Source: Erysipelotrichia bacterium (GTDB taxonomy: Bacteria > Bacillota_I > Bacilli_A > Erysipelotrichales > Erysipelotrichaceae). From it: DNA of 56,217 nt. The DNA lies in NCBI GenBank assembly GCA_018333955.1, contig JAGXSD010000054.1, positions 1 to 56,217 of the forward strand, written 5' to 3'. This document shows, one piece after another, positions 1-56,217 of the stretch. Under the pieces are notes generated by a model. That model was given only the letters and a program-made list of their open reading frames with translations, was not told the origin of the DNA and made no database searches. The first letter of the stretch is position 1, and every line of letters starts with the position of its first letter. The translations under genes were made by a program, and so were the position numbers.

Positions 1-1
1 A

Positions 2-364
2 AAAAAACATAATGAGTTCGAATCAACTCTGAGTATTGAAAGTAGTGCTGATGACATGTTAATTATACGTCCCAATGAATATTTAACTCTAATTGCAGCT
101 GATGCAAATGAAATGCAGGATTTAAATGGTAGTGGAATTCATTGGCATATGGAAACAGAAGAAATGGCTGGATTTATCATTGCTATCCTTAAAGGAAATT
201 CTATAATCATTGAGATTAGATCTATTTTTGTAAAAGTCATAGACATTCCTTCACGTTATAAGATTTTATCGAAAGAAAAATATGAGAAAATCAAGCACCA
301 CTATATTGGGAAAAAGAGGGTGCGCATCTACTCTGGAAATTTGATAATTCAGAGAGCGGATTAA
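2..364 (+). CDS. C-terminal part of an unrecognised protein (5' end outside window)
   Basis: The reading frame is open from base 2 and ends at TAA 362-364, so the first visible ATG at 56 is probably internal and the gene starts upstream of the window. The visible ~120 residues have mixed hydrophobic and charged character (for example FIIAILKGNSIIIEIRSIFV) and no motif I recognise, no obvious membrane segment and no cysteine cluster. No function can be assigned. An intergenic stretch of about 165 bases follows before the next gene. Confidence 0.5.
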   Translation, partial: KKHNEFESTLSIESSADDMLIIRPNEYLTLIAADANEMQDLNGSGIHWHMETEEMAGFIIAILKGNSIIIEIRSIFVKVIDIPSRYKILSKEKYEKIKHHYIGKKRVRIYSGNLIIQRAD

Positions 365-531
365 AATATTTGATATGTTGCTTTGTAACCTCTATCCATG
401 TGGAAGCAGTGGTATTATTGACTCGAAATGATTTGTAAAGTGTGATCTATTCCATGTTTGGAAATTTTTCTGTAAAATCTAATTAAAGACATAACCTCAT
501 ATCAAATGACTATTTGAGGAGAAAGAACAAA

Positions 532-1248
532 ATGGAAAACACAAACAGAATCAAAAAGTATGAATACTTGATTTCAAATGGGCATCACTTAGTGAAGATT
601 GATAATAAGGTGTTTGTTGTAGATACGGGTTCACCAATAAGCTTTTCTATTGCTGAAGACTTCAAATTTGTCGTAATTAATGATAATACCTATGAAATGA
701 AAAACAATATTGTTAGAATCAACAAAAATGAATTAAATGAATTCACAGGTGTTAATATCGATGGATTTATAGGGTCTGACATACTATCCAAAATTGGTGG
801 AATAGGTTTTAATAAGATAGAAAAATCCATAATATTTGCTTCTAGAATTGATTTCCATAATGGTGTTAGAGTCCCGATAAAACTATTTGGTGCACTAGGG
901 ATGAATTATATAGATATCAAACTTATTGCAGGAGGGAATAATATCAGTGCTCTTTTAGATACAGGAGCATGTATGAGTTATATTGATCCTGAAATAGCAG
1001 AATTTGGTAAACCTGATGGAAATGCAGAGGATTATAGTCCAACATTTGGTGGGTGGATAAAGACAACCAAGGTAAAACTACCTGTAATTATTGGCTCACA
1101 AACTCAGGATATCTCCATGGCCATCATGACACGAACTATTCAAACGCAGCTCAGCATGTTTGGCTATAAAGCAGTATTGGGAGTCAATGAAATTCATTGG
1201 GAAAAATTGTCCATCGATTTAAGAAATAATGAATTGGTATATGAGTAA
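532..1248 (+). CDS. Aspartic-protease-like (retropepsin fold) protein with two DTG motifs
   Basis: The protein has two aspartic-protease signatures. The first is VVDTGSP (Asp31) followed by GFIGSDIL near residue 78. The second is LLDTGAC (Asp143) followed by VLGVNEI near residue 220. Each DTG plus hydrophobic-Gly pair is what one retropepsin-like lobe contributes to an active site, so one chain may supply both catalytic aspartates. No signal peptide or membrane segment is visible, so it is probably cytoplasmic. The frame is open to a TTG at 514, but GAGGAG at 516-521 sits correctly for the ATG at 532, which gives 238 residues. The substrate is unknown. The second motif could be structural rather than catalytic. 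Confidence 0.7.
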   Translation: MENTNRIKKYEYLISNGHHLVKIDNKVFVVDTGSPISFSIAEDFKFVVINDNTYEMKNNIVRINKNELNEFTGVNIDGFIGSDILSKIGGIGFNKIEKSIIFASRIDFHNGVRVPIKLFGALGMNYIDIKLIAGGNNISALLDTGACMSYIDPEIAEFGKPDGNAEDYSPTFGGWIKTTKVKLPVIIGSQTQDISMAIMTRTIQTQLSMFGYKAVLGVNEIHWEKLSIDLRNNELVYE

Positions 1249-1454
1249 GGTATTTAAAATAACATTGTCTGGTTCATGAGTTCATCAACAATTAAAGTTT
1301 TGTACATCAAAACAATATATAAATAATGTCCAACCATTGTGAAAATATCACATAATATTACGATTACATAATGATTCAACACAAAAGGATTTCCGCACTG
1401 TTAATCAATAAAGGTATTTTAATCATTGTGATTGTTTTGTTTAAAAACCATGCT

Positions 1455-3461
1455 TTACAGTATTTCTAAGAATTCATTTTCAGTTAAAGGTTTAGAAAAT
1501 AAGTAACCTTGTGCAAAGTAACACCCCATTTTTGAAGCAACTAATCGTTGTTCTTCGTTTTCAATTCCTTCTGCTACGGTTGATAAACCTAAGCTATGTG
1601 CAAGCTGAATCACTTGTTCTACAATGACTCGCTCCTTCTTATGAGTGACAATGCGATCGATGTATGATTTATCAATTTTCAAATGTGTAAAAGGAAGTTT
1701 TGCTAAATAACTCAATGAAGAATATTGTGTCCCAAAATCATCTAGGGCAATCGAAAAGCCCATCTTTCTGAGTTTATTAAGTTGGATATCTGCAAGTTCA
1801 AAGTCCTTAAGAAAACTATGTTCAGTAATTTCAAATTGAATTTGTGCAGTATTGATTTGGCATTGTGACACTAATTCTTCTAGTTTGGGAATAAATTCAG
1901 TTGAAGCAATCGTTTGAGCAGATAAATTAATCGATAACATTAATTTGTTAAATGCTTCAGGATATTGATTCAGAAATTCGAATGATTTTCTCATTACCCA
2001 CTCATCAAGTTTTAGAATAATTCCCGATTCTTCAGCGATGTTAATAAACTCTAGAACACTGACTTTTGGTTCACTTAACCAACGTATTAATACCTCTGCG
2101 CCTTCTAACTCACCATCGTCTAGGTGATAAATTGGTTGAAAATACAATGAAAAATGATCATCACTTAAAGCAGTGAGCATTCTTGTTTCTAAATGAATAC
2201 GATGTTCCATAGCTAAACGTAGCGAAGGGTCAAAGCCAATGTAACTACCTCGACCAATTCGTTTAGCTTCATTGATTGCATAATCAAGGTTTCTAAATAA
2301 GTCATCTAAAAGTGTTCCATCTTGTGGGAAAATCACTGAGCTTATGGATATGGTGGGGGAATAACTAACTTCCTTGAGATGCCATTTTCTATGAATGTAT
2401 TTTTTAATCTTCTCAACATCATCATTCATCTGATCCTTGATTGAATGAGATTCAGTGTTGTATTTCTTGTATAAAATAAAATCATCTCCAGACCAACGAT
2501 ACACTTTCATATCATCGCAACAAATCTTTAACATTTCTGCTAACTGTTTTAAAAATATGTCTCCATAACTATGGCCGTGCAAATCGTTTAAGGCATTAAA
2601 CTGATCAATATCCATATAATATAGGGCGAAACTATCACCCAGTTCAATAAGTTCTTCAATATCTTTTTCAAAAGCAATTCGATTACCTAATCCTGTTAGA
2701 GAATCTTCATAAGCTAAACGAATTGCTTTTAGTTCATGTTCTCGCTCCTTTGTGATGTTTAAGCCAAATGAAACAATATATGTCTCCGAAGTTTCAGTTC
2801 CAAAAACAATAGAATTATTCCATAAGATATGAGCAAATGTGCCATCTTTTTTTTGTACTTTACTTTCAATACTATCAACGCTTCTCCCCAATTTTAAAGA
2901 ATTTATCATGGCTTCTAATCTTGATTTCTCAAATTCATCTTCATAAAAATCAAGCCAACGCTTTCCAATGACATCGTTTGAATGATGACCAAACAATTCA
3001 AGATAATATGAGTTTGCTTCCATCACGATGCCTTCGGTGCTCCATATGACTATAGCGACTTGTGAGTAGTCTAGGACAGTATCAATAAATCTTTGTTTAT
3101 CCAGGATATGATCTATTTTTTCCTTCAATGCATCTTCCAATATGATGGATTCTTTATATGCAACTTCGAGTTCTTGATGTTGCTGCAGAAGTTGTTGGTT
3201 GAGTCTAATAATATGTCTATAATCTAGTTTTACCAAATAATAGAGTGCATAGGCGGTTAATACAACATAAAACCATCCTTTATATGTCTGCATTGTGGAA
3301 TTAAGATCTGAGTCTTGTACTAATAGATTTAATAAGCGATCTGAAAAAAGGATCCAGAGGAAGCCAAATACTGCATAACTGACAACAGTTATCCAAGGTT
3401 TCTTAGTGAGACCAGAATTATTTGATGCATCTATGCGATCATCTGATTTATTATTTGGCAT
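1455..3461 (-). CDS. Membrane-anchored PAS-GGDEF-EAL cyclic-di-GMP protein
   Basis: This 668-residue signalling protein probably turns over cyclic di-GMP. There are two hydrophobic segments near the N-terminus (about residues 24-48 and 62-82), a coiled stretch, and a PAS domain at about 125-240. A GGDEF domain follows at about 245-400, then an EAL domain at about 410-665. The GGDEF motif reads SGDDF in RWSGDDF, so cyclase activity is doubtful. The EAL domain keeps the expected landmarks: EVLIRW in the EAL position, INLSA, FEITE, LDDFG, LKIDK, and AEGIE. I infer phosphodiesterase activity with a regulatory or inactive GGDEF. The start is supported by GGGAGGAT just upstream. It is monocistronic and convergent with the aspartic-protease-like gene. 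Confidence 0.88.
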   Translation of the reverse strand: MPNNKSDDRIDASNNSGLTKKPWITVVSYAVFGFLWILFSDRLLNLLVQDSDLNSTMQTYKGWFYVVLTAYALYYLVKLDYRHIIRLNQQLLQQHQELEVAYKESIILEDALKEKIDHILDKQRFIDTVLDYSQVAIVIWSTEGIVMEANSYYLELFGHHSNDVIGKRWLDFYEDEFEKSRLEAMINSLKLGRSVDSIESKVQKKDGTFAHILWNNSIVFGTETSETYIVSFGLNITKEREHELKAIRLAYEDSLTGLGNRIAFEKDIEELIELGDSFALYYMDIDQFNALNDLHGHSYGDIFLKQLAEMLKICCDDMKVYRWSGDDFILYKKYNTESHSIKDQMNDDVEKIKKYIHRKWHLKEVSYSPTISISSVIFPQDGTLLDDLFRNLDYAINEAKRIGRGSYIGFDPSLRLAMEHRIHLETRMLTALSDDHFSLYFQPIYHLDDGELEGAEVLIRWLSEPKVSVLEFINIAEESGIILKLDEWVMRKSFEFLNQYPEAFNKLMLSINLSAQTIASTEFIPKLEELVSQCQINTAQIQFEITEHSFLKDFELADIQLNKLRKMGFSIALDDFGTQYSSLSYLAKLPFTHLKIDKSYIDRIVTHKKERVIVEQVIQLAHSLGLSTVAEGIENEEQRLVASKMGCYFAQGYLFSKPLTENEFLEIL

Positions 3462-3964
3462 AATATCCTCCCATAATTTTGGAATGTCACCTAACCATTT
3501 TCAACAAAATATTAAAAAGGTTACTACAATGATTAGGTACTTTTTTTGAAATAATTCGCAGATTCATATGACAAAAAATTTAATCGATTATTTATGGTAC
3601 AAACAAACCACCTATTCTTGTTTGAGTTTGGTCGATTGAGGCAAGATATCAAATGTTAAATGATTCCTTATGACTAAAATTAAAGTGAGCTCTCAAATGA
3701 AATAATTAATGAAAATAATCGAGCATTTTAGAAATATTTGTGCTTTTTTTCATTATATCCTTTTTTCACATATTTTGCTATGACGTGATTAAAATCTAGT
3801 TAAAAGTCTGATTAAGGATATCTCATTCATCGAATATGTCATTTACTCTTAAGAAGAATTCTCAATAATAATGGTATAATTACATTTAATAGCAACACAA
3901 TGATTTCATGATTGAGTGAAAGGTACTTCAAACTTTCAATGACTGAATCAATAGGAGAATTACG
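3462..3964. other. 503-base intergenic region between divergent genes
   Basis: No credible reading frame is seen. The region must hold the promoter of the minus-strand GGDEF-EAL gene and that of the YciI-like gene. A good -10 element TATAAT lies at 3875-3880 for the plus strand, though I see no clear -35. Downstream of it the transcript could fold a small hairpin (TGAAAG pairing with CTTTCA, enclosed by ATTGA and TCAAT, about 3911-3950) just before the AGGAGA ribosome binding site. The rest is AT-rich without recognisable structure. Confidence 0.4.
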
Positions 3965-4318
3965 ATGTTATTTATGATGATTATTAAAGCATCCAAAAAT
4001 TCTGAAGGGTTAAATATTCGACAACCACATTTAGAAAAATTGATGGACCAATACAATTTAGATTTAATTCATGCAGGGGTTAGAGTCATGGCTAAAGGCT
4101 TACACCCAAGTTCTGAAGGAATTCGTTTCTCACATGTGGAACCAGGAAAAGAACCTATCATAAGTTATGGACCATTTGAGTCTACCAAGGATGTGGTTGC
4201 AGGCTTCTTTTTAATTGATGTTAAAACCAAGGAAGAAGCAATTTTCTGGGCAAGTAGAGTTCCAGATCCAATGGGAAATGGTGAAGGACAAGTGGAGTTA
4301 AGAGAAGTATGGTCATGA
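3965..4318 (+). CDS. YciI/DGPF-family protein
   Basis: This 117-residue protein has the general pattern of the YCII-related (DGPF) family. It has a ferredoxin-like alpha/beta layout, the segment IISYGPF in place of the DGPF motif, then GFFLIDVKTKEEAIFWASRVP, and the terminal VELREVW that family members share. These are small dimeric cytoplasmic proteins whose reactions are mostly unknown, and many are annotated only as YCII-related. AGGAGA at 3953-3958 supports the start. It is probably a single-gene transcript, with about 200 bases before the next gene. Confidence 0.75.
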   Translation: MLFMMIIKASKNSEGLNIRQPHLEKLMDQYNLDLIHAGVRVMAKGLHPSSEGIRFSHVEPGKEPIISYGPFESTKDVVAGFFLIDVKTKEEAIFWASRVPDPMGNGEGQVELREVWS

Positions 4319-4523
4319 GTTTATTTTCAAGTGAGATAATCAACCACCCATGAGTTATCTTTAGTCATTGGATTTTTGCATGGACTGCATAATCATATTT
4401 GAATTTGATAATCATAAGATAATTGAGTCATGGTCGAGAAAACATTGATAATTGCGAAATTGAAAACTTTCGACACATTGTATTGAGCTAAAGCCGTATG
4501 CATAAAAGCCAATGGAGGAGTAT

Positions 4524-5240
4524 ATGATTTGTTTTCTTACGAGTAGTACTGGAATGCCTGATTCTAATACCTTGAATCCAGAAAATCATTTTATCAATGA
4601 GTTACATCACTATTTTCCAAAAAAATGTCGTGCACTTTTTATTTGCTCTGATCCAGATAGTTATGAAGTCACAGATTTTTATGCATCAGCGATGAAATCA
4701 AGTTTTGAAGATGCAGATTTTCAATTTGAAAATTTTAAGATTTTAGATCATAGAAACTCACATCTTACTAAGAGACTTGTCAATGAGTCTGATGTGATAA
4801 TCCTAGCGGGCGGGCATGTACCTACACAAAATCGTTTTTTTCATGAAATTAGGTTAAAAGAAATACTAAAAGGGTATCTTGGTGTAATTATTGGAATTAG
4901 TGCAGGAAGTATGAACAGTGCCGACATGGTTTATGCTCAGCCTGAACTAGTGGGTGAGGCCGTTAATCCAACGTATCAAAGATTTCTAAATGGATTAGGA
5001 CTTACAAAAACGATGCTACTTCCTCATTATGAGACAGTTAAAAACGATGTTATAGACGGATTTCGTGCTATAGAGGATATCGCATTCGCTGATAGTATGG
5101 GCAAATCATTCTATGCAATTCCTGATGGAAGCTATCTATTTATCACTTCAGGCAAAGAAGAGCTAAGAGGAGAGGCTTATAAAATAAGTGATGGGAAGAT
5201 CATTCAGATTGCTAGTCATGGGGAGGTTGTTTTGCTTTGA
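4524..5240 (+). CDS. Peptidase E-like (S51 family) protein
   Basis: The protein resembles the S51 peptidases (aspartyl dipeptidase PepE and relatives), which adopt a class I glutamine-amidotransferase-like fold with a serine nucleophile. The nucleophile elbow is GISAGSMN, and the strand-loop ILAGGHVPTQN comes before it as in this family. LLPHYET in the second half probably supplies the catalytic histidine. The sequence has no signal peptide and is about 238 residues, normal for the family. An ATG at 4512 also opens the frame, but it overlaps the GGAGGAG at 4514-4520 that serves the ATG at 4524, so the shorter form is chosen. The substrate cannot be told from sequence. Confidence 0.8.
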   Translation: MICFLTSSTGMPDSNTLNPENHFINELHHYFPKKCRALFICSDPDSYEVTDFYASAMKSSFEDADFQFENFKILDHRNSHLTKRLVNESDVIILAGGHVPTQNRFFHEIRLKEILKGYLGVIIGISAGSMNSADMVYAQPELVGEAVNPTYQRFLNGLGLTKTMLLPHYETVKNDVIDGFRAIEDIAFADSMGKSFYAIPDGSYLFITSGKEELRGEAYKISDGKIIQIASHGEVVLL

Positions 5241-5345
5241 TACAAAATTACTAAGTGATTAGAACATTTGAGTTTCATGTTCAAATAACATGTATTTATC
5301 AAGTAATATAACCATAAGCGATGGTTATAACGGGAGAAAATTATA

Positions 5346-5822
5346 ATGCAAGACATGTGTGTTTCTTGTGGAAATGGAATAGTGAATATTCGTGTTGGCG
5401 CCATTATCATTAAGGATGAAAAACTTCTTATGGTAGGCAATGATCAATCAAATTATCTTTACTCTATCGGTGGTCGTATTAAAATGGGAGAGACGGCAGA
5501 GGAAGCAATAATTAGAGAAGTTTTTGAAGAAACGGGGGTAAAAATGAGTGTTGATAGACTTGGATTTGTTCATGAGAATTACTTCTATGGAGATACATCG
5601 TCGAATTTGAACAAGCTAATCTATGAGATCTCATTCTATTTCTACATGCATGTTCCCAATGATTTTAACCCAGTAAGTCAAAGCTTTACAGAGCTGCAAA
5701 ATCGAGAGTTTCTATATTGGGTAGAACGTACAACCTCAAGAATCATATATCCTAAGTTCTTTAGAACAGATATATTGAATAGTTCAATTGGAGTACAACA
5801 CATCGTCACAGACAGTCGATAA
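5346..5822 (+). CDS. Nudix hydrolase
   Basis: The 158-residue protein carries a complete Nudix box: G-x5-E at GGRIKMGETAEEA, then REVFEETGV. This box binds divalent metal and cleaves nucleoside diphosphates linked to another group. An N-terminal CVSCGNG could be a partial metal-binding element, but no second CxxC is seen. The substrate is unknown because the flanking sequence matches no subfamily I can name. GGGAGAAAA lies just upstream of the start. It stands alone between the peptidase E-like gene and a GNAT, each with its own ribosome binding site. Confidence 0.88.
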   Translation: MQDMCVSCGNGIVNIRVGAIIIKDEKLLMVGNDQSNYLYSIGGRIKMGETAEEAIIREVFEETGVKMSVDRLGFVHENYFYGDTSSNLNKLIYEISFYFYMHVPNDFNPVSQSFTELQNREFLYWVERTTSRIIYPKFFRTDILNSSIGVQHIVTDSR

Positions 5823-5894
5823 AATGATTGGATCTATATTAAGTCATGCCAATCAATTGAGCAAATTAATACACTTAACCATAAGAGGTAAACC

Positions 5895-6335
5895 ATGTTT
5901 TATGACACCAATGATTTAAGAAATGATGAAATCATGTTACTACTACAAAGTACTTGCGATGCGCAACCGGAAAAAGATTGGTTGCCTGCGTATTATTTTG
6001 ACATTTGTCTACTAGATGGAACAAAGATAGGTTACTGTGATTTAAGAATAGGACATAATCATAAAACCTACATCGGTGGAAATATCGGATATGGAATTGA
6101 TGAAGCTTATCGAGGTCATCATTATGCATCCAAAGCGTGCAAGTTACTATTTACTTTAGCCAAGAAACATGAACTGAGTTATTTACTCATTACGTGTGAT
6201 CCAGAAAACATGGCCTCCTCAAAAACATGCCAACTAACAGGTGGGAAATATATTGAAACAGCAGATATTCCACAAGATCATGAGATGTTTACCGAAGGAA
6301 AACGTAAAGTGATGATTTATAGATTTGACATGTAA
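5895..6335 (+). CDS. GNAT-family N-acetyltransferase (RimJ/RimL-like)
   Basis: This acetyl-CoA-dependent acetyltransferase has 146 residues. The core is visible as IGYGIDEAYRGHHYASKA, the strand leading into the acetyl-CoA pyrophosphate-binding turn (here RGHHYA rather than the usual R/QxxGxG/A). It is followed by LLITCDPENMASSKTCQLTGG, where the asparagine-serine pair is typical of the RimJ/RimL branch. The acceptor is unknown. AGAGGT at 5885-5890 sets the start. It is one of three GNATs within 2.5 kb. Confidence 0.85.
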   Translation: MFYDTNDLRNDEIMLLLQSTCDAQPEKDWLPAYYFDICLLDGTKIGYCDLRIGHNHKTYIGGNIGYGIDEAYRGHHYASKACKLLFTLAKKHELSYLLITCDPENMASSKTCQLTGGKYIETADIPQDHEMFTEGKRKVMIYRFDM

Positions 6336-6379
6336 AGATTCTATTTAATTGAATTAATCATATAAAGGGGGATTGAGTT

Positions 6380-7084
6380 ATGGAACACTGGAAGGAATTT
6401 AAGTTTGAAGCGTATACATTAAGAGTTGATGTTGATAAAACAAGAGAAGCTAATCGAAAAGTTCCTTTTTCAAATGAACAATGTGCATGTGATCATTGCG
6501 AGAATTTCTCTTTAGCCGCATCAAATGCGAATATGGAATTTGTTGATGTATTAACTTCACTAGGTTTAGAGATACGCCGCACATCAGAAGTTTTCACGAG
6601 TGGATTCAAGAATAATATGTATCATTATCATGGTTTTTATCATCTTGTAGGAACAATCGAGTCGATTGAAAATATGCAATCAAATGATGATTTACATCCT
6701 CTAGAGATTAAATCGATTCAAATCAGTGAAGATAGTTCCATTTATTTCCATGAGGATTGTTCATTAGTTCCTGAAGGTTTTCCAAAACCTTACTTTCAAC
6801 TCGAGTTTTCGATACTGTTACCAAGAGTGCTTGAGTATCCTCATGTGAATCAAGATATCCCTATAAACAAAACACATCATGTTAAGCATATGGATTCAAC
6901 ATTTAAAAGTAAGCGAGTCAAGAAAACGTGGTTTGGATTGAAATATGAAGTTACATTCTTATCTAATCATAGGAACGTAGTGCTTTATGTTTCTGAAGAC
7001 TTATTCGATTATTTTGATCATGGTTGGAGTGGTGAAATCTCATATTATGACAAGACGTGTTGTGGCATTAAACCTTATCAATGA
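6380..7084 (+). CDS. Uncharacterised protein with CxCxxC motif
   Basis: Near residue 35 the sequence CACDHCENF follows a segment rich in charged residues (FKFEAYTLRVDVDKTREANR). A similar N-terminal arrangement (short beta-hairpin, CxCxxCxNF, then a helix containing LGL) recurs in a widespread family of uncharacterised bacterial proteins, from memory and without a name I can give. Three closely spaced cysteines suggest metal binding or a redox role. The remainder (YHYHGFYHLVGTIES and later beta-rich segments) gives no catalytic motif. No membrane segments are seen. GGGGGATTGAGTT precedes the start. No function is assigned. Confidence 0.6.
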   Translation: MEHWKEFKFEAYTLRVDVDKTREANRKVPFSNEQCACDHCENFSLAASNANMEFVDVLTSLGLEIRRTSEVFTSGFKNNMYHYHGFYHLVGTIESIENMQSNDDLHPLEIKSIQISEDSSIYFHEDCSLVPEGFPKPYFQLEFSILLPRVLEYPHVNQDIPINKTHHVKHMDSTFKSKRVKKTWFGLKYEVTFLSNHRNVVLYVSEDLFDYFDHGWSGEISYYDKTCCGIKPYQ

Positions 7085-7092
7085 ATGGAGAA

Positions 7093-7118
7093 AATGAATG
7101 AGGTAGGGCTCATTCATT
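7093..7118. repeat. 10-bp perfect inverted repeat between two genes
   Basis: AATGAATGAG at 7093-7102 and CTCATTCATT at 7109-7118 are exact complements separated by GTAGGG. A transcript would form a 10-bp hairpin. No T-run follows, so it is not a normal intrinsic terminator. It contains the only Shine-Dalgarno-like sequence (GAGGTAGGG) upstream of the next start codon at 7130, but at a distance too great for normal use. Confidence 0.6.
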
Positions 7119-7129
7119 AGCAACAAAAT

Positions 7130-7657
7130 ATGATTTATTATAAAAAAGACAATATAATTATTCGTAGCATGAACAAAGAGGATAGTCACATACTACATGA
7201 GTTAAGACTAGCTCATGGATGGTTCTCTGAGTTATCTGTTTTTAATGAATATTTTAAGTTTCAAGAAATGGGTGAACTGTATTGCTTTATTGCAACGATT
7301 AATACAGAAATTGCTGGATATACTGCATTAAAACGGCATGCAAAGAGTGGACCTTACAAAGATTTGGGGTTTCCTGAACTATCAGATTTTAACGTCTTTG
7401 AGAAATATCGACGTCAAGGAATTGGCAATCAAATGATGGACATTGTTGAAAACTTCGCTTCACAATTAAACCATTCCATCACACTTGCGGTTGGATTACA
7501 CTCAGGATATGGTTCAGCTCAAAAACTGTATATTAAAAGAGGATACATACCTGATGGGAGTGGTGTATGGTATCAAGACAAACCACTAGAACCATATTCT
7601 TCATGCATCAATAATGATGAGTTAGTCCTATATCTTTCGAAAGAATTAAAGAAATAG
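7130..7657 (+). CDS. GNAT-family N-acetyltransferase
   Basis: The acetyl-CoA-binding motif is clear in YRRQGIGNQMMDIVENFA (R-R-x-G-x-G/A type), preceded by the strand LSDFNVFEKY. The second half contains VGLHSGYGSAQKLYIKRGY, a typical C-terminal GNAT element. It has 175 residues, with no membrane segment. The acceptor is unknown. The start is uncertain because no ribosome binding site stands at normal distance: the region before the ATG is CAACAAAAT, and a hairpin lies just upstream. Confidence 0.85.
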   Translation: MIYYKKDNIIIRSMNKEDSHILHELRLAHGWFSELSVFNEYFKFQEMGELYCFIATINTEIAGYTALKRHAKSGPYKDLGFPELSDFNVFEKYRRQGIGNQMMDIVENFASQLNHSITLAVGLHSGYGSAQKLYIKRGYIPDGSGVWYQDKPLEPYSSCINNDELVLYLSKELKK

Positions 7658-7725
7658 ACTATTGTTAGATTCGATATGAAGTGAACTGGATTTATGATTA
7701 AGGTTGTAAAAATAAGGAGAATAAT

Positions 7726-8232
7726 ATGAATATTGAATTAAAGAAAGTGTCTATTGATGAAAAGGAAATCTTAAGAAATCTATTAGAAAAATACAATTAC
7801 GAGTTTTCTCAATGGGTTAAAAATGATGTTAATGATCTTGGTCTATATGGATATCGATATCTTGATTATTATTGGACAGAGAAAAAAAGATGGGCATATT
7901 TTATCTTAGTCGATCAAAGACTAGCAGGATTTGTCATGGTTATTGATTTACCTGAAGTTGATGATAGAGAAACAGATTTTCAGCTAGCTGAGTTCTTTGT
8001 TTTACATAAATATCGACAACAAGGTGTTGGTAAACAAGCATGCTTCAAAGTGTTTGACATACATAAGGGAAGATGGCAATTGAAAAGACATCCACACAAT
8101 ATTTCCTCAGTTCATTTTTGGGATAAAGTTATTCATGAATATACTCATGGGAAGTTTGAACTTATTAAAGCTTATCCAAGAACAGCATACGATGACGGAA
8201 CGCTTGGTGATGTTTTCTTTTTTAAGAGTTGA
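7726..8232 (+). CDS. GNAT-family N-acetyltransferase
   Basis: This third GNAT of the cluster has 168 residues. The family core is AEFFVLHKYRQQGVGKQA, with the acetyl-CoA pyrophosphate loop RQQGVGKQ, and the following segment ISSVHFWDKVI matches the later GNAT helix. It resembles the group often annotated only as predicted acetyltransferase. AAGGAG at 7715-7720 supports the start. A strong terminator at 8245-8292 closes this run of plus-strand genes. Confidence 0.85.
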   Translation: MNIELKKVSIDEKEILRNLLEKYNYEFSQWVKNDVNDLGLYGYRYLDYYWTEKKRWAYFILVDQRLAGFVMVIDLPEVDDRETDFQLAEFFVLHKYRQQGVGKQACFKVFDIHKGRWQLKRHPHNISSVHFWDKVIHEYTHGKFELIKAYPRTAYDDGTLGDVFFFKS

Positions 8233-8244
8233 AAATTTAAGAGT

Positions 8245-8292
8245 AAAGGTTCAATGATTTTGGAGTGATCATCCATATCATTGAACCTTTTT
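8245..8292 (+). terminator. Intrinsic terminator after GNAT gene
   Basis: AAAGGTTCAATGA (8245-8257) pairs perfectly with TCATTGAACCTTT (8278-8290) around a 20-base loop, and a short T-run follows. It separates the plus-strand acetyltransferase from the converging minus-strand ParB-like gene. Confidence 0.85.
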
Positions 8293-8342
8293 AATGAATT
8301 TTATATTGTTTTTAGTTAATCAACTCAACAAAATGCTGTTGA

Positions 8343-8810
8343 TTATTGAATAGGTATTGAATCTTGATAATGACTGTATTTTTCTAGAAACGAATCATAA
8401 TCACTTTTCTCAGTCATCCAGATAATCACATCTACTTCTTTATATCCACTTCGAACATAGGCTTCATAGCGATGATTTCCATCATTGAGTTCAAAACCTT
8501 CTTGTGAATACTGAACAATAAGAGGAGGCATATCATGATCCGATTCAATCGATTTTTGAAGTGATGAGACTCTCTTTTCAAACCCTTCACGATCCACTTG
8601 CCATTTCATATGAGACTCTGGCCCACAGCATCGCTTTAGGCTTGATACATGCATTTTAATTGGACCTAGATAATGTCTTTTGAATAGTTTTAAACCATCT
8701 GAAAAAGCCGTATTATTCGCGTCTGCATTTAAAAAAAGATGAATCCATTCTTCGAGTTTTCCGTTTTGTGAGAATGCTATTGCGGATGATAACGTATTTT
8801 GATACTCCAT
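8343..8810 (-). CDS. ParB-like nuclease-fold protein
   Basis: The 155-residue protein contains PPLIVQYSQEGFELNDGNHRYEAYVRSG, with the DGNHRYEA core of the ParB/sulfiredoxin-like fold. In other families this fold binds nucleotide through that HR-containing loop. It lacks the HTH and C-terminal domains of a chromosome-partitioning ParB, so it is not a partition protein. It may be a small nucleotide-binding or nuclease-like enzyme. AGAGGT on the minus strand at normal distance supports the start. It is a single-gene transcript. Confidence 0.72.
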   Translation of the reverse strand: MEYQNTLSSAIAFSQNGKLEEWIHLFLNADANNTAFSDGLKLFKRHYLGPIKMHVSSLKRCCGPESHMKWQVDREGFEKRVSSLQKSIESDHDMPPLIVQYSQEGFELNDGNHRYEAYVRSGYKEVDVIIWMTEKSDYDSFLEKYSHYQDSIPIQ

Positions 8811-9018
8811 ATCATGAACCTCTTTGATTAATTATCAATCATGGTATTATGGTAGCATTTTTGATAGGAACTATATAGCTAAGTTTTGTTAATATAAACA
8901 GATTAATAATGTAGTGTGGAATTATGATGTTTATTGAAATGTGTTCAAATGCAATTGAATTACATGAGGATAAGACGTATTATTGATACTAGATGCAACA
9001 CAATGTATGGGGGGAAAG

Positions 9019-9558
9019 ATGTTTCCAATTACGTTTACCACGACGATGGATTACCAGGTTTTTGAAGATTATTTTATATTTTCAATGTTTAGAAGTAAAA
9101 GTTATAGAACTTCAAAAGGTATATTTTTCTTACCTTATGCCTTGATGATTTCATTGGGGTTATTGTTAATGACTGATGAGTTTTCCATTCTAGCGATTAT
9201 TTTACTAACCGTAGGATCTCTTGTGATTTCTATATTTGGTTATATGTTCTTTATTGCGCCAAAGCGAATGTTTAAGAAAATAGGCAGCATTTTTCAATAC
9301 CCACAAAATTTTGAAGTATTTGAGGATCATTTTACGGTTTCACAGATAGGAGAAGATGCAAAAAATTACTCATATTTTAAGTTTTCTCAAGTGGTCAATG
9401 TGTATGAGACTCATAATGCATTCTATGTCTTTATCACAGTGAGTCAAGCATTTATTATTCCAAAAAAAGTTTTAACTCAAGAAGAGATCAATAGGATTTC
9501 ATCATTGTTCTTATCAATTTTTGACAAAAAGAAGTTTAAGATATGTTATAAAAAGTGA
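9019..9558 (+). CDS. YcxB-like membrane protein
   Basis: The protein opens with a short beta segment (FPITFTTTMDYQVFEDYFIF). Two adjacent transmembrane helices follow (about residues 41-83, FFLPYALMISLGLLLM and SILAIILLTVGSLVIS). The C-terminal cytoplasmic domain carries the YcxB pattern (FEVFEDHFTVS, YFKFSQVVNVYETHNAFYVFI, FIIPKKVLT). The family is widespread in Bacillota and of unknown function. The frame is open from TTG 8983, but GGGGGGAAAG directly before the ATG at 9019 decides that start (about 179 residues). Confidence 0.75.
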   Translation: MFPITFTTTMDYQVFEDYFIFSMFRSKSYRTSKGIFFLPYALMISLGLLLMTDEFSILAIILLTVGSLVISIFGYMFFIAPKRMFKKIGSIFQYPQNFEVFEDHFTVSQIGEDAKNYSYFKFSQVVNVYETHNAFYVFITVSQAFIIPKKVLTQEEINRISSLFLSIFDKKKFKICYKK

Positions 9559-9592
9559 GTTTGAATCAATATGAATGAAAGGAATATTACTC

Positions 9593-10075
9593 ATGAAAAA
9601 TGGAATATATAAGATATTTCCAAGGATTGTTGATAATTCCTACCAAGGGCATAAACTAGCCTTATGGGTATTTGTAGGGCTTGCGCCAGTGATGATGGGC
9701 CGAAGTTTAATCCATCTTTTTGCTATGGATGGTGGAGCGGGAAGTATTGCGGGTCTTGATTTATCATTGGGTGCAGAAAATATCATTTTTGCCTTTGGTT
9801 TATGGGGCTTATCTCAAGTACTTTATGCTTTCATTCAACTTGTGATTGCGATTCGATACAAATCATTAATTCCTTTGTTTTATATCATGTTTATTTTTGA
9901 AATCATTGGAAGAATCACCATAGGACTAACAAAACCTCCAATACTACTTAACGGAACTCCTCCAGGAGGATTTGCTAATTTCATTCTATTACCTTTAGTG
10001 ATTGTGATGTTTATTTTAAGTATGCACTCAAGTAAACAGATGAATGTTGACGAAGTTTCAAGTTTAAATCATTAA
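9593..10075 (+). CDS. Small polytopic membrane protein, unknown function
   Basis: Hydropathy by eye suggests four transmembrane segments in 160 residues (around ALWVFVGLAPVMM, ENIIFAFGLWGLSQVLYAFI, LIPLFYIMFIFEIIG and FILLPLVIVMFIL), with polar loops and a hydrophilic C-terminal tail. No catalytic or transport motif is recognised. AAAGGA at 9578-9583 fits the ATG at 9593 better than the ATG at 9575. It lies 35 bases after the YcxB-like gene and may be co-transcribed with it and with the following EEP gene. Confidence 0.6.
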   Translation: MKNGIYKIFPRIVDNSYQGHKLALWVFVGLAPVMMGRSLIHLFAMDGGAGSIAGLDLSLGAENIIFAFGLWGLSQVLYAFIQLVIAIRYKSLIPLFYIMFIFEIIGRITIGLTKPPILLNGTPPGGFANFILLPLVIVMFILSMHSSKQMNVDEVSSLNH

Positions 10076-10093
10076 GAGATAAAGGTGATGTCA

Positions 10094-10870
10094 ATGAAAA
10101 TAGTTACGTTTAATATTCGATGTGATTGTAGGGTTGATCAAGAAAATAACTTCGAGTTTAGAAAACCTTTGATTTTGAAAAAAATCGTCAAAGAAGAACC
10201 AGATATTATCTGCTTTCAAGAAGTGATGTCTCATGTTGCGGAGTGGTTGAATGACACACTTATCGATTATACAGTCGTTGGTTGTGGAAGAGATGAAAAC
10301 TTAGATGGAGAACAAGTGTCCATTGCATTTAGAAAAGATAAGTTTTCACTTGTGGCTCTAGATCATTTTTGGCATTCTGAAACGCCACAACTTCCGGGGA
10401 GTCGCTTTGAAGAACAAAGTGTATTTCCACGTTTATGTACACAGTGCTATCTCATGGAGCGTAAAAGTAAAAAGATAATTAGAGTCGTGAACACACATCT
10501 TGATCACATCAGTTCAAATGCGAGAGTTAAAGAACTTGAACTCATTATGAGGATGATTAAGACTCCATCCATGTATAAAGAATCCATCACTTTCTTTGCA
10601 GGAGATCTTAATGCTTATCCTTCATCTAAAGAAATGCAAGTTATGAATTTATATTCTGAGTTTCAGTGCCTAAGTGAAAACATTGGATTTACCTACCATG
10701 GTTATTTCAAAGATGAGCAGATACAAAATATTGATGAAACGCCCCAAATTGATTACATTTTCAGTCGTGGAGAACTTGACCTCATATCAGTTGAAAAGTG
10801 GACTGATGTTGTTGAAGGGGTGTATTTATCAGATCATTATCCAGTATCAGTGGTTGTAGAATTGAAATGA
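10094..10870 (+). CDS. Endonuclease/exonuclease/phosphatase (EEP) family hydrolase
   Basis: All the landmark motifs of the metal-dependent EEP superfamily are present in order: TFNIR at the N-terminus, IICFQEV (metal-binding Glu), NTHLDH, FAGDLNA, PQIDYIF and LSDHYPV at the C-terminus. Family members cleave phosphodiester or phosphomonoester bonds. This short form (259 residues) without a secretion signal resembles the cytoplasmic group often found beside sugar-related genes, but the substrate is unknown. AAAGGTGA at 10081-10088 favours the ATG at 10094 over upstream GTG/ATG codons. Confidence 0.88.
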   Translation: MKIVTFNIRCDCRVDQENNFEFRKPLILKKIVKEEPDIICFQEVMSHVAEWLNDTLIDYTVVGCGRDENLDGEQVSIAFRKDKFSLVALDHFWHSETPQLPGSRFEEQSVFPRLCTQCYLMERKSKKIIRVVNTHLDHISSNARVKELELIMRMIKTPSMYKESITFFAGDLNAYPSSKEMQVMNLYSEFQCLSENIGFTYHGYFKDEQIQNIDETPQIDYIFSRGELDLISVEKWTDVVEGVYLSDHYPVSVVVELK

Positions 10871-10952
10871 AGATTATTCCAATTTATAAGCATCAAATCA
10901 TATGTGCAAAAATGTTCTAGAAAATAATCTAGTTCAAAGAAAGAACCTCATC

Positions 10953-11900
10953 ATGAAACTCTCTTCTAATCAATTAAAAAGCATCTATTTTGGTGCTTAT
11001 AGCATCATTGAAACCCATGATGGCTATCTCAAATCATTCCAGTATACCCCAGAGCAAATGCAATACTTCAAAAATCTTGATGATTTTTGGTTTGAGCGTT
11101 CTGATGCTTCTAATGGAAAAACACTCGAATTTATTACCAAGGCAACTCATTTTGCTTTTGAGTATAAGTTAAGCTGGATAGGTTCTGAAGATAGTATTGA
11201 ATTATTAATCGATAACTTAATTATGAAGGTTTTCTACGTGAAAGATTTAGAAAAAGAAGGGACATTGTCGTTTAATTTGCCCAATTATAATAAGAAAGTT
11301 GTCATTAATTTACCAACCGATGCTACTATTCTGATAAGAAATGCACAAGCTAATGATGAAGTAATCCCAGTGATTAAGAAACACAAAGTATTATGGATGG
11401 GGGATTCTATCACACAGGGTTATGGTTCTTTTAGGTCAGCGCATACTTATGTGAATGTAGTCAATCGTTATTGTGATTATGACATTATCAACCAGGGCCT
11501 TGGTGGATATATTTATGATTCTAAAGTGTTAATGCCGATGAAAGGTTATTCACCAGATAAAATCGTTGTTGCTTTAGGCACAAATCAATATGAAACAGAT
11601 GACTTTGCGGAAATAGAAACATATTATGAAAAACTTGAACAATTGTATCAGAACACACCTGTTTTATGCATAACACCAATATATCGAGGTGATTCTATTT
11701 ATGGTCTAAAAAAACTTATTCATTTTTCAGAGAAGTTGAAAATGATATGTTCAAAATATCCAAACATTAAGATTATCGATGGCTTTAAACTTGTACCTCA
11801 TACCTCTGAATATTTCATAGATGAAGTTCATCCTAATGAGTTAGGAGCAGAATTATATGGTCGAAATTTAGTTCAAGCTATTTTTGATCTAAATTTCTAA
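10953..11900 (+). CDS. SGNH/GDSL-type esterase with N-terminal beta domain
   Basis: The C-terminal two thirds form an SGNH hydrolase. Block I is WMGDSITQG with the nucleophile serine, the block II glycine is in QGLGGY, block III is ALGTNQY with the asparagine, and DEVHPNELG supplies the catalytic Asp and His. The first ~130 residues are beta-rich with no motif of their own, like the jelly-roll N-domain seen in several esterases of this superfamily. No signal peptide is seen. The frame also opens at ATG 10902. I prefer 10953 because AAAGAAAG stands before it, but neither start has a strong ribosome binding site. Confidence 0.85.
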   Translation: MKLSSNQLKSIYFGAYSIIETHDGYLKSFQYTPEQMQYFKNLDDFWFERSDASNGKTLEFITKATHFAFEYKLSWIGSEDSIELLIDNLIMKVFYVKDLEKEGTLSFNLPNYNKKVVINLPTDATILIRNAQANDEVIPVIKKHKVLWMGDSITQGYGSFRSAHTYVNVVNRYCDYDIINQGLGGYIYDSKVLMPMKGYSPDKIVVALGTNQYETDDFAEIETYYEKLEQLYQNTPVLCITPIYRGDSIYGLKKLIHFSEKLKMICSKYPNIKIIDGFKLVPHTSEYFIDEVHPNELGAELYGRNLVQAIFDLNF

Positions 11901-11933
11901 CTTTATTTTTATTATCAGAACAGGAGAATGATC

Positions 11934-12965
11934 ATGAATCTTGAACATTTATATCATCAAGTGAAGCAGCAAATTGATCGTGTCGATTTTGAACTTCTTT
12001 GGAGTGGTTTCAAGCCAGTTGCCTTCGCATTGTATAATGAACATGAATGTTATTTTAATGGCCGATATATTGAGAAATCATCACAATTTATGGCTAATAC
12101 AGCGATTATGTTTGAAGGAGAAATCATTGCGATATGGAATGTCATGTCATATCCGGACAATATCTTCAAGTTTACAGCTTCCATTATTCATGAAATGTTT
12201 CATGCCTTTCAAATCCTTCAAAGAGAATCTCGATTTGCGGATGAGAAGATAGCATTGATTCAGTATCAATATCATTTGGAAAACTTATCAATAAAACTTG
12301 AAGAAGCGAAGTTAATGAAATCAATCATTGAAGATGAAAATATTGGTTTATGGTCAACATTATTATCGTTAAGACGTTATCGTTATAACAAATATCCGTA
12401 TGAATATGATTATGAGTCAAGAATTGAGCAAATTGAAGGAACAGCTCATTGTGTTGAGATGAGAGCACTTGAGCAGCTTGATCCATATCAAGCAAATATC
12501 CAATGGAACGAAATGATGAAAAAGATCAATGATCCAAGGCAATACTTTCCTGTTCGCATTATTTCTTATCCAACGGGTGCTTTGTTTTTGAAATGTATTG
12601 CACTCGCATCATCATTTAATCCAACCGGGATATCCTCACAACCTTTTTCAATACAAATCATTCAAGATGTTAGTTTTAAGGATGTGAATCATATCGAAAA
12701 TAATCAAGTAGAAATATTATTAAATCACTACATAGCAAAGACTCAAACCATCATTGATCAAGCGATTGCGAAGCATGATATTGCTTTATCGGGAACATAT
12801 CCGCTAATAAGTTTAAACATCTATGACGCACGTTATCTTCGTGGATATGCTACATCAACCTATTTTGTGGCATATCAAGATCAAGATGAAATGAAAGTAT
12901 TGCATGGAAATTTTGTCGTGGCATTAGATGAAGAGTTAAATATTACTTGTGTATATCGTCAATAA
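11934..12965 (+). CDS. Gluzincin-like zinc metalloprotease (HEMFH ... EGTA)
   Basis: IIHEMFHAF at residues 84-92 gives the HExxH zinc motif, and IEGTAHCVE at about 167-175 supplies a plausible third ligand Glu168, the gluzincin arrangement. The 343-residue protein has no signal peptide or membrane segment, so it appears to be cytoplasmic. Its C-terminal ~80 residues are beta-rich. The family is not one I can name. It may act on peptides or be a self-limited toxin-like or signalling protease. AGGAG at 11922-11926 selects the ATG at 11934. The next gene begins just 13 bases beyond its stop, so the two are probably co-transcribed. Confidence 0.7.
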   Translation: MNLEHLYHQVKQQIDRVDFELLWSGFKPVAFALYNEHECYFNGRYIEKSSQFMANTAIMFEGEIIAIWNVMSYPDNIFKFTASIIHEMFHAFQILQRESRFADEKIALIQYQYHLENLSIKLEEAKLMKSIIEDENIGLWSTLLSLRRYRYNKYPYEYDYESRIEQIEGTAHCVEMRALEQLDPYQANIQWNEMMKKINDPRQYFPVRIISYPTGALFLKCIALASSFNPTGISSQPFSIQIIQDVSFKDVNHIENNQVEILLNHYIAKTQTIIDQAIAKHDIALSGTYPLISLNIYDARYLRGYATSTYFVAYQDQDEMKVLHGNFVVALDEELNITCVYRQ

Positions 12966-12978
12966 GGAGGAAACAGTG

Positions 12979-13629
12979 ATGTGGCATGAACTGGATTATC
13001 CATGGCAAAAAGCATTTGAACTTGCATGGACATCATTTAAGCAGAATACGATTCCCATTGGGTCTGTCATTGTGGATGAACATGGTTCTATCGTATGTGA
13101 AGGAAGGAATAGAATATACGATGTTGAAAGTCAACATCCCTTAACAGGGACTACGATGGCTCATGCAGAAATGACAGCGATGAGTCAACTTAAGATTGCT
13201 GATCATCCCAATATTCGATCATATACCTTATATTCAACGATGGAACCATGCCCGATGTGTTTTGGAGCATGTGTCATGGTCAATATTCGTCATGTCTGTT
13301 TCGCAGCCCATGATGGCTTTGCGGGAGCAACCTCACTGAATGATAAACTGGATTACATTAAAAGCAAAAAAATAAATGTAAGCTTTGCTGGTGAGAAGGT
13401 ACAGGCATTTCAACTTATCCTACAAAGTGCATTTGAAACTCAAAGAAATCACCCTCGAGTGTTAGATATTCTAAGCGCATGGTCAAAGATTGATCAAGTT
13501 GCTGTTGATTTAGGCCAAAAGTTATCTGGTAATGATGTATTTGATCATTCCAGAAAAATTGAAGAAGTGTTTAATGATGTTATGCAACGATATGACGAAA
13601 TTAAATATGATTTTTTGAAGAGGAATTAA
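12979..13629 (+). CDS. Nucleoside/cytidine-deaminase-fold deaminase
   Basis: The zinc-dependent deaminase signature is complete: AHAEMTAM (the zinc-binding His and proton-shuttle Glu) and MEPCPMCFGAC (two Cys ligands). This is the layout of guanine deaminases and tRNA adenosine deaminases. The ~100-residue C-terminal extension after the core (from about residue 120) is not part of TadA, so a free-nucleoside or base substrate is more likely than tRNA. AAGGAGG at 12965-12971 supports the ATG at 12979. It follows the gluzincin-like gene closely and precedes a DUF3788-like gene by 7 bases. Confidence 0.85.
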   Translation: MWHELDYPWQKAFELAWTSFKQNTIPIGSVIVDEHGSIVCEGRNRIYDVESQHPLTGTTMAHAEMTAMSQLKIADHPNIRSYTLYSTMEPCPMCFGACVMVNIRHVCFAAHDGFAGATSLNDKLDYIKSKKINVSFAGEKVQAFQLILQSAFETQRNHPRVLDILSAWSKIDQVAVDLGQKLSGNDVFDHSRKIEEVFNDVMQRYDEIKYDFLKRN

Positions 13630-13636
13630 CATAGAT

Positions 13637-14104
13637 ATGGACATCAATTATGAAGCTAAATCAAGTATTCAACTGAAAGATTCTACTATTGAACCAACAT
13701 TAGAAGTTATTGAACGAGTACTTCAACATGCTTTTAAACCGTATCTCACATTAACTGCCAGATTAAAAGAAATCGATATTTGTCTAGAATATCGCTATTA
13801 CACCGATGGAAATGTATGGTTAGGTAAAGGAATGCATTATTGGACTGGGCCTAGAGGAGGTAAGAAAGAGATCAATACATTTTGGTTATCATTCTACATG
13901 GGTTATTTCAATATGACGTTTTATTTCCCAGAAAATCAAAGAAGTGAACTTCTAGTTGAGTTCCCACAAGATGAACTTATGATAAGAACTGCCCAAGCAA
14001 TGGGCAAAAGTCATCAATTTTTCCCATTAACATTTTCAATCAATAGTGAAGATCATTTTGAGTTCATATTTAAACTGATTAACTACAAAATCACACATCG
14101 CTAA
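13637..14104 (+). CDS. DUF3788-like small protein
   Basis: This 155-residue protein contains EYRYYTDGNVWLGKG and INTFWLSFYMGYFNMTFYF. The aromatic-rich pattern recalls the DUF3788 family, small cytoplasmic proteins without known reaction. No catalytic motif or membrane segment is evident. It begins 7 bases after the deaminase stop and ends before a strong terminator at 14157-14181, so it is the last gene of a gluzincin-deaminase-DUF3788 transcript. GAAGAGGAAT serves as a modest ribosome binding site. Confidence 0.55.
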   Translation: MDINYEAKSSIQLKDSTIEPTLEVIERVLQHAFKPYLTLTARLKEIDICLEYRYYTDGNVWLGKGMHYWTGPRGGKKEINTFWLSFYMGYFNMTFYFPENQRSELLVEFPQDELMIRTAQAMGKSHQFFPLTFSINSEDHFEFIFKLINYKITHR

Positions 14105-14156
14105 GCAAGGTTTTAGAATATTTCTTCTTCTGTTGAAAGGATTGTGTATCAATATG

Positions 14157-14181
14157 AAATCATGTACCACATGATTTTTTT
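14157..14181 (+). terminator. Strong intrinsic terminator
   Basis: AAATCATGT (14157-14165) and ACATGATTT (14169-14177) form a 9-bp stem with a 3-base loop, and the following T-run extends to 14181. It ends the upstream gluzincin-deaminase-DUF3788 transcript and isolates the 1153-residue gene. Confidence 0.85.
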
Positions 14182-14241
14182 GATGAAGAAAAAGTTAAAA
14201 AAGAACTTTTATATGGAAAAATCTTTGAATTTTTAATCAAA

Positions 14242-14255
14242 CGAAAACGTTTTCA
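14242..14255. promoter_or_regulatory. cre-like operator (CcpA/LacI-family site)
   Basis: CGAAAACGTTTTCA matches the cre consensus TGNAANCGNTNNCA at every fixed position except the first, and its core GAAAACGTTTTC is a perfect 12-base palindrome. Such sites bind CcpA or a LacI-family regulator. It lies about 42 bases upstream of the -35 of the carbohydrate-enzyme gene. The only LacI-type protein in the window lacks a DNA-binding domain, so the regulator must be encoded elsewhere. Confidence 0.7.
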
Positions 14256-14297
14256 CGAAACTCTCATAAACCAAGAACACCTATTTACGAAATCGCA

Positions 14298-14326
14298 TTG
14301 CTCTTTTAAAAATAGCACTTTATAAT
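14298..14326 (+). promoter_or_regulatory. Promoter of the 1153-residue gene
   Basis: TTGCTC (14298-14303) and TATAAT (14321-14326) are separated by 17 bases, a good sigma-A-type arrangement. GAAAGGAAC then precedes the ATG at 14377. The cre-like operator lies upstream, a position compatible with activation or with repression through looping. Confidence 0.6.
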
Positions 14327-14376
14327 TGATTATAGAGAACTAAATCAAGAAATTCGATTTAGAAAGGAACAATTTT

Positions 14377-17300
14377 ATGCAGAAAATACCAAATTTAATC
14401 TTTGGAAATTCAACACTAAACGATGAAAAGGGAAGAACCTCATTAGAGACAGTCACAATTAATCAAGAATCCTTTTTCAAAATAGAAAACTACAATCTGA
14501 TGAATCCGTTTTTTATGACAGTGGTGAGTGATGTTGACCACTGGATGTTTATCTCAAGTACAGGCGGACTCACATGTGGTCGCAAAAATGCCGAATCAGC
14601 CTTATTCCCATATTATACGGATGACAAGATTCATGACAGTTTCGAAAACACAGGTTCTAATACCATCATTATCGTCTCAAAAGACGAACAAAATTTTTTA
14701 GTGAAACCGTTTTCGCTCCATCAAAGCAATGTCTATAACATCACACGAAACCTTTACAAAAACATTGCAGGGAATAAAATCATGTTTGAAGAGATTAACC
14801 ATGATTTAGAGTTCAGCTATACTTACACATGGAAAAATAGTCAGAAGTTTGGATTTATTAAAGAATCAAGGATTACAAACTTATCATCTCACGAACGTAC
14901 TTTCAAAGTTTTAGATGGTATACGCAACATCTTGCCTTATGGTGTTAATACGAACTTACAAACCACTTTAAGTACTCTTCTCGATGGATACAAGCGATGC
15001 GAGTTAGTCAAACATGCAGGCATGGGAATATATACTTTAAGTTCAATATTATCTGATAAGGCTGAACCAAGTGAATCCTTAAAAGCCACTACCGTTTGGT
15101 CTAAAGGTTTAGATCATCCTACTTATCTTTTATCTGAGCAGCAACTCAAAGCCTTCTCTCAAAACGAAGTAGTGATCACTGAAGATGATGTGAAGGGACG
15201 ACGTGGATCATTCTATGTTGTGGATACATTGAATCTTAAGTCCAATGAATCTAAAGAATGGATTATTGTATCAGAGTTAAATCAAAGCATTACAAAGATA
15301 CATAAGCTCATTAATGAAGTGGTGGAGAATGAATCACTCCTTGATGAACTAAAACAAGATGTCATCAAAGGAGACCTTAACCTTAAAAAATTAGTGTTTA
15401 ATGCGGATGGACTACAATGCACACAAAATGAGAAAACAAGTAATCGTCATTTCTCAAATACGCTGTATAACATTATGCGTGGTGGAGTGTATGCAAATGG
15501 CTATGAAATTGAAAGAGATGATTTCAAAGCTTTTGTTAAGGTGTGGAATAAAGAAGTTTATTCAAGACAACTTGACTTCATGAAGCATTTGCCAGAAGTT
15601 ATTAACTTTAACGCTTTAACTGAATTAGTGTCTAAACGTGATGATCAAGATTTTGAGCGATTAGTGTTAGAATACTTACCCCTCACGTTTAGCCGTCGGC
15701 ATGGTGATCCAAGTCGTCCATGGAATCGCTTCAGTATTGAGGTCACCCAAGAAGATGGCAGTCAGAAATTAAGCTTTGAAGGTAACTGGCGTGATATTTT
15801 CCAAAACTGGGAAGCATTATCCATTTCATATCCTGAGTTTATCGAGAATATTATTGCGAAGTTTGTGAATGCATCCACTGCAGATGGGTATAATCCATAT
15901 CGTATTACTAAACACGGTATTGATTGGGAAGCACCAAATCCTGAAGAACCTTGGTCAAATATTGGATATTGGGGCGATCATCAAATCATTTACTTACTAA
16001 AATTGATGGAATTATCAAAAGCCTATAATCCTAAGAAATTACATGATTTACTCTTAAAAGAAATATTTGTGTATGCGAATGTTCCATACAGAATTAAAGG
16101 ATTTGATTCATTAGTTGAAGATCCACACAATAGTATTACCTATGATTTTAGTAGTGAAAAACAAATTCATAAACAAGTTGATCTACTTGGATCTGATGGT
16201 AAACTCATGTTTACACACGGGAAAATCTATAAAGTTAACCTTATGGAGAAACTATTAGTGACTATACTATCAAAAGTCTCTAATTATGTTCCTGAAGGCG
16301 GGATTTGGATGAATACTCAACGTCCTGAATGGAATGATGCCAATAATGCATTAGTGGGGAATGGATTATCCATGGTGACTCTAAATTACATGCATCGTTT
16401 CCAAGTCTTTATGAAGCAACTTGTTGAGGAAACTCACCTTCAGTCCATTCATGTATCCTCAGAAGTGCATCAAATGTTTAGTGATATTTCAAGAGTCTTA
16501 AAGGACAGTCAAGGATACCTTGGCGCAGATATTTCAAATGAAGTTCGATTTGAAATCGTTCAAGCGCTTGGAAGAATAGGTGAAAGCTACAGAGATTCAA
16601 TCTATTATGATGGTTTTAATGGACAAAAAACAGAACTTTCAATGGATGCTCTAAAAGATTTCATTGATGTATCCATGAGACACCTCCAAGATTCCATTCA
16701 TAAAAATAAACGTGAAGATAATCTTTATCATTCATATAATCTTGTTCGGTTTGCCTCTAAATCATGTAGCATTTCACATCTATACGAAATGTTAGAAGGC
16801 CAAGTCGCAGTATTGAGTTCAAAAGCGTTAAGCGCACAAGAAAGCCTAGCAGTGATTAAAGGATTAAGAAACAGTGCTATTTATCGTGAAGATCAAAATA
16901 GTTATATGTTATATCCAAATCGTGAACTTCCAAAATTCTTAGAAAAGAACAATATACCTGAGTCCATGGTTAAGACTTCGAAGATTCTTATGGAAGAACT
17001 CAATCAAAATAACACTCGTTTTATTGAAAAAGATATTAATGGAAACTACCACTTTAATGGTCGATTTAGAAATGGCTATGAGCTTGCGGAAGCCTTAAAA
17101 GCGACCCATGAATATCAAATTGAAGACATTAAGGTTGTTAAAGAGATATTCTCAGATTTATTCAATCACCATGCCTTTACTGGACGTTCAGGAACATTCT
17201 ACAAATATGAAGGACTTGGTTCAATTTACTGGCATATGGTGTCAAAACTTGTTTTAGCAACCCAAGAGAATTTTGATGAAATTTATAAACATGATGGAAT

Positions 17301-17838
17301 GAGTGAAGAAGCAGTGGCATTATTATTGGGATATCGCGACATTAAAGATGGAATTGGGGTTGAGAAATCTCCACAACTCTATGGAGCATTCCCAACTGAC
17401 GCATACTCTCATACTCCGTCATTCTCAGGGGTTCAACAGCCTGGTCTAACAGGACAAGTTAAAGAAGACTTTATCTCACGCTTTGGAGAATTAGGAGTGA
17501 AAGTTCATGAAGGTGTTGTTGAGTTTAAACCTGCACTCATTGATAAGAATGAATTCTTAAAGGAAAAGAAAGTTTGGACATTACCAACGCAAAGTAGTTC
17601 AAATGAGTTCATCGCCATTCTTCTTGATAAAAATACACTTGGATTTACATTCTGTAGTGTTCCTATCATTTATACTTTATCTTCAAATCACAAGATTGTC
17701 ATAGTGTATACTGATGGATCAGAAAAAACTTACGATCATACGAACACACTTGATTACACCACAAGTCAAAGTTTATTTGCTCGTGAAGGACGTATTAGCA
17801 AAATTATCGTCCATTTCTCTGGAAATCACCTTAGATAA
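14377..17838 (+). CDS. Large carbohydrate-active-enzyme-like protein (glycoside phosphorylase/hydrolase-like)
   Basis: The 1153-residue protein has no signal peptide, so it is cytoplasmic. Its N-terminal ~350 residues are beta-rich (a supersandwich-like region with FFMTVVSDVDHWMFISSTGGLTCG). The middle is helical with conserved-looking aromatic and acidic clusters (SRRHGDPSRPWNRFSI, NWRDIFQNWEAL, IGYWGDHQIIYLL, GGIWMNTQRPEWNDANNAL). A C-terminal beta domain follows. This architecture is that of alpha/alpha-toroid enzymes such as GH94-type phosphorylases, but no family assignment can be made by eye. Candidate acidic catalytic residues are those of PEWNDANN and WGDH. The cre-like operator upstream supports a carbohydrate role. 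A terminator follows at 17873. Confidence 0.65.
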   Translation: MQKIPNLIFGNSTLNDEKGRTSLETVTINQESFFKIENYNLMNPFFMTVVSDVDHWMFISSTGGLTCGRKNAESALFPYYTDDKIHDSFENTGSNTIIIVSKDEQNFLVKPFSLHQSNVYNITRNLYKNIAGNKIMFEEINHDLEFSYTYTWKNSQKFGFIKESRITNLSSHERTFKVLDGIRNILPYGVNTNLQTTLSTLLDGYKRCELVKHAGMGIYTLSSILSDKAEPSESLKATTVWSKGLDHPTYLLSEQQLKAFSQNEVVITEDDVKGRRGSFYVVDTLNLKSNESKEWIIVSELNQSITKIHKLINEVVENESLLDELKQDVIKGDLNLKKLVFNADGLQCTQNEKTSNRHFSNTLYNIMRGGVYANGYEIERDDFKAFVKVWNKEVYSRQLDFMKHLPEVINFNALTELVSKRDDQDFERLVLEYLPLTFSRRHGDPSRPWNRFSIEVTQEDGSQKLSFEGNWRDIFQNWEALSISYPEFIENIIAKFVNASTADGYNPYRITKHGIDWEAPNPEEPWSNIGYWGDHQIIYLLKLMELSKAYNPKKLHDLLLKEIFVYANVPYRIKGFDSLVEDPHNSITYDFSSEKQIHKQVDLLGSDGKLMFTHGKIYKVNLMEKLLVTILSKVSNYVPEGGIWMNTQRPEWNDANNALVGNGLSMVTLNYMHRFQVFMKQLVEETHLQSIHVSSEVHQMFSDISRVLKDSQGYLGADISNEVRFEIVQALGRIGESYRDSIYYDGFNGQKTELSMDALKDFIDVSMRHLQDSIHKNKREDNLYHSYNLVRFASKSCSISHLYEMLEGQVAVLSSKALSAQESLAVIKGLRNSAIYREDQNSYMLYPNRELPKFLEKNNIPESMVKTSKILMEELNQNNTRFIEKDINGNYHFNGRFRNGYELAEALKATHEYQIEDIKVVKEIFSDLFNHHAFTGRSGTFYKYEGLGSIYWHMVSKLVLATQENFDEIYKHDGMSEEAVALLLGYRDIKDGIGVEKSPQLYGAFPTDAYSHTPSFSGVQQPGLTGQVKEDFISRFGELGVKVHEGVVEFKPALIDKNEFLKEKKVWTLPTQSSSNEFIAILLDKNTLGFTFCSVPIIYTLSSNHKIVIVYTDGSEKTYDHTNTLDYTTSQSLFAREGRISKIIVHFSGNHLR

Positions 17839-17872
17839 CTTATCAACTAACTATTATCGCATTGCATATATT

Positions 17873-17910
17873 AAGCATTCAATTCCTCCTAACTTGATTG
17901 AATGCTTTTT
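17873..17910 (+). terminator. Intrinsic terminator
   Basis: AAGCATTCAAT (17873-17883) pairs with ATTGAATGCTT (17897-17907) around a 13-base loop, followed by a T-run. It ends the 1153-residue gene's transcript just before the RnfD gene. Confidence 0.85.
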
Positions 17911-18007
17911 ATTTGATTTATTTCATATTCAGATTGTTTAAGTATTAATTGGGTTTAATACTTTAAATATTTCGCTATTGTGTTAGAATAATACCGTTGA
18001 TAATGAT

Positions 18008-18946
18008 ATGAAAGGATTAGATCATTTTAAGTCTTTACAAATAAGTGATCTTAAAGTAAATATGTTAAAAATATTCAAAACGTTATTACTAGCTTTGATT
18101 CCAGTATCTTTAGTGGCTATCTATTCATATAGAGAAAAAGCAATTCTTTTAATGCTTGTGGGGGTGGTATCTGCTGTTGCATCCGAAGCATTATTCCAAT
18201 ATGTATTTAAGCGCAAGTATACTTTTAAAGATGGTGGGGCTGTGGTCACAGGACTGCTTCTTGCGTTATCTGTTTCACCATCAACACCGTTACCATTATT
18301 GGCGGGTGCTTCTGCTGTAGCCATTATTCTAGGTAAGCAAGTGTATGGAGGATTTCCCAAGAATATCTTCAACCCAGCATTACTAGGACGTTTATTCATC
18401 GTTTATTTATTTCCAACTGCCATGCAACCATGGTTATCACCAGTGGATATGGTAAGTACTTCAACACCGCTTCGTGTTCTAAGAGAAACTGGAGAAGCTT
18501 CAACTTCAATTCTTAATTTATTCTTAGGCAATGTCGGAGGAAGTATTGGTGAAATTTCTGCACTTGCTGTATTACTCGGTGCAGGATATCTTATTCATAA
18601 AAAATTTGCGAATTATCGTATTCCTGTTGGAATTTTATCTGTAGTCTTTGTTTTCTCGCTTTTAGTGGGTCAGAATCCATTCTTCCACCTCTTTGCAGGT
18701 AGTTTAATGTTCGCATCATTTTTCATGGCGACAGATCCTGCGACGGCACCAAAAACTGATCAAGGCAAATGGGTTTATGGAATCAGTATTGGTGTTGTGG
18801 TCATGGTCATTCGCTTATGGGGTTGGGTTCCAGAAGGAACAACGTTTGCCATCTTAGGTATGAACTATTTGGTTCCATTTATCAATACAGAAGTAGAACG
18901 TTTTAAGGCTAATAAAACAAAGAAGGATGTCAAAGTAGCAGCTTAG
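18008..18946 (+). CDS. Orphan RnfD/NqrB-family membrane flavoprotein
   Basis: This 312-residue polytopic membrane protein matches the RnfD/NqrB family, the flavin-carrying subunit of ion-translocating NADH or ferredoxin oxidoreductases. Landmarks include GLLLALSVS, GKQVYGG followed by NIFNPALLGR, and TSTPL, the usual region of the covalently FMN-bearing threonine. The segment FFMATDPATAP is also typical of the family. Eight or more hydrophobic segments are visible. No rnfA, B, C, E or G lies nearby, which makes it an orphan. A -10-like TAGAAT lies at 17984-17989, only ~18 bases before the ATG, and no ribosome binding site is visible. The gene is bracketed by two terminators. Confidence 0.85.
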   Translation: MKGLDHFKSLQISDLKVNMLKIFKTLLLALIPVSLVAIYSYREKAILLMLVGVVSAVASEALFQYVFKRKYTFKDGGAVVTGLLLALSVSPSTPLPLLAGASAVAIILGKQVYGGFPKNIFNPALLGRLFIVYLFPTAMQPWLSPVDMVSTSTPLRVLRETGEASTSILNLFLGNVGGSIGEISALAVLLGAGYLIHKKFANYRIPVGILSVVFVFSLLVGQNPFFHLFAGSLMFASFFMATDPATAPKTDQGKWVYGISIGVVVMVIRLWGWVPEGTTFAILGMNYLVPFINTEVERFKANKTKKDVKVAA

Positions 18947-18977
18947 GATTAATGTGAAGCGTTATATCTTGAATACT

Positions 18978-19001
18978 AAAAAGGAGCATGCTCCTTTTTT
19001 T
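18978..19001 (+). terminator. Intrinsic terminator after rnfD-like gene
   Basis: AAAAAGGAG (18978-18986) and CTCCTTTTT (18991-18999) form a stem around a CATG loop, and the T-run continues to 19001. It is nearly symmetric and could stop transcription from both sides. Confidence 0.88.
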
Positions 19002-19138
19002 CAAATATGAGTCTTATATCTTTCATCATACAAGCATTTCTAATGGATAAGCCAGTACCTTTTTGGCATGGTAAAAGTTATAATAGATAGTATAAGAAGA
19101 TTATTTAGATTTATTTATCTACAATAAGGAAGTAAATT

Positions 19139-20971
19139 ATGGCAATAATAGGCATGATGTTATCCACTACAGAGAACTTATATGAAGAAGAGATATGGTC
19201 TAAACTTAGTGATTATGTTTCTTCTCCGCTAGATCAGATTCTATTCTTTTCTGGAAAACCTATTGCTTCAACATATGAAGACGAGATCTATAGTAATGTG
19301 ATATTTAGTCTAATTAAAAAGATGAATATTGATGGAATTATCTCTCTAACTGGATCACTTAACTACTATTTAGGATCACATGCATACAAAACATATGTCG
19401 AATCATTAACAAATGCACCAATCGCAAGTATTTCGGTACCCATTGAAGGGCATTCTTTAGTTCAATGTGATAACTACCAAGGAAGTTTTGATATGGGACT
19501 TCATTGTATAAATCATGGATATCAACGATTTGGAATCATTACTGGACCCTTTTATTCCCCTGAATCCAAAGCAAGATTCAAAGGTATAAAAGATGCATTG
19601 AAACACTATCATATTGATGAATATCACTGGTTTGAAGGTGATTATTCTGAAAAATCAGGGTATGAATTATGCCTGAAATTACTTCATAATTCACCTGATA
19701 TTATTTTCTGTAGTAATGATTTAATGGCTTTAGGCGCAATGAAGGCTATCATTGAAAAGGGATACCATTTCCCAGAAGACATTGCGGTAGTTGGCTTTGA
19801 TGATATTGAGCAAATTCGTTTGCTTGATGTTCCTATGACAACCATTAGACAACCTTTCGGCGACATGGCTTGTAAAGCATTTGATGTTTTAAAAAGTAGA
19901 ACCATTGATGACATATGTATTCCATCACAACTTATTGTTAGGGAATCATGTGGATGTGAAAAAGAATTTAATAGTATTGAACTTGAAGAACAGTCAAAAC
20001 GTTATTACATGTCAAAATATGCTCGCAGTTTAGATGAATATACTTTATCTATTCGTTTACGAGCATCATTTGATCAGGTTAAGGATAGAAATCAGCTTTA
20101 CGATGTTATTGACGAGTATATGAAGCAAATTAATGGGCAACAACTTCATTTATGTCTATTAAATGATTCAAAACTCATTATCCATGACCCCTTGAATTTT
20201 GAATGGCCGGATGTTATAAGTTACGCCTATGGATACATTGAAGGTCATAGATTCGATGAAGCCCATTTTGAACCTAGTGAAATACTACCAAGAGAGGTTA
20301 CTGAATTCAAAAAAGTTAATGCATATTTATTTCATCCATTACACCAGCAGGACATTTTATACGGATACATTATTACTGATTCTTCAACGGCTAAAAGCAA
20401 ATTATTCACTTCATTAAAACGTGAAATCGTGAATACATTAAGTCGACTTGATCTTATGGAGCAAGTCCACATCTATACTCGCCAAATGGAAAAAATTGCT
20501 CAATCCGATATGCTCACAGGTATTTTAAATCGTCGTGGATTTTATGAAAAAGTTGAATGTACATTTGCTGCTGACATCAATAATGGGAACACTCCAGGGA
20601 TAATTTTCTGTGATGTCAATGGTTTGAAAAAGGTGAATGATCATTTTGGACATGAAGTTGGAGATCGCATGATCTTTGAAACCGCTAAGTTACTAGAAAA
20701 AGTATTTAATGGTAATATCTTAGCCCGAATGGGTGGAGATGAATTTGTAATCTATGTTTCATCATGTAATCAGACAAGTCTAGACCATTACAATGTCATG
20801 TTGGAGCAAGCTATCCATGAAGCTAATGCACTTAGTGAATCATTATTTGAAATATCACTTGAAGCAGGCATGGCATGTTATAACCTTAACAAAACACCAT
20901 CATTAGATACACTCATAAAAGAGGCAGACTTAAACCTATACACAAAAAAACGATTTAGAAAATCAATCTAG
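19139..20971 (+). CDS. Diguanylate cyclase with LacI-type sugar-sensor domain
   Basis: Residues 1-~275 form a LacI/periplasmic-binding-type effector domain. Landmarks are ISVPIEGHSLVQCDNYQG, HCINHGYQRFGIITGP, IIFCSNDLMALGAMKAI, VVGFDDIEQIRLLDVPMTTIRQP and the closing RESCGC. The LacI helix-turn-helix is absent, as are a signal peptide and membrane helices. A linker of ~175 residues leads to a GGDEF domain with intact MGGDEF. The RxxD inhibitory site is not found upstream of it. The protein should synthesise cyclic di-GMP in the cytoplasm in response to a small ligand, perhaps a sugar. AAGGAAGT supports the start. Confidence 0.88.
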   Translation: MAIIGMMLSTTENLYEEEIWSKLSDYVSSPLDQILFFSGKPIASTYEDEIYSNVIFSLIKKMNIDGIISLTGSLNYYLGSHAYKTYVESLTNAPIASISVPIEGHSLVQCDNYQGSFDMGLHCINHGYQRFGIITGPFYSPESKARFKGIKDALKHYHIDEYHWFEGDYSEKSGYELCLKLLHNSPDIIFCSNDLMALGAMKAIIEKGYHFPEDIAVVGFDDIEQIRLLDVPMTTIRQPFGDMACKAFDVLKSRTIDDICIPSQLIVRESCGCEKEFNSIELEEQSKRYYMSKYARSLDEYTLSIRLRASFDQVKDRNQLYDVIDEYMKQINGQQLHLCLLNDSKLIIHDPLNFEWPDVISYAYGYIEGHRFDEAHFEPSEILPREVTEFKKVNAYLFHPLHQQDILYGYIITDSSTAKSKLFTSLKREIVNTLSRLDLMEQVHIYTRQMEKIAQSDMLTGILNRRGFYEKVECTFAADINNGNTPGIIFCDVNGLKKVNDHFGHEVGDRMIFETAKLLEKVFNGNILARMGGDEFVIYVSSCNQTSLDHYNVMLEQAIHEANALSESLFEISLEAGMACYNLNKTPSLDTLIKEADLNLYTKKRFRKSI

Positions 20972-21004
20972 TAATCATAATGATTACTAGTCAAAGGAAA
21001 CAAT

Positions 21005-21484
21005 ATGAACATAGCACTTATTATTCATTCTCAAACAGGAAACACGTTAACCATTGCGCAAAGACTAAAGCAGCATTTAGAAAATGATAATCATAAAGTG
21101 TATTTACTGCATATTAAAAACAAAGATGATGCAAATACGATGAAAACTCCAGTTGATATTATTACCTATGGAGATTTACCATCAACCGAATTTGATGTTG
21201 TGATTTATGGCGGATGGGTTCAAGCCTTTGGTTTATGTTTAGGATTTAGTGAATACCTTCAGCATCATGAGCCACAAAAATCTCAAAAAGTATTTACTTA
21301 TGTAACACAGCATTTCCCTTATGCTTGGATGGGAGGCAATCGTGCTTTATCACAAATGAAAAGCATCCTTGCAAAGAAGAATATGCAAGTATATTCTTTT
21401 CAGGTATTTAATAAAACAAACAAAAACCTAGAACAACAAATTCAAACTTGGATTGAAAAGATAAGTCGAGAATGTCAGAAATAA
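21005..21484 (+). CDS. Flavodoxin-fold protein
   Basis: The N-terminus IALIIHSQTGNTLTIAQRL is the FMN-phosphate-binding loop of flavodoxins (S/T-x-T-G-N-T). VVIYGGWVQAFGLCLGF and YVTQHFPYAWMGGNRAL occupy the positions of the flavin-stacking loops. At 159 residues, it is the size of a single-domain flavodoxin. The function is electron transfer or NAD(P)H:quinone-reductase-like, and the partner is unknown. It lies 33 bases downstream of the LacI-GGDEF gene and may share its transcript. Confidence 0.82.
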   Translation: MNIALIIHSQTGNTLTIAQRLKQHLENDNHKVYLLHIKNKDDANTMKTPVDIITYGDLPSTEFDVVIYGGWVQAFGLCLGFSEYLQHHEPQKSQKVFTYVTQHFPYAWMGGNRALSQMKSILAKKNMQVYSFQVFNKTNKNLEQQIQTWIEKISRECQK

Positions 21485-21519
21485 ATCATTTCAGAATTTT
21501 CAAATGTTTAAGGAATTAT

Positions 21520-21533
21520 TAGTCTATAGACTA
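21520..21533. promoter_or_regulatory. Perfect 14-base palindrome upstream of DUF1538 gene
   Basis: TAGTCTATAGACTA is fully self-complementary and sits 28 bases before the start of the DUF1538 gene, next to a TATAAA at 21532-21537 that could be part of a -10. It is a candidate operator. I cannot assign a regulator. Confidence 0.45.
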
Positions 21534-21561
21534 TAAACATGAAATCATTTGGAGGATATTA

Positions 21562-23058
21562 ATGAGTATCATTGTTACGAAATTTAGAGAGGTGAGTGGA
21601 TCGGTTCTTCCTATCCTGGGACTAGTGCTTTTATTGCACTTCTTTATTACGCCAATATCTACACCTCTGCTTATTCGTTTTGTCATTGGAACAGGGTTAG
21701 TGATTGTAGGCCTTACACTTTTTTTACTTGGTGTAGAGCTCGCTATATCACCACTAGGTAGTTATACAGGAAAAGCTCTATCAAAAAGCAAATCCATATG
21801 GATCCTAATCATATCAGGATTTATCTTGGGATTTTTTATCTCAGTTGCGGAACCAGGATTATTAGTTTTAGCAAACCAAGTTGCCTTTATTACCCAAGGT
21901 GCGATACGTAGTTTGACTATCATTGTGGTAGTCTCATTAGGTCTTGCTATCATGGTCTCATTAGGTTTCTTACGAATCTTCTATAATATTCCACTTTATC
22001 GTATTTTGCTTGTATTATATGGAATTGTATTTCTATTAGCTCTACAAACGTCGAAAGAATTCCTTGCGATTGCATTTGATGCTTCAGGTGCTACAACAGG
22101 TATACTCGCAGTACCCTTTATCCTAACACTCTCATTTGGGATATCAAAGCTAAAAAAGGATAGTAAAGCTTCTGAAAAGGACAGCTTTGGTCTAGTAGCA
22201 ATAGCATCCGTAGGTGCAATTATTGGTGTGTTAATTTTAGAACGATTAAGTATACCTCAAAATTTCAATGTTTCATTAACTTCAACCATTAATGATTCAC
22301 CTTCACTATGGATGCCATTTATTAACCAATGGTTTTTCAGTTTTACTGAAAGTATGATGGCCATTGCCCCATTAGGCATACTTTTCCTACTGCTTCAAAA
22401 ATGGTCGTTTAGACTACGTAAAAAAGAAGTAAGAAAAATTATCTTTGGGTTTATCTATGTTTCACTGGGATTGTTTATATTTCTTGTAGGAGTCAATGCG
22501 GGGTTTATGGATGTTGGAGCATACTTAGGTCAAACTTTAGTATTATCTCATCCAACCATGATTATCTTCATTGGCTTTATTTTAGGGGCACTCACAATTC
22601 TTGCGGAGCCAGCTGTCTATGTTTTGACGTATCAAATTGAAGAAGTCACAGCCGGTTATATTCAAAGAATTAGCGTGTTAATTGCATTATCTATAGGTGT
22701 AGGTATTGCGATATCATTATCGCTAATCCGCGTTCTTATTCCTTCTGTGCAATTATGGCATTATCTTTTACCAGGATATGTGATTAGCTTAATCTTGATG
22801 TTCTTTATTCCAAAATTATTCGTTGGGATTGCTTTTGATGCAGGAGGGGTCGCGACAGGTCCAGTGACCGCAACGTTTATTTTAGCATTCATTCAAGGGG
22901 CAGCGTTTGCCTTTGATGGGGCAGACTTACTTATTGATGGATTTGGCATGATTGCTTTGGTTGCATTAATTCCAATAATTACATTACAAGTTTTGGGTTT
23001 AATGTTTAAAGTTTCTACACGAAAAAATGAGGTGAAGGCACATGAGTTCAATGATTAA
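21562..23058 (+). CDS. DUF1538 membrane protein (PII-associated transporter-like)
   Basis: The 498-residue integral membrane protein shows an internal duplication. GFFISVAEPGLLVLA and LGALTILAEPAVYVLT are one pair of repeats. IAFDASGATTGILAVPFILTL and IAFDAGGVATGPVTATFILAF are another. This matches DUF1538, a family of predicted ion or solute channels usually linked to PII-type proteins. Each half has about six membrane segments. The next gene encodes such a PII-like protein and begins within this gene's last 17 bases, so the two are translationally coupled. GGAGGAT precedes the ATG. Confidence 0.85.
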   Translation: MSIIVTKFREVSGSVLPILGLVLLLHFFITPISTPLLIRFVIGTGLVIVGLTLFLLGVELAISPLGSYTGKALSKSKSIWILIISGFILGFFISVAEPGLLVLANQVAFITQGAIRSLTIIVVVSLGLAIMVSLGFLRIFYNIPLYRILLVLYGIVFLLALQTSKEFLAIAFDASGATTGILAVPFILTLSFGISKLKKDSKASEKDSFGLVAIASVGAIIGVLILERLSIPQNFNVSLTSTINDSPSLWMPFINQWFFSFTESMMAIAPLGILFLLLQKWSFRLRKKEVRKIIFGFIYVSLGLFIFLVGVNAGFMDVGAYLGQTLVLSHPTMIIFIGFILGALTILAEPAVYVLTYQIEEVTAGYIQRISVLIALSIGVGIAISLSLIRVLIPSVQLWHYLLPGYVISLILMFFIPKLFVGIAFDAGGVATGPVTATFILAFIQGAAFAFDGADLLIDGFGMIALVALIPIITLQVLGLMFKVSTRKNEVKAHEFND

Positions 23059-23713
23059 TACAACATATGACTTACTGTACGTCATTATAAATCAAGGATT
23101 AGGAAGTAAAGTTTTACATAAAGCCAAGGAAGTTGGATTACATGGGGGTACAATTTATTATGCAATTGGCACGGTTAAAAATCCAATTCTAAACTTTCTT
23201 GCGTTATATGATGAACATAAAGAAATTGTGTTGATGGGAGGAAATGAAACTACGATTGATCAAGCAATCATCCATCTTAACAAAACTTTCAAGTTTTATA
23301 AACCTAACCATGGCATTATGTATAGGATTAACTCATGTCGTATGTTAGGATCGCGCTTTAATGATTGCAGTGAACACATTAATGAAAAGGAAGGTGAGTC
23401 TATGTATCACATCATCACGACAATCGTCGATAAAGGAAAAGGTGAAGATGTTGTTAATGCTTCAAAAGAAGCAGGTGCACGTGGGGGTACCATTATCAAT
23501 GCTCGTGGTTCAGGGGTTAATGAAACTTCAAAAGTATTTAACATGGAAATTGAACCAGAAAAGGAAATCGTGGTTATAATTGTGAAGCAAGAAGAATCCG
23601 AATCCATAGTGAACAATATTCGTGTTGAGTTGAAACTTGATGAACCTGGACAAGGAATAATTTTTGTTCAAGAGGCTGCTGAAGTACATGGTTTGTTTCA
23701 TCAAGGTAAGTAG
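23042..23713 (+). CDS. Tandem PII-like regulatory protein
   Basis: The 223-residue protein contains two PII-like domains. The first is residues ~8-100 (LLYVIINQGLGSKVLHKAKEVGLHGGTIYYAIG). The second is ~118-215 (ITTIVDKGKGEDVVNASKEAGARGGTIINARG). Each has the helix after the first strand followed by the G-G-T-I turn that starts the nucleotide-binding loop, and a second half with GIMYRI or GIIFVQ. PII proteins bind ATP/ADP and metabolites and regulate membrane transporters by direct contact. It overlaps the DUF1538 gene, its obvious partner. The two domains diverge around the T-loop region, so they may have different ligands. Confidence 0.85.
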   Translation: MSSMINTTYDLLYVIINQGLGSKVLHKAKEVGLHGGTIYYAIGTVKNPILNFLALYDEHKEIVLMGGNETTIDQAIIHLNKTFKFYKPNHGIMYRINSCRMLGSRFNDCSEHINEKEGESMYHIITTIVDKGKGEDVVNASKEAGARGGTIINARGSGVNETSKVFNMEIEPEKEIVVIIVKQEESESIVNNIRVELKLDEPGQGIIFVQEAAEVHGLFHQGK

Positions 23714-23835
23714 TAAGAAGTGATTCTAGGCTTTGATAGTATCATCAATTTCGGGTTTCTAGCATTTGTCCATTTGATTCATTTCTAATCAAAAGAGGGT
23801 GTTAATACGAATTTACTACGCTACCTTTGAATTAA

Positions 23836-23865
23836 TTGCCTTCGGTTAATATGCGCCAATATAAT
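23836..23865 (+). promoter_or_regulatory. Promoter of the Imm5-like gene
   Basis: TTGCCT (23836-23841) and TATAAT (23860-23865) are spaced 18 bases apart in the 210-base gap after the PII-like gene. AGGA just before the ATG at 23924 is a weak ribosome binding site. No clear terminator for the PII-like gene is seen in the gap. Confidence 0.5.
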
Positions 23866-23923
23866 GAATTATTAGGTGATTGATAGAGCTAAATATAAAC
23901 GTTCTCACTAACTATAGGATCCC

Positions 23924-24445
23924 ATGAAAGCAAAAACCATGATTTCAATCCATCATCCATTGGTGCTGGAATTTCGAGCCAATTTAATGCAGCATTCAAA
24001 AAATGATGTAATTTTTTGGTGTATAAAAGTCATGGAATCCATGTTAATCCCATGTTTACAACGACATCATTATGATGTGAAGGAATGTAATGAAACTCTT
24101 GATAGTGTTAAACAATGGTTGAATAAAGAAGTAAAGTTTGCACAAGTTAAGCCAAAGATTTTAATTCTACATGAGCAAGCAAGGCATCACAATCAGCAGC
24201 CTATTGTGATGGGATGTATACGTGCTATAGCTCATGGATGTTCAAGTGTTCATGCTCAAGCACATGCAATGGGAGTAATCTATTATGGTGCCTTTGCACT
24301 AGCAAAAGAACAATGCGAGAATGAAGATTACCCTTGCTTAGAAGTGAACTGTGAGAAATTCATTTTAGAAATGATTAATGTTTTTAGAAATCATCACGAA
24401 AGGAAGACATATGAAACTAACAAGGCGTCAAATTCAATCCATTAG
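23924..24445 (+). CDS. Imm5-like putative immunity protein
   Basis: The 173-residue all-alpha protein matches the pattern of the Imm5-type putative immunity family: WCIKVMESMLIPCLQ, then a paired helix ending in AHGCSSVHAQAHAMG, followed by YYGAFALAKEQC. Members are often found next to polymorphic toxins, but many, including this one, stand alone, and their role is unproven. Here no toxin gene is adjacent. The end overlaps the start of the methyltransferase gene by 35 bases, so both are probably in one transcript. Confidence 0.72.
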   Translation: MKAKTMISIHHPLVLEFRANLMQHSKNDVIFWCIKVMESMLIPCLQRHHYDVKECNETLDSVKQWLNKEVKFAQVKPKILILHEQARHHNQQPIVMGCIRAIAHGCSSVHAQAHAMGVIYYGAFALAKEQCENEDYPCLEVNCEKFILEMINVFRNHHERKTYETNKASNSIH

Positions 24446-25178
24446 TAAGTCATTATCATCACAAAATTCACAACTTTTCCCACATCTTGATTATATTCTA
24501 CAAGACTTAGTGGAATTAGGAGCTATACCAGAAGATATTGGGGTACTTTATCAAAAACATCGATCATCATTAAACGAACGAGGTTTAGATTTAGGGTGTG
24601 GAAAAGGATCAGTCTCATTATATCTTTCAAAAAACTTTGATGTTGAGATGGTAGGCATTGATTTAATGAGTCCATTTATTGATGTGGCAAAAACACGGAG
24701 TATAGAACACAATCTCCAACATAAAGTTCGATTTAAAGTTGAGGATATGAATGATGCAATAACTCATTATAAGAATTTTGATTTTGTGGTGTATGCAGCC
24801 TGTGGCAATATTCTTGGAAACCCTATTGAAGCTTTAAAGAAAGTTAAACAATGCATTAAACCTCATGGATTAGTATTGATTGATGATGCTTTTGCATTTG
24901 AACCACTTGATGGCTATCTAACACAAAGTATGTGGGAAAATGCGATATCACAAAGTGGCTTTAAATTAATCGATTATATTATTATTTCTAAAGAAACCCA
25001 AGAGAACCTTAAGCAAAAGCAGTTATCCACAATATTTCAAAGAGTCCATGAACTCAAAGCATTATACCCTGAATATCGGTATTTATTTGAGAATTATTAT
25101 CGAGCTCAAGTTGAAGAGTGGGATATCTTAATGAATCATGTCTATGGCGTTACTTTATGCTTAAGAAGTATCGATTAA
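24411..25178 (+). CDS. Class I SAM-dependent methyltransferase
   Basis: The SAM-binding core is GLDLGCGKGSVSLYLS (motif I, GCGKG), followed by MVGIDLMSPFIDVAK, where the acidic residue would hold the ribose, and FDFVVYAACGNILGNP. The protein is about 256 residues and has a C-terminal helical extension. The substrate is unknown, and no class-specific catalytic motif is recognised. AAAGGAAG before the ATG at 24411 decides that start, which lies inside the Imm5-like gene. Co-translation with the Imm5-like protein is likely. Confidence 0.85.
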   Translation: MKLTRRQIQSISKSLSSQNSQLFPHLDYILQDLVELGAIPEDIGVLYQKHRSSLNERGLDLGCGKGSVSLYLSKNFDVEMVGIDLMSPFIDVAKTRSIEHNLQHKVRFKVEDMNDAITHYKNFDFVVYAACGNILGNPIEALKKVKQCIKPHGLVLIDDAFAFEPLDGYLTQSMWENAISQSGFKLIDYIIISKETQENLKQKQLSTIFQRVHELKALYPEYRYLFENYYRAQVEEWDILMNHVYGVTLCLRSID

Positions 25179-25297
25179 GAAAATTTTCCTTGGCTTGATA
25201 ATGTTCATTTCATAAAGATTTGAGTTAAAATACTATGTATTTTTTAGTGAAGACATTAATCCATTGTAAGGAGTATAATGATTTTGGGAGGATTAAA

Positions 25298-25750
25298 ATG
25301 CAAAACCTCAAAGAAAAAATTGAATCAGAAAAAGATAGTTTCATTAAAAATATTAATGAGTTACATGATAGTCAACGAACCCTAGGAGAAAAAGTTGCTG
25401 ATAAAATGGCTGATTTTGCAGGGAGTTGGACATTCATCTTGTCTTTCATGGCCATACTACTTCTATGGATAAGTTTTAACTCATGGATTGTGTTGTTTAA
25501 ACCTTATGATCCATATCCTTTTATACTCCTTAATTTAGTTTTATCGTGTCTAGCTGCACTCCAAGCTCCGATTATTATGATGTCTCAAAAGCGACAAGAA
25601 AGTAAGGATCGTTTGCGCTCACAACATGATTATGATGTGGATGTTAAAACAGAAATGCTTGTCGAACATATGATTCAACAACTTGATGAAATTAAGAAAC
25701 AGCAAGCTGAGATTTGGAAGTCTCTTGAGCAAATCAAGAAAGAAAAGTAG
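25298..25750 (+). CDS. DUF1003 membrane protein
   Basis: The 150-residue protein has the DUF1003 layout. LGEKVADKMADFAGSWTFIL leads into the first membrane helix, then WISFNSWIVLFKPYDPYPFILLNLVLS with the second, and PIIMMSQKRQESKDRLRSQ closes it. A hydrophilic coiled tail ends the protein. Function is unknown. GGGAGGATTAAA directly before the ATG at 25298 decides the start, so the longer frame from 25235 is not used. The fluoride riboswitch and an antiporter lie just downstream. Confidence 0.85.
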   Translation: MQNLKEKIESEKDSFIKNINELHDSQRTLGEKVADKMADFAGSWTFILSFMAILLLWISFNSWIVLFKPYDPYPFILLNLVLSCLAALQAPIIMMSQKRQESKDRLRSQHDYDVDVKTEMLVEHMIQQLDEIKKQQAEIWKSLEQIKKEK

Positions 25751-25814
25751 TTTTCTTCTTAGTTGTATATTTGACTAAAAACCTTGACTTCACTCATTGA
25801 TTTGAGTACGATAC

Positions 25815-25895
25815 TTAAGGAAATGAAATCTTCCCTGGGAAACCTAAACCGCCATGTGCTGATGACTTCTAGTCTTTTAGTCACGTGGTTTTTTT
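25815..25895 (+). ncRNA. Fluoride riboswitch (crcB motif) with overlapping terminator
   Basis: The region carries the crcB-motif core: GGAAATG ... TCTTCC, then AAACCGCC, then GCTGATGACTTCTA. These match the conserved aptamer blocks (GG-GATG, AACCGCC, GCTGATG-C-TCTAC) in the right order and close spacing, with the first block off by one base. Its 3' part (CCATGTG, 25852-25858) can instead pair with CACGTGG (25882-25888). That stem runs directly into seven Ts, so a terminator competes with the aptamer. Ligand binding should allow read-through. The controlled gene is the antiporter at 25910. Confidence 0.82.
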
Positions 25896-25909
25896 ATGAA
25901 AGGAATTGT

Positions 25910-27094
25910 ATGCTACTCTCATTTGCAATGATGTTTTTATGTGGTCTAGGATTGGGTAAGGTCTTTGATGCTTTGAAACTACCTCGACTTATTGGCATGA
26001 TGTTAACTGGACTAATACTAGGACCCTTTGCCTTAAATCTACTCGATGAGAAAATTCTCATCATCTCAGGTGATTTAAGACAACTAGCTTTAGTGATTAT
26101 CCTCATTCGTGCTGGACTAAATCTTGATATTCAAGACTTACGACTAGTGGGTCGACCTGCAGTATTGTTGAGCTTTATCCCTGCGTTATTTGAAATCCTT
26201 GGCGTCACCATATTTGCGACTGTATTATTTAAGTTTTCATGGATTGATGGAGTTTTATTAGGGTGTGTATTGGCAGCAGTATCACCGGCAATTATTGTGC
26301 CTAGTATGTTAAAACTGAAAGAGAAAAGGCTAGGAGTTAATAAATTGATACCTCAATTAGTCATGGCAGGAGCATCCATAGATGATGTGTTTGTGATTGT
26401 TTTGTTTACATCATTTCTATCTTTATCACTAACAGGACAAACCTCACCATTGATTTGGATGCAACTTCCAATAACAATAGGACTAGGATTATTGGGAGGG
26501 TTTGTGATTGGTCATTTGCTTTCATGGTGGTTTACGCGCTTTCACATTCGCGATACAGGTAAGGTGATGATAATCTTATCAACAGCATTTATTCTCATGT
26601 ATCTTGAAAGTATTAAGTTTTCAATCTTCTCATTTTCTGCTTTGATATCGATTATGATGATGGCCGCGATGATTCAGATCAAAAAAGAGCATGTTGCAAA
26701 GCGACTATCACACAAGTTTTCAAAACTGTGGCATGCAGCAGAAGTGATATTGTTTGTGCTTGTTGGTGCTCAAGTCTCATGGAATAGTGTTATGAATATT
26801 GGACTATATGCCGTAATACTAATCCTAGCAGCGCTTACATTTAGAGCTTGTGGTGTTGTCCTAAGTCTTGTCAAAACCCCTTATAACACAAAAGAGAAAA
26901 TGTTCATAGTCTTATCTTACATACCAAAAGCTACAGTACAAGCCGCTATTGGAAGCATAGCATTAGGACTCAATCATCCTCAAGGTTCATTGATTCTCAC
27001 GCTAGCCGTATTATCAATCTTAATTAGTGCGCCTTTAGGAGCATGGCTCATAGATCATAGTGCATCAACATTACTCTCTTACGAAATGGAATAA
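25910..27094 (+). CDS. CPA-type cation/proton antiporter under fluoride control
   Basis: The polytopic membrane protein (about 395 residues, 11-12 hydrophobic segments) belongs to the monovalent cation:proton antiporters of the CPA superfamily. LPRLIGMMLTGLILGP is the typical segment after the first helix. LGCVLAAVSPAIIVPSML and AGASIDDVFVIVLFTSF (with the paired Asp-Asp) mark the ion-binding core. Such antiporters are known partners of fluoride riboswitches, probably helping tolerate fluoride-induced pH or ion stress. AAAGGA at 25899-25904 selects the ATG at 25910. The upstream part of the open frame lies in the riboswitch. Confidence 0.88.
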   Translation: MLLSFAMMFLCGLGLGKVFDALKLPRLIGMMLTGLILGPFALNLLDEKILIISGDLRQLALVIILIRAGLNLDIQDLRLVGRPAVLLSFIPALFEILGVTIFATVLFKFSWIDGVLLGCVLAAVSPAIIVPSMLKLKEKRLGVNKLIPQLVMAGASIDDVFVIVLFTSFLSLSLTGQTSPLIWMQLPITIGLGLLGGFVIGHLLSWWFTRFHIRDTGKVMIILSTAFILMYLESIKFSIFSFSALISIMMMAAMIQIKKEHVAKRLSHKFSKLWHAAEVILFVLVGAQVSWNSVMNIGLYAVILILAALTFRACGVVLSLVKTPYNTKEKMFIVLSYIPKATVQAAIGSIALGLNHPQGSLILTLAVLSILISAPLGAWLIDHSASTLLSYEME

Positions 27095-27119
27095 ATTTGG
27101 ATAGTTGTATCATATGTAT

Positions 27120-27155
27120 TGAACTATTAGACTTAAATGTTTGATAGTTCATTTT
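27120..27155 (+). terminator. Probable intrinsic terminator
   Basis: TGAACTAT (27120-27127) pairs with ATAGTTCA (27144-27151) around a 16-base loop, followed by TTTT. It ends the antiporter transcript. Confidence 0.6.
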
Positions 27156-27235
27156 ATTGTAACGAAATAATATAGTTTTTATTCATCTCAAGTTTATAAT
27201 AGGATTAAGTAATATGACGAAATTGAGGTGAGGTC

Positions 27236-28213
27236 ATGCCATTTGATATCATTCGACAAGATATTAGTTTAATGGATGTAGATGCCATAGTAAGTGCAGT
27301 TGATTATGAGTTGTCTTTAGGACGTGGTGTAAGTCAAAGTATTCATGAACAAGCAGGACATGAGTATAGTGAAGAACTACGTAGAAAAGGCACAATTCAT
27401 AGTGACGAAGTCTTTGTGACTTCAGGGTATAATCTTCGAGCAAAGTATGTATTCCATACCCTTACTCCACCATGGGAAGGTGGTTTTTCATCAGAAGTGA
27501 ATCAACTTGCTCAATGTTATGAACGGCTTTGTGATCATGCACTTAGAATGAATGTTCAAAGTATTGCATTTCCTTTACTTTCGTCTGGGAATCAGCGATT
27601 TCCAAAAGACAAAGCTCTCAAAGTCGCAATGTCAACCTTACAACGGTTTGTTTTAAGTCATGATATTCAAGTGTATCTAGTTGTCTATGATTTTTCTTCT
27701 TACTTTGTGTCTTTGAAATTAGCGACCATGGTTGAAAATTATCTGCACCATAATTTTAAAGCACGAAAATATGAACATGAAGAAATTATCAATTACTTCG
27801 ACACAGAGATCACAATTGAAAACTCACACGTTCAAAGAAAGCGTCCACTTCGACTCGAAGATCGAATTGCACAAACATCTCTAACATTCTCTCAACGTTT
27901 GATTCGATTAATTGATGAGCGAAGATTAGGTGATAGTGAAGTGTATCATAAAGCAAATATTGATCGACGTTTGTTTTCGAAAATTCGAAGTAATGATTTA
28001 TATCAACCAAGTAAAGTAACAGTGATCGCATTCGCCATCGCACTTGAATTAAATATTGATGAAACAAAAGATTTACTAAAAAGTGCAGGCTACGCATTAT
28101 CAAATTCACAAAAATTTGATGTCATCATTGAATTTTTCATACAAAATCATAGATACAATATTTACGAAATTAATGAAACTCTATTTCACTACAATCTACC
28201 AAGCTTAGGTTAA
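27236..28213 (+). CDS. Macro-domain protein with C-terminal HTH-like domain
   Basis: Residues ~1-165 form a macro domain of the ADP-ribose-binding fold (VDAIVSAVDYELSLGRGVSQSI, VFVTSGYNLRAKYVFHTLTPPW, SIAFPLLSSGNQRFP). The usual Asn-Ala-Ala-Asn in the first loop is Ser-Ala-Val-Asp here, so ADP-ribose handling may be altered. The C-terminal ~95 residues contain YHKANIDRRLFSKIRSN, SKVTVIAFAIALELN and LLKSAGYAL, an all-helical HTH-like domain that I recall attached to several signalling domains. The next gene is a vWA protein. GAGGTGAGG sets the start. Confidence 0.8.
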   Translation: MPFDIIRQDISLMDVDAIVSAVDYELSLGRGVSQSIHEQAGHEYSEELRRKGTIHSDEVFVTSGYNLRAKYVFHTLTPPWEGGFSSEVNQLAQCYERLCDHALRMNVQSIAFPLLSSGNQRFPKDKALKVAMSTLQRFVLSHDIQVYLVVYDFSSYFVSLKLATMVENYLHHNFKARKYEHEEIINYFDTEITIENSHVQRKRPLRLEDRIAQTSLTFSQRLIRLIDERRLGDSEVYHKANIDRRLFSKIRSNDLYQPSKVTVIAFAIALELNIDETKDLLKSAGYALSNSQKFDVIIEFFIQNHRYNIYEINETLFHYNLPSLG

Positions 28214-28218
28214 TCAAT

Positions 28219-28245
28219 GTCGCTTATCAGGCGACCTTTTCTTTT
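28219..28245 (+). terminator. Intrinsic terminator between macro-domain and vWA genes
   Basis: GTCGC (28219-28223) and GCGAC (28231-28235) form a 5-bp stem with loop TTATCAG, followed by CTTTTCTTTTT. Read-through to the vWA gene is possible. Confidence 0.6.
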
Positions 28246-28285
28246 TCATAATTCGCTATGATAAAGACATAAAGGAGGTCATTAT

Positions 28286-28924
28286 ATGACTAAAACCGAA
28301 ATTATGTTTATTCTTGATCGAAGTGGGTCAATGCAAGGATTGGAAATTGATACCATTGGCGGATTTAATGCCTTAATCGAAAATCAAAAACGTCTACCAG
28401 GAGAATGTGCTATTTCCACAGTTTTATTTGATGATAAGATTGAGGTGCTTCATCATCATACTAACATTCAATCATTACACCCCATGACTCAAAGAGATTA
28501 CTATGTCAGAGGTTCGACCGCTTTACTCGATGCTATCGGACATTCCATTTTGAACATGGATATGTATCAACGTGAATGTTCAGCATCACGCAAAGCCGAT
28601 CATGTGATGGTTGTGATTACTACCGATGGACATGAAAACTCAAGCACACAGTTTACCAATGAACAGGTAAGACAACTCATTGAGCGTCAAAAAATGCTTT
28701 ATAACTGGGAATTTATCTTTTTAGGGGCGAACATGGATGCGATAGCCCAAGCACGTTCCTTTGGAATTCATGCGGATAAGGCAGTACGTTTTCATAGCGA
28801 TAAGGAAGGAACTTCTTTGAACTATGATGTCCTTAATGAAGCGATTACAACAAAACGTTTTAACAAAACAATCACTAAAGATTGGAAAACGCGAATAGAA
28901 AAGGATTACGAAGAAAGAAAATAG
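28286..28924 (+). CDS. von Willebrand factor A domain protein
   Basis: A single vWA domain fills the 212-residue protein. The metal-ion-dependent adhesion site is complete: FILDRSGSMQ (DxSxS), the threonine in VRGSTALLDAI and the Asp of VITTDGHEN. No membrane anchor or signal peptide is present, so it is cytoplasmic. Cytoplasmic vWA proteins mostly bind partners or regulate chaperone-like complexes. Here the only neighbour of that kind is the macro-domain protein 72 bases upstream. AAAGGAGG immediately before the ATG gives a confident start. A terminator follows at 28933. Confidence 0.88.
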   Translation: MTKTEIMFILDRSGSMQGLEIDTIGGFNALIENQKRLPGECAISTVLFDDKIEVLHHHTNIQSLHPMTQRDYYVRGSTALLDAIGHSILNMDMYQRECSASRKADHVMVVITTDGHENSSTQFTNEQVRQLIERQKMLYNWEFIFLGANMDAIAQARSFGIHADKAVRFHSDKEGTSLNYDVLNEAITTKRFNKTITKDWKTRIEKDYEERK

Positions 28925-28932
28925 AAGAATAC

Positions 28933-28965
28933 AGGCACGAAAAAGTAAAATTTAGTGCCTTTTTT
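28933..28965 (+). terminator. Intrinsic terminator after vWA gene
   Basis: AGGCAC (28933-28938) pairs with GTGCCT (28955-28960), a 6-bp stem followed by a T-run of six. Confidence 0.8.
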
Positions 28966-29018
28966 GCGACTAAAATGATATATTTATACGTATAGATAAT
29001 AGTCTGACTGAGGTTGCT

Positions 29019-30296
29019 ATGAGTCAATTACTTAAACAAGAACTTGATTACTCAATTCAACATGATTTAGGTTTACTAGACATCATTCAAAACCAACTTG
29101 TTGATGGAGTACTCTATATTGATGCAAATGATCCAACTCACTTTTGGTCAAATTCTAGTTTTTGGCATGCTATAGGATACAATCAAGCTCATTCAAATCT
29201 TTCGAATATGAATTGGGTTAGTCATTTATTAAGTGATGATTATGAGATGATCAAACATAAATTACAGCAACTTCAAGATATGAATGGTAGGAATGAGCAC
29301 GAACTACGTTTTGTTCACAATGATGGTTCAATCGTTTGGATGAACTGCAGAAGTGTTTTGATAAGAAATAAATTAGGAGAGCCGCATCGTTTACTCAGTT
29401 TATTTACAAATATTACTTTACTTAAACAAGCACAACAAGCATTGAAAAAGGTTACTCGAGAGTATGAAATGGTTTTTGAAGGAACTCAAGATGTCATCTT
29501 TCTGATTAAAGTCAACGATGATGAGACATTTACTTATGTTCGTGCAAATCAAGCATTAGTTCAAAAAACAGGAATATCATTTAATAATATCATTGGAAAG
29601 TCTCCAATCGATTTAGTGGGACCAGAATTAGGGATGCAATTAAACATTTATTACCAGCGATGTGTTACTTTGCGTGAAGTTGTTTCATTTGAATCTGAGT
29701 TTGATTTACCTCATGGTCAAGGGACATGGGCGACCACATTAACCCCATTAGTGGTTGATGGCAGTGTGGAGTTTATTGTGGGTTCATCGATGGATATTTC
29801 TGATCGTAAACGTTTAGAATTACAGCTTATTAAACTAGCAAATCATGATTCTCTAACAGGGTTGCCAAATCGTCGCTATTTCTTCACTCAAGTGGATAAT
29901 CTCATTCAAAAGAAACACAACTTTACCATCTTGTTTTGTGATCTAGATGGGTTTAAGGGGATTAATGATGTTTATGGTCATAACATTGGGGATGAACTGC
30001 TTATTCAGGTAAGTCAGAGATTAAGAAAAAGTGTTGAACATAAAGGGATTGTTTCACGTTTTGGAGGCGATGAGTTTACATTCATTCTAAACTCAGATCT
30101 TTCAGAATCAGAAGTTTCTTTTATTCAAGAGAGCATTACAAAGACTATTGAAGAACCTTTCTTTATTGAAGATATGATTTGTATGATCAGTGTCTCGATT
30201 GGGAAAGCAATATTCCCAAATGATGGACAATCTAGCCGTGAACTCATAAGAATTGCGGATACCGCAATGTATAAATACAAGCGTAACAATACTTAG
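29019..30296 (+). CDS. PAS-PAS-GGDEF diguanylate cyclase
   Basis: The 425-residue protein has two PAS-type sensor domains (about residues 20-140 and 145-265, ending in the typical FTNITLLKQAQ and SSMDISDRKRL). A GGDEF domain with the intact signature SRFGGDEF follows at about 270-420. The canonical RxxD inhibitory site is not seen in the normal place. No membrane helices are visible, so the sensor is cytoplasmic. GAGGT before the ATG supports the start. It is followed by a membrane GGDEF gene 108 bases downstream. Confidence 0.9.
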   Translation: MSQLLKQELDYSIQHDLGLLDIIQNQLVDGVLYIDANDPTHFWSNSSFWHAIGYNQAHSNLSNMNWVSHLLSDDYEMIKHKLQQLQDMNGRNEHELRFVHNDGSIVWMNCRSVLIRNKLGEPHRLLSLFTNITLLKQAQQALKKVTREYEMVFEGTQDVIFLIKVNDDETFTYVRANQALVQKTGISFNNIIGKSPIDLVGPELGMQLNIYYQRCVTLREVVSFESEFDLPHGQGTWATTLTPLVVDGSVEFIVGSSMDISDRKRLELQLIKLANHDSLTGLPNRRYFFTQVDNLIQKKHNFTILFCDLDGFKGINDVYGHNIGDELLIQVSQRLRKSVEHKGIVSRFGGDEFTFILNSDLSESEVSFIQESITKTIEEPFFIEDMICMISVSIGKAIFPNDGQSSRELIRIADTAMYKYKRNNT

Positions 30297-30404
30297 AAAT
30301 AGAATTGTTACTTGTTGTAGAAAATTGATTTATCCAAACGATATTTGCAAAATTTCTACACTTTTGTTTTTCAATGCGTATAATGAAATCAGATAGGAAC
30401 TCAC

Positions 30405-31580
30405 ATGAAAACATTATTTTCTTTCTTGAAATTTGATGATACATTTTATCAAGCTGTCGATGCAAATATGTCTCGATTATTTAACCTATCGCTTATTGTT
30501 ATACCTATCAGTATTATTCATATTGTGATATTTGAATTTTTTATAGCTGTTAATACACCTGAAGAAATACTTTGGCGTGATGGTATTATCTTTTCACATG
30601 CTACACTGGTTGCTTTAGCAAGTGTATTAAGTTTTGTTATCTTTTTTGTGTCAAATTATGAAGAAAACTTATACAAGTTTAAAATAGTGATACAAGTTGT
30701 AAGTAGTGCTACCATTATGATTTTAGGTGTTGTCATTACATCCTTTGATCAATATATTACATCAAGTATTTCACCATTTATTATTGTGTCAATGATGATT
30801 GCATTAGTTGTACTAATGCCCCCATGGATGAGTGTCATGATGTTTTTAAGTTTGTTTGGTGCGTTCTATGTAGGTATTACAATGTTTGTGAAAGACTCTA
30901 TTGTTTTAACTTCAAACATTCTAAATGGAGTGACTGTGATTGGAATGGGCATTGGTCTTTCGAATATTATGTGGTACTACTATACTAAAAATGTAAAACA
31001 ACGAAAGCAAATTGAAGAGCAAAACTTCAATCTAGAACTTCAAAAAATTGAGTTAGAACAACTCAACTTCCGTTTGAATATTTTAGCGTCCACCGATAGT
31101 ATGACTCAGCTTCTTAATCGAAGAGAATTTGAGAATATCGTGAACACTGAACTAAATATCGGAAATAATGACTTTGTTTCAAGTGTCTTGATTGTTGACA
31201 TTGATCACTTTAAACAACTTAATGATCAGTATGGTCACCTAATTGGAGATGAACTTCTAAAGCAATTCTCAACTTTACTCAAAGCGGTATTAAGAGATCG
31301 TGATCTTATCGCAAGATGGGGTGGTGATGAATTTGTCATTATGCTTCACGATGCTAATCCTAATGAAGCGTTTAAAATAGCCGAAAGATTACGTAGTAAT
31401 ATTATGAAGCATGTCTTTAATATTGAGAATAATCTGATTCAACTTACCTCTAGTTTTGGGATTTCGGCACTAGATACTGAGGAGATGGAACCATTATACA
31501 GTAGTTATCTCAAAGCAGATAAAGCACTATATCAAGCTAAAGATTTGGGACGAAACAAAACCATCATATATACGAAGTGA
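30405..31580 (+). CDS. Membrane-bound GGDEF diguanylate cyclase
   Basis: About 195 N-terminal residues hold six hydrophobic segments. A short coiled linker (KQRKQIEEQNFNLELQKI) leads to a GGDEF domain with the intact ARWGGDEF. The inhibitory RxxD site is present: RDRD lies five residues before GGDEF. This is a feedback-inhibited, membrane-tethered diguanylate cyclase of unknown signal. TATAAT at 30379-30384 is a likely -10, and ATAGGAAC a ribosome binding site. The next gene starts 10 bases downstream. Confidence 0.9.
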   Translation: MKTLFSFLKFDDTFYQAVDANMSRLFNLSLIVIPISIIHIVIFEFFIAVNTPEEILWRDGIIFSHATLVALASVLSFVIFFVSNYEENLYKFKIVIQVVSSATIMILGVVITSFDQYITSSISPFIIVSMMIALVVLMPPWMSVMMFLSLFGAFYVGITMFVKDSIVLTSNILNGVTVIGMGIGLSNIMWYYYTKNVKQRKQIEEQNFNLELQKIELEQLNFRLNILASTDSMTQLLNRREFENIVNTELNIGNNDFVSSVLIVDIDHFKQLNDQYGHLIGDELLKQFSTLLKAVLRDRDLIARWGGDEFVIMLHDANPNEAFKIAERLRSNIMKHVFNIENNLIQLTSSFGISALDTEEMEPLYSSYLKADKALYQAKDLGRNKTIIYTK

Positions 31581-31590
31581 GGAGTACATC

Positions 31591-32028
31591 ATGAGTGCAT
31601 TCTTAAAAAAGATTCATTATAAACCAACCCATCCATTGGTCGTTCTTCATTTACCTTGTGAACTCAAAGATGAGTTTGATGAAGCTACAGGTCATCAACC
31701 TCGTGTAGAACAACTAAGTGAAACTTCTTCATTTGTGCTTGTCTTCCTTTTTAATCGTCAACAGCTTCTCGATGAAATCCCTAAGATCATTCCTTATCTT
31801 GAAGAGGATGCAACATTTTGGATTGCTTACCCAAAAAAATCATCCAAAAAGTATAAGACTGATTTGTCTCGAGATCATGGATGGGAAATTGTTGGTAAAT
31901 ACGGATATGAACCAGTCACTTTAGTATCACTTAATGATGACTTTTCAGTTTTTAGATTACGTCATGTTAAGTTTATCAAGAATATGATTCGTCCAGAAGC
32001 AATGAAACTCACAAAACAATCAAAATAA
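31591..32028 (+). CDS. DUF3052-like small protein
   Basis: The 145-residue protein contains ATFWIAYPKKSSKKYKTDLSRDHGWEIVG and VSLNDDFSVFRLRH, a pattern I associate with DUF3052. That family is of unknown function in many bacteria. No membrane or enzymatic motif is present. It follows the membrane diguanylate cyclase by 10 bases, and TGAGGAG in the gap serves as the ribosome binding site. Its stop codon lies inside the terminator at 32027-32060. Confidence 0.65.
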   Translation: MSAFLKKIHYKPTHPLVVLHLPCELKDEFDEATGHQPRVEQLSETSSFVLVFLFNRQQLLDEIPKIIPYLEEDATFWIAYPKKSSKKYKTDLSRDHGWEIVGKYGYEPVTLVSLNDDFSVFRLRHVKFIKNMIRPEAMKLTKQSK

Positions 32029-32060
32029 GCATGTTAAGATTGCGTAAAACATGCTTTTTA
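32027..32060 (+). terminator. Intrinsic terminator overlapping a stop codon
   Basis: AAGCATGTT (32027-32035) pairs with AACATGCTT (32048-32056) as a 9-bp stem, followed by TTTTT. The preceding stop codon TAA shares its last bases with the stem. Confidence 0.85.
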
Positions 32061-32123
32061 TTTGCTCTTGTTTGATGTGATTGATTCGCTTCTATGATAA
32101 AATACAAAAAACTAGGAGAGATT

Positions 32124-33299
32124 ATGTCAAAACAACCTTCCACACTCACATTTTTGCTTGATGTCTTGATTTGCTCACTCGGAGCATTTGGTGGACCTGA
32201 AGCTCACTATGGTGTTTTTACACAACAAATGGTCGCCAAAAAGAAGTATCTGAGTGAAGAAGAACTTCTTGAGTTAATTGCTCTCACTCAAGTTTTACCT
32301 GGCCCTAGTAGTACACAAACTATCATTGCGATTGGGTATAAAATTGGAGGACCAAAATTAGGATTCCTTACTTTACTTGTTTGGGCTTTACCAATCGTGT
32401 CATTTATGACATTGTTAGCTGTTTTATTTGAGTTTTTTACTTCCAACAACATTTCACTTGATTTTGTTCGTTATGTAAGTGCCATGGCGGTAGGATTCAT
32501 TCTTGTGGCTGCCATCAAGATAAATCGTAAAGTGATTAAAGATAAACTAACCGTCTTCCTATTACTACTAAGTGCATTGACAACCTATTTCATTCGTGAT
32601 GCTTGGATTTATCCAACCATGTTAGTTTTTGGTGGATTTTTAAGTGTTGTAACTCATCATCGAAAAGCAATTTGGACGCAAGTGCGCATATCTCCAAAAT
32701 GGATTTACTTGTGGGTATTCATAGCGTTTGCATTAGGAAATCTTGGATTAAGTCTAACAATCTCACATCCTTTGATAGTTTTATTTGAGAAGTTTTATCG
32801 CTATGGATATCTTGTGATTGGTGGTGGTCAAGTCGTCATTCCACTCATGTATAATGAATTAGTGGAATCCTTTAAATATTTATCGAGTGAGGAATTTCTG
32901 CTTGGATTTGGATTTATTCAAGGTATGCCAGGACCCATGTTTAGCTTCAGTGCATTTGTTGGAGGATTGGCCTTAAGAGAATCAGGGAGTCTTATGCAAG
33001 TGTTGGCAGGATTTATATCTGCCCTTGGAATATTTTTACCGGGCACTCTACTAATATATTTCGTTTATCCTATTTGGGAACAAATTAAGAAAATTGATGG
33101 TATACAAGTAGCTCTTCGTGGTATTTTGGCTGTTGCGGGTGGGTTTATCCTTGTGGCTGCTGTAATCTTGTTATCAAAAGTAGGACTTGATTCGCTCAAT
33201 ATTACAGTGATTGTCTTTACCACTCTAGCTCTATGGTATAACAAAATCCCTGCTCCTCTTATTGTTTTATCAGTCTTAACACTTGGATTTATTCTTTAA
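32124..33299 (+). CDS. Chromate-transporter-family (ChrA/CHR) membrane protein
   Basis: The 391-residue protein contains two copies of the CHR unit. The first half has LGAFGGPEAHYGVF and TQVLPGPSSTQTI, and the second has IGGGQVVIPLMYN and QGMPGPMFSFSAFVGGL. This is the long, fused form of ChrA, an oxyanion (chromate/sulfate-like) transporter family. Actual chromate transport is unproven for most members. About 11 membrane segments are visible. AGGAGA at 32114-32119 selects the ATG at 32124 over one 30 bases upstream. A terminator follows the gene. Confidence 0.88.
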   Translation: MSKQPSTLTFLLDVLICSLGAFGGPEAHYGVFTQQMVAKKKYLSEEELLELIALTQVLPGPSSTQTIIAIGYKIGGPKLGFLTLLVWALPIVSFMTLLAVLFEFFTSNNISLDFVRYVSAMAVGFILVAAIKINRKVIKDKLTVFLLLLSALTTYFIRDAWIYPTMLVFGGFLSVVTHHRKAIWTQVRISPKWIYLWVFIAFALGNLGLSLTISHPLIVLFEKFYRYGYLVIGGGQVVIPLMYNELVESFKYLSSEEFLLGFGFIQGMPGPMFSFSAFVGGLALRESGSLMQVLAGFISALGIFLPGTLLIYFVYPIWEQIKKIDGIQVALRGILAVAGGFILVAAVILLSKVGLDSLNITVIVFTTLALWYNKIPAPLIVLSVLTLGFIL

Positions 33300-33307
33300 G
33301 ATTCTTA

Positions 33308-33336
33308 ACTCTCTATGAATAAGTAGAGGGTTTTTT
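33308..33336 (+). terminator. Intrinsic terminator after chrA-like gene
   Basis: ACTCTCTA (33308-33315) pairs with TAGAGGGT (33324-33331; one G-T pair), with a T-run to 33336. Confidence 0.75.
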
Positions 33337-33343
33337 CATGTGA

Positions 33344-33352
33344 TGATATAAT
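33344..33352 (+). promoter_or_regulatory. Extended -10 promoter, probable leaderless start
   Basis: TGATATAAT is an exact extended -10 element. Its last base lies 7 positions before the A of the ATG at 33359, so the transcript should begin at the start codon itself. No ribosome binding site exists. Confidence 0.55.
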
Positions 33353-33358
33353 GGTGAA

Positions 33359-34231
33359 ATGAATAACATAAAACAACGATATCACCAACTTGAAGAAATC
33401 CAAGCTGGTTGGTCATTTGATCAGAAATTTAAAGCATATCATAACGATACTAAGCAGGTGCATTTTATTCGTATTTCAAACGATGATCATCTTGATGCTC
33501 AACGATATCGATTTGATGTGATGAACACGCTTTTTAAACTTGAATGTTTAATCCAAAAGCCGATTTCATTTGAACATGTTGAAGATAAAATTATTCAAAC
33601 ATTTAATTGGATAGAAGGGGATACCTTAGAGAAGTTATTGCCTCAACTCGATGAAAGCACTCAGTATGAGTGGGGAGTACAGGCAGGACAACAACTTAAA
33701 ATCATTCATAAGATACCCTCACGTTCAGCGATGAATATTTTCGACTATTATCAAAATCGCGTGAATAAAAAACTAGCTGCTTATCATGCTTGTGAATATA
33801 AACTTGAAAAAGAAGAGATGTTTTCGATGATGCTCAAGGATGGTTGGGCTACATTAAACAACATCACCACCACTTTTCAGCATGGTGATTTTCATGTTGA
33901 GAATATGGTTTATCATCAAAATCAAGTCCATATCATAGACTTTAATCGCTCAGATGAAGGTGATCCATGGCAAGAGTTTGATCGTATTGCTTTTAGTGCC
34001 CGTGTAAGCCCTGCTTTTGCGAAAGGTCAGATCCATGGATACTTTGATTATCAACCTCCACTAGAGTTCTATATCCGATTACGTTTTTATCTGGCAATCA
34101 ACTCATTCAGTTCAATTCCTTGGGCATCCATCAATTATGGTATCAGTGAAGTTGAGCATATGAAAAAGATTGCGAATGAAATTTTAGCTTGGTATGAAGG
34201 GGATGATGTCATTCCTTTGTGGATGAAGTAA
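33359..34231 (+). CDS. APH/choline-kinase-like phosphotransferase
   Basis: The eukaryotic-kinase-like fold shows TTTFQHGDFHVENMVYH, with the catalytic-loop pattern HGDxHxxN, and VHIIDFNRSDEGDPWQEF, the metal-binding Asp of the IDF motif. These are the signatures of aminoglycoside phosphotransferase/choline kinase relatives. The 290-residue size fits the family. The substrate is unknown and no antibiotic role can be claimed. The start has no ribosome binding site and probably belongs to a leaderless transcript. Confidence 0.85.
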   Translation: MNNIKQRYHQLEEIQAGWSFDQKFKAYHNDTKQVHFIRISNDDHLDAQRYRFDVMNTLFKLECLIQKPISFEHVEDKIIQTFNWIEGDTLEKLLPQLDESTQYEWGVQAGQQLKIIHKIPSRSAMNIFDYYQNRVNKKLAAYHACEYKLEKEEMFSMMLKDGWATLNNITTTFQHGDFHVENMVYHQNQVHIIDFNRSDEGDPWQEFDRIAFSARVSPAFAKGQIHGYFDYQPPLEFYIRLRFYLAINSFSSIPWASINYGISEVEHMKKIANEILAWYEGDDVIPLWMK

Positions 34232-34285
34232 AGTCATTTAATTCACTCAAATTATAAATTATAATGAATTTAAAAGGAGAAGCCT

Positions 34286-34804
34286 ATGAATCATCAATCA
34301 TTATTTCAACTTCGATTTGAACATCATCCTCATCGTCATCCAAACCTCACTTGGGAACAAGTGGCTTCAAGTTTAACCCAAGAGCAATGGCACATGATGT
34401 CATATATGGAAGAAAGTGGTGGAGAACCCGATGTGGTGGAGGTCAATCAACAAATCTTAGTGGTTGACATGAGTAAAGAATCACCCGCTGGACGAAGAAA
34501 TTGCTGTTATGATCAACTCGCAAGAACAACACGTAAGAAATTTCCTCCTGAAACTTCTGCTCTTGAAGATGCGTCAAAACATGGACTAACACTTCTTGAT
34601 GAAGAATTATATCTAGCTATCAATCAGATTGAATTCTTAGATTTAAAGACATCCAGTTGGTTACACACCCCTGAAAATATAAGATCAAAAGGAGGAGCAC
34701 TCACTGGAGATACACGTTTTGGTCGAACCTTCATTTATCATAATGGTGCCGACTCATATTACAGTGTGCGAGCTTATCGAGGTTATTTTGTGGTGAAATT
34801 ATGA
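34286..34804 (+). CDS. DUF4256 family protein
   Basis: The 172-residue protein shows the highly specific DUF4256 blocks: MEESGGEPDVV, SKESPAGRRNCCYDQLA, FLDLKTSSWLHTP and FIYHNGADSYYSVRAYRG. Function is unknown. Members are soluble and of this size. AAAGGAGA precedes the ATG. Its stop overlaps the start of the next gene by four bases (ATGA), so the two are translationally coupled. Confidence 0.88.
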   Translation: MNHQSLFQLRFEHHPHRHPNLTWEQVASSLTQEQWHMMSYMEESGGEPDVVEVNQQILVVDMSKESPAGRRNCCYDQLARTTRKKFPPETSALEDASKHGLTLLDEELYLAINQIEFLDLKTSSWLHTPENIRSKGGALTGDTRFGRTFIYHNGADSYYSVRAYRGYFVVKL

Positions 34805-35352
34805 CCTTCTTGATTCATTCAAAAAGACTAACACTGCGTGAGTTTAATCAAAATGATGCACCTTTGGTTGCGAAGTTGTGTCATAATCCAAATCTTCATC
34901 ATATGACTTTATCTTTACCATATCCTTATACGATTGAAATGGCTCAAGAATGGATTTCACATCATCAAGCTTGGAGAGAGAATAAACAACGCTTTGAGTG
35001 GGCTATTGTGCACACACAAACACAACAACTCATTGGTGCAATCGGGTTAAGTTATCATCCGATTCATCATCATGGTGAACTAGGATATTGGATAGGCGAA
35101 CCTTATTGGAATCAAGGATATGCGACTGAAGCAAGCATTATGCTTGTCAAATGGGCATTTAATCATGGTTATCATCGCCTTTTTGCTCGTCATTTTAGAT
35201 TTAACCCAGCATCTCGACAAGTCATGGAAAAAGCCGGCTTTACGTATGAAGGTACTCAAATCGATCATGTATTTAAAAACGGAAGTTATCATACACTTGA
35301 GGTGTGTAGTATTATCAATCCTCGCATAAAGGAAGATCATGAAAATCATTAA
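34801..35352 (+). CDS. RimJ/RimL-type GNAT acetyltransferase
   Basis: The 183-residue protein starts with the typical RLTLREFNQNDA of RimJ/RimL-type acetyltransferases. It continues with LGYWIGEPYWNQGYATEAS (acetyl-CoA loop in the NQGYAT region) and FNPASRQVMEKAGFTYEG, the C-terminal GNAT element with N-x-x-S. It probably modifies the N-terminus of a protein or a small amine. It overlaps DUF4256 by four bases and the alpha/beta hydrolase gene by 14, so all three form one translation unit. Confidence 0.88.
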   Translation: MTFLIHSKRLTLREFNQNDAPLVAKLCHNPNLHHMTLSLPYPYTIEMAQEWISHHQAWRENKQRFEWAIVHTQTQQLIGAIGLSYHPIHHHGELGYWIGEPYWNQGYATEASIMLVKWAFNHGYHRLFARHFRFNPASRQVMEKAGFTYEGTQIDHVFKNGSYHTLEVCSIINPRIKEDHENH

Positions 35353-36043
35353 AAAACAATGGCGAAAATTTGGTGCAGTTTGTTTAGTTTTGATGTTGGG
35401 GTTAGTAACTATTCCATATCTCATCTCATATCAACCCAATTCCTTGGCCATTCAAAGATATCAAGAGTCAAAGTTGACTTCATTCGGTTATGAGTATAAT
35501 TCGGAAGCAAACATTCATCTTATCCTGGTGCCCGGTGGATTAGTTTCTCATGTTGCTTACGCCCCTTTAGCATATGAATTATCTCGCAAAGGATATCGTG
35601 TCAGTGTTGTGGAGGTACCTTTGAATTTAGCAATTACATATCCTGACATCGTTTTTAGTGTGGATACTTCCACAAGTGAACATGTTTTTCTGCTTGGTCA
35701 CTCCCTTGGTGGTGTTAGTGCATCATTATCAATGCAAAAGAAACCATTTAGTGGTTTAATTACATTAGCATCATATCCACTTCAACCTGAAAAAATGATT
35801 GGTAATCCAAGCTTTCTAAGTCTGCTTGCATCAAGAGATGGCTTGCTCAATTTAGAGGCTTATAAGGCAGCTTGGAGTGATTTAGATGTTGATGAAAACA
35901 TGATTGAAGGAGGTAATCATGCCCAGTTTGGCTCTTATGGCCTTCAAGCCAATGATTTAGAAGCAACAATTTCTGCATCACAACAACTCAATCAAACAAC
36001 ACATATCATTGATGAATGGATAAAAAAGATTATTCAACCTTAA
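35339..36043 (+). CDS. Membrane-anchored alpha/beta hydrolase
   Basis: A signal-anchor helix (residues ~12-30, VCLVLMLGLVTIPYLI) precedes an alpha/beta hydrolase domain of the single-anchor type. The nucleophile motif is LLGHSLGGVS. The acid is probably the Asp in LLASRDGLL, and the histidine lies in GGNHAQFG. The opening LVPGGLVSHVAYAPLAYELSRKG recalls a group of uncharacterised hydrolases in Bacillota. It overlaps the GNAT by 14 bases. AAGGAAG within that gene is the likely ribosome binding site. Confidence 0.85.
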   Translation: MKIIKKQWRKFGAVCLVLMLGLVTIPYLISYQPNSLAIQRYQESKLTSFGYEYNSEANIHLILVPGGLVSHVAYAPLAYELSRKGYRVSVVEVPLNLAITYPDIVFSVDTSTSEHVFLLGHSLGGVSASLSMQKKPFSGLITLASYPLQPEKMIGNPSFLSLLASRDGLLNLEAYKAAWSDLDVDENMIEGGNHAQFGSYGLQANDLEATISASQQLNQTTHIIDEWIKKIIQP

Positions 36044-36053
36044 AGGAGGATGT

Positions 36054-36515
36054 ATGTACTATTTCGCCTATGGTTCCAATCATGGTTTAGATCAAATGAA
36101 ACATCGCTGTCCTGATGCAAAAAAAGTAGGTAACACCATTTTAAAGGATGTTCAACTCATCTTTATTGGAGAAAAACAACATGAAGCCTACGCTTCCTTA
36201 GCCATGAAAGAAGGAGCAGAAACACCGATTACGATTTATGAACTTACTGAGAAAGATATTGAATCGCTCGATCGCTATGAAGGTGTTCATCAAGGACGAT
36301 ATCGAAAAGAATCTTGGAGAGTTCGCTTTGAAGGTCAACGTATTGAGGGGATGATCTATTTAAAAACTTCAGGTGTTTATCATATTCCTAGTGAAGAATA
36401 TATGAATCGAATGGTAAAGGGTTATAAAGATCAAGGATTTGATTTAAAGACGATTTATCTTGCGTTGGATTTAAGCGAAAAATTTGAGGGACAGCCATGT
36501 CTTCAGAAGATTTAA
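36054..36515 (+). CDS. Gamma-glutamylcyclotransferase-like (AIG2-like) protein
   Basis: MYYFAYGSNHGLDQMKHRCP is the family's N-terminal substrate-binding loop (YGSN). LTEKDIESLDRYEGVHQG is the typical segment following the catalytic region. The 153-residue size fits. These enzymes release 5-oxoproline from gamma-glutamyl compounds or cleave gamma-glutamylamines. I cannot identify the exact substrate, or with certainty the catalytic glutamate. AAAGGAGG supports the start, and the next gene overlaps it by 19 bases. Confidence 0.85.
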   Translation: MYYFAYGSNHGLDQMKHRCPDAKKVGNTILKDVQLIFIGEKQHEAYASLAMKEGAETPITIYELTEKDIESLDRYEGVHQGRYRKESWRVRFEGQRIEGMIYLKTSGVYHIPSEEYMNRMVKGYKDQGFDLKTIYLALDLSEKFEGQPCLQKI

Positions 36516-37024
36516 AACTTACTTGTCGCCCTTTTACCTTAGATGATTATGAGGCCTATTTATGGGTCCATCAAAATCAACTTCCTTCACAGCATCCATT
36601 TGATGAGGGCTATTTTCCAACTCAAGGATTAACCTTGAAATACTTTAAATCACAGGTGGAAGAATATAATAGTTTAAGTGATGATAATCATGCTTTTGTC
36701 ATGGGAGCATTTGATGTGAATCACGCGTTAGTAGGCATCGGTGAACTGATATCCTTAAATGATGATTTCTCCTATGCGCAAATTAAAGTTAAGGTATTTA
36801 ATCTATACTTTAATCAAGGTTTTGAACAAACTATAGTTCAACAACTCAAAGCCTATGCTAAAAGACAAAACGTAAAAAAGCTTGTAGCGTATGTTTCACT
36901 TCAAGATGAAAAAGCTTTAAAACTATTCAACGAGTGTGGTTTTAAGGATGAAGGAGCACAAATGATTGCGGAATGTGATCAGGTATGTTGGCCAACAAAA
37001 CAAGTATTTACCTTACACATATAA
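36497..37024 (+). CDS. GNAT-family N-acetyltransferase (degenerate core)
   Basis: The 175-residue protein has the GNAT fold order: LTCRPFTLDDYEAYLWVHQ, the strand NHALVGIGELISLND, and KALKLFNECGFKDEG at the C-terminal end. The acetyl-CoA loop (expected R/QxxGxG/A after the AQIKVKVF strand) reads YFNQGFEQTI, so it lacks the usual second glycine. The gene lies inside the end of the cyclotransferase gene, with TTTGAGGGACAGCC before the ATG. Confidence 0.75.
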   Translation: MSSEDLKLTCRPFTLDDYEAYLWVHQNQLPSQHPFDEGYFPTQGLTLKYFKSQVEEYNSLSDDNHAFVMGAFDVNHALVGIGELISLNDDFSYAQIKVKVFNLYFNQGFEQTIVQQLKAYAKRQNVKKLVAYVSLQDEKALKLFNECGFKDEGAQMIAECDQVCWPTKQVFTLHI

Positions 37025-37069
37025 TGTTAGTGAAACTAAACAAAAAGTTTTCTAAAATTAAAAAAAGAC

Positions 37070-37098
37070 TTGCTTTATTGTTCATTATCCTTTAAAAT
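37070..37098 (+). promoter_or_regulatory. Promoter of the spermidine operon
   Basis: TTGCTT (37070-37075) and TAAAAT (37093-37098) lie 17 bases apart. Transcription should start near 37105, which gives a leader of about 270 bases before speD. Confidence 0.65.
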
Positions 37099-37104
37099 CA
37101 TACC

Positions 37105-37377
37105 GTAATAGAAGTCCACAGGGTTCTGTGCTATTGCAACCAATTTTGTATCCTTGACCGACACGTCATGTGTCTTAAACGGCCAAACGGACAGCCAGGT
37201 CAAAAGCCGAAATTGCGATTGTAAATCGTGTTGATCGATGATGGTTCATCAACGATGTTTCTTCTCAACATGAGCACCCCAAACCTCGGTTTGGCTTCCT
37301 CAATAAAACATGGCGTTTTTGCGTCAATGTTGTTGCGAAGACCATCATTAGGTCTTTTTTTCATGTAAGGAGCACTC
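37105..37377 (+). promoter_or_regulatory. Long structured leader of the spermidine operon, candidate riboswitch
   Basis: I see ordered helices. CACAG/CTGTG (37117-37121 with 37126-37130) has loop GGTT that is complementary to AACC at 37138-37141, a possible H-type pseudoknot. CAATTT/AAATTG (37141-37146 with 37210-37215) encloses TTGACC/GGTCAA (37154-37159 with 37198-37203), directly stacked on GACAC/GTGTC (37160-37164 with 37170-37174). GTTGAT/ATCAAC (37230-37235 with 37248-37253) presents ATGATGGT in its loop. CCAAACC/GGTTTGG (37279-37285 with 37288-37294) lies inside CAACAT/ATGTTG (37266-37271 with 37327-37332). A terminator ends it. I do not recognise SAM, guanidine, lysine or T-box consensus cores. 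Confidence 0.6.
37338..37361 (+). terminator. Leader terminator before speD, with candidate antiterminator
   Basis: AAGACC (37338-37343) pairs with GGTCTT (37351-37356) and a T-run reaches 37361. ATGATGGT at 37238-37245 is fully complementary to ACCATCAT at 37341-37348, which covers half the stem and most of the loop. That pairing would remove the terminator. The ribosome binding site and ATG of speD follow immediately. Confidence 0.7.
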
Positions 37378-38184
37378 ATGAGTAAAATTAAACTGTATGG
37401 ATTCAATAATCTAACTAAAACACTATCATTCAATATCTTTGATATTGCCTATGTCGAAAACGAAAAGCAACGTCAAGATTATGTTGCCTATATTGATGAA
37501 CAATATAATGCACATCGACTAACCTCAATTCTCGTGGATGTTACCCATATGATTGGCGCAACTGTGCTTAATATCTCAAAGCAAGACTACGATCCTCAAG
37601 GAGCTAGTGTTACTTTGCTTATTTCGGAAGAACCGCTTGATGATACATTACTTGATCCATCATGTTCTGTTGATCCTCAGTTTGTTAAGAAAGAAAGTGT
37701 TGCAGGTCATCTAGATAAATCTCATGTGACGGTCCATACTTATCCTGAATATCATCCTGATTTAAATATTGCGACATTCCGTGTTGATATTGATGTCTCC
37801 ACATGTGGAAAGATTTCACCTTTGAATGCATTAAACTATTTAATTAACTCATTTGATTCAGATATTATTACATTAGATTATCGTGTTCGTGGCTTTACTC
37901 GTGATGAAGAAGGTAAAAAACTCTTTATTGATCATCCTATTACCAGCATTCAAGATTACATTGATCCTCATGTGCTTGAAAAGTATGATGCCGTGGATAT
38001 CAATGTATACCAATCCAATATTTTCCACACTAAGATGATTTTATCGGATGTGGTATTATCAAATTACTTATTTGCTTCATCACCTCAATCTTATAGTCCA
38101 AAAGAAAAATTAAGTATTACTCGTCGTTTACGTCAAGAGATGATTGAGATATTCTCATCATCCAATGTCTTTGACCATGAGTAA
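37378..38184 (+). CDS. speD: S-adenosylmethionine decarboxylase proenzyme (long form)
   Basis: This pyruvoyl enzyme decarboxylates SAM to give the aminopropyl donor for spermidine. It is the long, E. coli-like form (268 residues). The self-cleavage site is HLDKSHVTVHTYPE with the Lys114-Ser115 bond, where Ser becomes the pyruvoyl group. VSTCGKISPLNALNYLI holds the conserved Cys143. RVRGFTRDEEGKKLFIDH and VYQSNIFHTKM are also as in E. coli SpeD. AAGGAG precedes the ATG. It leads an operon with speA, speE, speB and metK behind the structured leader. Its stop lies inside the start of the next gene. Confidence 0.95.
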   Translation: MSKIKLYGFNNLTKTLSFNIFDIAYVENEKQRQDYVAYIDEQYNAHRLTSILVDVTHMIGATVLNISKQDYDPQGASVTLLISEEPLDDTLLDPSCSVDPQFVKKESVAGHLDKSHVTVHTYPEYHPDLNIATFRVDIDVSTCGKISPLNALNYLINSFDSDIITLDYRVRGFTRDEEGKKLFIDHPITSIQDYIDPHVLEKYDAVDINVYQSNIFHTKMILSDVVLSNYLFASSPQSYSPKEKLSITRRLRQEMIEIFSSSNVFDHE

Positions 38185-39616
38185 AACACCTTTACTTGAC
38201 GGGTTAAAGCGCTACGCAAAAAAACGTGTTGTAGCCTTTGATGTGCCTGGTCATAAACAAGGAAAAGGGGATAAGACACTGATTGATGTGTTTGGATCAC
38301 AAGCTATTCAATATGATTTTAATTCGTCACATTATTTAGATAACCTCGGAAATCCGAGTGGAATTATTCATGAAGCTCATGAACTAGCAGCCCAAGCCTT
38401 TGGGGCAAAACATGCATTCTTTATGGTCAATGGGACGTCCATGGCCGTCATGGTCATGATTTTATCATGTGTTAAAGAAGGTGAAAGTGTGATTATGCCA
38501 CGTAATGTTCATAAATCTGCACTGAATGCTTTAATTCTTGGGGGTGCCCATCCTATCTATGTGGACCCTGAAATGGAAACAGAACTTGGGATTTCATGTG
38601 CTATGGATGCTCAAAATGTCATAAAAACCATGAGAGATAATCCTCATGCGAAAGCGGTATTTGTTAATAATCCAACGTACTATGGACTAGTTTCAGACTT
38701 GCAAAGCATTGTGAGTGTGGCTCATGAATTGGGAATGAAAGTTCTGGTTGATGAAGCCCATGGAGCACATTTTTATTTCCATGATGAATTGCCTATTTCC
38801 GCTATGCACGTCAAAGCCGATATGAGTAGTGTCTCACTTCATAAAACAGGGGGGTCACTTACACAATCTTCCATCTTGCTTTGTGGTGAAAGCATGGATT
38901 ATAACCATGTACTTCAAACGATTAACTTGCTTCAAACAACCTCTCCGAGTTATTTACTTATGGCCTCTTTGGATGTAGCTCGTGCTAAACTTCAAAAAGA
39001 AGGCCAAGCCATGTTTACGAAAATTATGGAACTTGCCGACTACGCACGTCGTGAAATCAATGCGATGGGAGGTTATATTGCTTTTGGACCAGATCGAATT
39101 GGTCATCCAGGCATTTATAACTTTGATCGCACAAAACTCAGTATTCATACTCAAGGCATAGGATTAAGTGGCAAAAAAGTGTACGATATTCTTAGAGATG
39201 AATATGGTATACAACTTGAATTTGGTGATGTGTCGAATGTTTTAGCGATTATTTCAGTGGGCGATCGCGCATTGGAAGTGGAACGCTTACTTGCAGCACT
39301 ACAAGATATAAAAGAACGTTATGCAAGTTCACAAACCAATCAACCGATTCAAGAGTTTATTCAACCCCATGTGAAGATGAGTCCAAAGCAAGCTTACAGT
39401 GCATCTTCTGAAATGGTTGAATTTAGTCAATCACTAGGTCGTATTAGTGCTGAGATGATCATGGCATATCCTCCAGGGATTCCGATTCTCTCATATGGTG
39501 AAGTGATTACGCAAGATATACTCGATTACATCGTCTTTGGGCGTCGTAATGATCAATTTCTAATGGGATCTCATGATCCTGAATTAAATACCTTAAAGGT
39601 CGTTAAGGAGGACTAA
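38177..39616 (+). CDS. speA: Fold-type I PLP arginine decarboxylase
   Basis: The protein belongs to the Orn/Lys/Arg decarboxylase family (about 479 residues, prokaryotic group without the N-terminal wing domain). FDVPGHKQGKG near residue 21 is the family N-motif. VDEAHGAH (Asp192) holds the PLP pyridine ring, and SLHKTGGSLTQ provides the Schiff-base Lys223. Arginine is the likely substrate because agmatinase is encoded in the same operon. Ornithine or lysine cannot be excluded from sequence. The start is inside the end of speD: ATG at 38177 is preferred, with ATG at 38165 as the alternative, and neither has a strong ribosome binding site. Translational coupling is likely. Confidence 0.9.
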   Translation: MSKTPLLDGLKRYAKKRVVAFDVPGHKQGKGDKTLIDVFGSQAIQYDFNSSHYLDNLGNPSGIIHEAHELAAQAFGAKHAFFMVNGTSMAVMVMILSCVKEGESVIMPRNVHKSALNALILGGAHPIYVDPEMETELGISCAMDAQNVIKTMRDNPHAKAVFVNNPTYYGLVSDLQSIVSVAHELGMKVLVDEAHGAHFYFHDELPISAMHVKADMSSVSLHKTGGSLTQSSILLCGESMDYNHVLQTINLLQTTSPSYLLMASLDVARAKLQKEGQAMFTKIMELADYARREINAMGGYIAFGPDRIGHPGIYNFDRTKLSIHTQGIGLSGKKVYDILRDEYGIQLEFGDVSNVLAIISVGDRALEVERLLAALQDIKERYASSQTNQPIQEFIQPHVKMSPKQAYSASSEMVEFSQSLGRISAEMIMAYPPGIPILSYGEVITQDILDYIVFGRRNDQFLMGSHDPELNTLKVVKED

Positions 39617-40471
39617 ATGGAACTATGGTACACCGAGCAACAAACAGAACATGTGCGTTTCTCAATTAAAATAAAACAACATCTCTTCTCAGCAAAAAGC
39701 GATTTCCAACAAGTGGATGTCTTTGATTCTGTTGAGTTTGGAAAATTTTTAACACTTGATGGACTTATGATGGTCACTGAAAAGGATGAATTCATCTACC
39801 ACGACATGATTGTGCATGTCCCAATGGCGTCTAATCCAAACATTAAGAAAGTTTGTGTGATTGGAGCGGGCGATGGAGGAACAGTACGAGAATTACTCCG
39901 TTATCCTCATATTGAAACGATTGATATGGTAGAAATTGATCCAATGGTGGTGGATGTAAGTATTGCGTACTTGCCTCAAACAGCATCACAACTTCATCAT
40001 GAAAAAGTAAACTTATTCTTTGAGGATGGTTTGAAGTTCATTCGCTCAAAAGTTAATGAATACGATTTGATTATTGTGGATTCCACTGATCCATTTGGAC
40101 CTGGTGAAGGATTATTCACTAAAGAATTTTATTCAAACTGTTACCGTGCATTAAACGCGAATGGTATTTTAGTGAATCAACATGAATCACCTTATTATCC
40201 AGCCTTTGAGCGCAATATGCGTCGTGCTCATCAACGTATTTCTGAAGTGTTTGATGTGGCGAAAGTTTATCAAGCTCATATTCCAACATACCCTAGTGGC
40301 CATTGGTTATTTGGATATGCATCCAAAGGAATTCAACCGATTAACGAACATGTGAAGTCATGGCATGATTATGGCATTGAAACGAAGTATTATAATCCAG
40401 CACTCCATGTAGGATGTTTCGCTCTTCCAACTTATGTCATTGAATCACTCAAAGAGGATTATCATGATTAA
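39617..40471 (+). CDS. speE: Spermidine synthase
   Basis: This aminopropyltransferase of 284 residues starts with ELWYTEQQTEHVRFSIK. It contains FLTLDGLMMVTEKDEFIYHDM (amine-binding strand), CVIGAGDGGTVREL (the nucleotide loop that binds decarboxylated SAM), MVEIDPMVV and IVDSTDPFGPGEGLF with the catalytic Asp. It transfers the aminopropyl group from decarboxylated SAM (SpeD product) to putrescine (SpeB product). AAGGAGGAC directly before the ATG is strong. It lies immediately after speA and overlaps speB by eight bases. Confidence 0.95.
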   Translation: MELWYTEQQTEHVRFSIKIKQHLFSAKSDFQQVDVFDSVEFGKFLTLDGLMMVTEKDEFIYHDMIVHVPMASNPNIKKVCVIGAGDGGTVRELLRYPHIETIDMVEIDPMVVDVSIAYLPQTASQLHHEKVNLFFEDGLKFIRSKVNEYDLIIVDSTDPFGPGEGLFTKEFYSNCYRALNANGILVNQHESPYYPAFERNMRRAHQRISEVFDVAKVYQAHIPTYPSGHWLFGYASKGIQPINEHVKSWHDYGIETKYYNPALHVGCFALPTYVIESLKEDYHD

Positions 40472-41318
40472 TGCTAAAGATGTATATATGAGTGCAGAAT
40501 CATCCTATGAGGATGCTGACATTGTGATGTTTGGAGTGGATTATGATGGCACATGTTCCTTTAGACCAGGCACTCGCTTTGGTCCTAGTGCAGTGCGTCG
40601 TGCTTCTTATGGACTTGAGACCTTTAGTTGGTCCACTGAATGTGATCTTGAAACATTAAGCATCTTCGATCGTGGTGATTTAGGATGTCCAATGGGAGAT
40701 TCACTTGAAACTCAAAGAATGATTAAGGAAACGACAGCTCAAATTCTAAGTGATCAAAAAATCCCATTTATGATTGGGGGAGAACATTCAATCTCATACC
40801 CAAGTATTGAAGCAGTCTATGAAGTGTATCCAGATCTTAAAGTCATTCAACTCGATGCCCATGCGGATTTAAGAGAAACCTACATGAATAATCCTTATTC
40901 TCATGCCTGTGTCATGAATCGTGTGGTTAAGTTATGTGGTTCACAGCGTTTAATTCAATGGGGTATTCGCTCAGGGACAAAAGAAGAATTTGCGTTTGCG
41001 AAAGAACATACACTATGTTTAAAAGCTGACGTTGAAGCTTTAAAAAATGCAATCAAAGATTTTGGATCTACTCCAGTCTATCTTACGATTGATGTGGATG
41101 TGATTGATCCAAGCTTACTGCCTGGTACAGGAACCCCTGAACCTGGAGGGATTACCTATACTATGTTTGAAGAAGTCATACAAGTATTAAGTTCACTGAA
41201 TATTGTGGGACTTGATATGGTGGAATTATCTCCAGATTATGATCATTCTGGAGTAAGTAGTGTTGTGGTGGCGAAGATGGTTCGCCAGTGCTTAATGATG
41301 ATAGGAGAAAAATTATGA
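40464..41318 (+). CDS. speB: Agmatinase
   Basis: This ureohydrolase has 285 residues. The binuclear manganese site is read from [22 protein letters not shown] (DAHxD) and [23 protein letters not shown]. It hydrolyses agmatine, the product of SpeA, to putrescine and urea. Placement between speE and metK in the spermidine operon supports agmatinase over arginase. AGAGGA at 40452-40457 selects the ATG at 40464, inside the end of speE. Its stop overlaps the start of metK by four bases. Confidence 0.93.
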
Positions 41319-42487
41319 GCAAAAAAGTATACTTTACTTCTGAATCAGTCACTGAAGGACACCCAGATAAAATCTGTGACCAAGTGTCTGATGCGGTTCT
41401 AGATGCAATTCTAAAAGAAGATCCAACAGCCCGTGTTGCGTGTGAAACCGCAATTACAACAGGACTTGTTCTTGTGATGGGAGAAATCACCACCTCAACG
41501 TATGTCGATATTCCAAAAATTGTAAGACAAACGATTTTAAACATTGGTTATGATCGTGCTAAATATGGTTTTGATGCCCATACATGTGGTGTGATTACTT
41601 CCATTGATGAACAATCTCCTGATATTGCCCAAGGGGTTGACCGTGCCTATGATGCACAAAGTGATTATGATCATGGCGCAGGGGATCAAGGGATGATGTT
41701 TGGTTACGCATGTGATGAAACACCTGAACTGATGCCTCTTCCGATTTCACTTGCTCATAAATTAGCTCGTCAGTTATCACTTGTACGCAAAGACAAAACT
41801 TTAGATTATTTACGTCCTGATGGAAAAACACAAGTGAGTGTAGAATATGTGGATGGAAAACCAACCCGTGTCGATACGATTGTGATTTCAACACAACATG
41901 CTGAACACATCACTCATGAACAAATCGTTGCGGATCTTAAGAAACATGTGATTGGACCAGTTGTGGATGCGAATCTTGTGGATGAGGATACTAAATATTT
42001 CATCAACCCTACAGGGAAATTTGTTGTGGGTGGACCACAAGGCGATAGTGGATTAACAGGTCGTAAGATTATTGTGGATACCTATGGTGGGATGGCTCGT
42101 CATGGTGGTGGAGCATTCTCAGGAAAAGATCCAACCAAAGTTGACCGCTCTGCTGCGTATGCAACACGCTATGTCGCAAAAAACATCGTTGCGGCCGGAT
42201 TAGCCACAAAATGTGAAGTTCAAGTGGCCTATGCGATTGGGGTTGCACGACCAGTCTCTATCTTTGTGGATACTTTTGGAACTGGGTTACTTGGTGATGA
42301 TGAGTTAGCACTTATTGTCGCACAAGAGTTTGATTTACGTCCAAAAGCGATTATCGACACTTTACAACTGCGTCGTCCTCAATATCGTCAAGTGGCTGCT
42401 TATGGTCATATGGGACGTGAAGATGTGGATGTCGCATGGGAAAAAGTAAATCGTGTTAATGATTTACGTAAATATCTCCCTCAATAA
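41315..42487 (+). CDS. metK: S-adenosylmethionine synthetase
   Basis: The 390-residue enzyme makes SAM from methionine and ATP. Family signatures are [19 protein letters not shown] at the N-terminus (ATP/Met-binding histidine), [12 protein letters not shown] (loop over the active site) and [19 protein letters not shown]. It supplies the SAM that SpeD decarboxylates, so inclusion in the operon is logical and unusual, as metK is generally a separate gene. AGGAGA selects the ATG at 41315, and ATGA overlap with speB implies translational coupling. It is probably also the cell's general SAM source. Confidence 0.95.
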
Positions 42488-42498
42488 TGTATAATACT

Positions 42499-42520
42499 AA
42501 GAGAAAGGTGACTTTCTCTT
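42499..42520 (+). terminator. Hairpin between metK and MATE gene (terminator or attenuator)
   Basis: AAGAGAAAG (42499-42507) and CTTTCTCTT (42512-42520) form a 9-bp stem with loop GTGA, followed by only a short T stretch. AAAGGTGA, the probable ribosome binding site of the MATE gene, is partly inside the stem and loop, so the hairpin could limit MATE expression. Confidence 0.6.
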
Positions 42521-42522
42521 TT

Positions 42523-43854
42523 ATGTTCAAAAACTTTAAACGCGATATTTTCCCACTAGCTTGGCCAATTTTTATAGAGATTGGTCTTTTCATGATTATG
42601 GGTAACATCGATGTGGTTATGTTATCCCGTGTTGGTGAAACCGTGGTGAGTGCAGTGGGAAATATGAACCAAATGTTTAATCTTACCGCACTCATGTTTA
42701 GTGTGGTCACCTCAGCATCCGCCATCTTAATTTCTCAAAGTATTGGTGCAAAGAAAACCAGTGAATTACCCACCATTGTTTCATTAGCATTTGTGCTCAA
42801 TATTTCCTTTGCATTAATTCTTGGGGTCGGTGTTATTTTCTTTGGATCAGCATTTCTATCATTAATCAATGTTCCTGTTGAGTCCATTTTAGTGGGTCGT
42901 GGTTACATGATGATTGTAGGGTCTACCTTGTTTGTGCATGCGGGGACTCTTGTATTAACAACAACACTCAGAGCTCATAAGTATACCAAAGAAGTGATGT
43001 ATATTTCGGTATTCATGAATATTCTTAATGTGATTGGGAATTATACATTCCTATTTGGTCCACTTGCATATCTTAATATGGGAGTGGTTGGCGTGGCTTT
43101 ATCGACAGCACTTTCTCGAAGTATTGGATTACTTTTAAACTATCGCTTATGTGGTCGTTTAGTCCACTTTACACCTCGATTGAGACACTTGAAGTCAGTG
43201 AGTAAGGATTTATTTGTGAAGATGATTCGCCTTGGTTCTCCTGCAGCCATTGAACCGTTATCATATCAACTTGTGCAAGTCATCATGTTTTCTTATATTA
43301 ACTCCTATGGTCATGTCGCCATTAACACACGGGTGTATGTGCAAACCGCGACATGGTTTGTCTATCTTGCGGTTTTGGCGATTGCGCAAGCAAGCTTAAT
43401 CGTGGTTGGGGAACGTATAGGCCAAAATCGAAGTAATGAAGCTCGTATTATGGTTTTCAATAATTTGAAAATTTCCTTAATGATTTCTCTGACCATGTCA
43501 CTTTTCCTAGCCATAAATAGCCGTTTCTTTATTGGCTTATTTACCGATAATGAGGCCATTTTGCAATTGGCAAGTACGATACTTTGGATTGATGTGATTT
43601 TAGAAATAGGAAGAACCTTTAATCTGGTTCTGATTCTTTCTGCTCGAGGAGCAGGAGATGTTAAGTTTCCAATGATGATTGCGATTATTGTGATGTGGAT
43701 TGTGGGACTTGGGGTAGGAGTCACTTTAGCAACCGTATTCAACTTACAGCTTATTGGAATTTGGATTGGATTAACCTTTGATGAATGGGTTAGAGGATTT
43801 CTTATGATGCTTCGTTGGAGAGGAGAAAAATGGAAACGATTCAAAATGGTTTAA
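42523..43854 (+). CDS. MATE-family efflux transporter
   Basis: This multidrug and toxic compound extrusion family member has about 443 residues and twelve hydrophobic segments. The internal two-bundle organisation is visible: NIDVVMLSRVGETVVSAVGN in the first half, typical of MATE helix 1-2, and GSPAAIEPLSYQLVQVIMF in the second. It probably exports a cationic organic compound with Na+ or H+ coupling. Location after the spermidine operon raises the possibility of polyamine export but does not show it. ATG at 42523 is favoured because its ribosome binding site lies in the preceding hairpin. Confidence 0.9.
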   Translation: MFKNFKRDIFPLAWPIFIEIGLFMIMGNIDVVMLSRVGETVVSAVGNMNQMFNLTALMFSVVTSASAILISQSIGAKKTSELPTIVSLAFVLNISFALILGVGVIFFGSAFLSLINVPVESILVGRGYMMIVGSTLFVHAGTLVLTTTLRAHKYTKEVMYISVFMNILNVIGNYTFLFGPLAYLNMGVVGVALSTALSRSIGLLLNYRLCGRLVHFTPRLRHLKSVSKDLFVKMIRLGSPAAIEPLSYQLVQVIMFSYINSYGHVAINTRVYVQTATWFVYLAVLAIAQASLIVVGERIGQNRSNEARIMVFNNLKISLMISLTMSLFLAINSRFFIGLFTDNEAILQLASTILWIDVILEIGRTFNLVLILSARGAGDVKFPMMIAIIVMWIVGLGVGVTLATVFNLQLIGIWIGLTFDEWVRGFLMMLRWRGEKWKRFKMV

Positions 43855-44324
43855 AATTTAACTTACTTAAAGAACATCCAGAGCACTTTAATGCATGGAG
43901 TCAATTCATTATTAAAGCATGGGGAAGTGAAGTCACTACGCCGTTATATGTTGATCACTTTTATTGGATGATGAAAAGTAGTAACTCAATCCCAACTTGG
44001 GGGGTGTTAACACTTAATGATGAAGTGATTGGATGTTGTGGTCTTATCGTGAATGATTTTAATTCTCGAATGGATGTCTGGCCTTATCTTGCGGCTGTGT
44101 ATATTGAGGACAAGTATCGCCATCAAGGGTATGGTACATGGATGATCAAAACCATGATACACCATGGTTTTGAACTAGGCTTTAAAGACATTTATTGTGC
44201 AAGTGATTTGTTCGAATTTTACCAATCTGTTGGCTTCAAACACATAGGTAAGACATATCATCCATGGGGTGAAAACGAAATCTTTGTGATTAGCGCTTCT
44301 GAAATACAACACATCGAGGAGTAA
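43830..44324 (+). CDS. GNAT-family N-acetyltransferase
   Basis: The 164-residue protein has the acetyl-CoA loop YRHQGYGTWMIKTM and the helix-strand order of GNATs (AAVYIEDKYRHQG, then DLFEFYQSVGFKHIGKTYHP). The acceptor is unknown. GAGAGGAG before the ATG at 43830 decides this start, which lies 25 bases inside the MATE gene, so the two are co-translated. The 3' end overlaps the end of the converging minus-strand methyltransferase gene by 35 bases. Confidence 0.85.
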   Translation: METIQNGLKFNLLKEHPEHFNAWSQFIIKAWGSEVTTPLYVDHFYWMMKSSNSIPTWGVLTLNDEVIGCCGLIVNDFNSRMDVWPYLAAVYIEDKYRHQGYGTWMIKTMIHHGFELGFKDIYCASDLFEFYQSVGFKHIGKTYHPWGENEIFVISASEIQHIEE

Positions 44325-44913
44325 CCTCAATAATTTCACAGTTAAACATGTGGGCTATATGCTCACATGTTTTTAATGAAATAAGAAAAACATGGGTAGG
44401 ATCCTTTGCGTAATACCAAGATTCGAGATGATCAACCTCATCATGACGATGGGTTTGAATAAATAATAATCCTTCATGCTTTAAGCACTGAATTAAGCGC
44501 TCTAGTTCTTTTTTAGGATGATGCAAGTGTTCTATGACTTCACTACATTCAATGAAGTCGTAGGTGTGTTTAAATGCGTCTAGATGAGGATAGAAGTATA
44601 GATCATAATGTTGAAGATTAACTTTATGATTCAAACATTTTTCAAGTGCAAATACGGGACCACATCCAAAATCAAGTCCCAATGAATGAGATGGAACATG
44701 CTTCAGAATGAGATTTGCAAGAGGAGTTAAGAAGTCTAAATAGGATTGATTATCTAAGGAATTCTTATGAAGTTTGTAGCGCTCAATGTCTTGTGAAGGA
44801 GTAAGATAAGATAGTGGATTTTTAACATAAGCATCACACTCAATGCAACGAGAAAATGAGGAAGCACTTGTAAAGGTAAGGATGGAATAACATAAAGGAC
44901 ATCGATGTTTCAT
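44290..44913 (-). CDS. SAM-dependent methyltransferase with N-terminal zinc ribbon
   Basis: The N-terminus has CPLCYS and CIECDA, two CxxC pairs that would bind zinc. A class I methyltransferase core follows at about residue 75 (LGLDFGCGPVFAL, with the GCG nucleotide loop) and contains DFIECSEVIEHLHHP. The later CLKHEGLLFIQTHRHDE is the post-motif region. It fits a group of small methyltransferases with unknown substrate. No ribosome binding site is seen. Possible -35/-10 sequences (TTGACT and TTGATA on the minus strand, 18 bases apart) lie close to the ATG, suggesting a short 5' leader. Confidence 0.8.
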   Translation of the reverse strand: MKHRCPLCYSILTFTSASSFSRCIECDAYVKNPLSYLTPSQDIERYKLHKNSLDNQSYLDFLTPLANLILKHVPSHSLGLDFGCGPVFALEKCLNHKVNLQHYDLYFYPHLDAFKHTYDFIECSEVIEHLHHPKKELERLIQCLKHEGLLFIQTHRHDEVDHLESWYYAKDPTHVFLISLKTCEHIAHMFNCEIIEVTPRCVVFQKR

Positions 44914-44957
44914 ACAACAACGATATCAAATCAAGGTTAAGTTCACAAGTCAAACAT

Positions 44958-44986
44958 TTGACAATGTCAGCAAAACGCATGATAAT
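44958..44986 (+). promoter_or_regulatory. Promoter of thioredoxin-like gene
   Basis: TTGACA (44958-44963), 17 bases, GATAAT (44981-44986): a near-consensus sigma-A promoter. It overlaps a minus-strand TTGACT (44948-44953) that may serve the divergent methyltransferase gene. Confidence 0.75.
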
Positions 44987-45008
44987 AGACCTTGCCTAAG
45001 GAGTCATT

Positions 45009-45332
45009 ATGAAAGAATTTATCAATATCGAAAGCAAATCACAATTTGATGCATTATCAACCCTAGAGTCACCCTATATTCTTTATTTCACAACCCCAAC
45101 ATGTAATGTATGTAAGTCTATTTCGCCTAAATTACTGAAGATGGTCGAGGAATATCCCATCGATATCTATAAGGTTGATGTATCAGAACTAGAAGATATT
45201 CCAGCTCAAATGCTGATTTTTAACATTCCAACCATTGTTGTGATGGTGGATCAAAAAGAAGTTTTGCGAGAAGTACGCTTTATTCAATTTGAAAATCTAG
45301 AGCGAATTTGCTCATTAGCGTGTGAAGCATGA
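45009..45332 (+). CDS. Thioredoxin-like protein
   Basis: The 107-residue thioredoxin fold has the active site TTPTCNVCKS (CxxC with Asn-Val between) and the cis-proline loop IFNIPTIVVM. It is a small cytoplasmic thiol reductant or assembly factor. The unusual CNVC dipeptide differs from the CGPC of canonical thioredoxin, so redox potential and partner will differ. AAGGAG at 44998-45003 and the promoter at 44958 support the gene. Its stop overlaps the next ATG (ATGA). Confidence 0.85.
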   Translation: MKEFINIESKSQFDALSTLESPYILYFTTPTCNVCKSISPKLLKMVEEYPIDIYKVDVSELEDIPAQMLIFNIPTIVVMVDQKEVLREVRFIQFENLERICSLACEA

Positions 45333-46309
45333 ATGCTGTCGAATCCATGAAAGCAAGGCGACTCGTGCGTTATGCTTATGAAATTTATGATTTAAAACCA
45401 TGGGATCATCACGATAAGATTGGGATTATATCGATTCAACTCAATAATCGTAAGACTCCATATTATGTCGTTTTTTTAGAATCAAGCATTGTGGTGCTTC
45501 CTAATGTGGCAGCCTTAGTGGGTTTATTTATGAATGCTTCATTTGAACTCATGCCCGCGATTCAGCGACTGCGTTATCAACAACATTTACTATGTTCTTT
45601 TGTTGGCGCAGAAGATGCAGATGAAGAATCATTAAAAATGTTTGTGTTAAGTGAGGCTCAACTTCGCGACGATGTTTTACCATTTTTTGAGTCCACCATG
45701 CCTTCCCTTCTTCCTGATATGATTGTCAAGAAAGAGATTGACGTCCTTGTGGATGTGTATGCACAAGTGATTGGAGCAATCAAAGCCATTCTAGAACAAG
45801 AAGAAACCATTGATTTAGAAGAAAATATGCATTATTGGTCATTTGACTATGATCAAAAGCAATGGGTTTTATCTCATAAGTTATTGCCATCCTCACACAT
45901 TGAAGTTCAAGAGTTAAACATTGATGAACATGTTAAAAATGAGTTATTACACGTATCACAAAACCATGATGTTTGGGAAATGGATGTGGCTTACACAAGT
46001 ATCATGTTGGAAAAACAAGAACATCATCGCCAACATGCGATAAGATTATGTATGATTACTCATCACGATGCCCCATTAATATATTCTCAATCTCTTGTGA
46101 ATCAAGAAGATGCACATCAACAGCTTTATGGTGAACTTATCAACACCATCAAGCAACGTGGTCGTCCACAAAAGATTATCACCCGTGATCAAATCCTAAT
46201 GGACGCGTTTAAAAGTGTATGTAATGAGGTTAATATTGAGCTTGAAGCGAACGAAGAACTTGAAACGATAGACTTATTTATTCAAGAACTTGAAGAGAAT
46301 ATGAAATAA
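45329..46309 (+). CDS. Uncharacterised soluble protein with GRPxKIITRD motif
   Basis: The 326-residue protein has no membrane segment. Near the C-terminus QRGRPQKIITRDQILMDAFKSVC and a helix with NVNIELEANEELETIDLFI resemble a family that I recall only as DUF6930/DUF7309-type, with low certainty. Earlier parts are beta- and alpha-mixed with no catalytic motif. It overlaps the thioredoxin-like gene by four bases, so the two are co-translated and may work together. It ends at a bidirectional terminator. Confidence 0.55.
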   Translation: MNAVESMKARRLVRYAYEIYDLKPWDHHDKIGIISIQLNNRKTPYYVVFLESSIVVLPNVAALVGLFMNASFELMPAIQRLRYQQHLLCSFVGAEDADEESLKMFVLSEAQLRDDVLPFFESTMPSLLPDMIVKKEIDVLVDVYAQVIGAIKAILEQEETIDLEENMHYWSFDYDQKQWVLSHKLLPSSHIEVQELNIDEHVKNELLHVSQNHDVWEMDVAYTSIMLEKQEHHRQHAIRLCMITHHDAPLIYSQSLVNQEDAHQQLYGELINTIKQRGRPQKIITRDQILMDAFKSVCNEVNIELEANEELETIDLFIQELEENMK

Positions 46310-46337
46310 AAATGTCAGATATGAATCTGACATTTTT
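46308..46337. terminator. Bidirectional intrinsic terminator
   Basis: AAAAATGTCAGAT (46308-46320) and ATCTGACATTTTT (46325-46337) form a 13-bp stem with loop ATGA. T-runs occur on both strands, so it stops both the plus-strand gene and the converging kbl gene, whose stop codon is inside it. Confidence 0.88.
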
Positions 46338-47502
46338 ATTGAGTTGATACATGATAAGCGATAATATTCGCTGCCTTTTCAAGTTGTTCTTTGGTATGCG
46401 TCGCACTGATCATCACACGAAGTCGAGCGGTGTTTAAAGGAACTGTTGGAAACTGAATCGCACTAATATAAACACCATCATTTAAGCAAGCTTTTGAAAT
46501 GCGCACCGCTTTTGCTTCATCCTTAATAAGAATTGGAGTGATTGGAGTTTGGGTTGGTAATAAGGTTAATCCATGTTGAATGCATAGAGATTGAAAATAA
46601 CGAGCATTATCCCATAAAGTATCCACTTGGCTTTGCGATTGCTTTAATAGTTTAAATGCTTCATTGAGTGGCGCTAAGACTGCAGCGGGTAGGGCCGTTG
46701 AGAATAACAATGGTCTTGCATTCACAATCAGATAATCTTTCATAACTTGTGAACATGCGACATAACCTCCCACGACTCCTAATGCTTTAGATAGAGTTCC
46801 AATCGTGAAATCAACTTGGCCACTGAGATTAAAATGAGCGACAGTGCCTTTACCATAAGGACCTAAAACACCAGATCCATGCGCATCATCAATATAACTC
46901 ATACAATCATACGCTTTCGCAACCTTAACAAGACTTGGTAAATTCACGATATCACCATCCATAGAAAATACGCCATCAGAGATAATTAAGGCATGACGAT
47001 AGTGATGACGATGAAGTTTAAGCAGTTCTTCAAGAGCTTGAAAATCATTATGAGGATAAACAAATTTCTTTGCGCGTGATAAGCGTACTCCATCAATGAT
47101 CGAAGCATGATTTAATTCATCAGAGAAAATGACATCACCTTCTAAGGCGATAGCTTGGATGACTCCAGCATTACATGCGAATCCGCTTTGAAATACAATG
47201 GCCGCTTCTTCTTGTTTGAACTCAGCAATGGTTTTTTCAAGCGTTTCTAATAAATCATTGTATCCTGCAATGGTACGCACAGCCCCAGCCCCAACCCCAT
47301 GACTTTGAATGGCTTCCATGGCTTTTTCTTTTAATGCGGCGTGATTTGCGAATCCTAAGTAATTGTTTGATGACAGATTAATGATTGGTTGATCATTAAT
47401 CATGATGATAGCATCATTTTTACCATCAATACGCGGAGGAGTAGCATATGACCCGCTCGCTTTTTTGTTTTCAACCCAAGTTTTAAAAAATGCTTGACTC
47501 AT
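46336..47502 (-). CDS. kbl: Glycine C-acetyltransferase (2-amino-3-ketobutyrate CoA ligase)
   Basis: This fold-type I PLP enzyme belongs to the alpha-oxoamine synthase family. Landmarks are INLSSNNYLGFANH near residue 40, FSDELNHASIIDGVRLS, YIDDAHGSGVLG with the ring-binding Asp, and TIGTLSKALGVVGGY with the Schiff-base lysine. The family also includes biotin and heme synthesis enzymes. Its pairing with threonine dehydrogenase (four-base overlap) shows the 2-amino-3-ketobutyrate role: cleavage to glycine and acetyl-CoA. Confidence 0.92.
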   Translation of the reverse strand: MSQAFFKTWVENKKASGSYATPPRIDGKNDAIIMINDQPIINLSSNNYLGFANHAALKEKAMEAIQSHGVGAGAVRTIAGYNDLLETLEKTIAEFKQEEAAIVFQSGFACNAGVIQAIALEGDVIFSDELNHASIIDGVRLSRAKKFVYPHNDFQALEELLKLHRHHYRHALIISDGVFSMDGDIVNLPSLVKVAKAYDCMSYIDDAHGSGVLGPYGKGTVAHFNLSGQVDFTIGTLSKALGVVGGYVACSQVMKDYLIVNARPLLFSTALPAAVLAPLNEAFKLLKQSQSQVDTLWDNARYFQSLCIQHGLTLLPTQTPITPILIKDEAKAVRISKACLNDGVYISAIQFPTVPLNTARLRVMISATHTKEQLEKAANIIAYHVSTQ

Positions 47503-48542
47503 TGTTTATCACTCACTTTCAAAACAACCTTGCCACATTGACCACTCGCCATGTATTCCATTCCTAGCTCTAGGGAAATAAAGGGTAGGGTATGAGTATG
47601 AATGATATCTAAGTGAAGTGCTTTTCGTTTCAAATATGCTTTGATTTGATCCCATGTTTCAAACATACGTCGTCCTGTAATTCCCGCAATCGTTATTCCT
47701 TTAAAGACAATATCTTTTGAAATATCCATCATAAATGGATTGGATGCGACCCCCAACATCGCCATATGTCCACCGTCTTTAAGAAATTTAAAGGCATTAA
47801 GAATGGCTTGAGGATGACCACTCATTTCCGCAACTACATCCACACCATATCCATGAGTCAATTCAAGAATTGTTTTCACTACATCAACCTCATTCGCATT
47901 GAGGATGACATCCGCATGAAGTTTTTGAGCTAAATCAAGTCGATATGGATTAATATCGACCACAATCACTTGTTTTGCGCCATTTGCTTTTGCGACATCA
48001 ATGGCCATTAAGCCGATTGGACCACATCCATTAATCACTACCGTTTTATCTTTAACATTAGTCGAGTTAATCGTGTGAACAGCATTTCCTAGTGGTTCAA
48101 GCATCGAGAGTTGTTCTAAAGGCACATCCAAATCATTCATGATTAATGCATTTTGAGCTGGTAAGGCAATGTATTGCGCAAAGCAACCATCAGTATCAAC
48201 GCCAATCACTTTGGTGTTCTTACAAATATGGCCATGATTTGCTTTGCAATGTTCACACTCATTACAGATGATGTGTGTTTCCGCTACCACAATATCTCCA
48301 ATCTTATGAGTTGAATTCTTAGGTCCGATTTCGATGATTTGACCTACAAACTCATGTCCCATTATGGTGGGAGGTTTAACCCTTGATGCACTCCATGCAT
48401 CCCATGAATAGATGTGGTAATCCGTTCCACAAATTGAGGTATACAACACTTGAATGAGCACTTCATCATCTTTAATTAAAGGCATTGGGGCTTGAGTAAA
48501 TATTCCACCGACATCAGGATCACGTTTTTGAAAGACTAGCAT
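47499..48542 (-). CDS. tdh: L-threonine 3-dehydrogenase
   Basis: This zinc-containing medium-chain dehydrogenase has about 347 residues. SICGTDYHIY and GHEFVGQI hold catalytic zinc ligands. NECEHCKANHGHICKN gives the four-cysteine structural zinc site, and INGCGPIGLMAIDVAK is the NAD-binding Rossmann loop. It oxidises threonine to 2-amino-3-ketobutyrate, which Kbl then cleaves, giving a threonine-to-glycine route. AAGGAG on the minus strand selects the ATG at 48542. The longer frame to 48596 has no ribosome binding site. Confidence 0.92.
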   Translation of the reverse strand: MLVFQKRDPDVGGIFTQAPMPLIKDDEVLIQVLYTSICGTDYHIYSWDAWSASRVKPPTIMGHEFVGQIIEIGPKNSTHKIGDIVVAETHIICNECEHCKANHGHICKNTKVIGVDTDGCFAQYIALPAQNALIMNDLDVPLEQLSMLEPLGNAVHTINSTNVKDKTVVINGCGPIGLMAIDVAKANGAKQVIVVDINPYRLDLAQKLHADVILNANEVDVVKTILELTHGYGVDVVAEMSGHPQAILNAFKFLKDGGHMAMLGVASNPFMMDISKDIVFKGITIAGITGRRMFETWDQIKAYLKRKALHLDIIHTHTLPFISLELGMEYMASGQCGKVVLKVSDKQ

Positions 48543-48593
48543 AGTTAGCTCCTTATTATAGTTTAATTCTATCATATCTAAAGGTTGTTCCCT

Positions 48594-48625
48594 CAATAAA
48601 AAAAGTCTTCATGATGAAGACTTTT
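48594..48625 (-). terminator. Intrinsic terminator of the redox operon (minus strand)
   Basis: AAAAGTCTTCAT and ATGAAGACTTTT (48601-48612 and 48614-48625) form a near-perfect hairpin. On the minus strand it is followed by a long T-run (48604-48594). Confidence 0.88.
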
Positions 48626-48627
48626 GA

Positions 48628-49275
48628 TTAAGGTAATTGTTCGATTGCTTCTAAGAATGCATCGAAAGGTTGATTGCCTATGAGTTCAACACTATCGTTA
48701 ATCACAATCTTTGGAACACTAGATACATTGAAACGATTGGATAATTCAAAGAAGGTTTGGGCTTCCACCATTTCACCTTCAATGTTTGGATTAAGCATCG
48801 CAAGTTTATGTGCTTTTTGAACGGCACCTGGACAATGTGGACATGAAAGAGTTACAAACACCTTTATATTGACAGGTTTATCAATGGCATTAATGCGTTT
48901 GAGATAATCTTCAGGGACTTCTTCTTCATGAGCATTTCCCATTTCAAGCAAAGCAGGAATAAATGAGTTGATCTCATGACCTGCTGGAATTCCATTGAAC
49001 TTAACACCGTGATTTTTACCTTCATGGTCTAGTAAAACAAAACTTGGGACCATTTCAATATTGTATGCTTTGGCGAGTTCATAATCTTTGTCGATATCAT
49101 AATGAGCAAGATGAATCTTGTCTGATAGTTCCTCGACTTCGTGAAGTAAACTGTGGGTTTCTTCACAACTTACACATTCTCCTTCTGATGTAAAGAATGC
49201 GATGGTGACATCAGTCTTGATGTCGTTAAATAGGGTGCGCAATTGATTCGCGACTTCATCATTCATTAAACGCAT
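48628..49275 (-). CDS. Protein disulfide oxidoreductase with two thioredoxin folds
   Basis: The 215-residue protein has two thioredoxin-like halves. The first has EGECVSCEET (CVSC) and the second has LSCPHCPG (CPHC), each followed by a cis-proline loop (MVPSFVLL, SVPKIVIN). This is the layout of PDO-type proteins and of the N-terminal part of AhpF. The C-terminal CPHC is the likely main active site. It is cytoplasmic. The next gene upstream is a thioredoxin reductase with which it overlaps, so the pair probably forms an NAD(P)H-driven disulfide-reducing system. AAGGAGGT directly before the ATG supports the start at 49275. Confidence 0.88.
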   Translation of the reverse strand: MRLMNDEVANQLRTLFNDIKTDVTIAFFTSEGECVSCEETHSLLHEVEELSDKIHLAHYDIDKDYELAKAYNIEMVPSFVLLDHEGKNHGVKFNGIPAGHEINSFIPALLEMGNAHEEEVPEDYLKRINAIDKPVNIKVFVTLSCPHCPGAVQKAHKLAMLNPNIEGEMVEAQTFFELSNRFNVSSVPKIVINDSVELIGNQPFDAFLEAIEQLP

Positions 49276-50248
49276 AAATACCTCCTTGTTGGTTGATGTA
49301 TTCTGATGCAGCCAGTGCTGCGACTGCTCCTTGAGCTACTGCAATCACAATCTGTTTGTATGGACTTTCACACACATCACCAGCCGCAAATAAACCTGGT
49401 AGAGAAGTGTGTTGATGATTATCCACCACCACATGATGAGAATCTGATAGCTCGACTAATCCTTCGACTAATGAAACATTCGGTAGATTTCCAATCTCTA
49501 CAAATAATCCATCAGCTTCAATGATTCTTTCAAATTTAGTATGCTTATCAAACACTTTAATTGACGTCATTCGACTTTCGCCTAAGACTTCAAGGATTTG
49601 AGTCTGCTTGTAGACGGTAATTTTATCATGACTCATCATTTGATCAACTAAGACTTTGTCAGCTCTAAACTCAGAGCGATGCACAACAATAACTTCATTA
49701 GCCCATTTGGCAACATCAAGAGATGCTTCTACGGCAGAATTTCCACCTCCAGCGATGATGACTTTCTTGTTTTTAAACAATGGAGCATCACATATTGCAC
49801 AATAGGCAACCCCTTTATCACTAAATTCCTTTTCTCCTGGAATGTCTAAGCGACGAGGATGAGATCCGGTTGCGAGTAAAATAGTTTTTGATTTGAAAGT
49901 ATTAAACTGGGTTGTCACATGAAAGATGTGCCCAACTTTCTCAATCTTTTTCACAATTACATCCTCAATAATAGGAATTTCGTATTGTTTTAGGTGATGA
50001 ATGAATGCCTCGGAAAGGCCTTCTCCACTAATGTCGACTAGTCCAAGATAATTATCCACCGTTGAAGTATTAAGAAGTTGACCTCCTAAACGTTGAGACA
50101 AAATGGCGGTCTTCAAGCCTTTACGAAATGCATACAAAGCAGCATTGTAGCCTGCAGGACCTCCACCAAGCACTAAGTGATCATAAAGTATAGCATCATC
50201 AAGTTTAGGTGGTGAACTCAAGGAATTGATATTAAACGAAAAGCTCAT
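49259..50248 (-). CDS. trxB: Thioredoxin-reductase-like flavoprotein
   Basis: The FAD/NAD(P)H-dependent reductase has 330 residues. LVLGGGPAGYNAAL is the FAD loop. GVAYCAICDAPLFKNK contains the redox-active CAIC, and IAGGGNSAVEASL is the NAD(P)H-binding loop. GLFAAGDVCESPYKQIVIA is the C-terminal FAD motif. The pair with the two-thioredoxin-fold protein suggests it reduces that protein rather than a classic thioredoxin. AAGGAGGT on the minus strand selects the ATG at 50248. The gene is in the same run as the transposase-like protein gene. Confidence 0.92.
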   Translation of the reverse strand: MSFSFNINSLSSPPKLDDAILYDHLVLGGGPAGYNAALYAFRKGLKTAILSQRLGGQLLNTSTVDNYLGLVDISGEGLSEAFIHHLKQYEIPIIEDVIVKKIEKVGHIFHVTTQFNTFKSKTILLATGSHPRRLDIPGEKEFSDKGVAYCAICDAPLFKNKKVIIAGGGNSAVEASLDVAKWANEVIVVHRSEFRADKVLVDQMMSHDKITVYKQTQILEVLGESRMTSIKVFDKHTKFERIIEADGLFVEIGNLPNVSLVEGLVELSDSHHVVVDNHQHTSLPGLFAAGDVCESPYKQIVIAVAQGAVAALAASEYINQQGGIYAFNE

Positions 50249-50291
50249 AATGACCTCCTTGGTAACATTATAAGGGGACACTATTTGAATT

Positions 50292-50957
50292 TCAAGTGTT
50301 CTGCAAAGATTTTTTAATTATTTTGGAAATGGTTGATTGATCAAGTCCTAAAAAGAGTTCACCAATATCCTTTAATGAACACATTGTGGTTTGATAAAGA
50401 TTAAAAACACATTGGTCTCTGAGTGATTTGTTGGCAATGACTTCATCAAAACTACATTCATGCTCCACAAGAAATTCATGAAGTTGCTCATCAAGTGTGC
50501 GGACATCACATTCAAAACAGGCCTCATCAAAACGTGTGAGCAAGTTTAAGGGTGAAGTCATGAGTTGATGATATACACAATAAGAGTTATAAGGAGATTG
50601 TGCAGGTTTATTTACATTCTGAATAATCTTATGGAGTTCTTCAAGTGAGGTTATGGGTTTACTCTTAAAGCGTTGAACAAAAATCTTACCATGAGGTTTC
50701 TTATAGTTTGTGTAAGTGATCAGTAATGAAGACATGATTTTAGAAATATTCATATATGGTGTTCTTACAAGTAACTCAAAGGATGTGTCACTGAGTAAGC
50801 AATACGCAAACACTTCAAATTTGAACTTCTGTTTTGCGATATTAAGCATTGCTAAAAAATGGTCACGATCATCATTGTTTTCAAACATAGGGTGATGAGA
50901 AGTTTGAGTGATAAGTAGTACACTTGCGTTGTGATTTGATCTTGCAGTTCTTGGCAT
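50292..50957 (-). CDS. REP-associated transposase-fold protein lacking catalytic residues
   Basis: The 221-residue protein begins MPRTARSNHNASVLLITQ and continues HHPMFENNDDRDHFLAML, as in RAYT/IS200-like Y1 transposase proteins. Where active relatives have the HUH motif (AYCLMPNHxHLL), this has AYCLLSDTSFELLV. The catalytic tyrosine region reads IIQNVNKPAQ, so neither metal-binding histidines nor the tyrosine is retained. A C-terminal HTH (MCSLKDIGELFLGLDQSTISKIIKK) is intact. I infer a DNA- or RNA-binding regulator derived from a transposase. It lies 43 bases upstream of the thioredoxin reductase gene on the same strand. It has no ribosome binding site and is probably leaderless. Confidence 0.75.
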   Translation of the reverse strand: MPRTARSNHNASVLLITQTSHHPMFENNDDRDHFLAMLNIAKQKFKFEVFAYCLLSDTSFELLVRTPYMNISKIMSSLLITYTNYKKPHGKIFVQRFKSKPITSLEELHKIIQNVNKPAQSPYNSYCVYHQLMTSPLNLLTRFDEACFECDVRTLDEQLHEFLVEHECSFDEVIANKSLRDQCVFNLYQTTMCSLKDIGELFLGLDQSTISKIIKKSLQNT

Positions 50958-50963
50958 AATTAC

Positions 50964-50992
50964 ACTTTAAACTAAAATGACTCATATTTCAA
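50964..50992 (-). promoter_or_regulatory. Promoter of the redox operon, probable leaderless start
   Basis: On the minus strand TTGAAA (50992-50987) and TAAAGT (50969-50964) are 17 bases apart. The -10 ends 7 positions before the A of the ATG at 50957, so transcription would begin at the start codon. Confidence 0.5.
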
Positions 50993-51031
50993 GTGATGTC
51001 CCAAACAAGATAAGCATAAACAACACTTTTA

Positions 51032-51040
51032 TGGTAAACT
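51032..51040 (+). promoter_or_regulatory. Extended -10 promoter of hflX, probable leaderless start
   Basis: TGGTAAACT is an extended -10 element (TGN plus TAAACT). Its last base is 7 positions before the ATG at 51047, and no ribosome binding site is present. Confidence 0.5.
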
Positions 51041-51046
51041 ATCGAC

Positions 51047-52285
51047 ATGAAACATTTAGGACTAATATTAGCACAAGACATCAGTGCCGACACTGATTTA
51101 CATCTTCAAGAATTGAAATCTTTATGTGCCACCATTGATATTGAGGTACCTTTTGTGGTAACTCAAAAAATGCGCGCTCGTAAACCAGGTTTGCTTGGAC
51201 AAGGAAAGTTAGCAGAAATTAAAGCAGCCATGGATGAACGTGTGACCCATATCATCACCTTACAAACGTTATCTCCCAATGATCGAATCTTACTACAAGA
51301 GTATTTTCCAAATCAAATTGTGATGGATAAATTTGAAGTGGTTGTCACAATCTTTGAGCGTCGGGCCTCATCAACCTTAAGTAATTTACAAGTTAAGCTT
51401 CTTAAGCTTCAAATGGAATATGCAAATTTAGCGGGTAGTTATGAAGGTTCCTCAAAAATTGGAGGTGGGGGTAAAAACCGTGGCCAAGGGGAACAACAAC
51501 TTCAAATTGATCGTCGCCATTTAATGCGACGTATGAATGAAGTTCGAGAAAAAATCGAAAAAGAACATCGAAAAAATGAATTAATGAGTCAGAGAAGACA
51601 AAAGAATAGTGTTTTTACCGTTGCGCTAGTTGGCTATACTAATGCAGGTAAATCAACACTACTTAATACTTTAATCAGTTTGAATAAATCAAGTAAAGAA
51701 CATAAAAAGGTTGAATCAAAAAATCAAGTATTTTCTTCTTTAGATACTGCAACACGTCGCATCGACATTCCATTTCATGCGCCATTTTTAGTGGTGGATA
51801 CAGTTGGTCTCATTCATGAATGCCCTGCAGAACTGGTGGAGTCATTTAAAACAACAATGCGCTCACTTGATGAAGCTGATTGTGTCTTGGCTGTCATTGA
51901 TGCTTCTCGCCATGATATGCAAGCTCAACTTGAAACCATCTTAAGTTATGCACCACAACTGGATGAAGATAAGCTTGTGATTGTCATCAATAAAATGGAC
52001 ATTAATCCTGTCGAGTCGTCTCACATTAAAATTAGTGCAAAAGATCCACAAAGTGTCATGAACCTTGTTGCTTATTTGGATGAACGTCAAACAAAAGGTT
52101 ACATTGTTGTGAAGGGGACCTGTGATGAGAATGAAGTAGCACAGCTTTTCCAAGAATCCTCAGACTGTGTTATTACCAAACTTATTAAAGGAAATGAAAG
52201 TATGTATTGTGAAGCAAAAATTGCTCCACATCGCCAAGACTTAATGGCTTTACTTGTGAGTCCTGCTTCAACTCAACGCTCATAA
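51047..52285 (+). CDS. hflX: GTPase HflX
   Basis: The 412-residue protein is a ribosome-associated GTPase of the HflX family. It has an N-terminal domain of the family (KPGLLGQGKLAEI, LSPNDRILLQEYFPNQIVMDKFEVV, a coiled segment KIGGGGKNRGQGEQQLQ) and a G domain. The G domain has GYTNAGKSTLLN (P-loop), DTATRRIDI (switch I), VVDTVGLI (G3) and VINKMD (G4). HflX splits stalled or hibernating ribosomes in stress. The C-terminal extension is HflX-like. The start has no ribosome binding site. Confidence 0.95.
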   Translation: MKHLGLILAQDISADTDLHLQELKSLCATIDIEVPFVVTQKMRARKPGLLGQGKLAEIKAAMDERVTHIITLQTLSPNDRILLQEYFPNQIVMDKFEVVVTIFERRASSTLSNLQVKLLKLQMEYANLAGSYEGSSKIGGGGKNRGQGEQQLQIDRRHLMRRMNEVREKIEKEHRKNELMSQRRQKNSVFTVALVGYTNAGKSTLLNTLISLNKSSKEHKKVESKNQVFSSLDTATRRIDIPFHAPFLVVDTVGLIHECPAELVESFKTTMRSLDEADCVLAVIDASRHDMQAQLETILSYAPQLDEDKLVIVINKMDINPVESSHIKISAKDPQSVMNLVAYLDERQTKGYIVVKGTCDENEVAQLFQESSDCVITKLIKGNESMYCEAKIAPHRQDLMALLVSPASTQRS

Positions 52286-52324
52286 AGTTCATTTGTTTGG
52301 GCACTTTAAAGAATTGTGTTTTTC

Positions 52325-52333
52325 TGATATAAT
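52325..52333 (+). promoter_or_regulatory. Extended -10 promoter of the Crp/Fnr-type gene
   Basis: TGATATAAT is a consensus extended -10, with TTTAAA (52305-52310) at -35 distance (17 bases). AAAGGAGG follows, so this transcript has a leader, unlike the neighbouring hflX. Confidence 0.6.
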
Positions 52334-52359
52334 ACATTATTGACAAAGGAGGATAAAAT

Positions 52360-53046
52360 ATGGAATGGTCCTGTAAGTGCTTAGGCTGTGAACATCAAAT
52401 GTGTACCAATCGTGTACCGATTTTTTCCTCGTTAACTCATGAAGAAATGGATGCAATCCAATCCCTTATCATTCAACGAACCTATCAAAAAGGAGAAGTC
52501 ATTTTAAAGGCTAATGAGCCGATGCATGCACTATTTATCCTTAATGAGGGAGTCGTTAAGATAAACAAACGTTATCAAGATAAAGAGCAAATTTTGTATT
52601 TACTCACTGAGAATGAATTTTTTGGTGAGACCAACTTATTTACTCAGTCTCAATCGAATATGAATGTGGTTGCGCTAACGAATACGATACTATGTACTAT
52701 TTCAAAGGCCGATTTTGAGAAACTAGTATTCAAATATCCATCAATTGCTTTAAAAATGCTTGAAGAGATTACCAATCGTCTTATTAAGACACAACAACTC
52801 ATTGAAAATACTGGGTTTAAACCCATTGATGAGCGTATTGTTGAAGTACTTAATGAATTTGCGCCAAAATATGGAAAAAAAGATGATAAGGGCACATTAA
52901 TTGAATTACCACTCAATCGTGAAGAGTTGGCGAACTATTTAGGATTAACTCGTGAAACTATCTCACGAAAACTTGCTAAGATGGATAAAGATGGTTTAAT
53001 CAAAATCATTGGACACAAAAAGATTTTATTGTATCATTCGTCTTAA
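52360..53046 (+). CDS. Crp/Fnr-family regulator with N-terminal Cys cluster
   Basis: The 228-residue protein starts with four cysteines at residues 5, 7, 10 and 15 (MEWSCKCLGCEHQMC), a pattern like those binding a redox-sensitive iron-sulfur cluster or metal. A cyclic-nucleotide-binding-fold sensor follows at ~20-150 (KGEVILKANEPMHALFILN). The C-terminal HTH is NREELANYLGLTRETISRKL, with recognition helix TRETISR as in Fnr-like regulators. I infer an oxygen- or redox-responsive transcription factor. The residues expected for cyclic AMP binding are not conserved. A terminator overlaps the stop codon. Confidence 0.9.
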   Translation: MEWSCKCLGCEHQMCTNRVPIFSSLTHEEMDAIQSLIIQRTYQKGEVILKANEPMHALFILNEGVVKINKRYQDKEQILYLLTENEFFGETNLFTQSQSNMNVVALTNTILCTISKADFEKLVFKYPSIALKMLEEITNRLIKTQQLIENTGFKPIDERIVEVLNEFAPKYGKKDDKGTLIELPLNREELANYLGLTRETISRKLAKMDKDGLIKIIGHKKILLYHSS

Positions 53047-53064
53047 AGACGAATGATTTTTTTT
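53033..53064 (+). terminator. Terminator overlapping the end of the Crp/Fnr gene
   Basis: ATCATTCGTCTT (53033-53044) and AAGACGAATGAT (53046-53057) form a 12-bp stem separated by a single base, then seven Ts. The stop codon TAA is in the loop. Confidence 0.9.
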
Positions 53065-53078
53065 ATGAAAGAGGTCGT

Positions 53079-54353
53079 ATGAACAAACCTATCATTTATT
53101 GGACGAGTCGTGCATTGAGAGTAAGAGATAATCCAGCTCTATCATTAGCTCAGCATTTAGCCCTTCAACAAAACTCCCCATTTAAAGTCATCTTTGTGGT
53201 ATACCCCCATTTTCCTTATGCGAATGTTAGGAATATGCATTTTTTACTCGAAGGTTTAAAAGAAATGCAAATGAAATGTCATGCATTAAATATCCCACTT
53301 GAGTGTGTATTAAGTGATCCGGTTGAATTCTTTAAAAGAAATATTGAGTCTATTGGAGAACTTGTTATGGATCATCATGTACTAAAACCTGTGCTCCATG
53401 TTCAAAAGCAAGTTATCAATCTCGCTCATCAAGGTCATGTCAAAACACATCAAGTCAGTGTGGCCACCGTTGTACCTGTAGAACTGGCAAGTTCAAAACT
53501 AGAATTTGCCGCAAAAACATTTCGTCCTAAGATCATGAAAGTCTATCGTGATTGGCTTGATGAAAGTGATCCTATTCAATATCACATTTTGAATAAAGAC
53601 ATCGAATTTCCCGATGTGATTGATGTTGAAGCGATTATTCAAGCACATTCTCACTGGAGAAATCTAAAACGTTCTTCACTAGTACCAGGTGAAGAGGCTG
53701 CCTATAATCAACTTGAAAAGTTTATCAAACATGATTTAGCGCGTTATGATTTACGTAACGATATAACTGCGCATTCTCAGTCATTTTTATCAGCTTATTT
53801 GCATTATGGGATGATATCACCTAAGGTGATGATTCGCGCTGTAGAAGACTCACAGTGGCCTCAAGCAAGCTTATTTGTTGAGGAAGCTATGGTGAGAAGA
53901 GAACTTGCTGAGAATTATTGTCATTATAACAAAAACTATGATTCACTTGCTGGGGCATGGTCATGGGCGCAAAACACTTTAAAAGAGCATCTTCATGATG
54001 AGCGAGACTATGTGTATGATCTAGAGACTTTTGAACACGCGCAAACCCATGATGATTTATGGAATTTTTGTATGACAACGATGAAAGAAACAGGATATCT
54101 TCATTCATATTTGAGAATGTATTGGGCAAAGATGGTGCTTTATTGGACACGTTCTCCTGAAGATGCAATCGCCATACTCATTCATTTAAATGATACCTAT
54201 TTCTTAGATGGTCGAGATCCTAATGGCTATACAGGAATCATGTGGAGTGTAGCTGGGGTTCATGATCGTCCTTGGTTTAATCGTCCAATCACAGGTTTAA
54301 TACGTGCGATGGGAAAAGAAGGGACATTAAAAAAGACGAAAATTCGTCTTTAA
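53079..54353 (+). CDS. Class II CPD photolyase
   Basis: This FAD-containing enzyme repairs cyclobutane pyrimidine dimers using blue light. The class II signatures are in the C-terminal half: MVRRELAENYCHYN, TGYLHSYLRMYWAKMVLYWT, NDTYFLDGRDPNGYTGIMWSVAGVHDRPW and the closing IRAM. The N-terminal alpha/beta domain (YWTSRALRVRDNPAL) would bind the antenna cofactor. It is 424 residues. AGAGGT before the ATG supports the start. The 3' end forms an inverted repeat that terminates the converging gene. Confidence 0.93.
   Translation: MNKPIIYWTSRALRVRDNPALSLAQHLALQQNSPFKVIFVVYPHFPYANVRNMHFLLEGLKEMQMKCHALNIPLECVLSDPVEFFKRNIESIGELVMDHHVLKPVLHVQKQVINLAHQGHVKTHQVSVATVVPVELASSKLEFAAKTFRPKIMKVYRDWLDESDPIQYHILNKDIEFPDVIDVEAIIQAHSHWRNLKRSSLVPGEEAAYNQLEKFIKHDLARYDLRNDITAHSQSFLSAYLHYGMISPKVMIRAVEDSQWPQASLFVEEAMVRRELAENYCHYNKNYDSLAGAWSWAQNTLKEHLHDERDYVYDLETFEHAQTHDDLWNFCMTTMKETGYLHSYLRMYWAKMVLYWTRSPEDAIAILIHLNDTYFLDGRDPNGYTGIMWSVAGVHDRPWFNRPITGLIRAMGKEGTLKKTKIRL
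54329..54351 (-). terminator. Terminator of the HTH gene, inside the photolyase coding end
   Basis: AAAGACGAA (54332-54340) pairs with TTCGTCTTT (54343-54351). On the minus strand a T-run of six follows. The repeat includes the last photolyase codons, so one sequence serves coding and termination. Confidence 0.7.
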
Positions 54354-55915
54354 TCACACATTCTAATGAGATCTTTCAACGTTTGAAGGGTCTCTTCTTT
54401 TTGGTGATATGAACTTGGGATTTGATCTTGAAGAGAGGTTAAATATTTGAATAAAGTTGCGACTGTATTTCCTTCAGTGGTGAAAATAGCAATATGATTC
54501 ACAGGAGATGGTTTAATTGGAGTCATTAATGCGCCACTATGTTGTCTGACTGCAATGTTTACATTCATATCTTTTTGAGCTTGAGTACGATATAGAAAAG
54601 CCATTTTGTAGTTTTTAATACTAGAGATTGTTTCAATGGCATTGTTTAAAAATTCTTTGATTTCACTTAGAGTAAGTTTCATATATCGATGTGCAAAGAA
54701 ACGACTATTAAAGAGCATATGATTTGGATCTTCAATGAGATCTTTCATGGATTTGTATGGAATCACTTCAAATACATCTAAGGTCGGTACAATGTTCTCG
54801 CGTGCTTTAAGATATTTTCTGATAATGCTTAAATATCGATTTCCCATTTCTAGCGGTAGTGAAAGGGCATAACGCTCAAAGACACTTAAGGGTAGAAAGT
54901 AAGGACTAGGATGCTGATGAAAACTCTTTAATGCATAATCTGCGGGTTCAACCTGCATCATACGATCGAGTAATGCAAGTTGCGTCTCAATACTATAGGT
55001 TGTGACGAGTGATTGACATGCGGCCATACGACCTAAGAATAATGCGGTTTGCATTTGAATTGAAGGTAAATCAAAATGAAGATAACCAATTTTTTCAACA
55101 TCAGAAAGTTGAGAACTTAAAGAAACATATGCAAGAGTATCCTTGATTACGAAGGTCGTCGATTTAACAGAATGAGTAGAATAATTAGGAAAGTAAAACG
55201 CATTCACATGACCGATAAGCATTAATGGTAGCCATGTGTTCAAAGCACGAATATATTGTTCACTTGGTCGTGTTGTTAAGAAAATGACATTCATTCGATG
55301 TCCCTTTAATGCAATTCCTTTGAGATATGTCATCCATAAGGTAGGAAAATTTTCATCTTCCATCCACCATCCTTGATCTTCATCAGAGAAAACATAGATT
55401 TCAGTAGGTTCTTGAAGTTCAAGAGCAGTATTTAGGAAATAGAGGACAGCATCTCTTTTGCCATGATTGCTTCGATAAATGTAGACATCCGTTCTTGTCT
55501 GAGTGTCTAGCACAACATTTGAATCTTGAATCATAGCATCATTATTTGAAATAATGGATCGAAGTTGAGTGAGGGTGTCTGAATTAAGTGAGTAATTCAT
55601 TAATGAGATTTCTGGCTTTGTATTGGACGTCATTAACCAGTCTTCAAAAACATCCACATCAAGAGTCAAATGAGGTGCAATAGCCCGATGTCCCGCAATA
55701 ATCATATTGATTTCATCACGTTGTGCTTGAGTTTTAATTGCTCCAATAAAAAACTTAGCCAACTCACGATATTGTCCATTTTTGTGTGAAGGCAAACGAT
55801 TTCCATTTTTCCAGCGACTTAATAAAGAAACATCGTAGCCACATTGTTTGGCAATTTGCTTGTGATTAACATTAAGTAATCGGTATAGATAAGCATATTT
55901 CTCATGAAAAAACAT
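54350..55915 (-). CDS. Large HTH-domain protein of unknown function
   Basis: This protein has about 521 residues. Residues ~10-45 are a lambda-repressor-like HTH (YRLLNVNHKQIAKQCGYDVSLLSRWKNGNRLP), after which I find no motif. The rest is mixed alpha/beta with several cysteine-poor, hydrophobic stretches but no clear membrane helix. A region rich in aspartate and glutamate (VYIYRSNHGKRDAVLYFLNT onward, IYVFSDEDQGWW) hints at an enzymatic or ligand-binding fold I cannot name. AGAGGT with correct spacing supports ATG 55915. The frame extends further upstream without a ribosome binding site. The upstream region holds TGTCA half-sites and an IS end. Confidence 0.65.
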   Translation of the reverse strand: MFFHEKYAYLYRLLNVNHKQIAKQCGYDVSLLSRWKNGNRLPSHKNGQYRELAKFFIGAIKTQAQRDEINMIIAGHRAIAPHLTLDVDVFEDWLMTSNTKPEISLMNYSLNSDTLTQLRSIISNNDAMIQDSNVVLDTQTRTDVYIYRSNHGKRDAVLYFLNTALELQEPTEIYVFSDEDQGWWMEDENFPTLWMTYLKGIALKGHRMNVIFLTTRPSEQYIRALNTWLPLMLIGHVNAFYFPNYSTHSVKSTTFVIKDTLAYVSLSSQLSDVEKIGYLHFDLPSIQMQTALFLGRMAACQSLVTTYSIETQLALLDRMMQVEPADYALKSFHQHPSPYFLPLSVFERYALSLPLEMGNRYLSIIRKYLKARENIVPTLDVFEVIPYKSMKDLIEDPNHMLFNSRFFAHRYMKLTLSEIKEFLNNAIETISSIKNYKMAFLYRTQAQKDMNVNIAVRQHSGALMTPIKPSPVNHIAIFTTEGNTVATLFKYLTSLQDQIPSSYHQKEETLQTLKDLIRMCD

Positions 55916-55939
55916 ATATTTACCTCTTAAGATGAATTT

Positions 55940-55970
55940 TGACATAAATTGACAAAATTTGTCAATGACA
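55940..55970. promoter_or_regulatory. Phased TGTCA half-sites upstream of HTH gene
   Basis: Read on the minus strand from 55970, TGTCA, TGACA, TGTCA and TGTCA begin at offsets 1, 7, 17 and 27; the last three are exactly 10 bases apart. The second and third form a 19-base inverted repeat at 55948-55966 (single central base). I infer a multi-site operator, most simply for the HTH protein itself. Confidence 0.6.
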
Positions 55971-55978
55971 TTTGGGGA

Positions 55979-56217
55979 TGCGGACAAAAAGTTGGACACT
56001 AATAACCTAACTTTCTTCGGTTTTCATTAATGCTGCACCCAAATTTCTGCTTGATTCTGTCTTCATTATACCAGTTCAAATAGTCATTAAGATAGTTGAT
56101 AAAATCAGCGGTGTCCATGTTTCTAAAGTCTTTATGGTAAAAACATTCATTCTTTATACGTCCAAACACTCCTTCACAAGCCGCATTATCGCCCGTACAT
56201 CCTTTTTTCGACATAGA
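55979..56217 (-). mobile_element. End of an IS3-family insertion sequence (cut by window edge)
   Basis: The minus-strand transposase reading frame ends at 55999. The sequence TGCGGACAAAAAGTTGGACA begins at 55979, so the element's right end is probably there, with the terminal TG/CA typical of the family. Its other end and the left inverted repeat lie outside the window, so the boundary is not proven. Confidence 0.6.
55999..56217 (-). CDS. IS3-family transposase (OrfB) C-terminal part, partial
   Basis: The visible ~70 residues match the end of IS3-family OrfB transposases: SKKGCTGDNAACEGVFGRIKNE contains the catalytic glutamate of the DDE triad (in DNAACEGVF), and WYNEDRIKQKFG lies near the C-terminus. 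The gene's start is beyond the window edge, so completeness is unknown. Confidence 0.85.
   Translation of the reverse strand, partial: SMSKKGCTGDNAACEGVFGRIKNECFYHKDFRNMDTADFINYLNDYLNWYNEDRIKQKFGCSINENRRKLGY

Follow-up and report, generated by a model that had tools for sequence, protein, structure and literature searches.

The speD-led operon examined here is preceded by a leader that, in our judgement, is likely to be a shortened member of a Firmicutes-wide polyamine riboswitch, a transcriptional OFF switch with spermidine or a close relative as its likeliest ligand. The leader lies in a 56,217-nt stretch of DNA from an Erysipelotrichia bacterium, called the window below; the promoter, the leader elements and the operon genes from speD to metK are on its + strand.

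Organization of the leader and operon

The leader occupies the interval that separates speD from a GNAT acetyltransferase gene, where a conserved promoter, a structured leader of about 240 nt and a terminator succeed each other upstream of a speD-speA/ldcC-speE-speB-metK gene cluster. The promoter (37070-37098), already proposed in the first-pass annotation of this DNA, reads as a -35 box TTGCTT (37070-37075), a 17-nt spacer and a -10 box TAAAAT (37093-37098), and was borne out by comparison: among the speD-carrying genomes of the genus, all four (L150-L153) have it at the same position with the same spacing. It was missed by a generic promoter scan, so that its support is conservation. Downstream of the terminator, a Shine-Dalgarno sequence (AAGGAG, 37367-37372, read from the sequence) serves speD, which encodes adenosylmethionine decarboxylase (37378-38184; NCBIfam TIGR03331, 405.7 bits). 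It is followed by genes for a speA/ldcC-type Orn/Lys/Arg decarboxylase (38165-39616; its best NCBIfam match, the LdcC model, scores under that model's cut-off), spermidine synthase (speE, 39617-40471; NF002010, 376.9 bits, and TIGR00417, 301 bits), agmatinase (speB, 40434-41318; TIGR01230, 272.9 bits) and SAM synthetase (metK, 41312-42487; Pfam PF00438, PF02772 and PF02773). A MATE-family exporter gene (42523-43851) lies close behind metK and may be part of the operon. Outside the leader, the window's only fluoride riboswitch (RF01734, 25810-25878; 38.2 bits, cut-off 34) is found inside the 5′ portion of a predicted cation/proton-antiporter-like gene or immediately ahead of it; the start of this gene, listed as 25784-27094, is probably placed too far upstream.

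The leader contains RF02440, the core of a larger RNA

The leader is predicted to fold more stably than shuffled sequences (z = -2.75, 0/200). A cmscan search identified a match to the Rfam family RF02440, SpF59_sRNA (ldcC RNA), at 37155-37210, scoring 46.2 bits (cut-off 37.2) and covering the full model (1-54), which places the leader in this family by covariance-model score. No other Rfam match was obtained in the leader in a permissive scan (E<=1), the SAM-I, lysine, guanidine, T-box and fluoride classes included. An earlier statement that the leader has no recognizable class holds for these five classes and fails in a narrow sense, as Rfam has the core as RF02440. A hit to a known class had also been named as an argument against a new riboswitch; RF02440 is such a hit in a formal sense only, because the family carries no assigned mechanism. 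Rfam describes it as a 54-nt family of the sRNA type. In the open-licence literature we found no paper giving a function or riboswitch status for RF02440, a silence that is weak evidence since only open-licence papers were covered, and the source of the alias 'ldcC RNA' was not traced in the same literature.

The core, supported by both the cmscan match and covariation, consists of helix P2 (TTGACC 37154-37159/GGTCAA 37198-37203), a hairpin (GACAC 37160-37164/GTGTC 37170-37174), helix P3 (GGC 37181-37183/GCC 37194-37196) and a pseudoknot (CGG 37188-37190/CCG 37207-37209). It is closed by a helix kept in relatives of the window's clade (CAATTT 37141-37146/AAATTG 37210-37215), whereas in other clades the RNA is closed by a different outer helix, P1. 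The stacked helices previously noted at 37141-37215 are thus present, and include the RF02440 match.

At the predicted transcript start stands a hairpin (37105-37137) conserved in four relatives and built from GTAATAG 37105-37111/CTATTGC 37131-37137 and CACAG 37117-37121/CTGTG 37126-37130. The shorter hairpin described before at 37117-37130 is real, but belongs to this longer stem. The H-type pseudoknot suggested between its loop (GGTT, 37122-37125) and AACC (37138-37141) was rejected: the loop reads GGTT, GGTT, GATT and GATA in the relatives while AACC is invariant, leaving the two unable to pair in two of four. The true pseudoknot is the CGG:CCG pairing within the RF02440 core.

Conservation and covariation among homologues

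Homologues were collected in two ways, by running the Rfam model on whole genomes and by searching genome contigs with a DNA pattern; pattern matches in Klenkia (L040) and Paractinoplanes (L118) were taken to be accidental, lying in GC-rich coding DNA, and were removed. Most copies beyond the window's genus share a layout of outer helix P1, the RF02440 core, a hairpin (GGCAAC/GUUGCC) and then a second domain, domain II. In the main class, domain II has Pa (UUAUUGA/UCAAUAA) as its closing helix, with hairpin Pb (GAGUU/AGCUC) and another helix, Pc (UUUUAUAAGU/ACUUGUGAAA), inside; the RNA is completed either by a 3′ hairpin or by P1 through its 3′ strand. The RF02440 model is, by this comparison, a fragment, the core, of an RNA of about 250 nt found throughout the Firmicutes.

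The window leader is a shortened version of this RNA, in which domain II is reduced and Pc is missing. A hairpin CGAT/ATCG (37216-37228) is the counterpart of the consensus GGCAAC..GUUGCC hairpin, a helix that covaries. Pa is represented by TGTTGA 37229-37234/TCAACA 37265-37270 (37229-37270), which departs from the consensus UAUUGA/UCAAUA by a compensatory A-U to G-C difference, giving UGUUGA/UCAACA. It encloses Pb, the putative switching hairpin GATGA-TGGT-TCATC (37237-37250), whose 5′ strand and loop, ATGATGGT (37238-37245), would be the antiterminator strand. A 3′ hairpin (37272-37301) follows, formed by GAG 37272-37274/CTC 37299-37301 and CCAAACC 37279-37285/GGTTTGG 37288-37294.

RNAalifold applied to the gappy full alignment recovered the core alone, and helices were therefore counted on separate alignments. 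Across 59 core sequences, the covariation score was 0.209 versus 0.087±0.009 after shuffling (0/500), and structures slid along the alignment scored 0.066 or less; 92% of cells were paired (84.4% shuffled) and 9 pairs had changed on both sides (4.6 shuffled). Some copies have P3 swapped from GGC/GCC to GCC/GGC, and P2 varies from GACC/GGUC to GUCC/GGAC or GACUC/GAGUC. The CGG:CCG pseudoknot is paired in 100% of core sequences, where its sole change, C-G to U-A in L018, is compensatory, a single event that makes for thin covariation support. Domain II also scored above shuffles (0.092 vs. 0.067±0.003, 0/500), with little contribution from Pa and Pc in the main class because they are almost invariant there. 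For P1, a helix's own strands beat swapped partners in 73 of 110 cases (Wilcoxon p 3.8e-7). The covariation that had been called for in the first-pass annotation is seen in the core and domain II, but not in the antiterminator, which is conserved rather than covarying.

Several natural variants were noted. Two copies upstream of speD (L169 and L175) retain domain II after loss of the RF02440 core; in L171, domain II is reduced. In a Streptococcaceae copy before potA (L244, and also L112), a structured insertion of about 120 nt within domain II duplicates conserved pieces (AATAAGAGTA is repeated).

Mutually exclusive terminator and antiterminator pairings

The intrinsic terminator reported at 37338-37361 is present, with a stem (AAGACC 37338-37343/GGTCTT 37351-37356) kept in four relatives and a U-run. 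The reported complementarity between the loop of the second hairpin and the terminator arm likewise stands: ATGATGGT (37238-37245) is fully complementary to ACCATCAT (37341-37348), an 8-nt match for which mononucleotide shuffling gives a chance of about 0.005. Three of four relatives retain the pairing (one via G-U; L152 and L153 among them), and in the fourth, L151, it is shifted to UUGAUG:CAUCAA. The 3′ side of the antiterminator (37328-37348) further includes TGTTG (37328-37332), which can pair with CAACG (37250-37254); we do not rely on this second helix, as it is compensated in L151 (CAAAG:CTTTG) yet absent in L152 and L153. Segment 37238-37245 can thus pair either locally or with the terminator arm, and the predicted energies of the terminator and antiterminator folds are close in the window (-74.8 vs. 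-73.8 kcal/mol, respectively), the antiterminator fold being 6 kcal/mol worse in L151. As judged from sequence and predicted folds, the leader has the mutually exclusive structures of a riboswitch expression platform.

A terminator lies 3′ of 150 of 178 copies. Complementarity between the conserved Pc 3′ strand ACUUGUG and the 5′ arm of the terminator has a mean score of 12.79, compared with 10.26 for shuffled sequences (z 13); swapped partners score almost equally (12.31), so that this is evidence of conserved complementarity and not of covariation. An OFF switch is predicted, because the antiterminator strand sits in the aptamer and folding of the aptamer would exclude antitermination.

The RNA precedes genes of polyamine synthesis and uptake

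In the set obtained with the Rfam model, which involves no sequence pattern, 87 of 100 unique sites precede polyamine synthesis or uptake genes. The first recognized downstream gene was potA at 30 sites, speD at 23, speA at 16, carboxynorspermidine synthase at 16, and nspC and a PotD-like gene at one each. In the pattern-derived set, polyamine genes (identities checked with NCBIfam) lie downstream in 98 of 106 cases. Full-length copies in Streptococcaceae genomes precede a speA-type decarboxylase gene. What the controlled genes have in common is a role in supplying polyamine, through synthesis or uptake, and the leaders of these functionally related genes share a conserved, covarying and structured putative aptamer.

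Of the other Rfam-model sites, assignment failed for four, in three cases for missing sequence, and nine precede genes for lipoproteins with C39-like or M28 peptidase domains, which we count against the polyamine reading; a polyamine link is possible for the lipoprotein-linked copies of the window's order (L004, L013, L016, L018, L020, L023, L024 and L025).

RF02440 matches occur in 25 of 196 genomes of the window's order. The class to which a Lachnospiraceae genome belongs gave matches in 35 of 291 genomes, and that of a Paenibacillus genome in 24 of 300; in the family that includes a Lactococcus genome, 30 of 147 genomes had a match. Within the window's genus, the RNA is found in all four speD genomes, and the two genomes without a detected speD have no real match. 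It is not universal for speD: L154-L166 and L168, whose SpeD is 64-66% identical, have no such leader. No relative was found on plasmids by BLASTN. Two copies lie in contigs labelled Synergistaceae and Spirochaetes (L132 and L089), outside the Firmicutes, through transfer or misbinning of the contigs.

Proposed mechanism and ligand

From the computed structure, conservation, gene association and mutually exclusive pairings, we infer that the RNA would bind its ligand directly, and infer likewise what that ligand and the direction of switching may be. At high polyamine concentration, the aptamer, made up of the core with its CGG:CCG pseudoknot and the Pa-closed domain II, would be stabilized and would hold the antiterminator strand within it. 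In the window, this strand would be the 5′ strand and loop of hairpin 37237-37250, and in the main class the Pc 3′ strand ACUUGUGAAA. With the strand held, the terminator at 37338-37361 would form and RNA polymerase would stop before speD. At low polyamine concentration, 37238-37245 would instead pair with 37341-37348, the terminator 5′ arm, allowing transcription of the spe-metK operon. The earlier view of the leader as a ligand-controlled attenuator of a polyamine operon has good support from gene context, covariation and terminator/antiterminator anatomy.

Spermidine is the product common to the speDE and carboxynorspermidine-type pathways, and is also a substrate of PotABCD. Spermidine or a related polyamine is the most likely ligand. 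The first-pass annotation had offered a polyamine, agmatine or SAM; the polyamine stands, while SAM loses ground since many of the controlled operons use none. The presence of speD and metK in the window's operon would suit a riboswitch for SAM, decarboxylated SAM or MTA, but we consider this very improbable, because the many copies before potABCD or carboxynorspermidine synthase/decarboxylase genes serve routes that consume no SAM, and the leader has no SAM-family Rfam match.

Relation to known RNAs and alternative explanations

The RF02440 family derives from the pneumococcal sRNA F59, which is located between SP0915 and SP0916 (PMC3395615) and was still listed as a putative sRNA in 2025. 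F59 shares P2, P3 and the GCCGA tail with the window core and also fronts an arginine decarboxylase gene, SP0916 (speA). It differs in being described in Rfam as a 54-nt sRNA, where the RNA presented here is of about 250 nt, with an additional pseudoknot, a second domain and a terminator platform. Deletion of potABCD in Streptococcus pneumoniae lowers polyamines and raises speA (SP_0916) 16.9-fold and speE 14.4-fold by qRT-PCR, a de-repression not visible by RNA-seq in the same study (PMC8540371). Because F59 immediately precedes speA, such a rise at low polyamine is in keeping with an OFF switch.

The validated spermidine riboswitch of Salvail et al. 2023, a SAM-I variant of four-stem architecture with 13 examples in few genera, resembles the RNA described here in its position before polyamine genes (ldcC, speB, speE) and in being an OFF switch by transcription termination (PMC10853860). 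Membership of the leader in that class was rejected, as it has a different core and no SAM-family match at E<=1. Those authors expect more polyamine classes (PMC10853860). The odc1, potE and speF RNA motifs are likewise conserved RNAs tied to polyamine genes, but occur in alphaproteobacteria or Veillonella and are either uORF-linked or lack a clear platform or ligand; the permissive Rfam scan of the leader matched none of them.

The Rfam typing, and the pneumococcal records of F59 (also srn235 or SN20), raise the possibility of a small RNA that acts in trans by base-pairing elsewhere. A short transcript of the RNA has indeed been detected, sRNA listings include it, and one of them gives it a lung phenotype in a virulence screen. 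We nevertheless regard this as improbable: a terminated leader would itself look like a short RNA, terminators lie directly 3′ of it, and at 87 of 100 sites across many families it has a cis position before polyamine genes and shares their strand. An additional role in trans is possible.

A leader controlled at its terminator by a protein, whether a polyamine-responsive RNA-binding protein or another, would account equally well for the elaborate conserved fold and the cis position. The patchy spread over Clostridia, Bacilli and Streptococcaceae is easier to understand for an RNA needing no partner gene, and we hold protein control to be unlikely, though possible. Attenuation through a leader peptide, as for the odc1 and speF leaders, has a precedent in the uORF-based control of polyamine genes in other bacteria; here, however, the helices covary and loop lengths vary freely. 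A leader peptide was rejected for the four leaders of the window's genus, which have no conserved uORF with a Shine-Dalgarno sequence (a 9-codon GTG frame occurs in two only), and we give this mechanism scarcely any chance.

The core is catalogued in Rfam as an sRNA; the extended architecture, the pseudoknot and the terminator platform go beyond that entry. After a long search for polyamine riboswitches, a single class has been validated, a SAM-I variant that is rare, with 13 examples (PMC10853860). The RNA described here occurs in roughly 8-20% of sampled genomes (for the classes and family searched) and by its position governs both synthesis and uptake genes. On balance, we lean towards RF02440 being the core of a widespread, unrecognized class of riboswitches. 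Through an aptamer unrelated to SAM-I, they would sense spermidine or a related polyamine directly and shut off genes for polyamine synthesis and uptake throughout the Firmicutes, and F59 would be a terminated product. If polyamine is bound, Gram-positive bacteria would have their main polyamine riboswitch in this RNA, which would also account for a listed pneumococcal sRNA.
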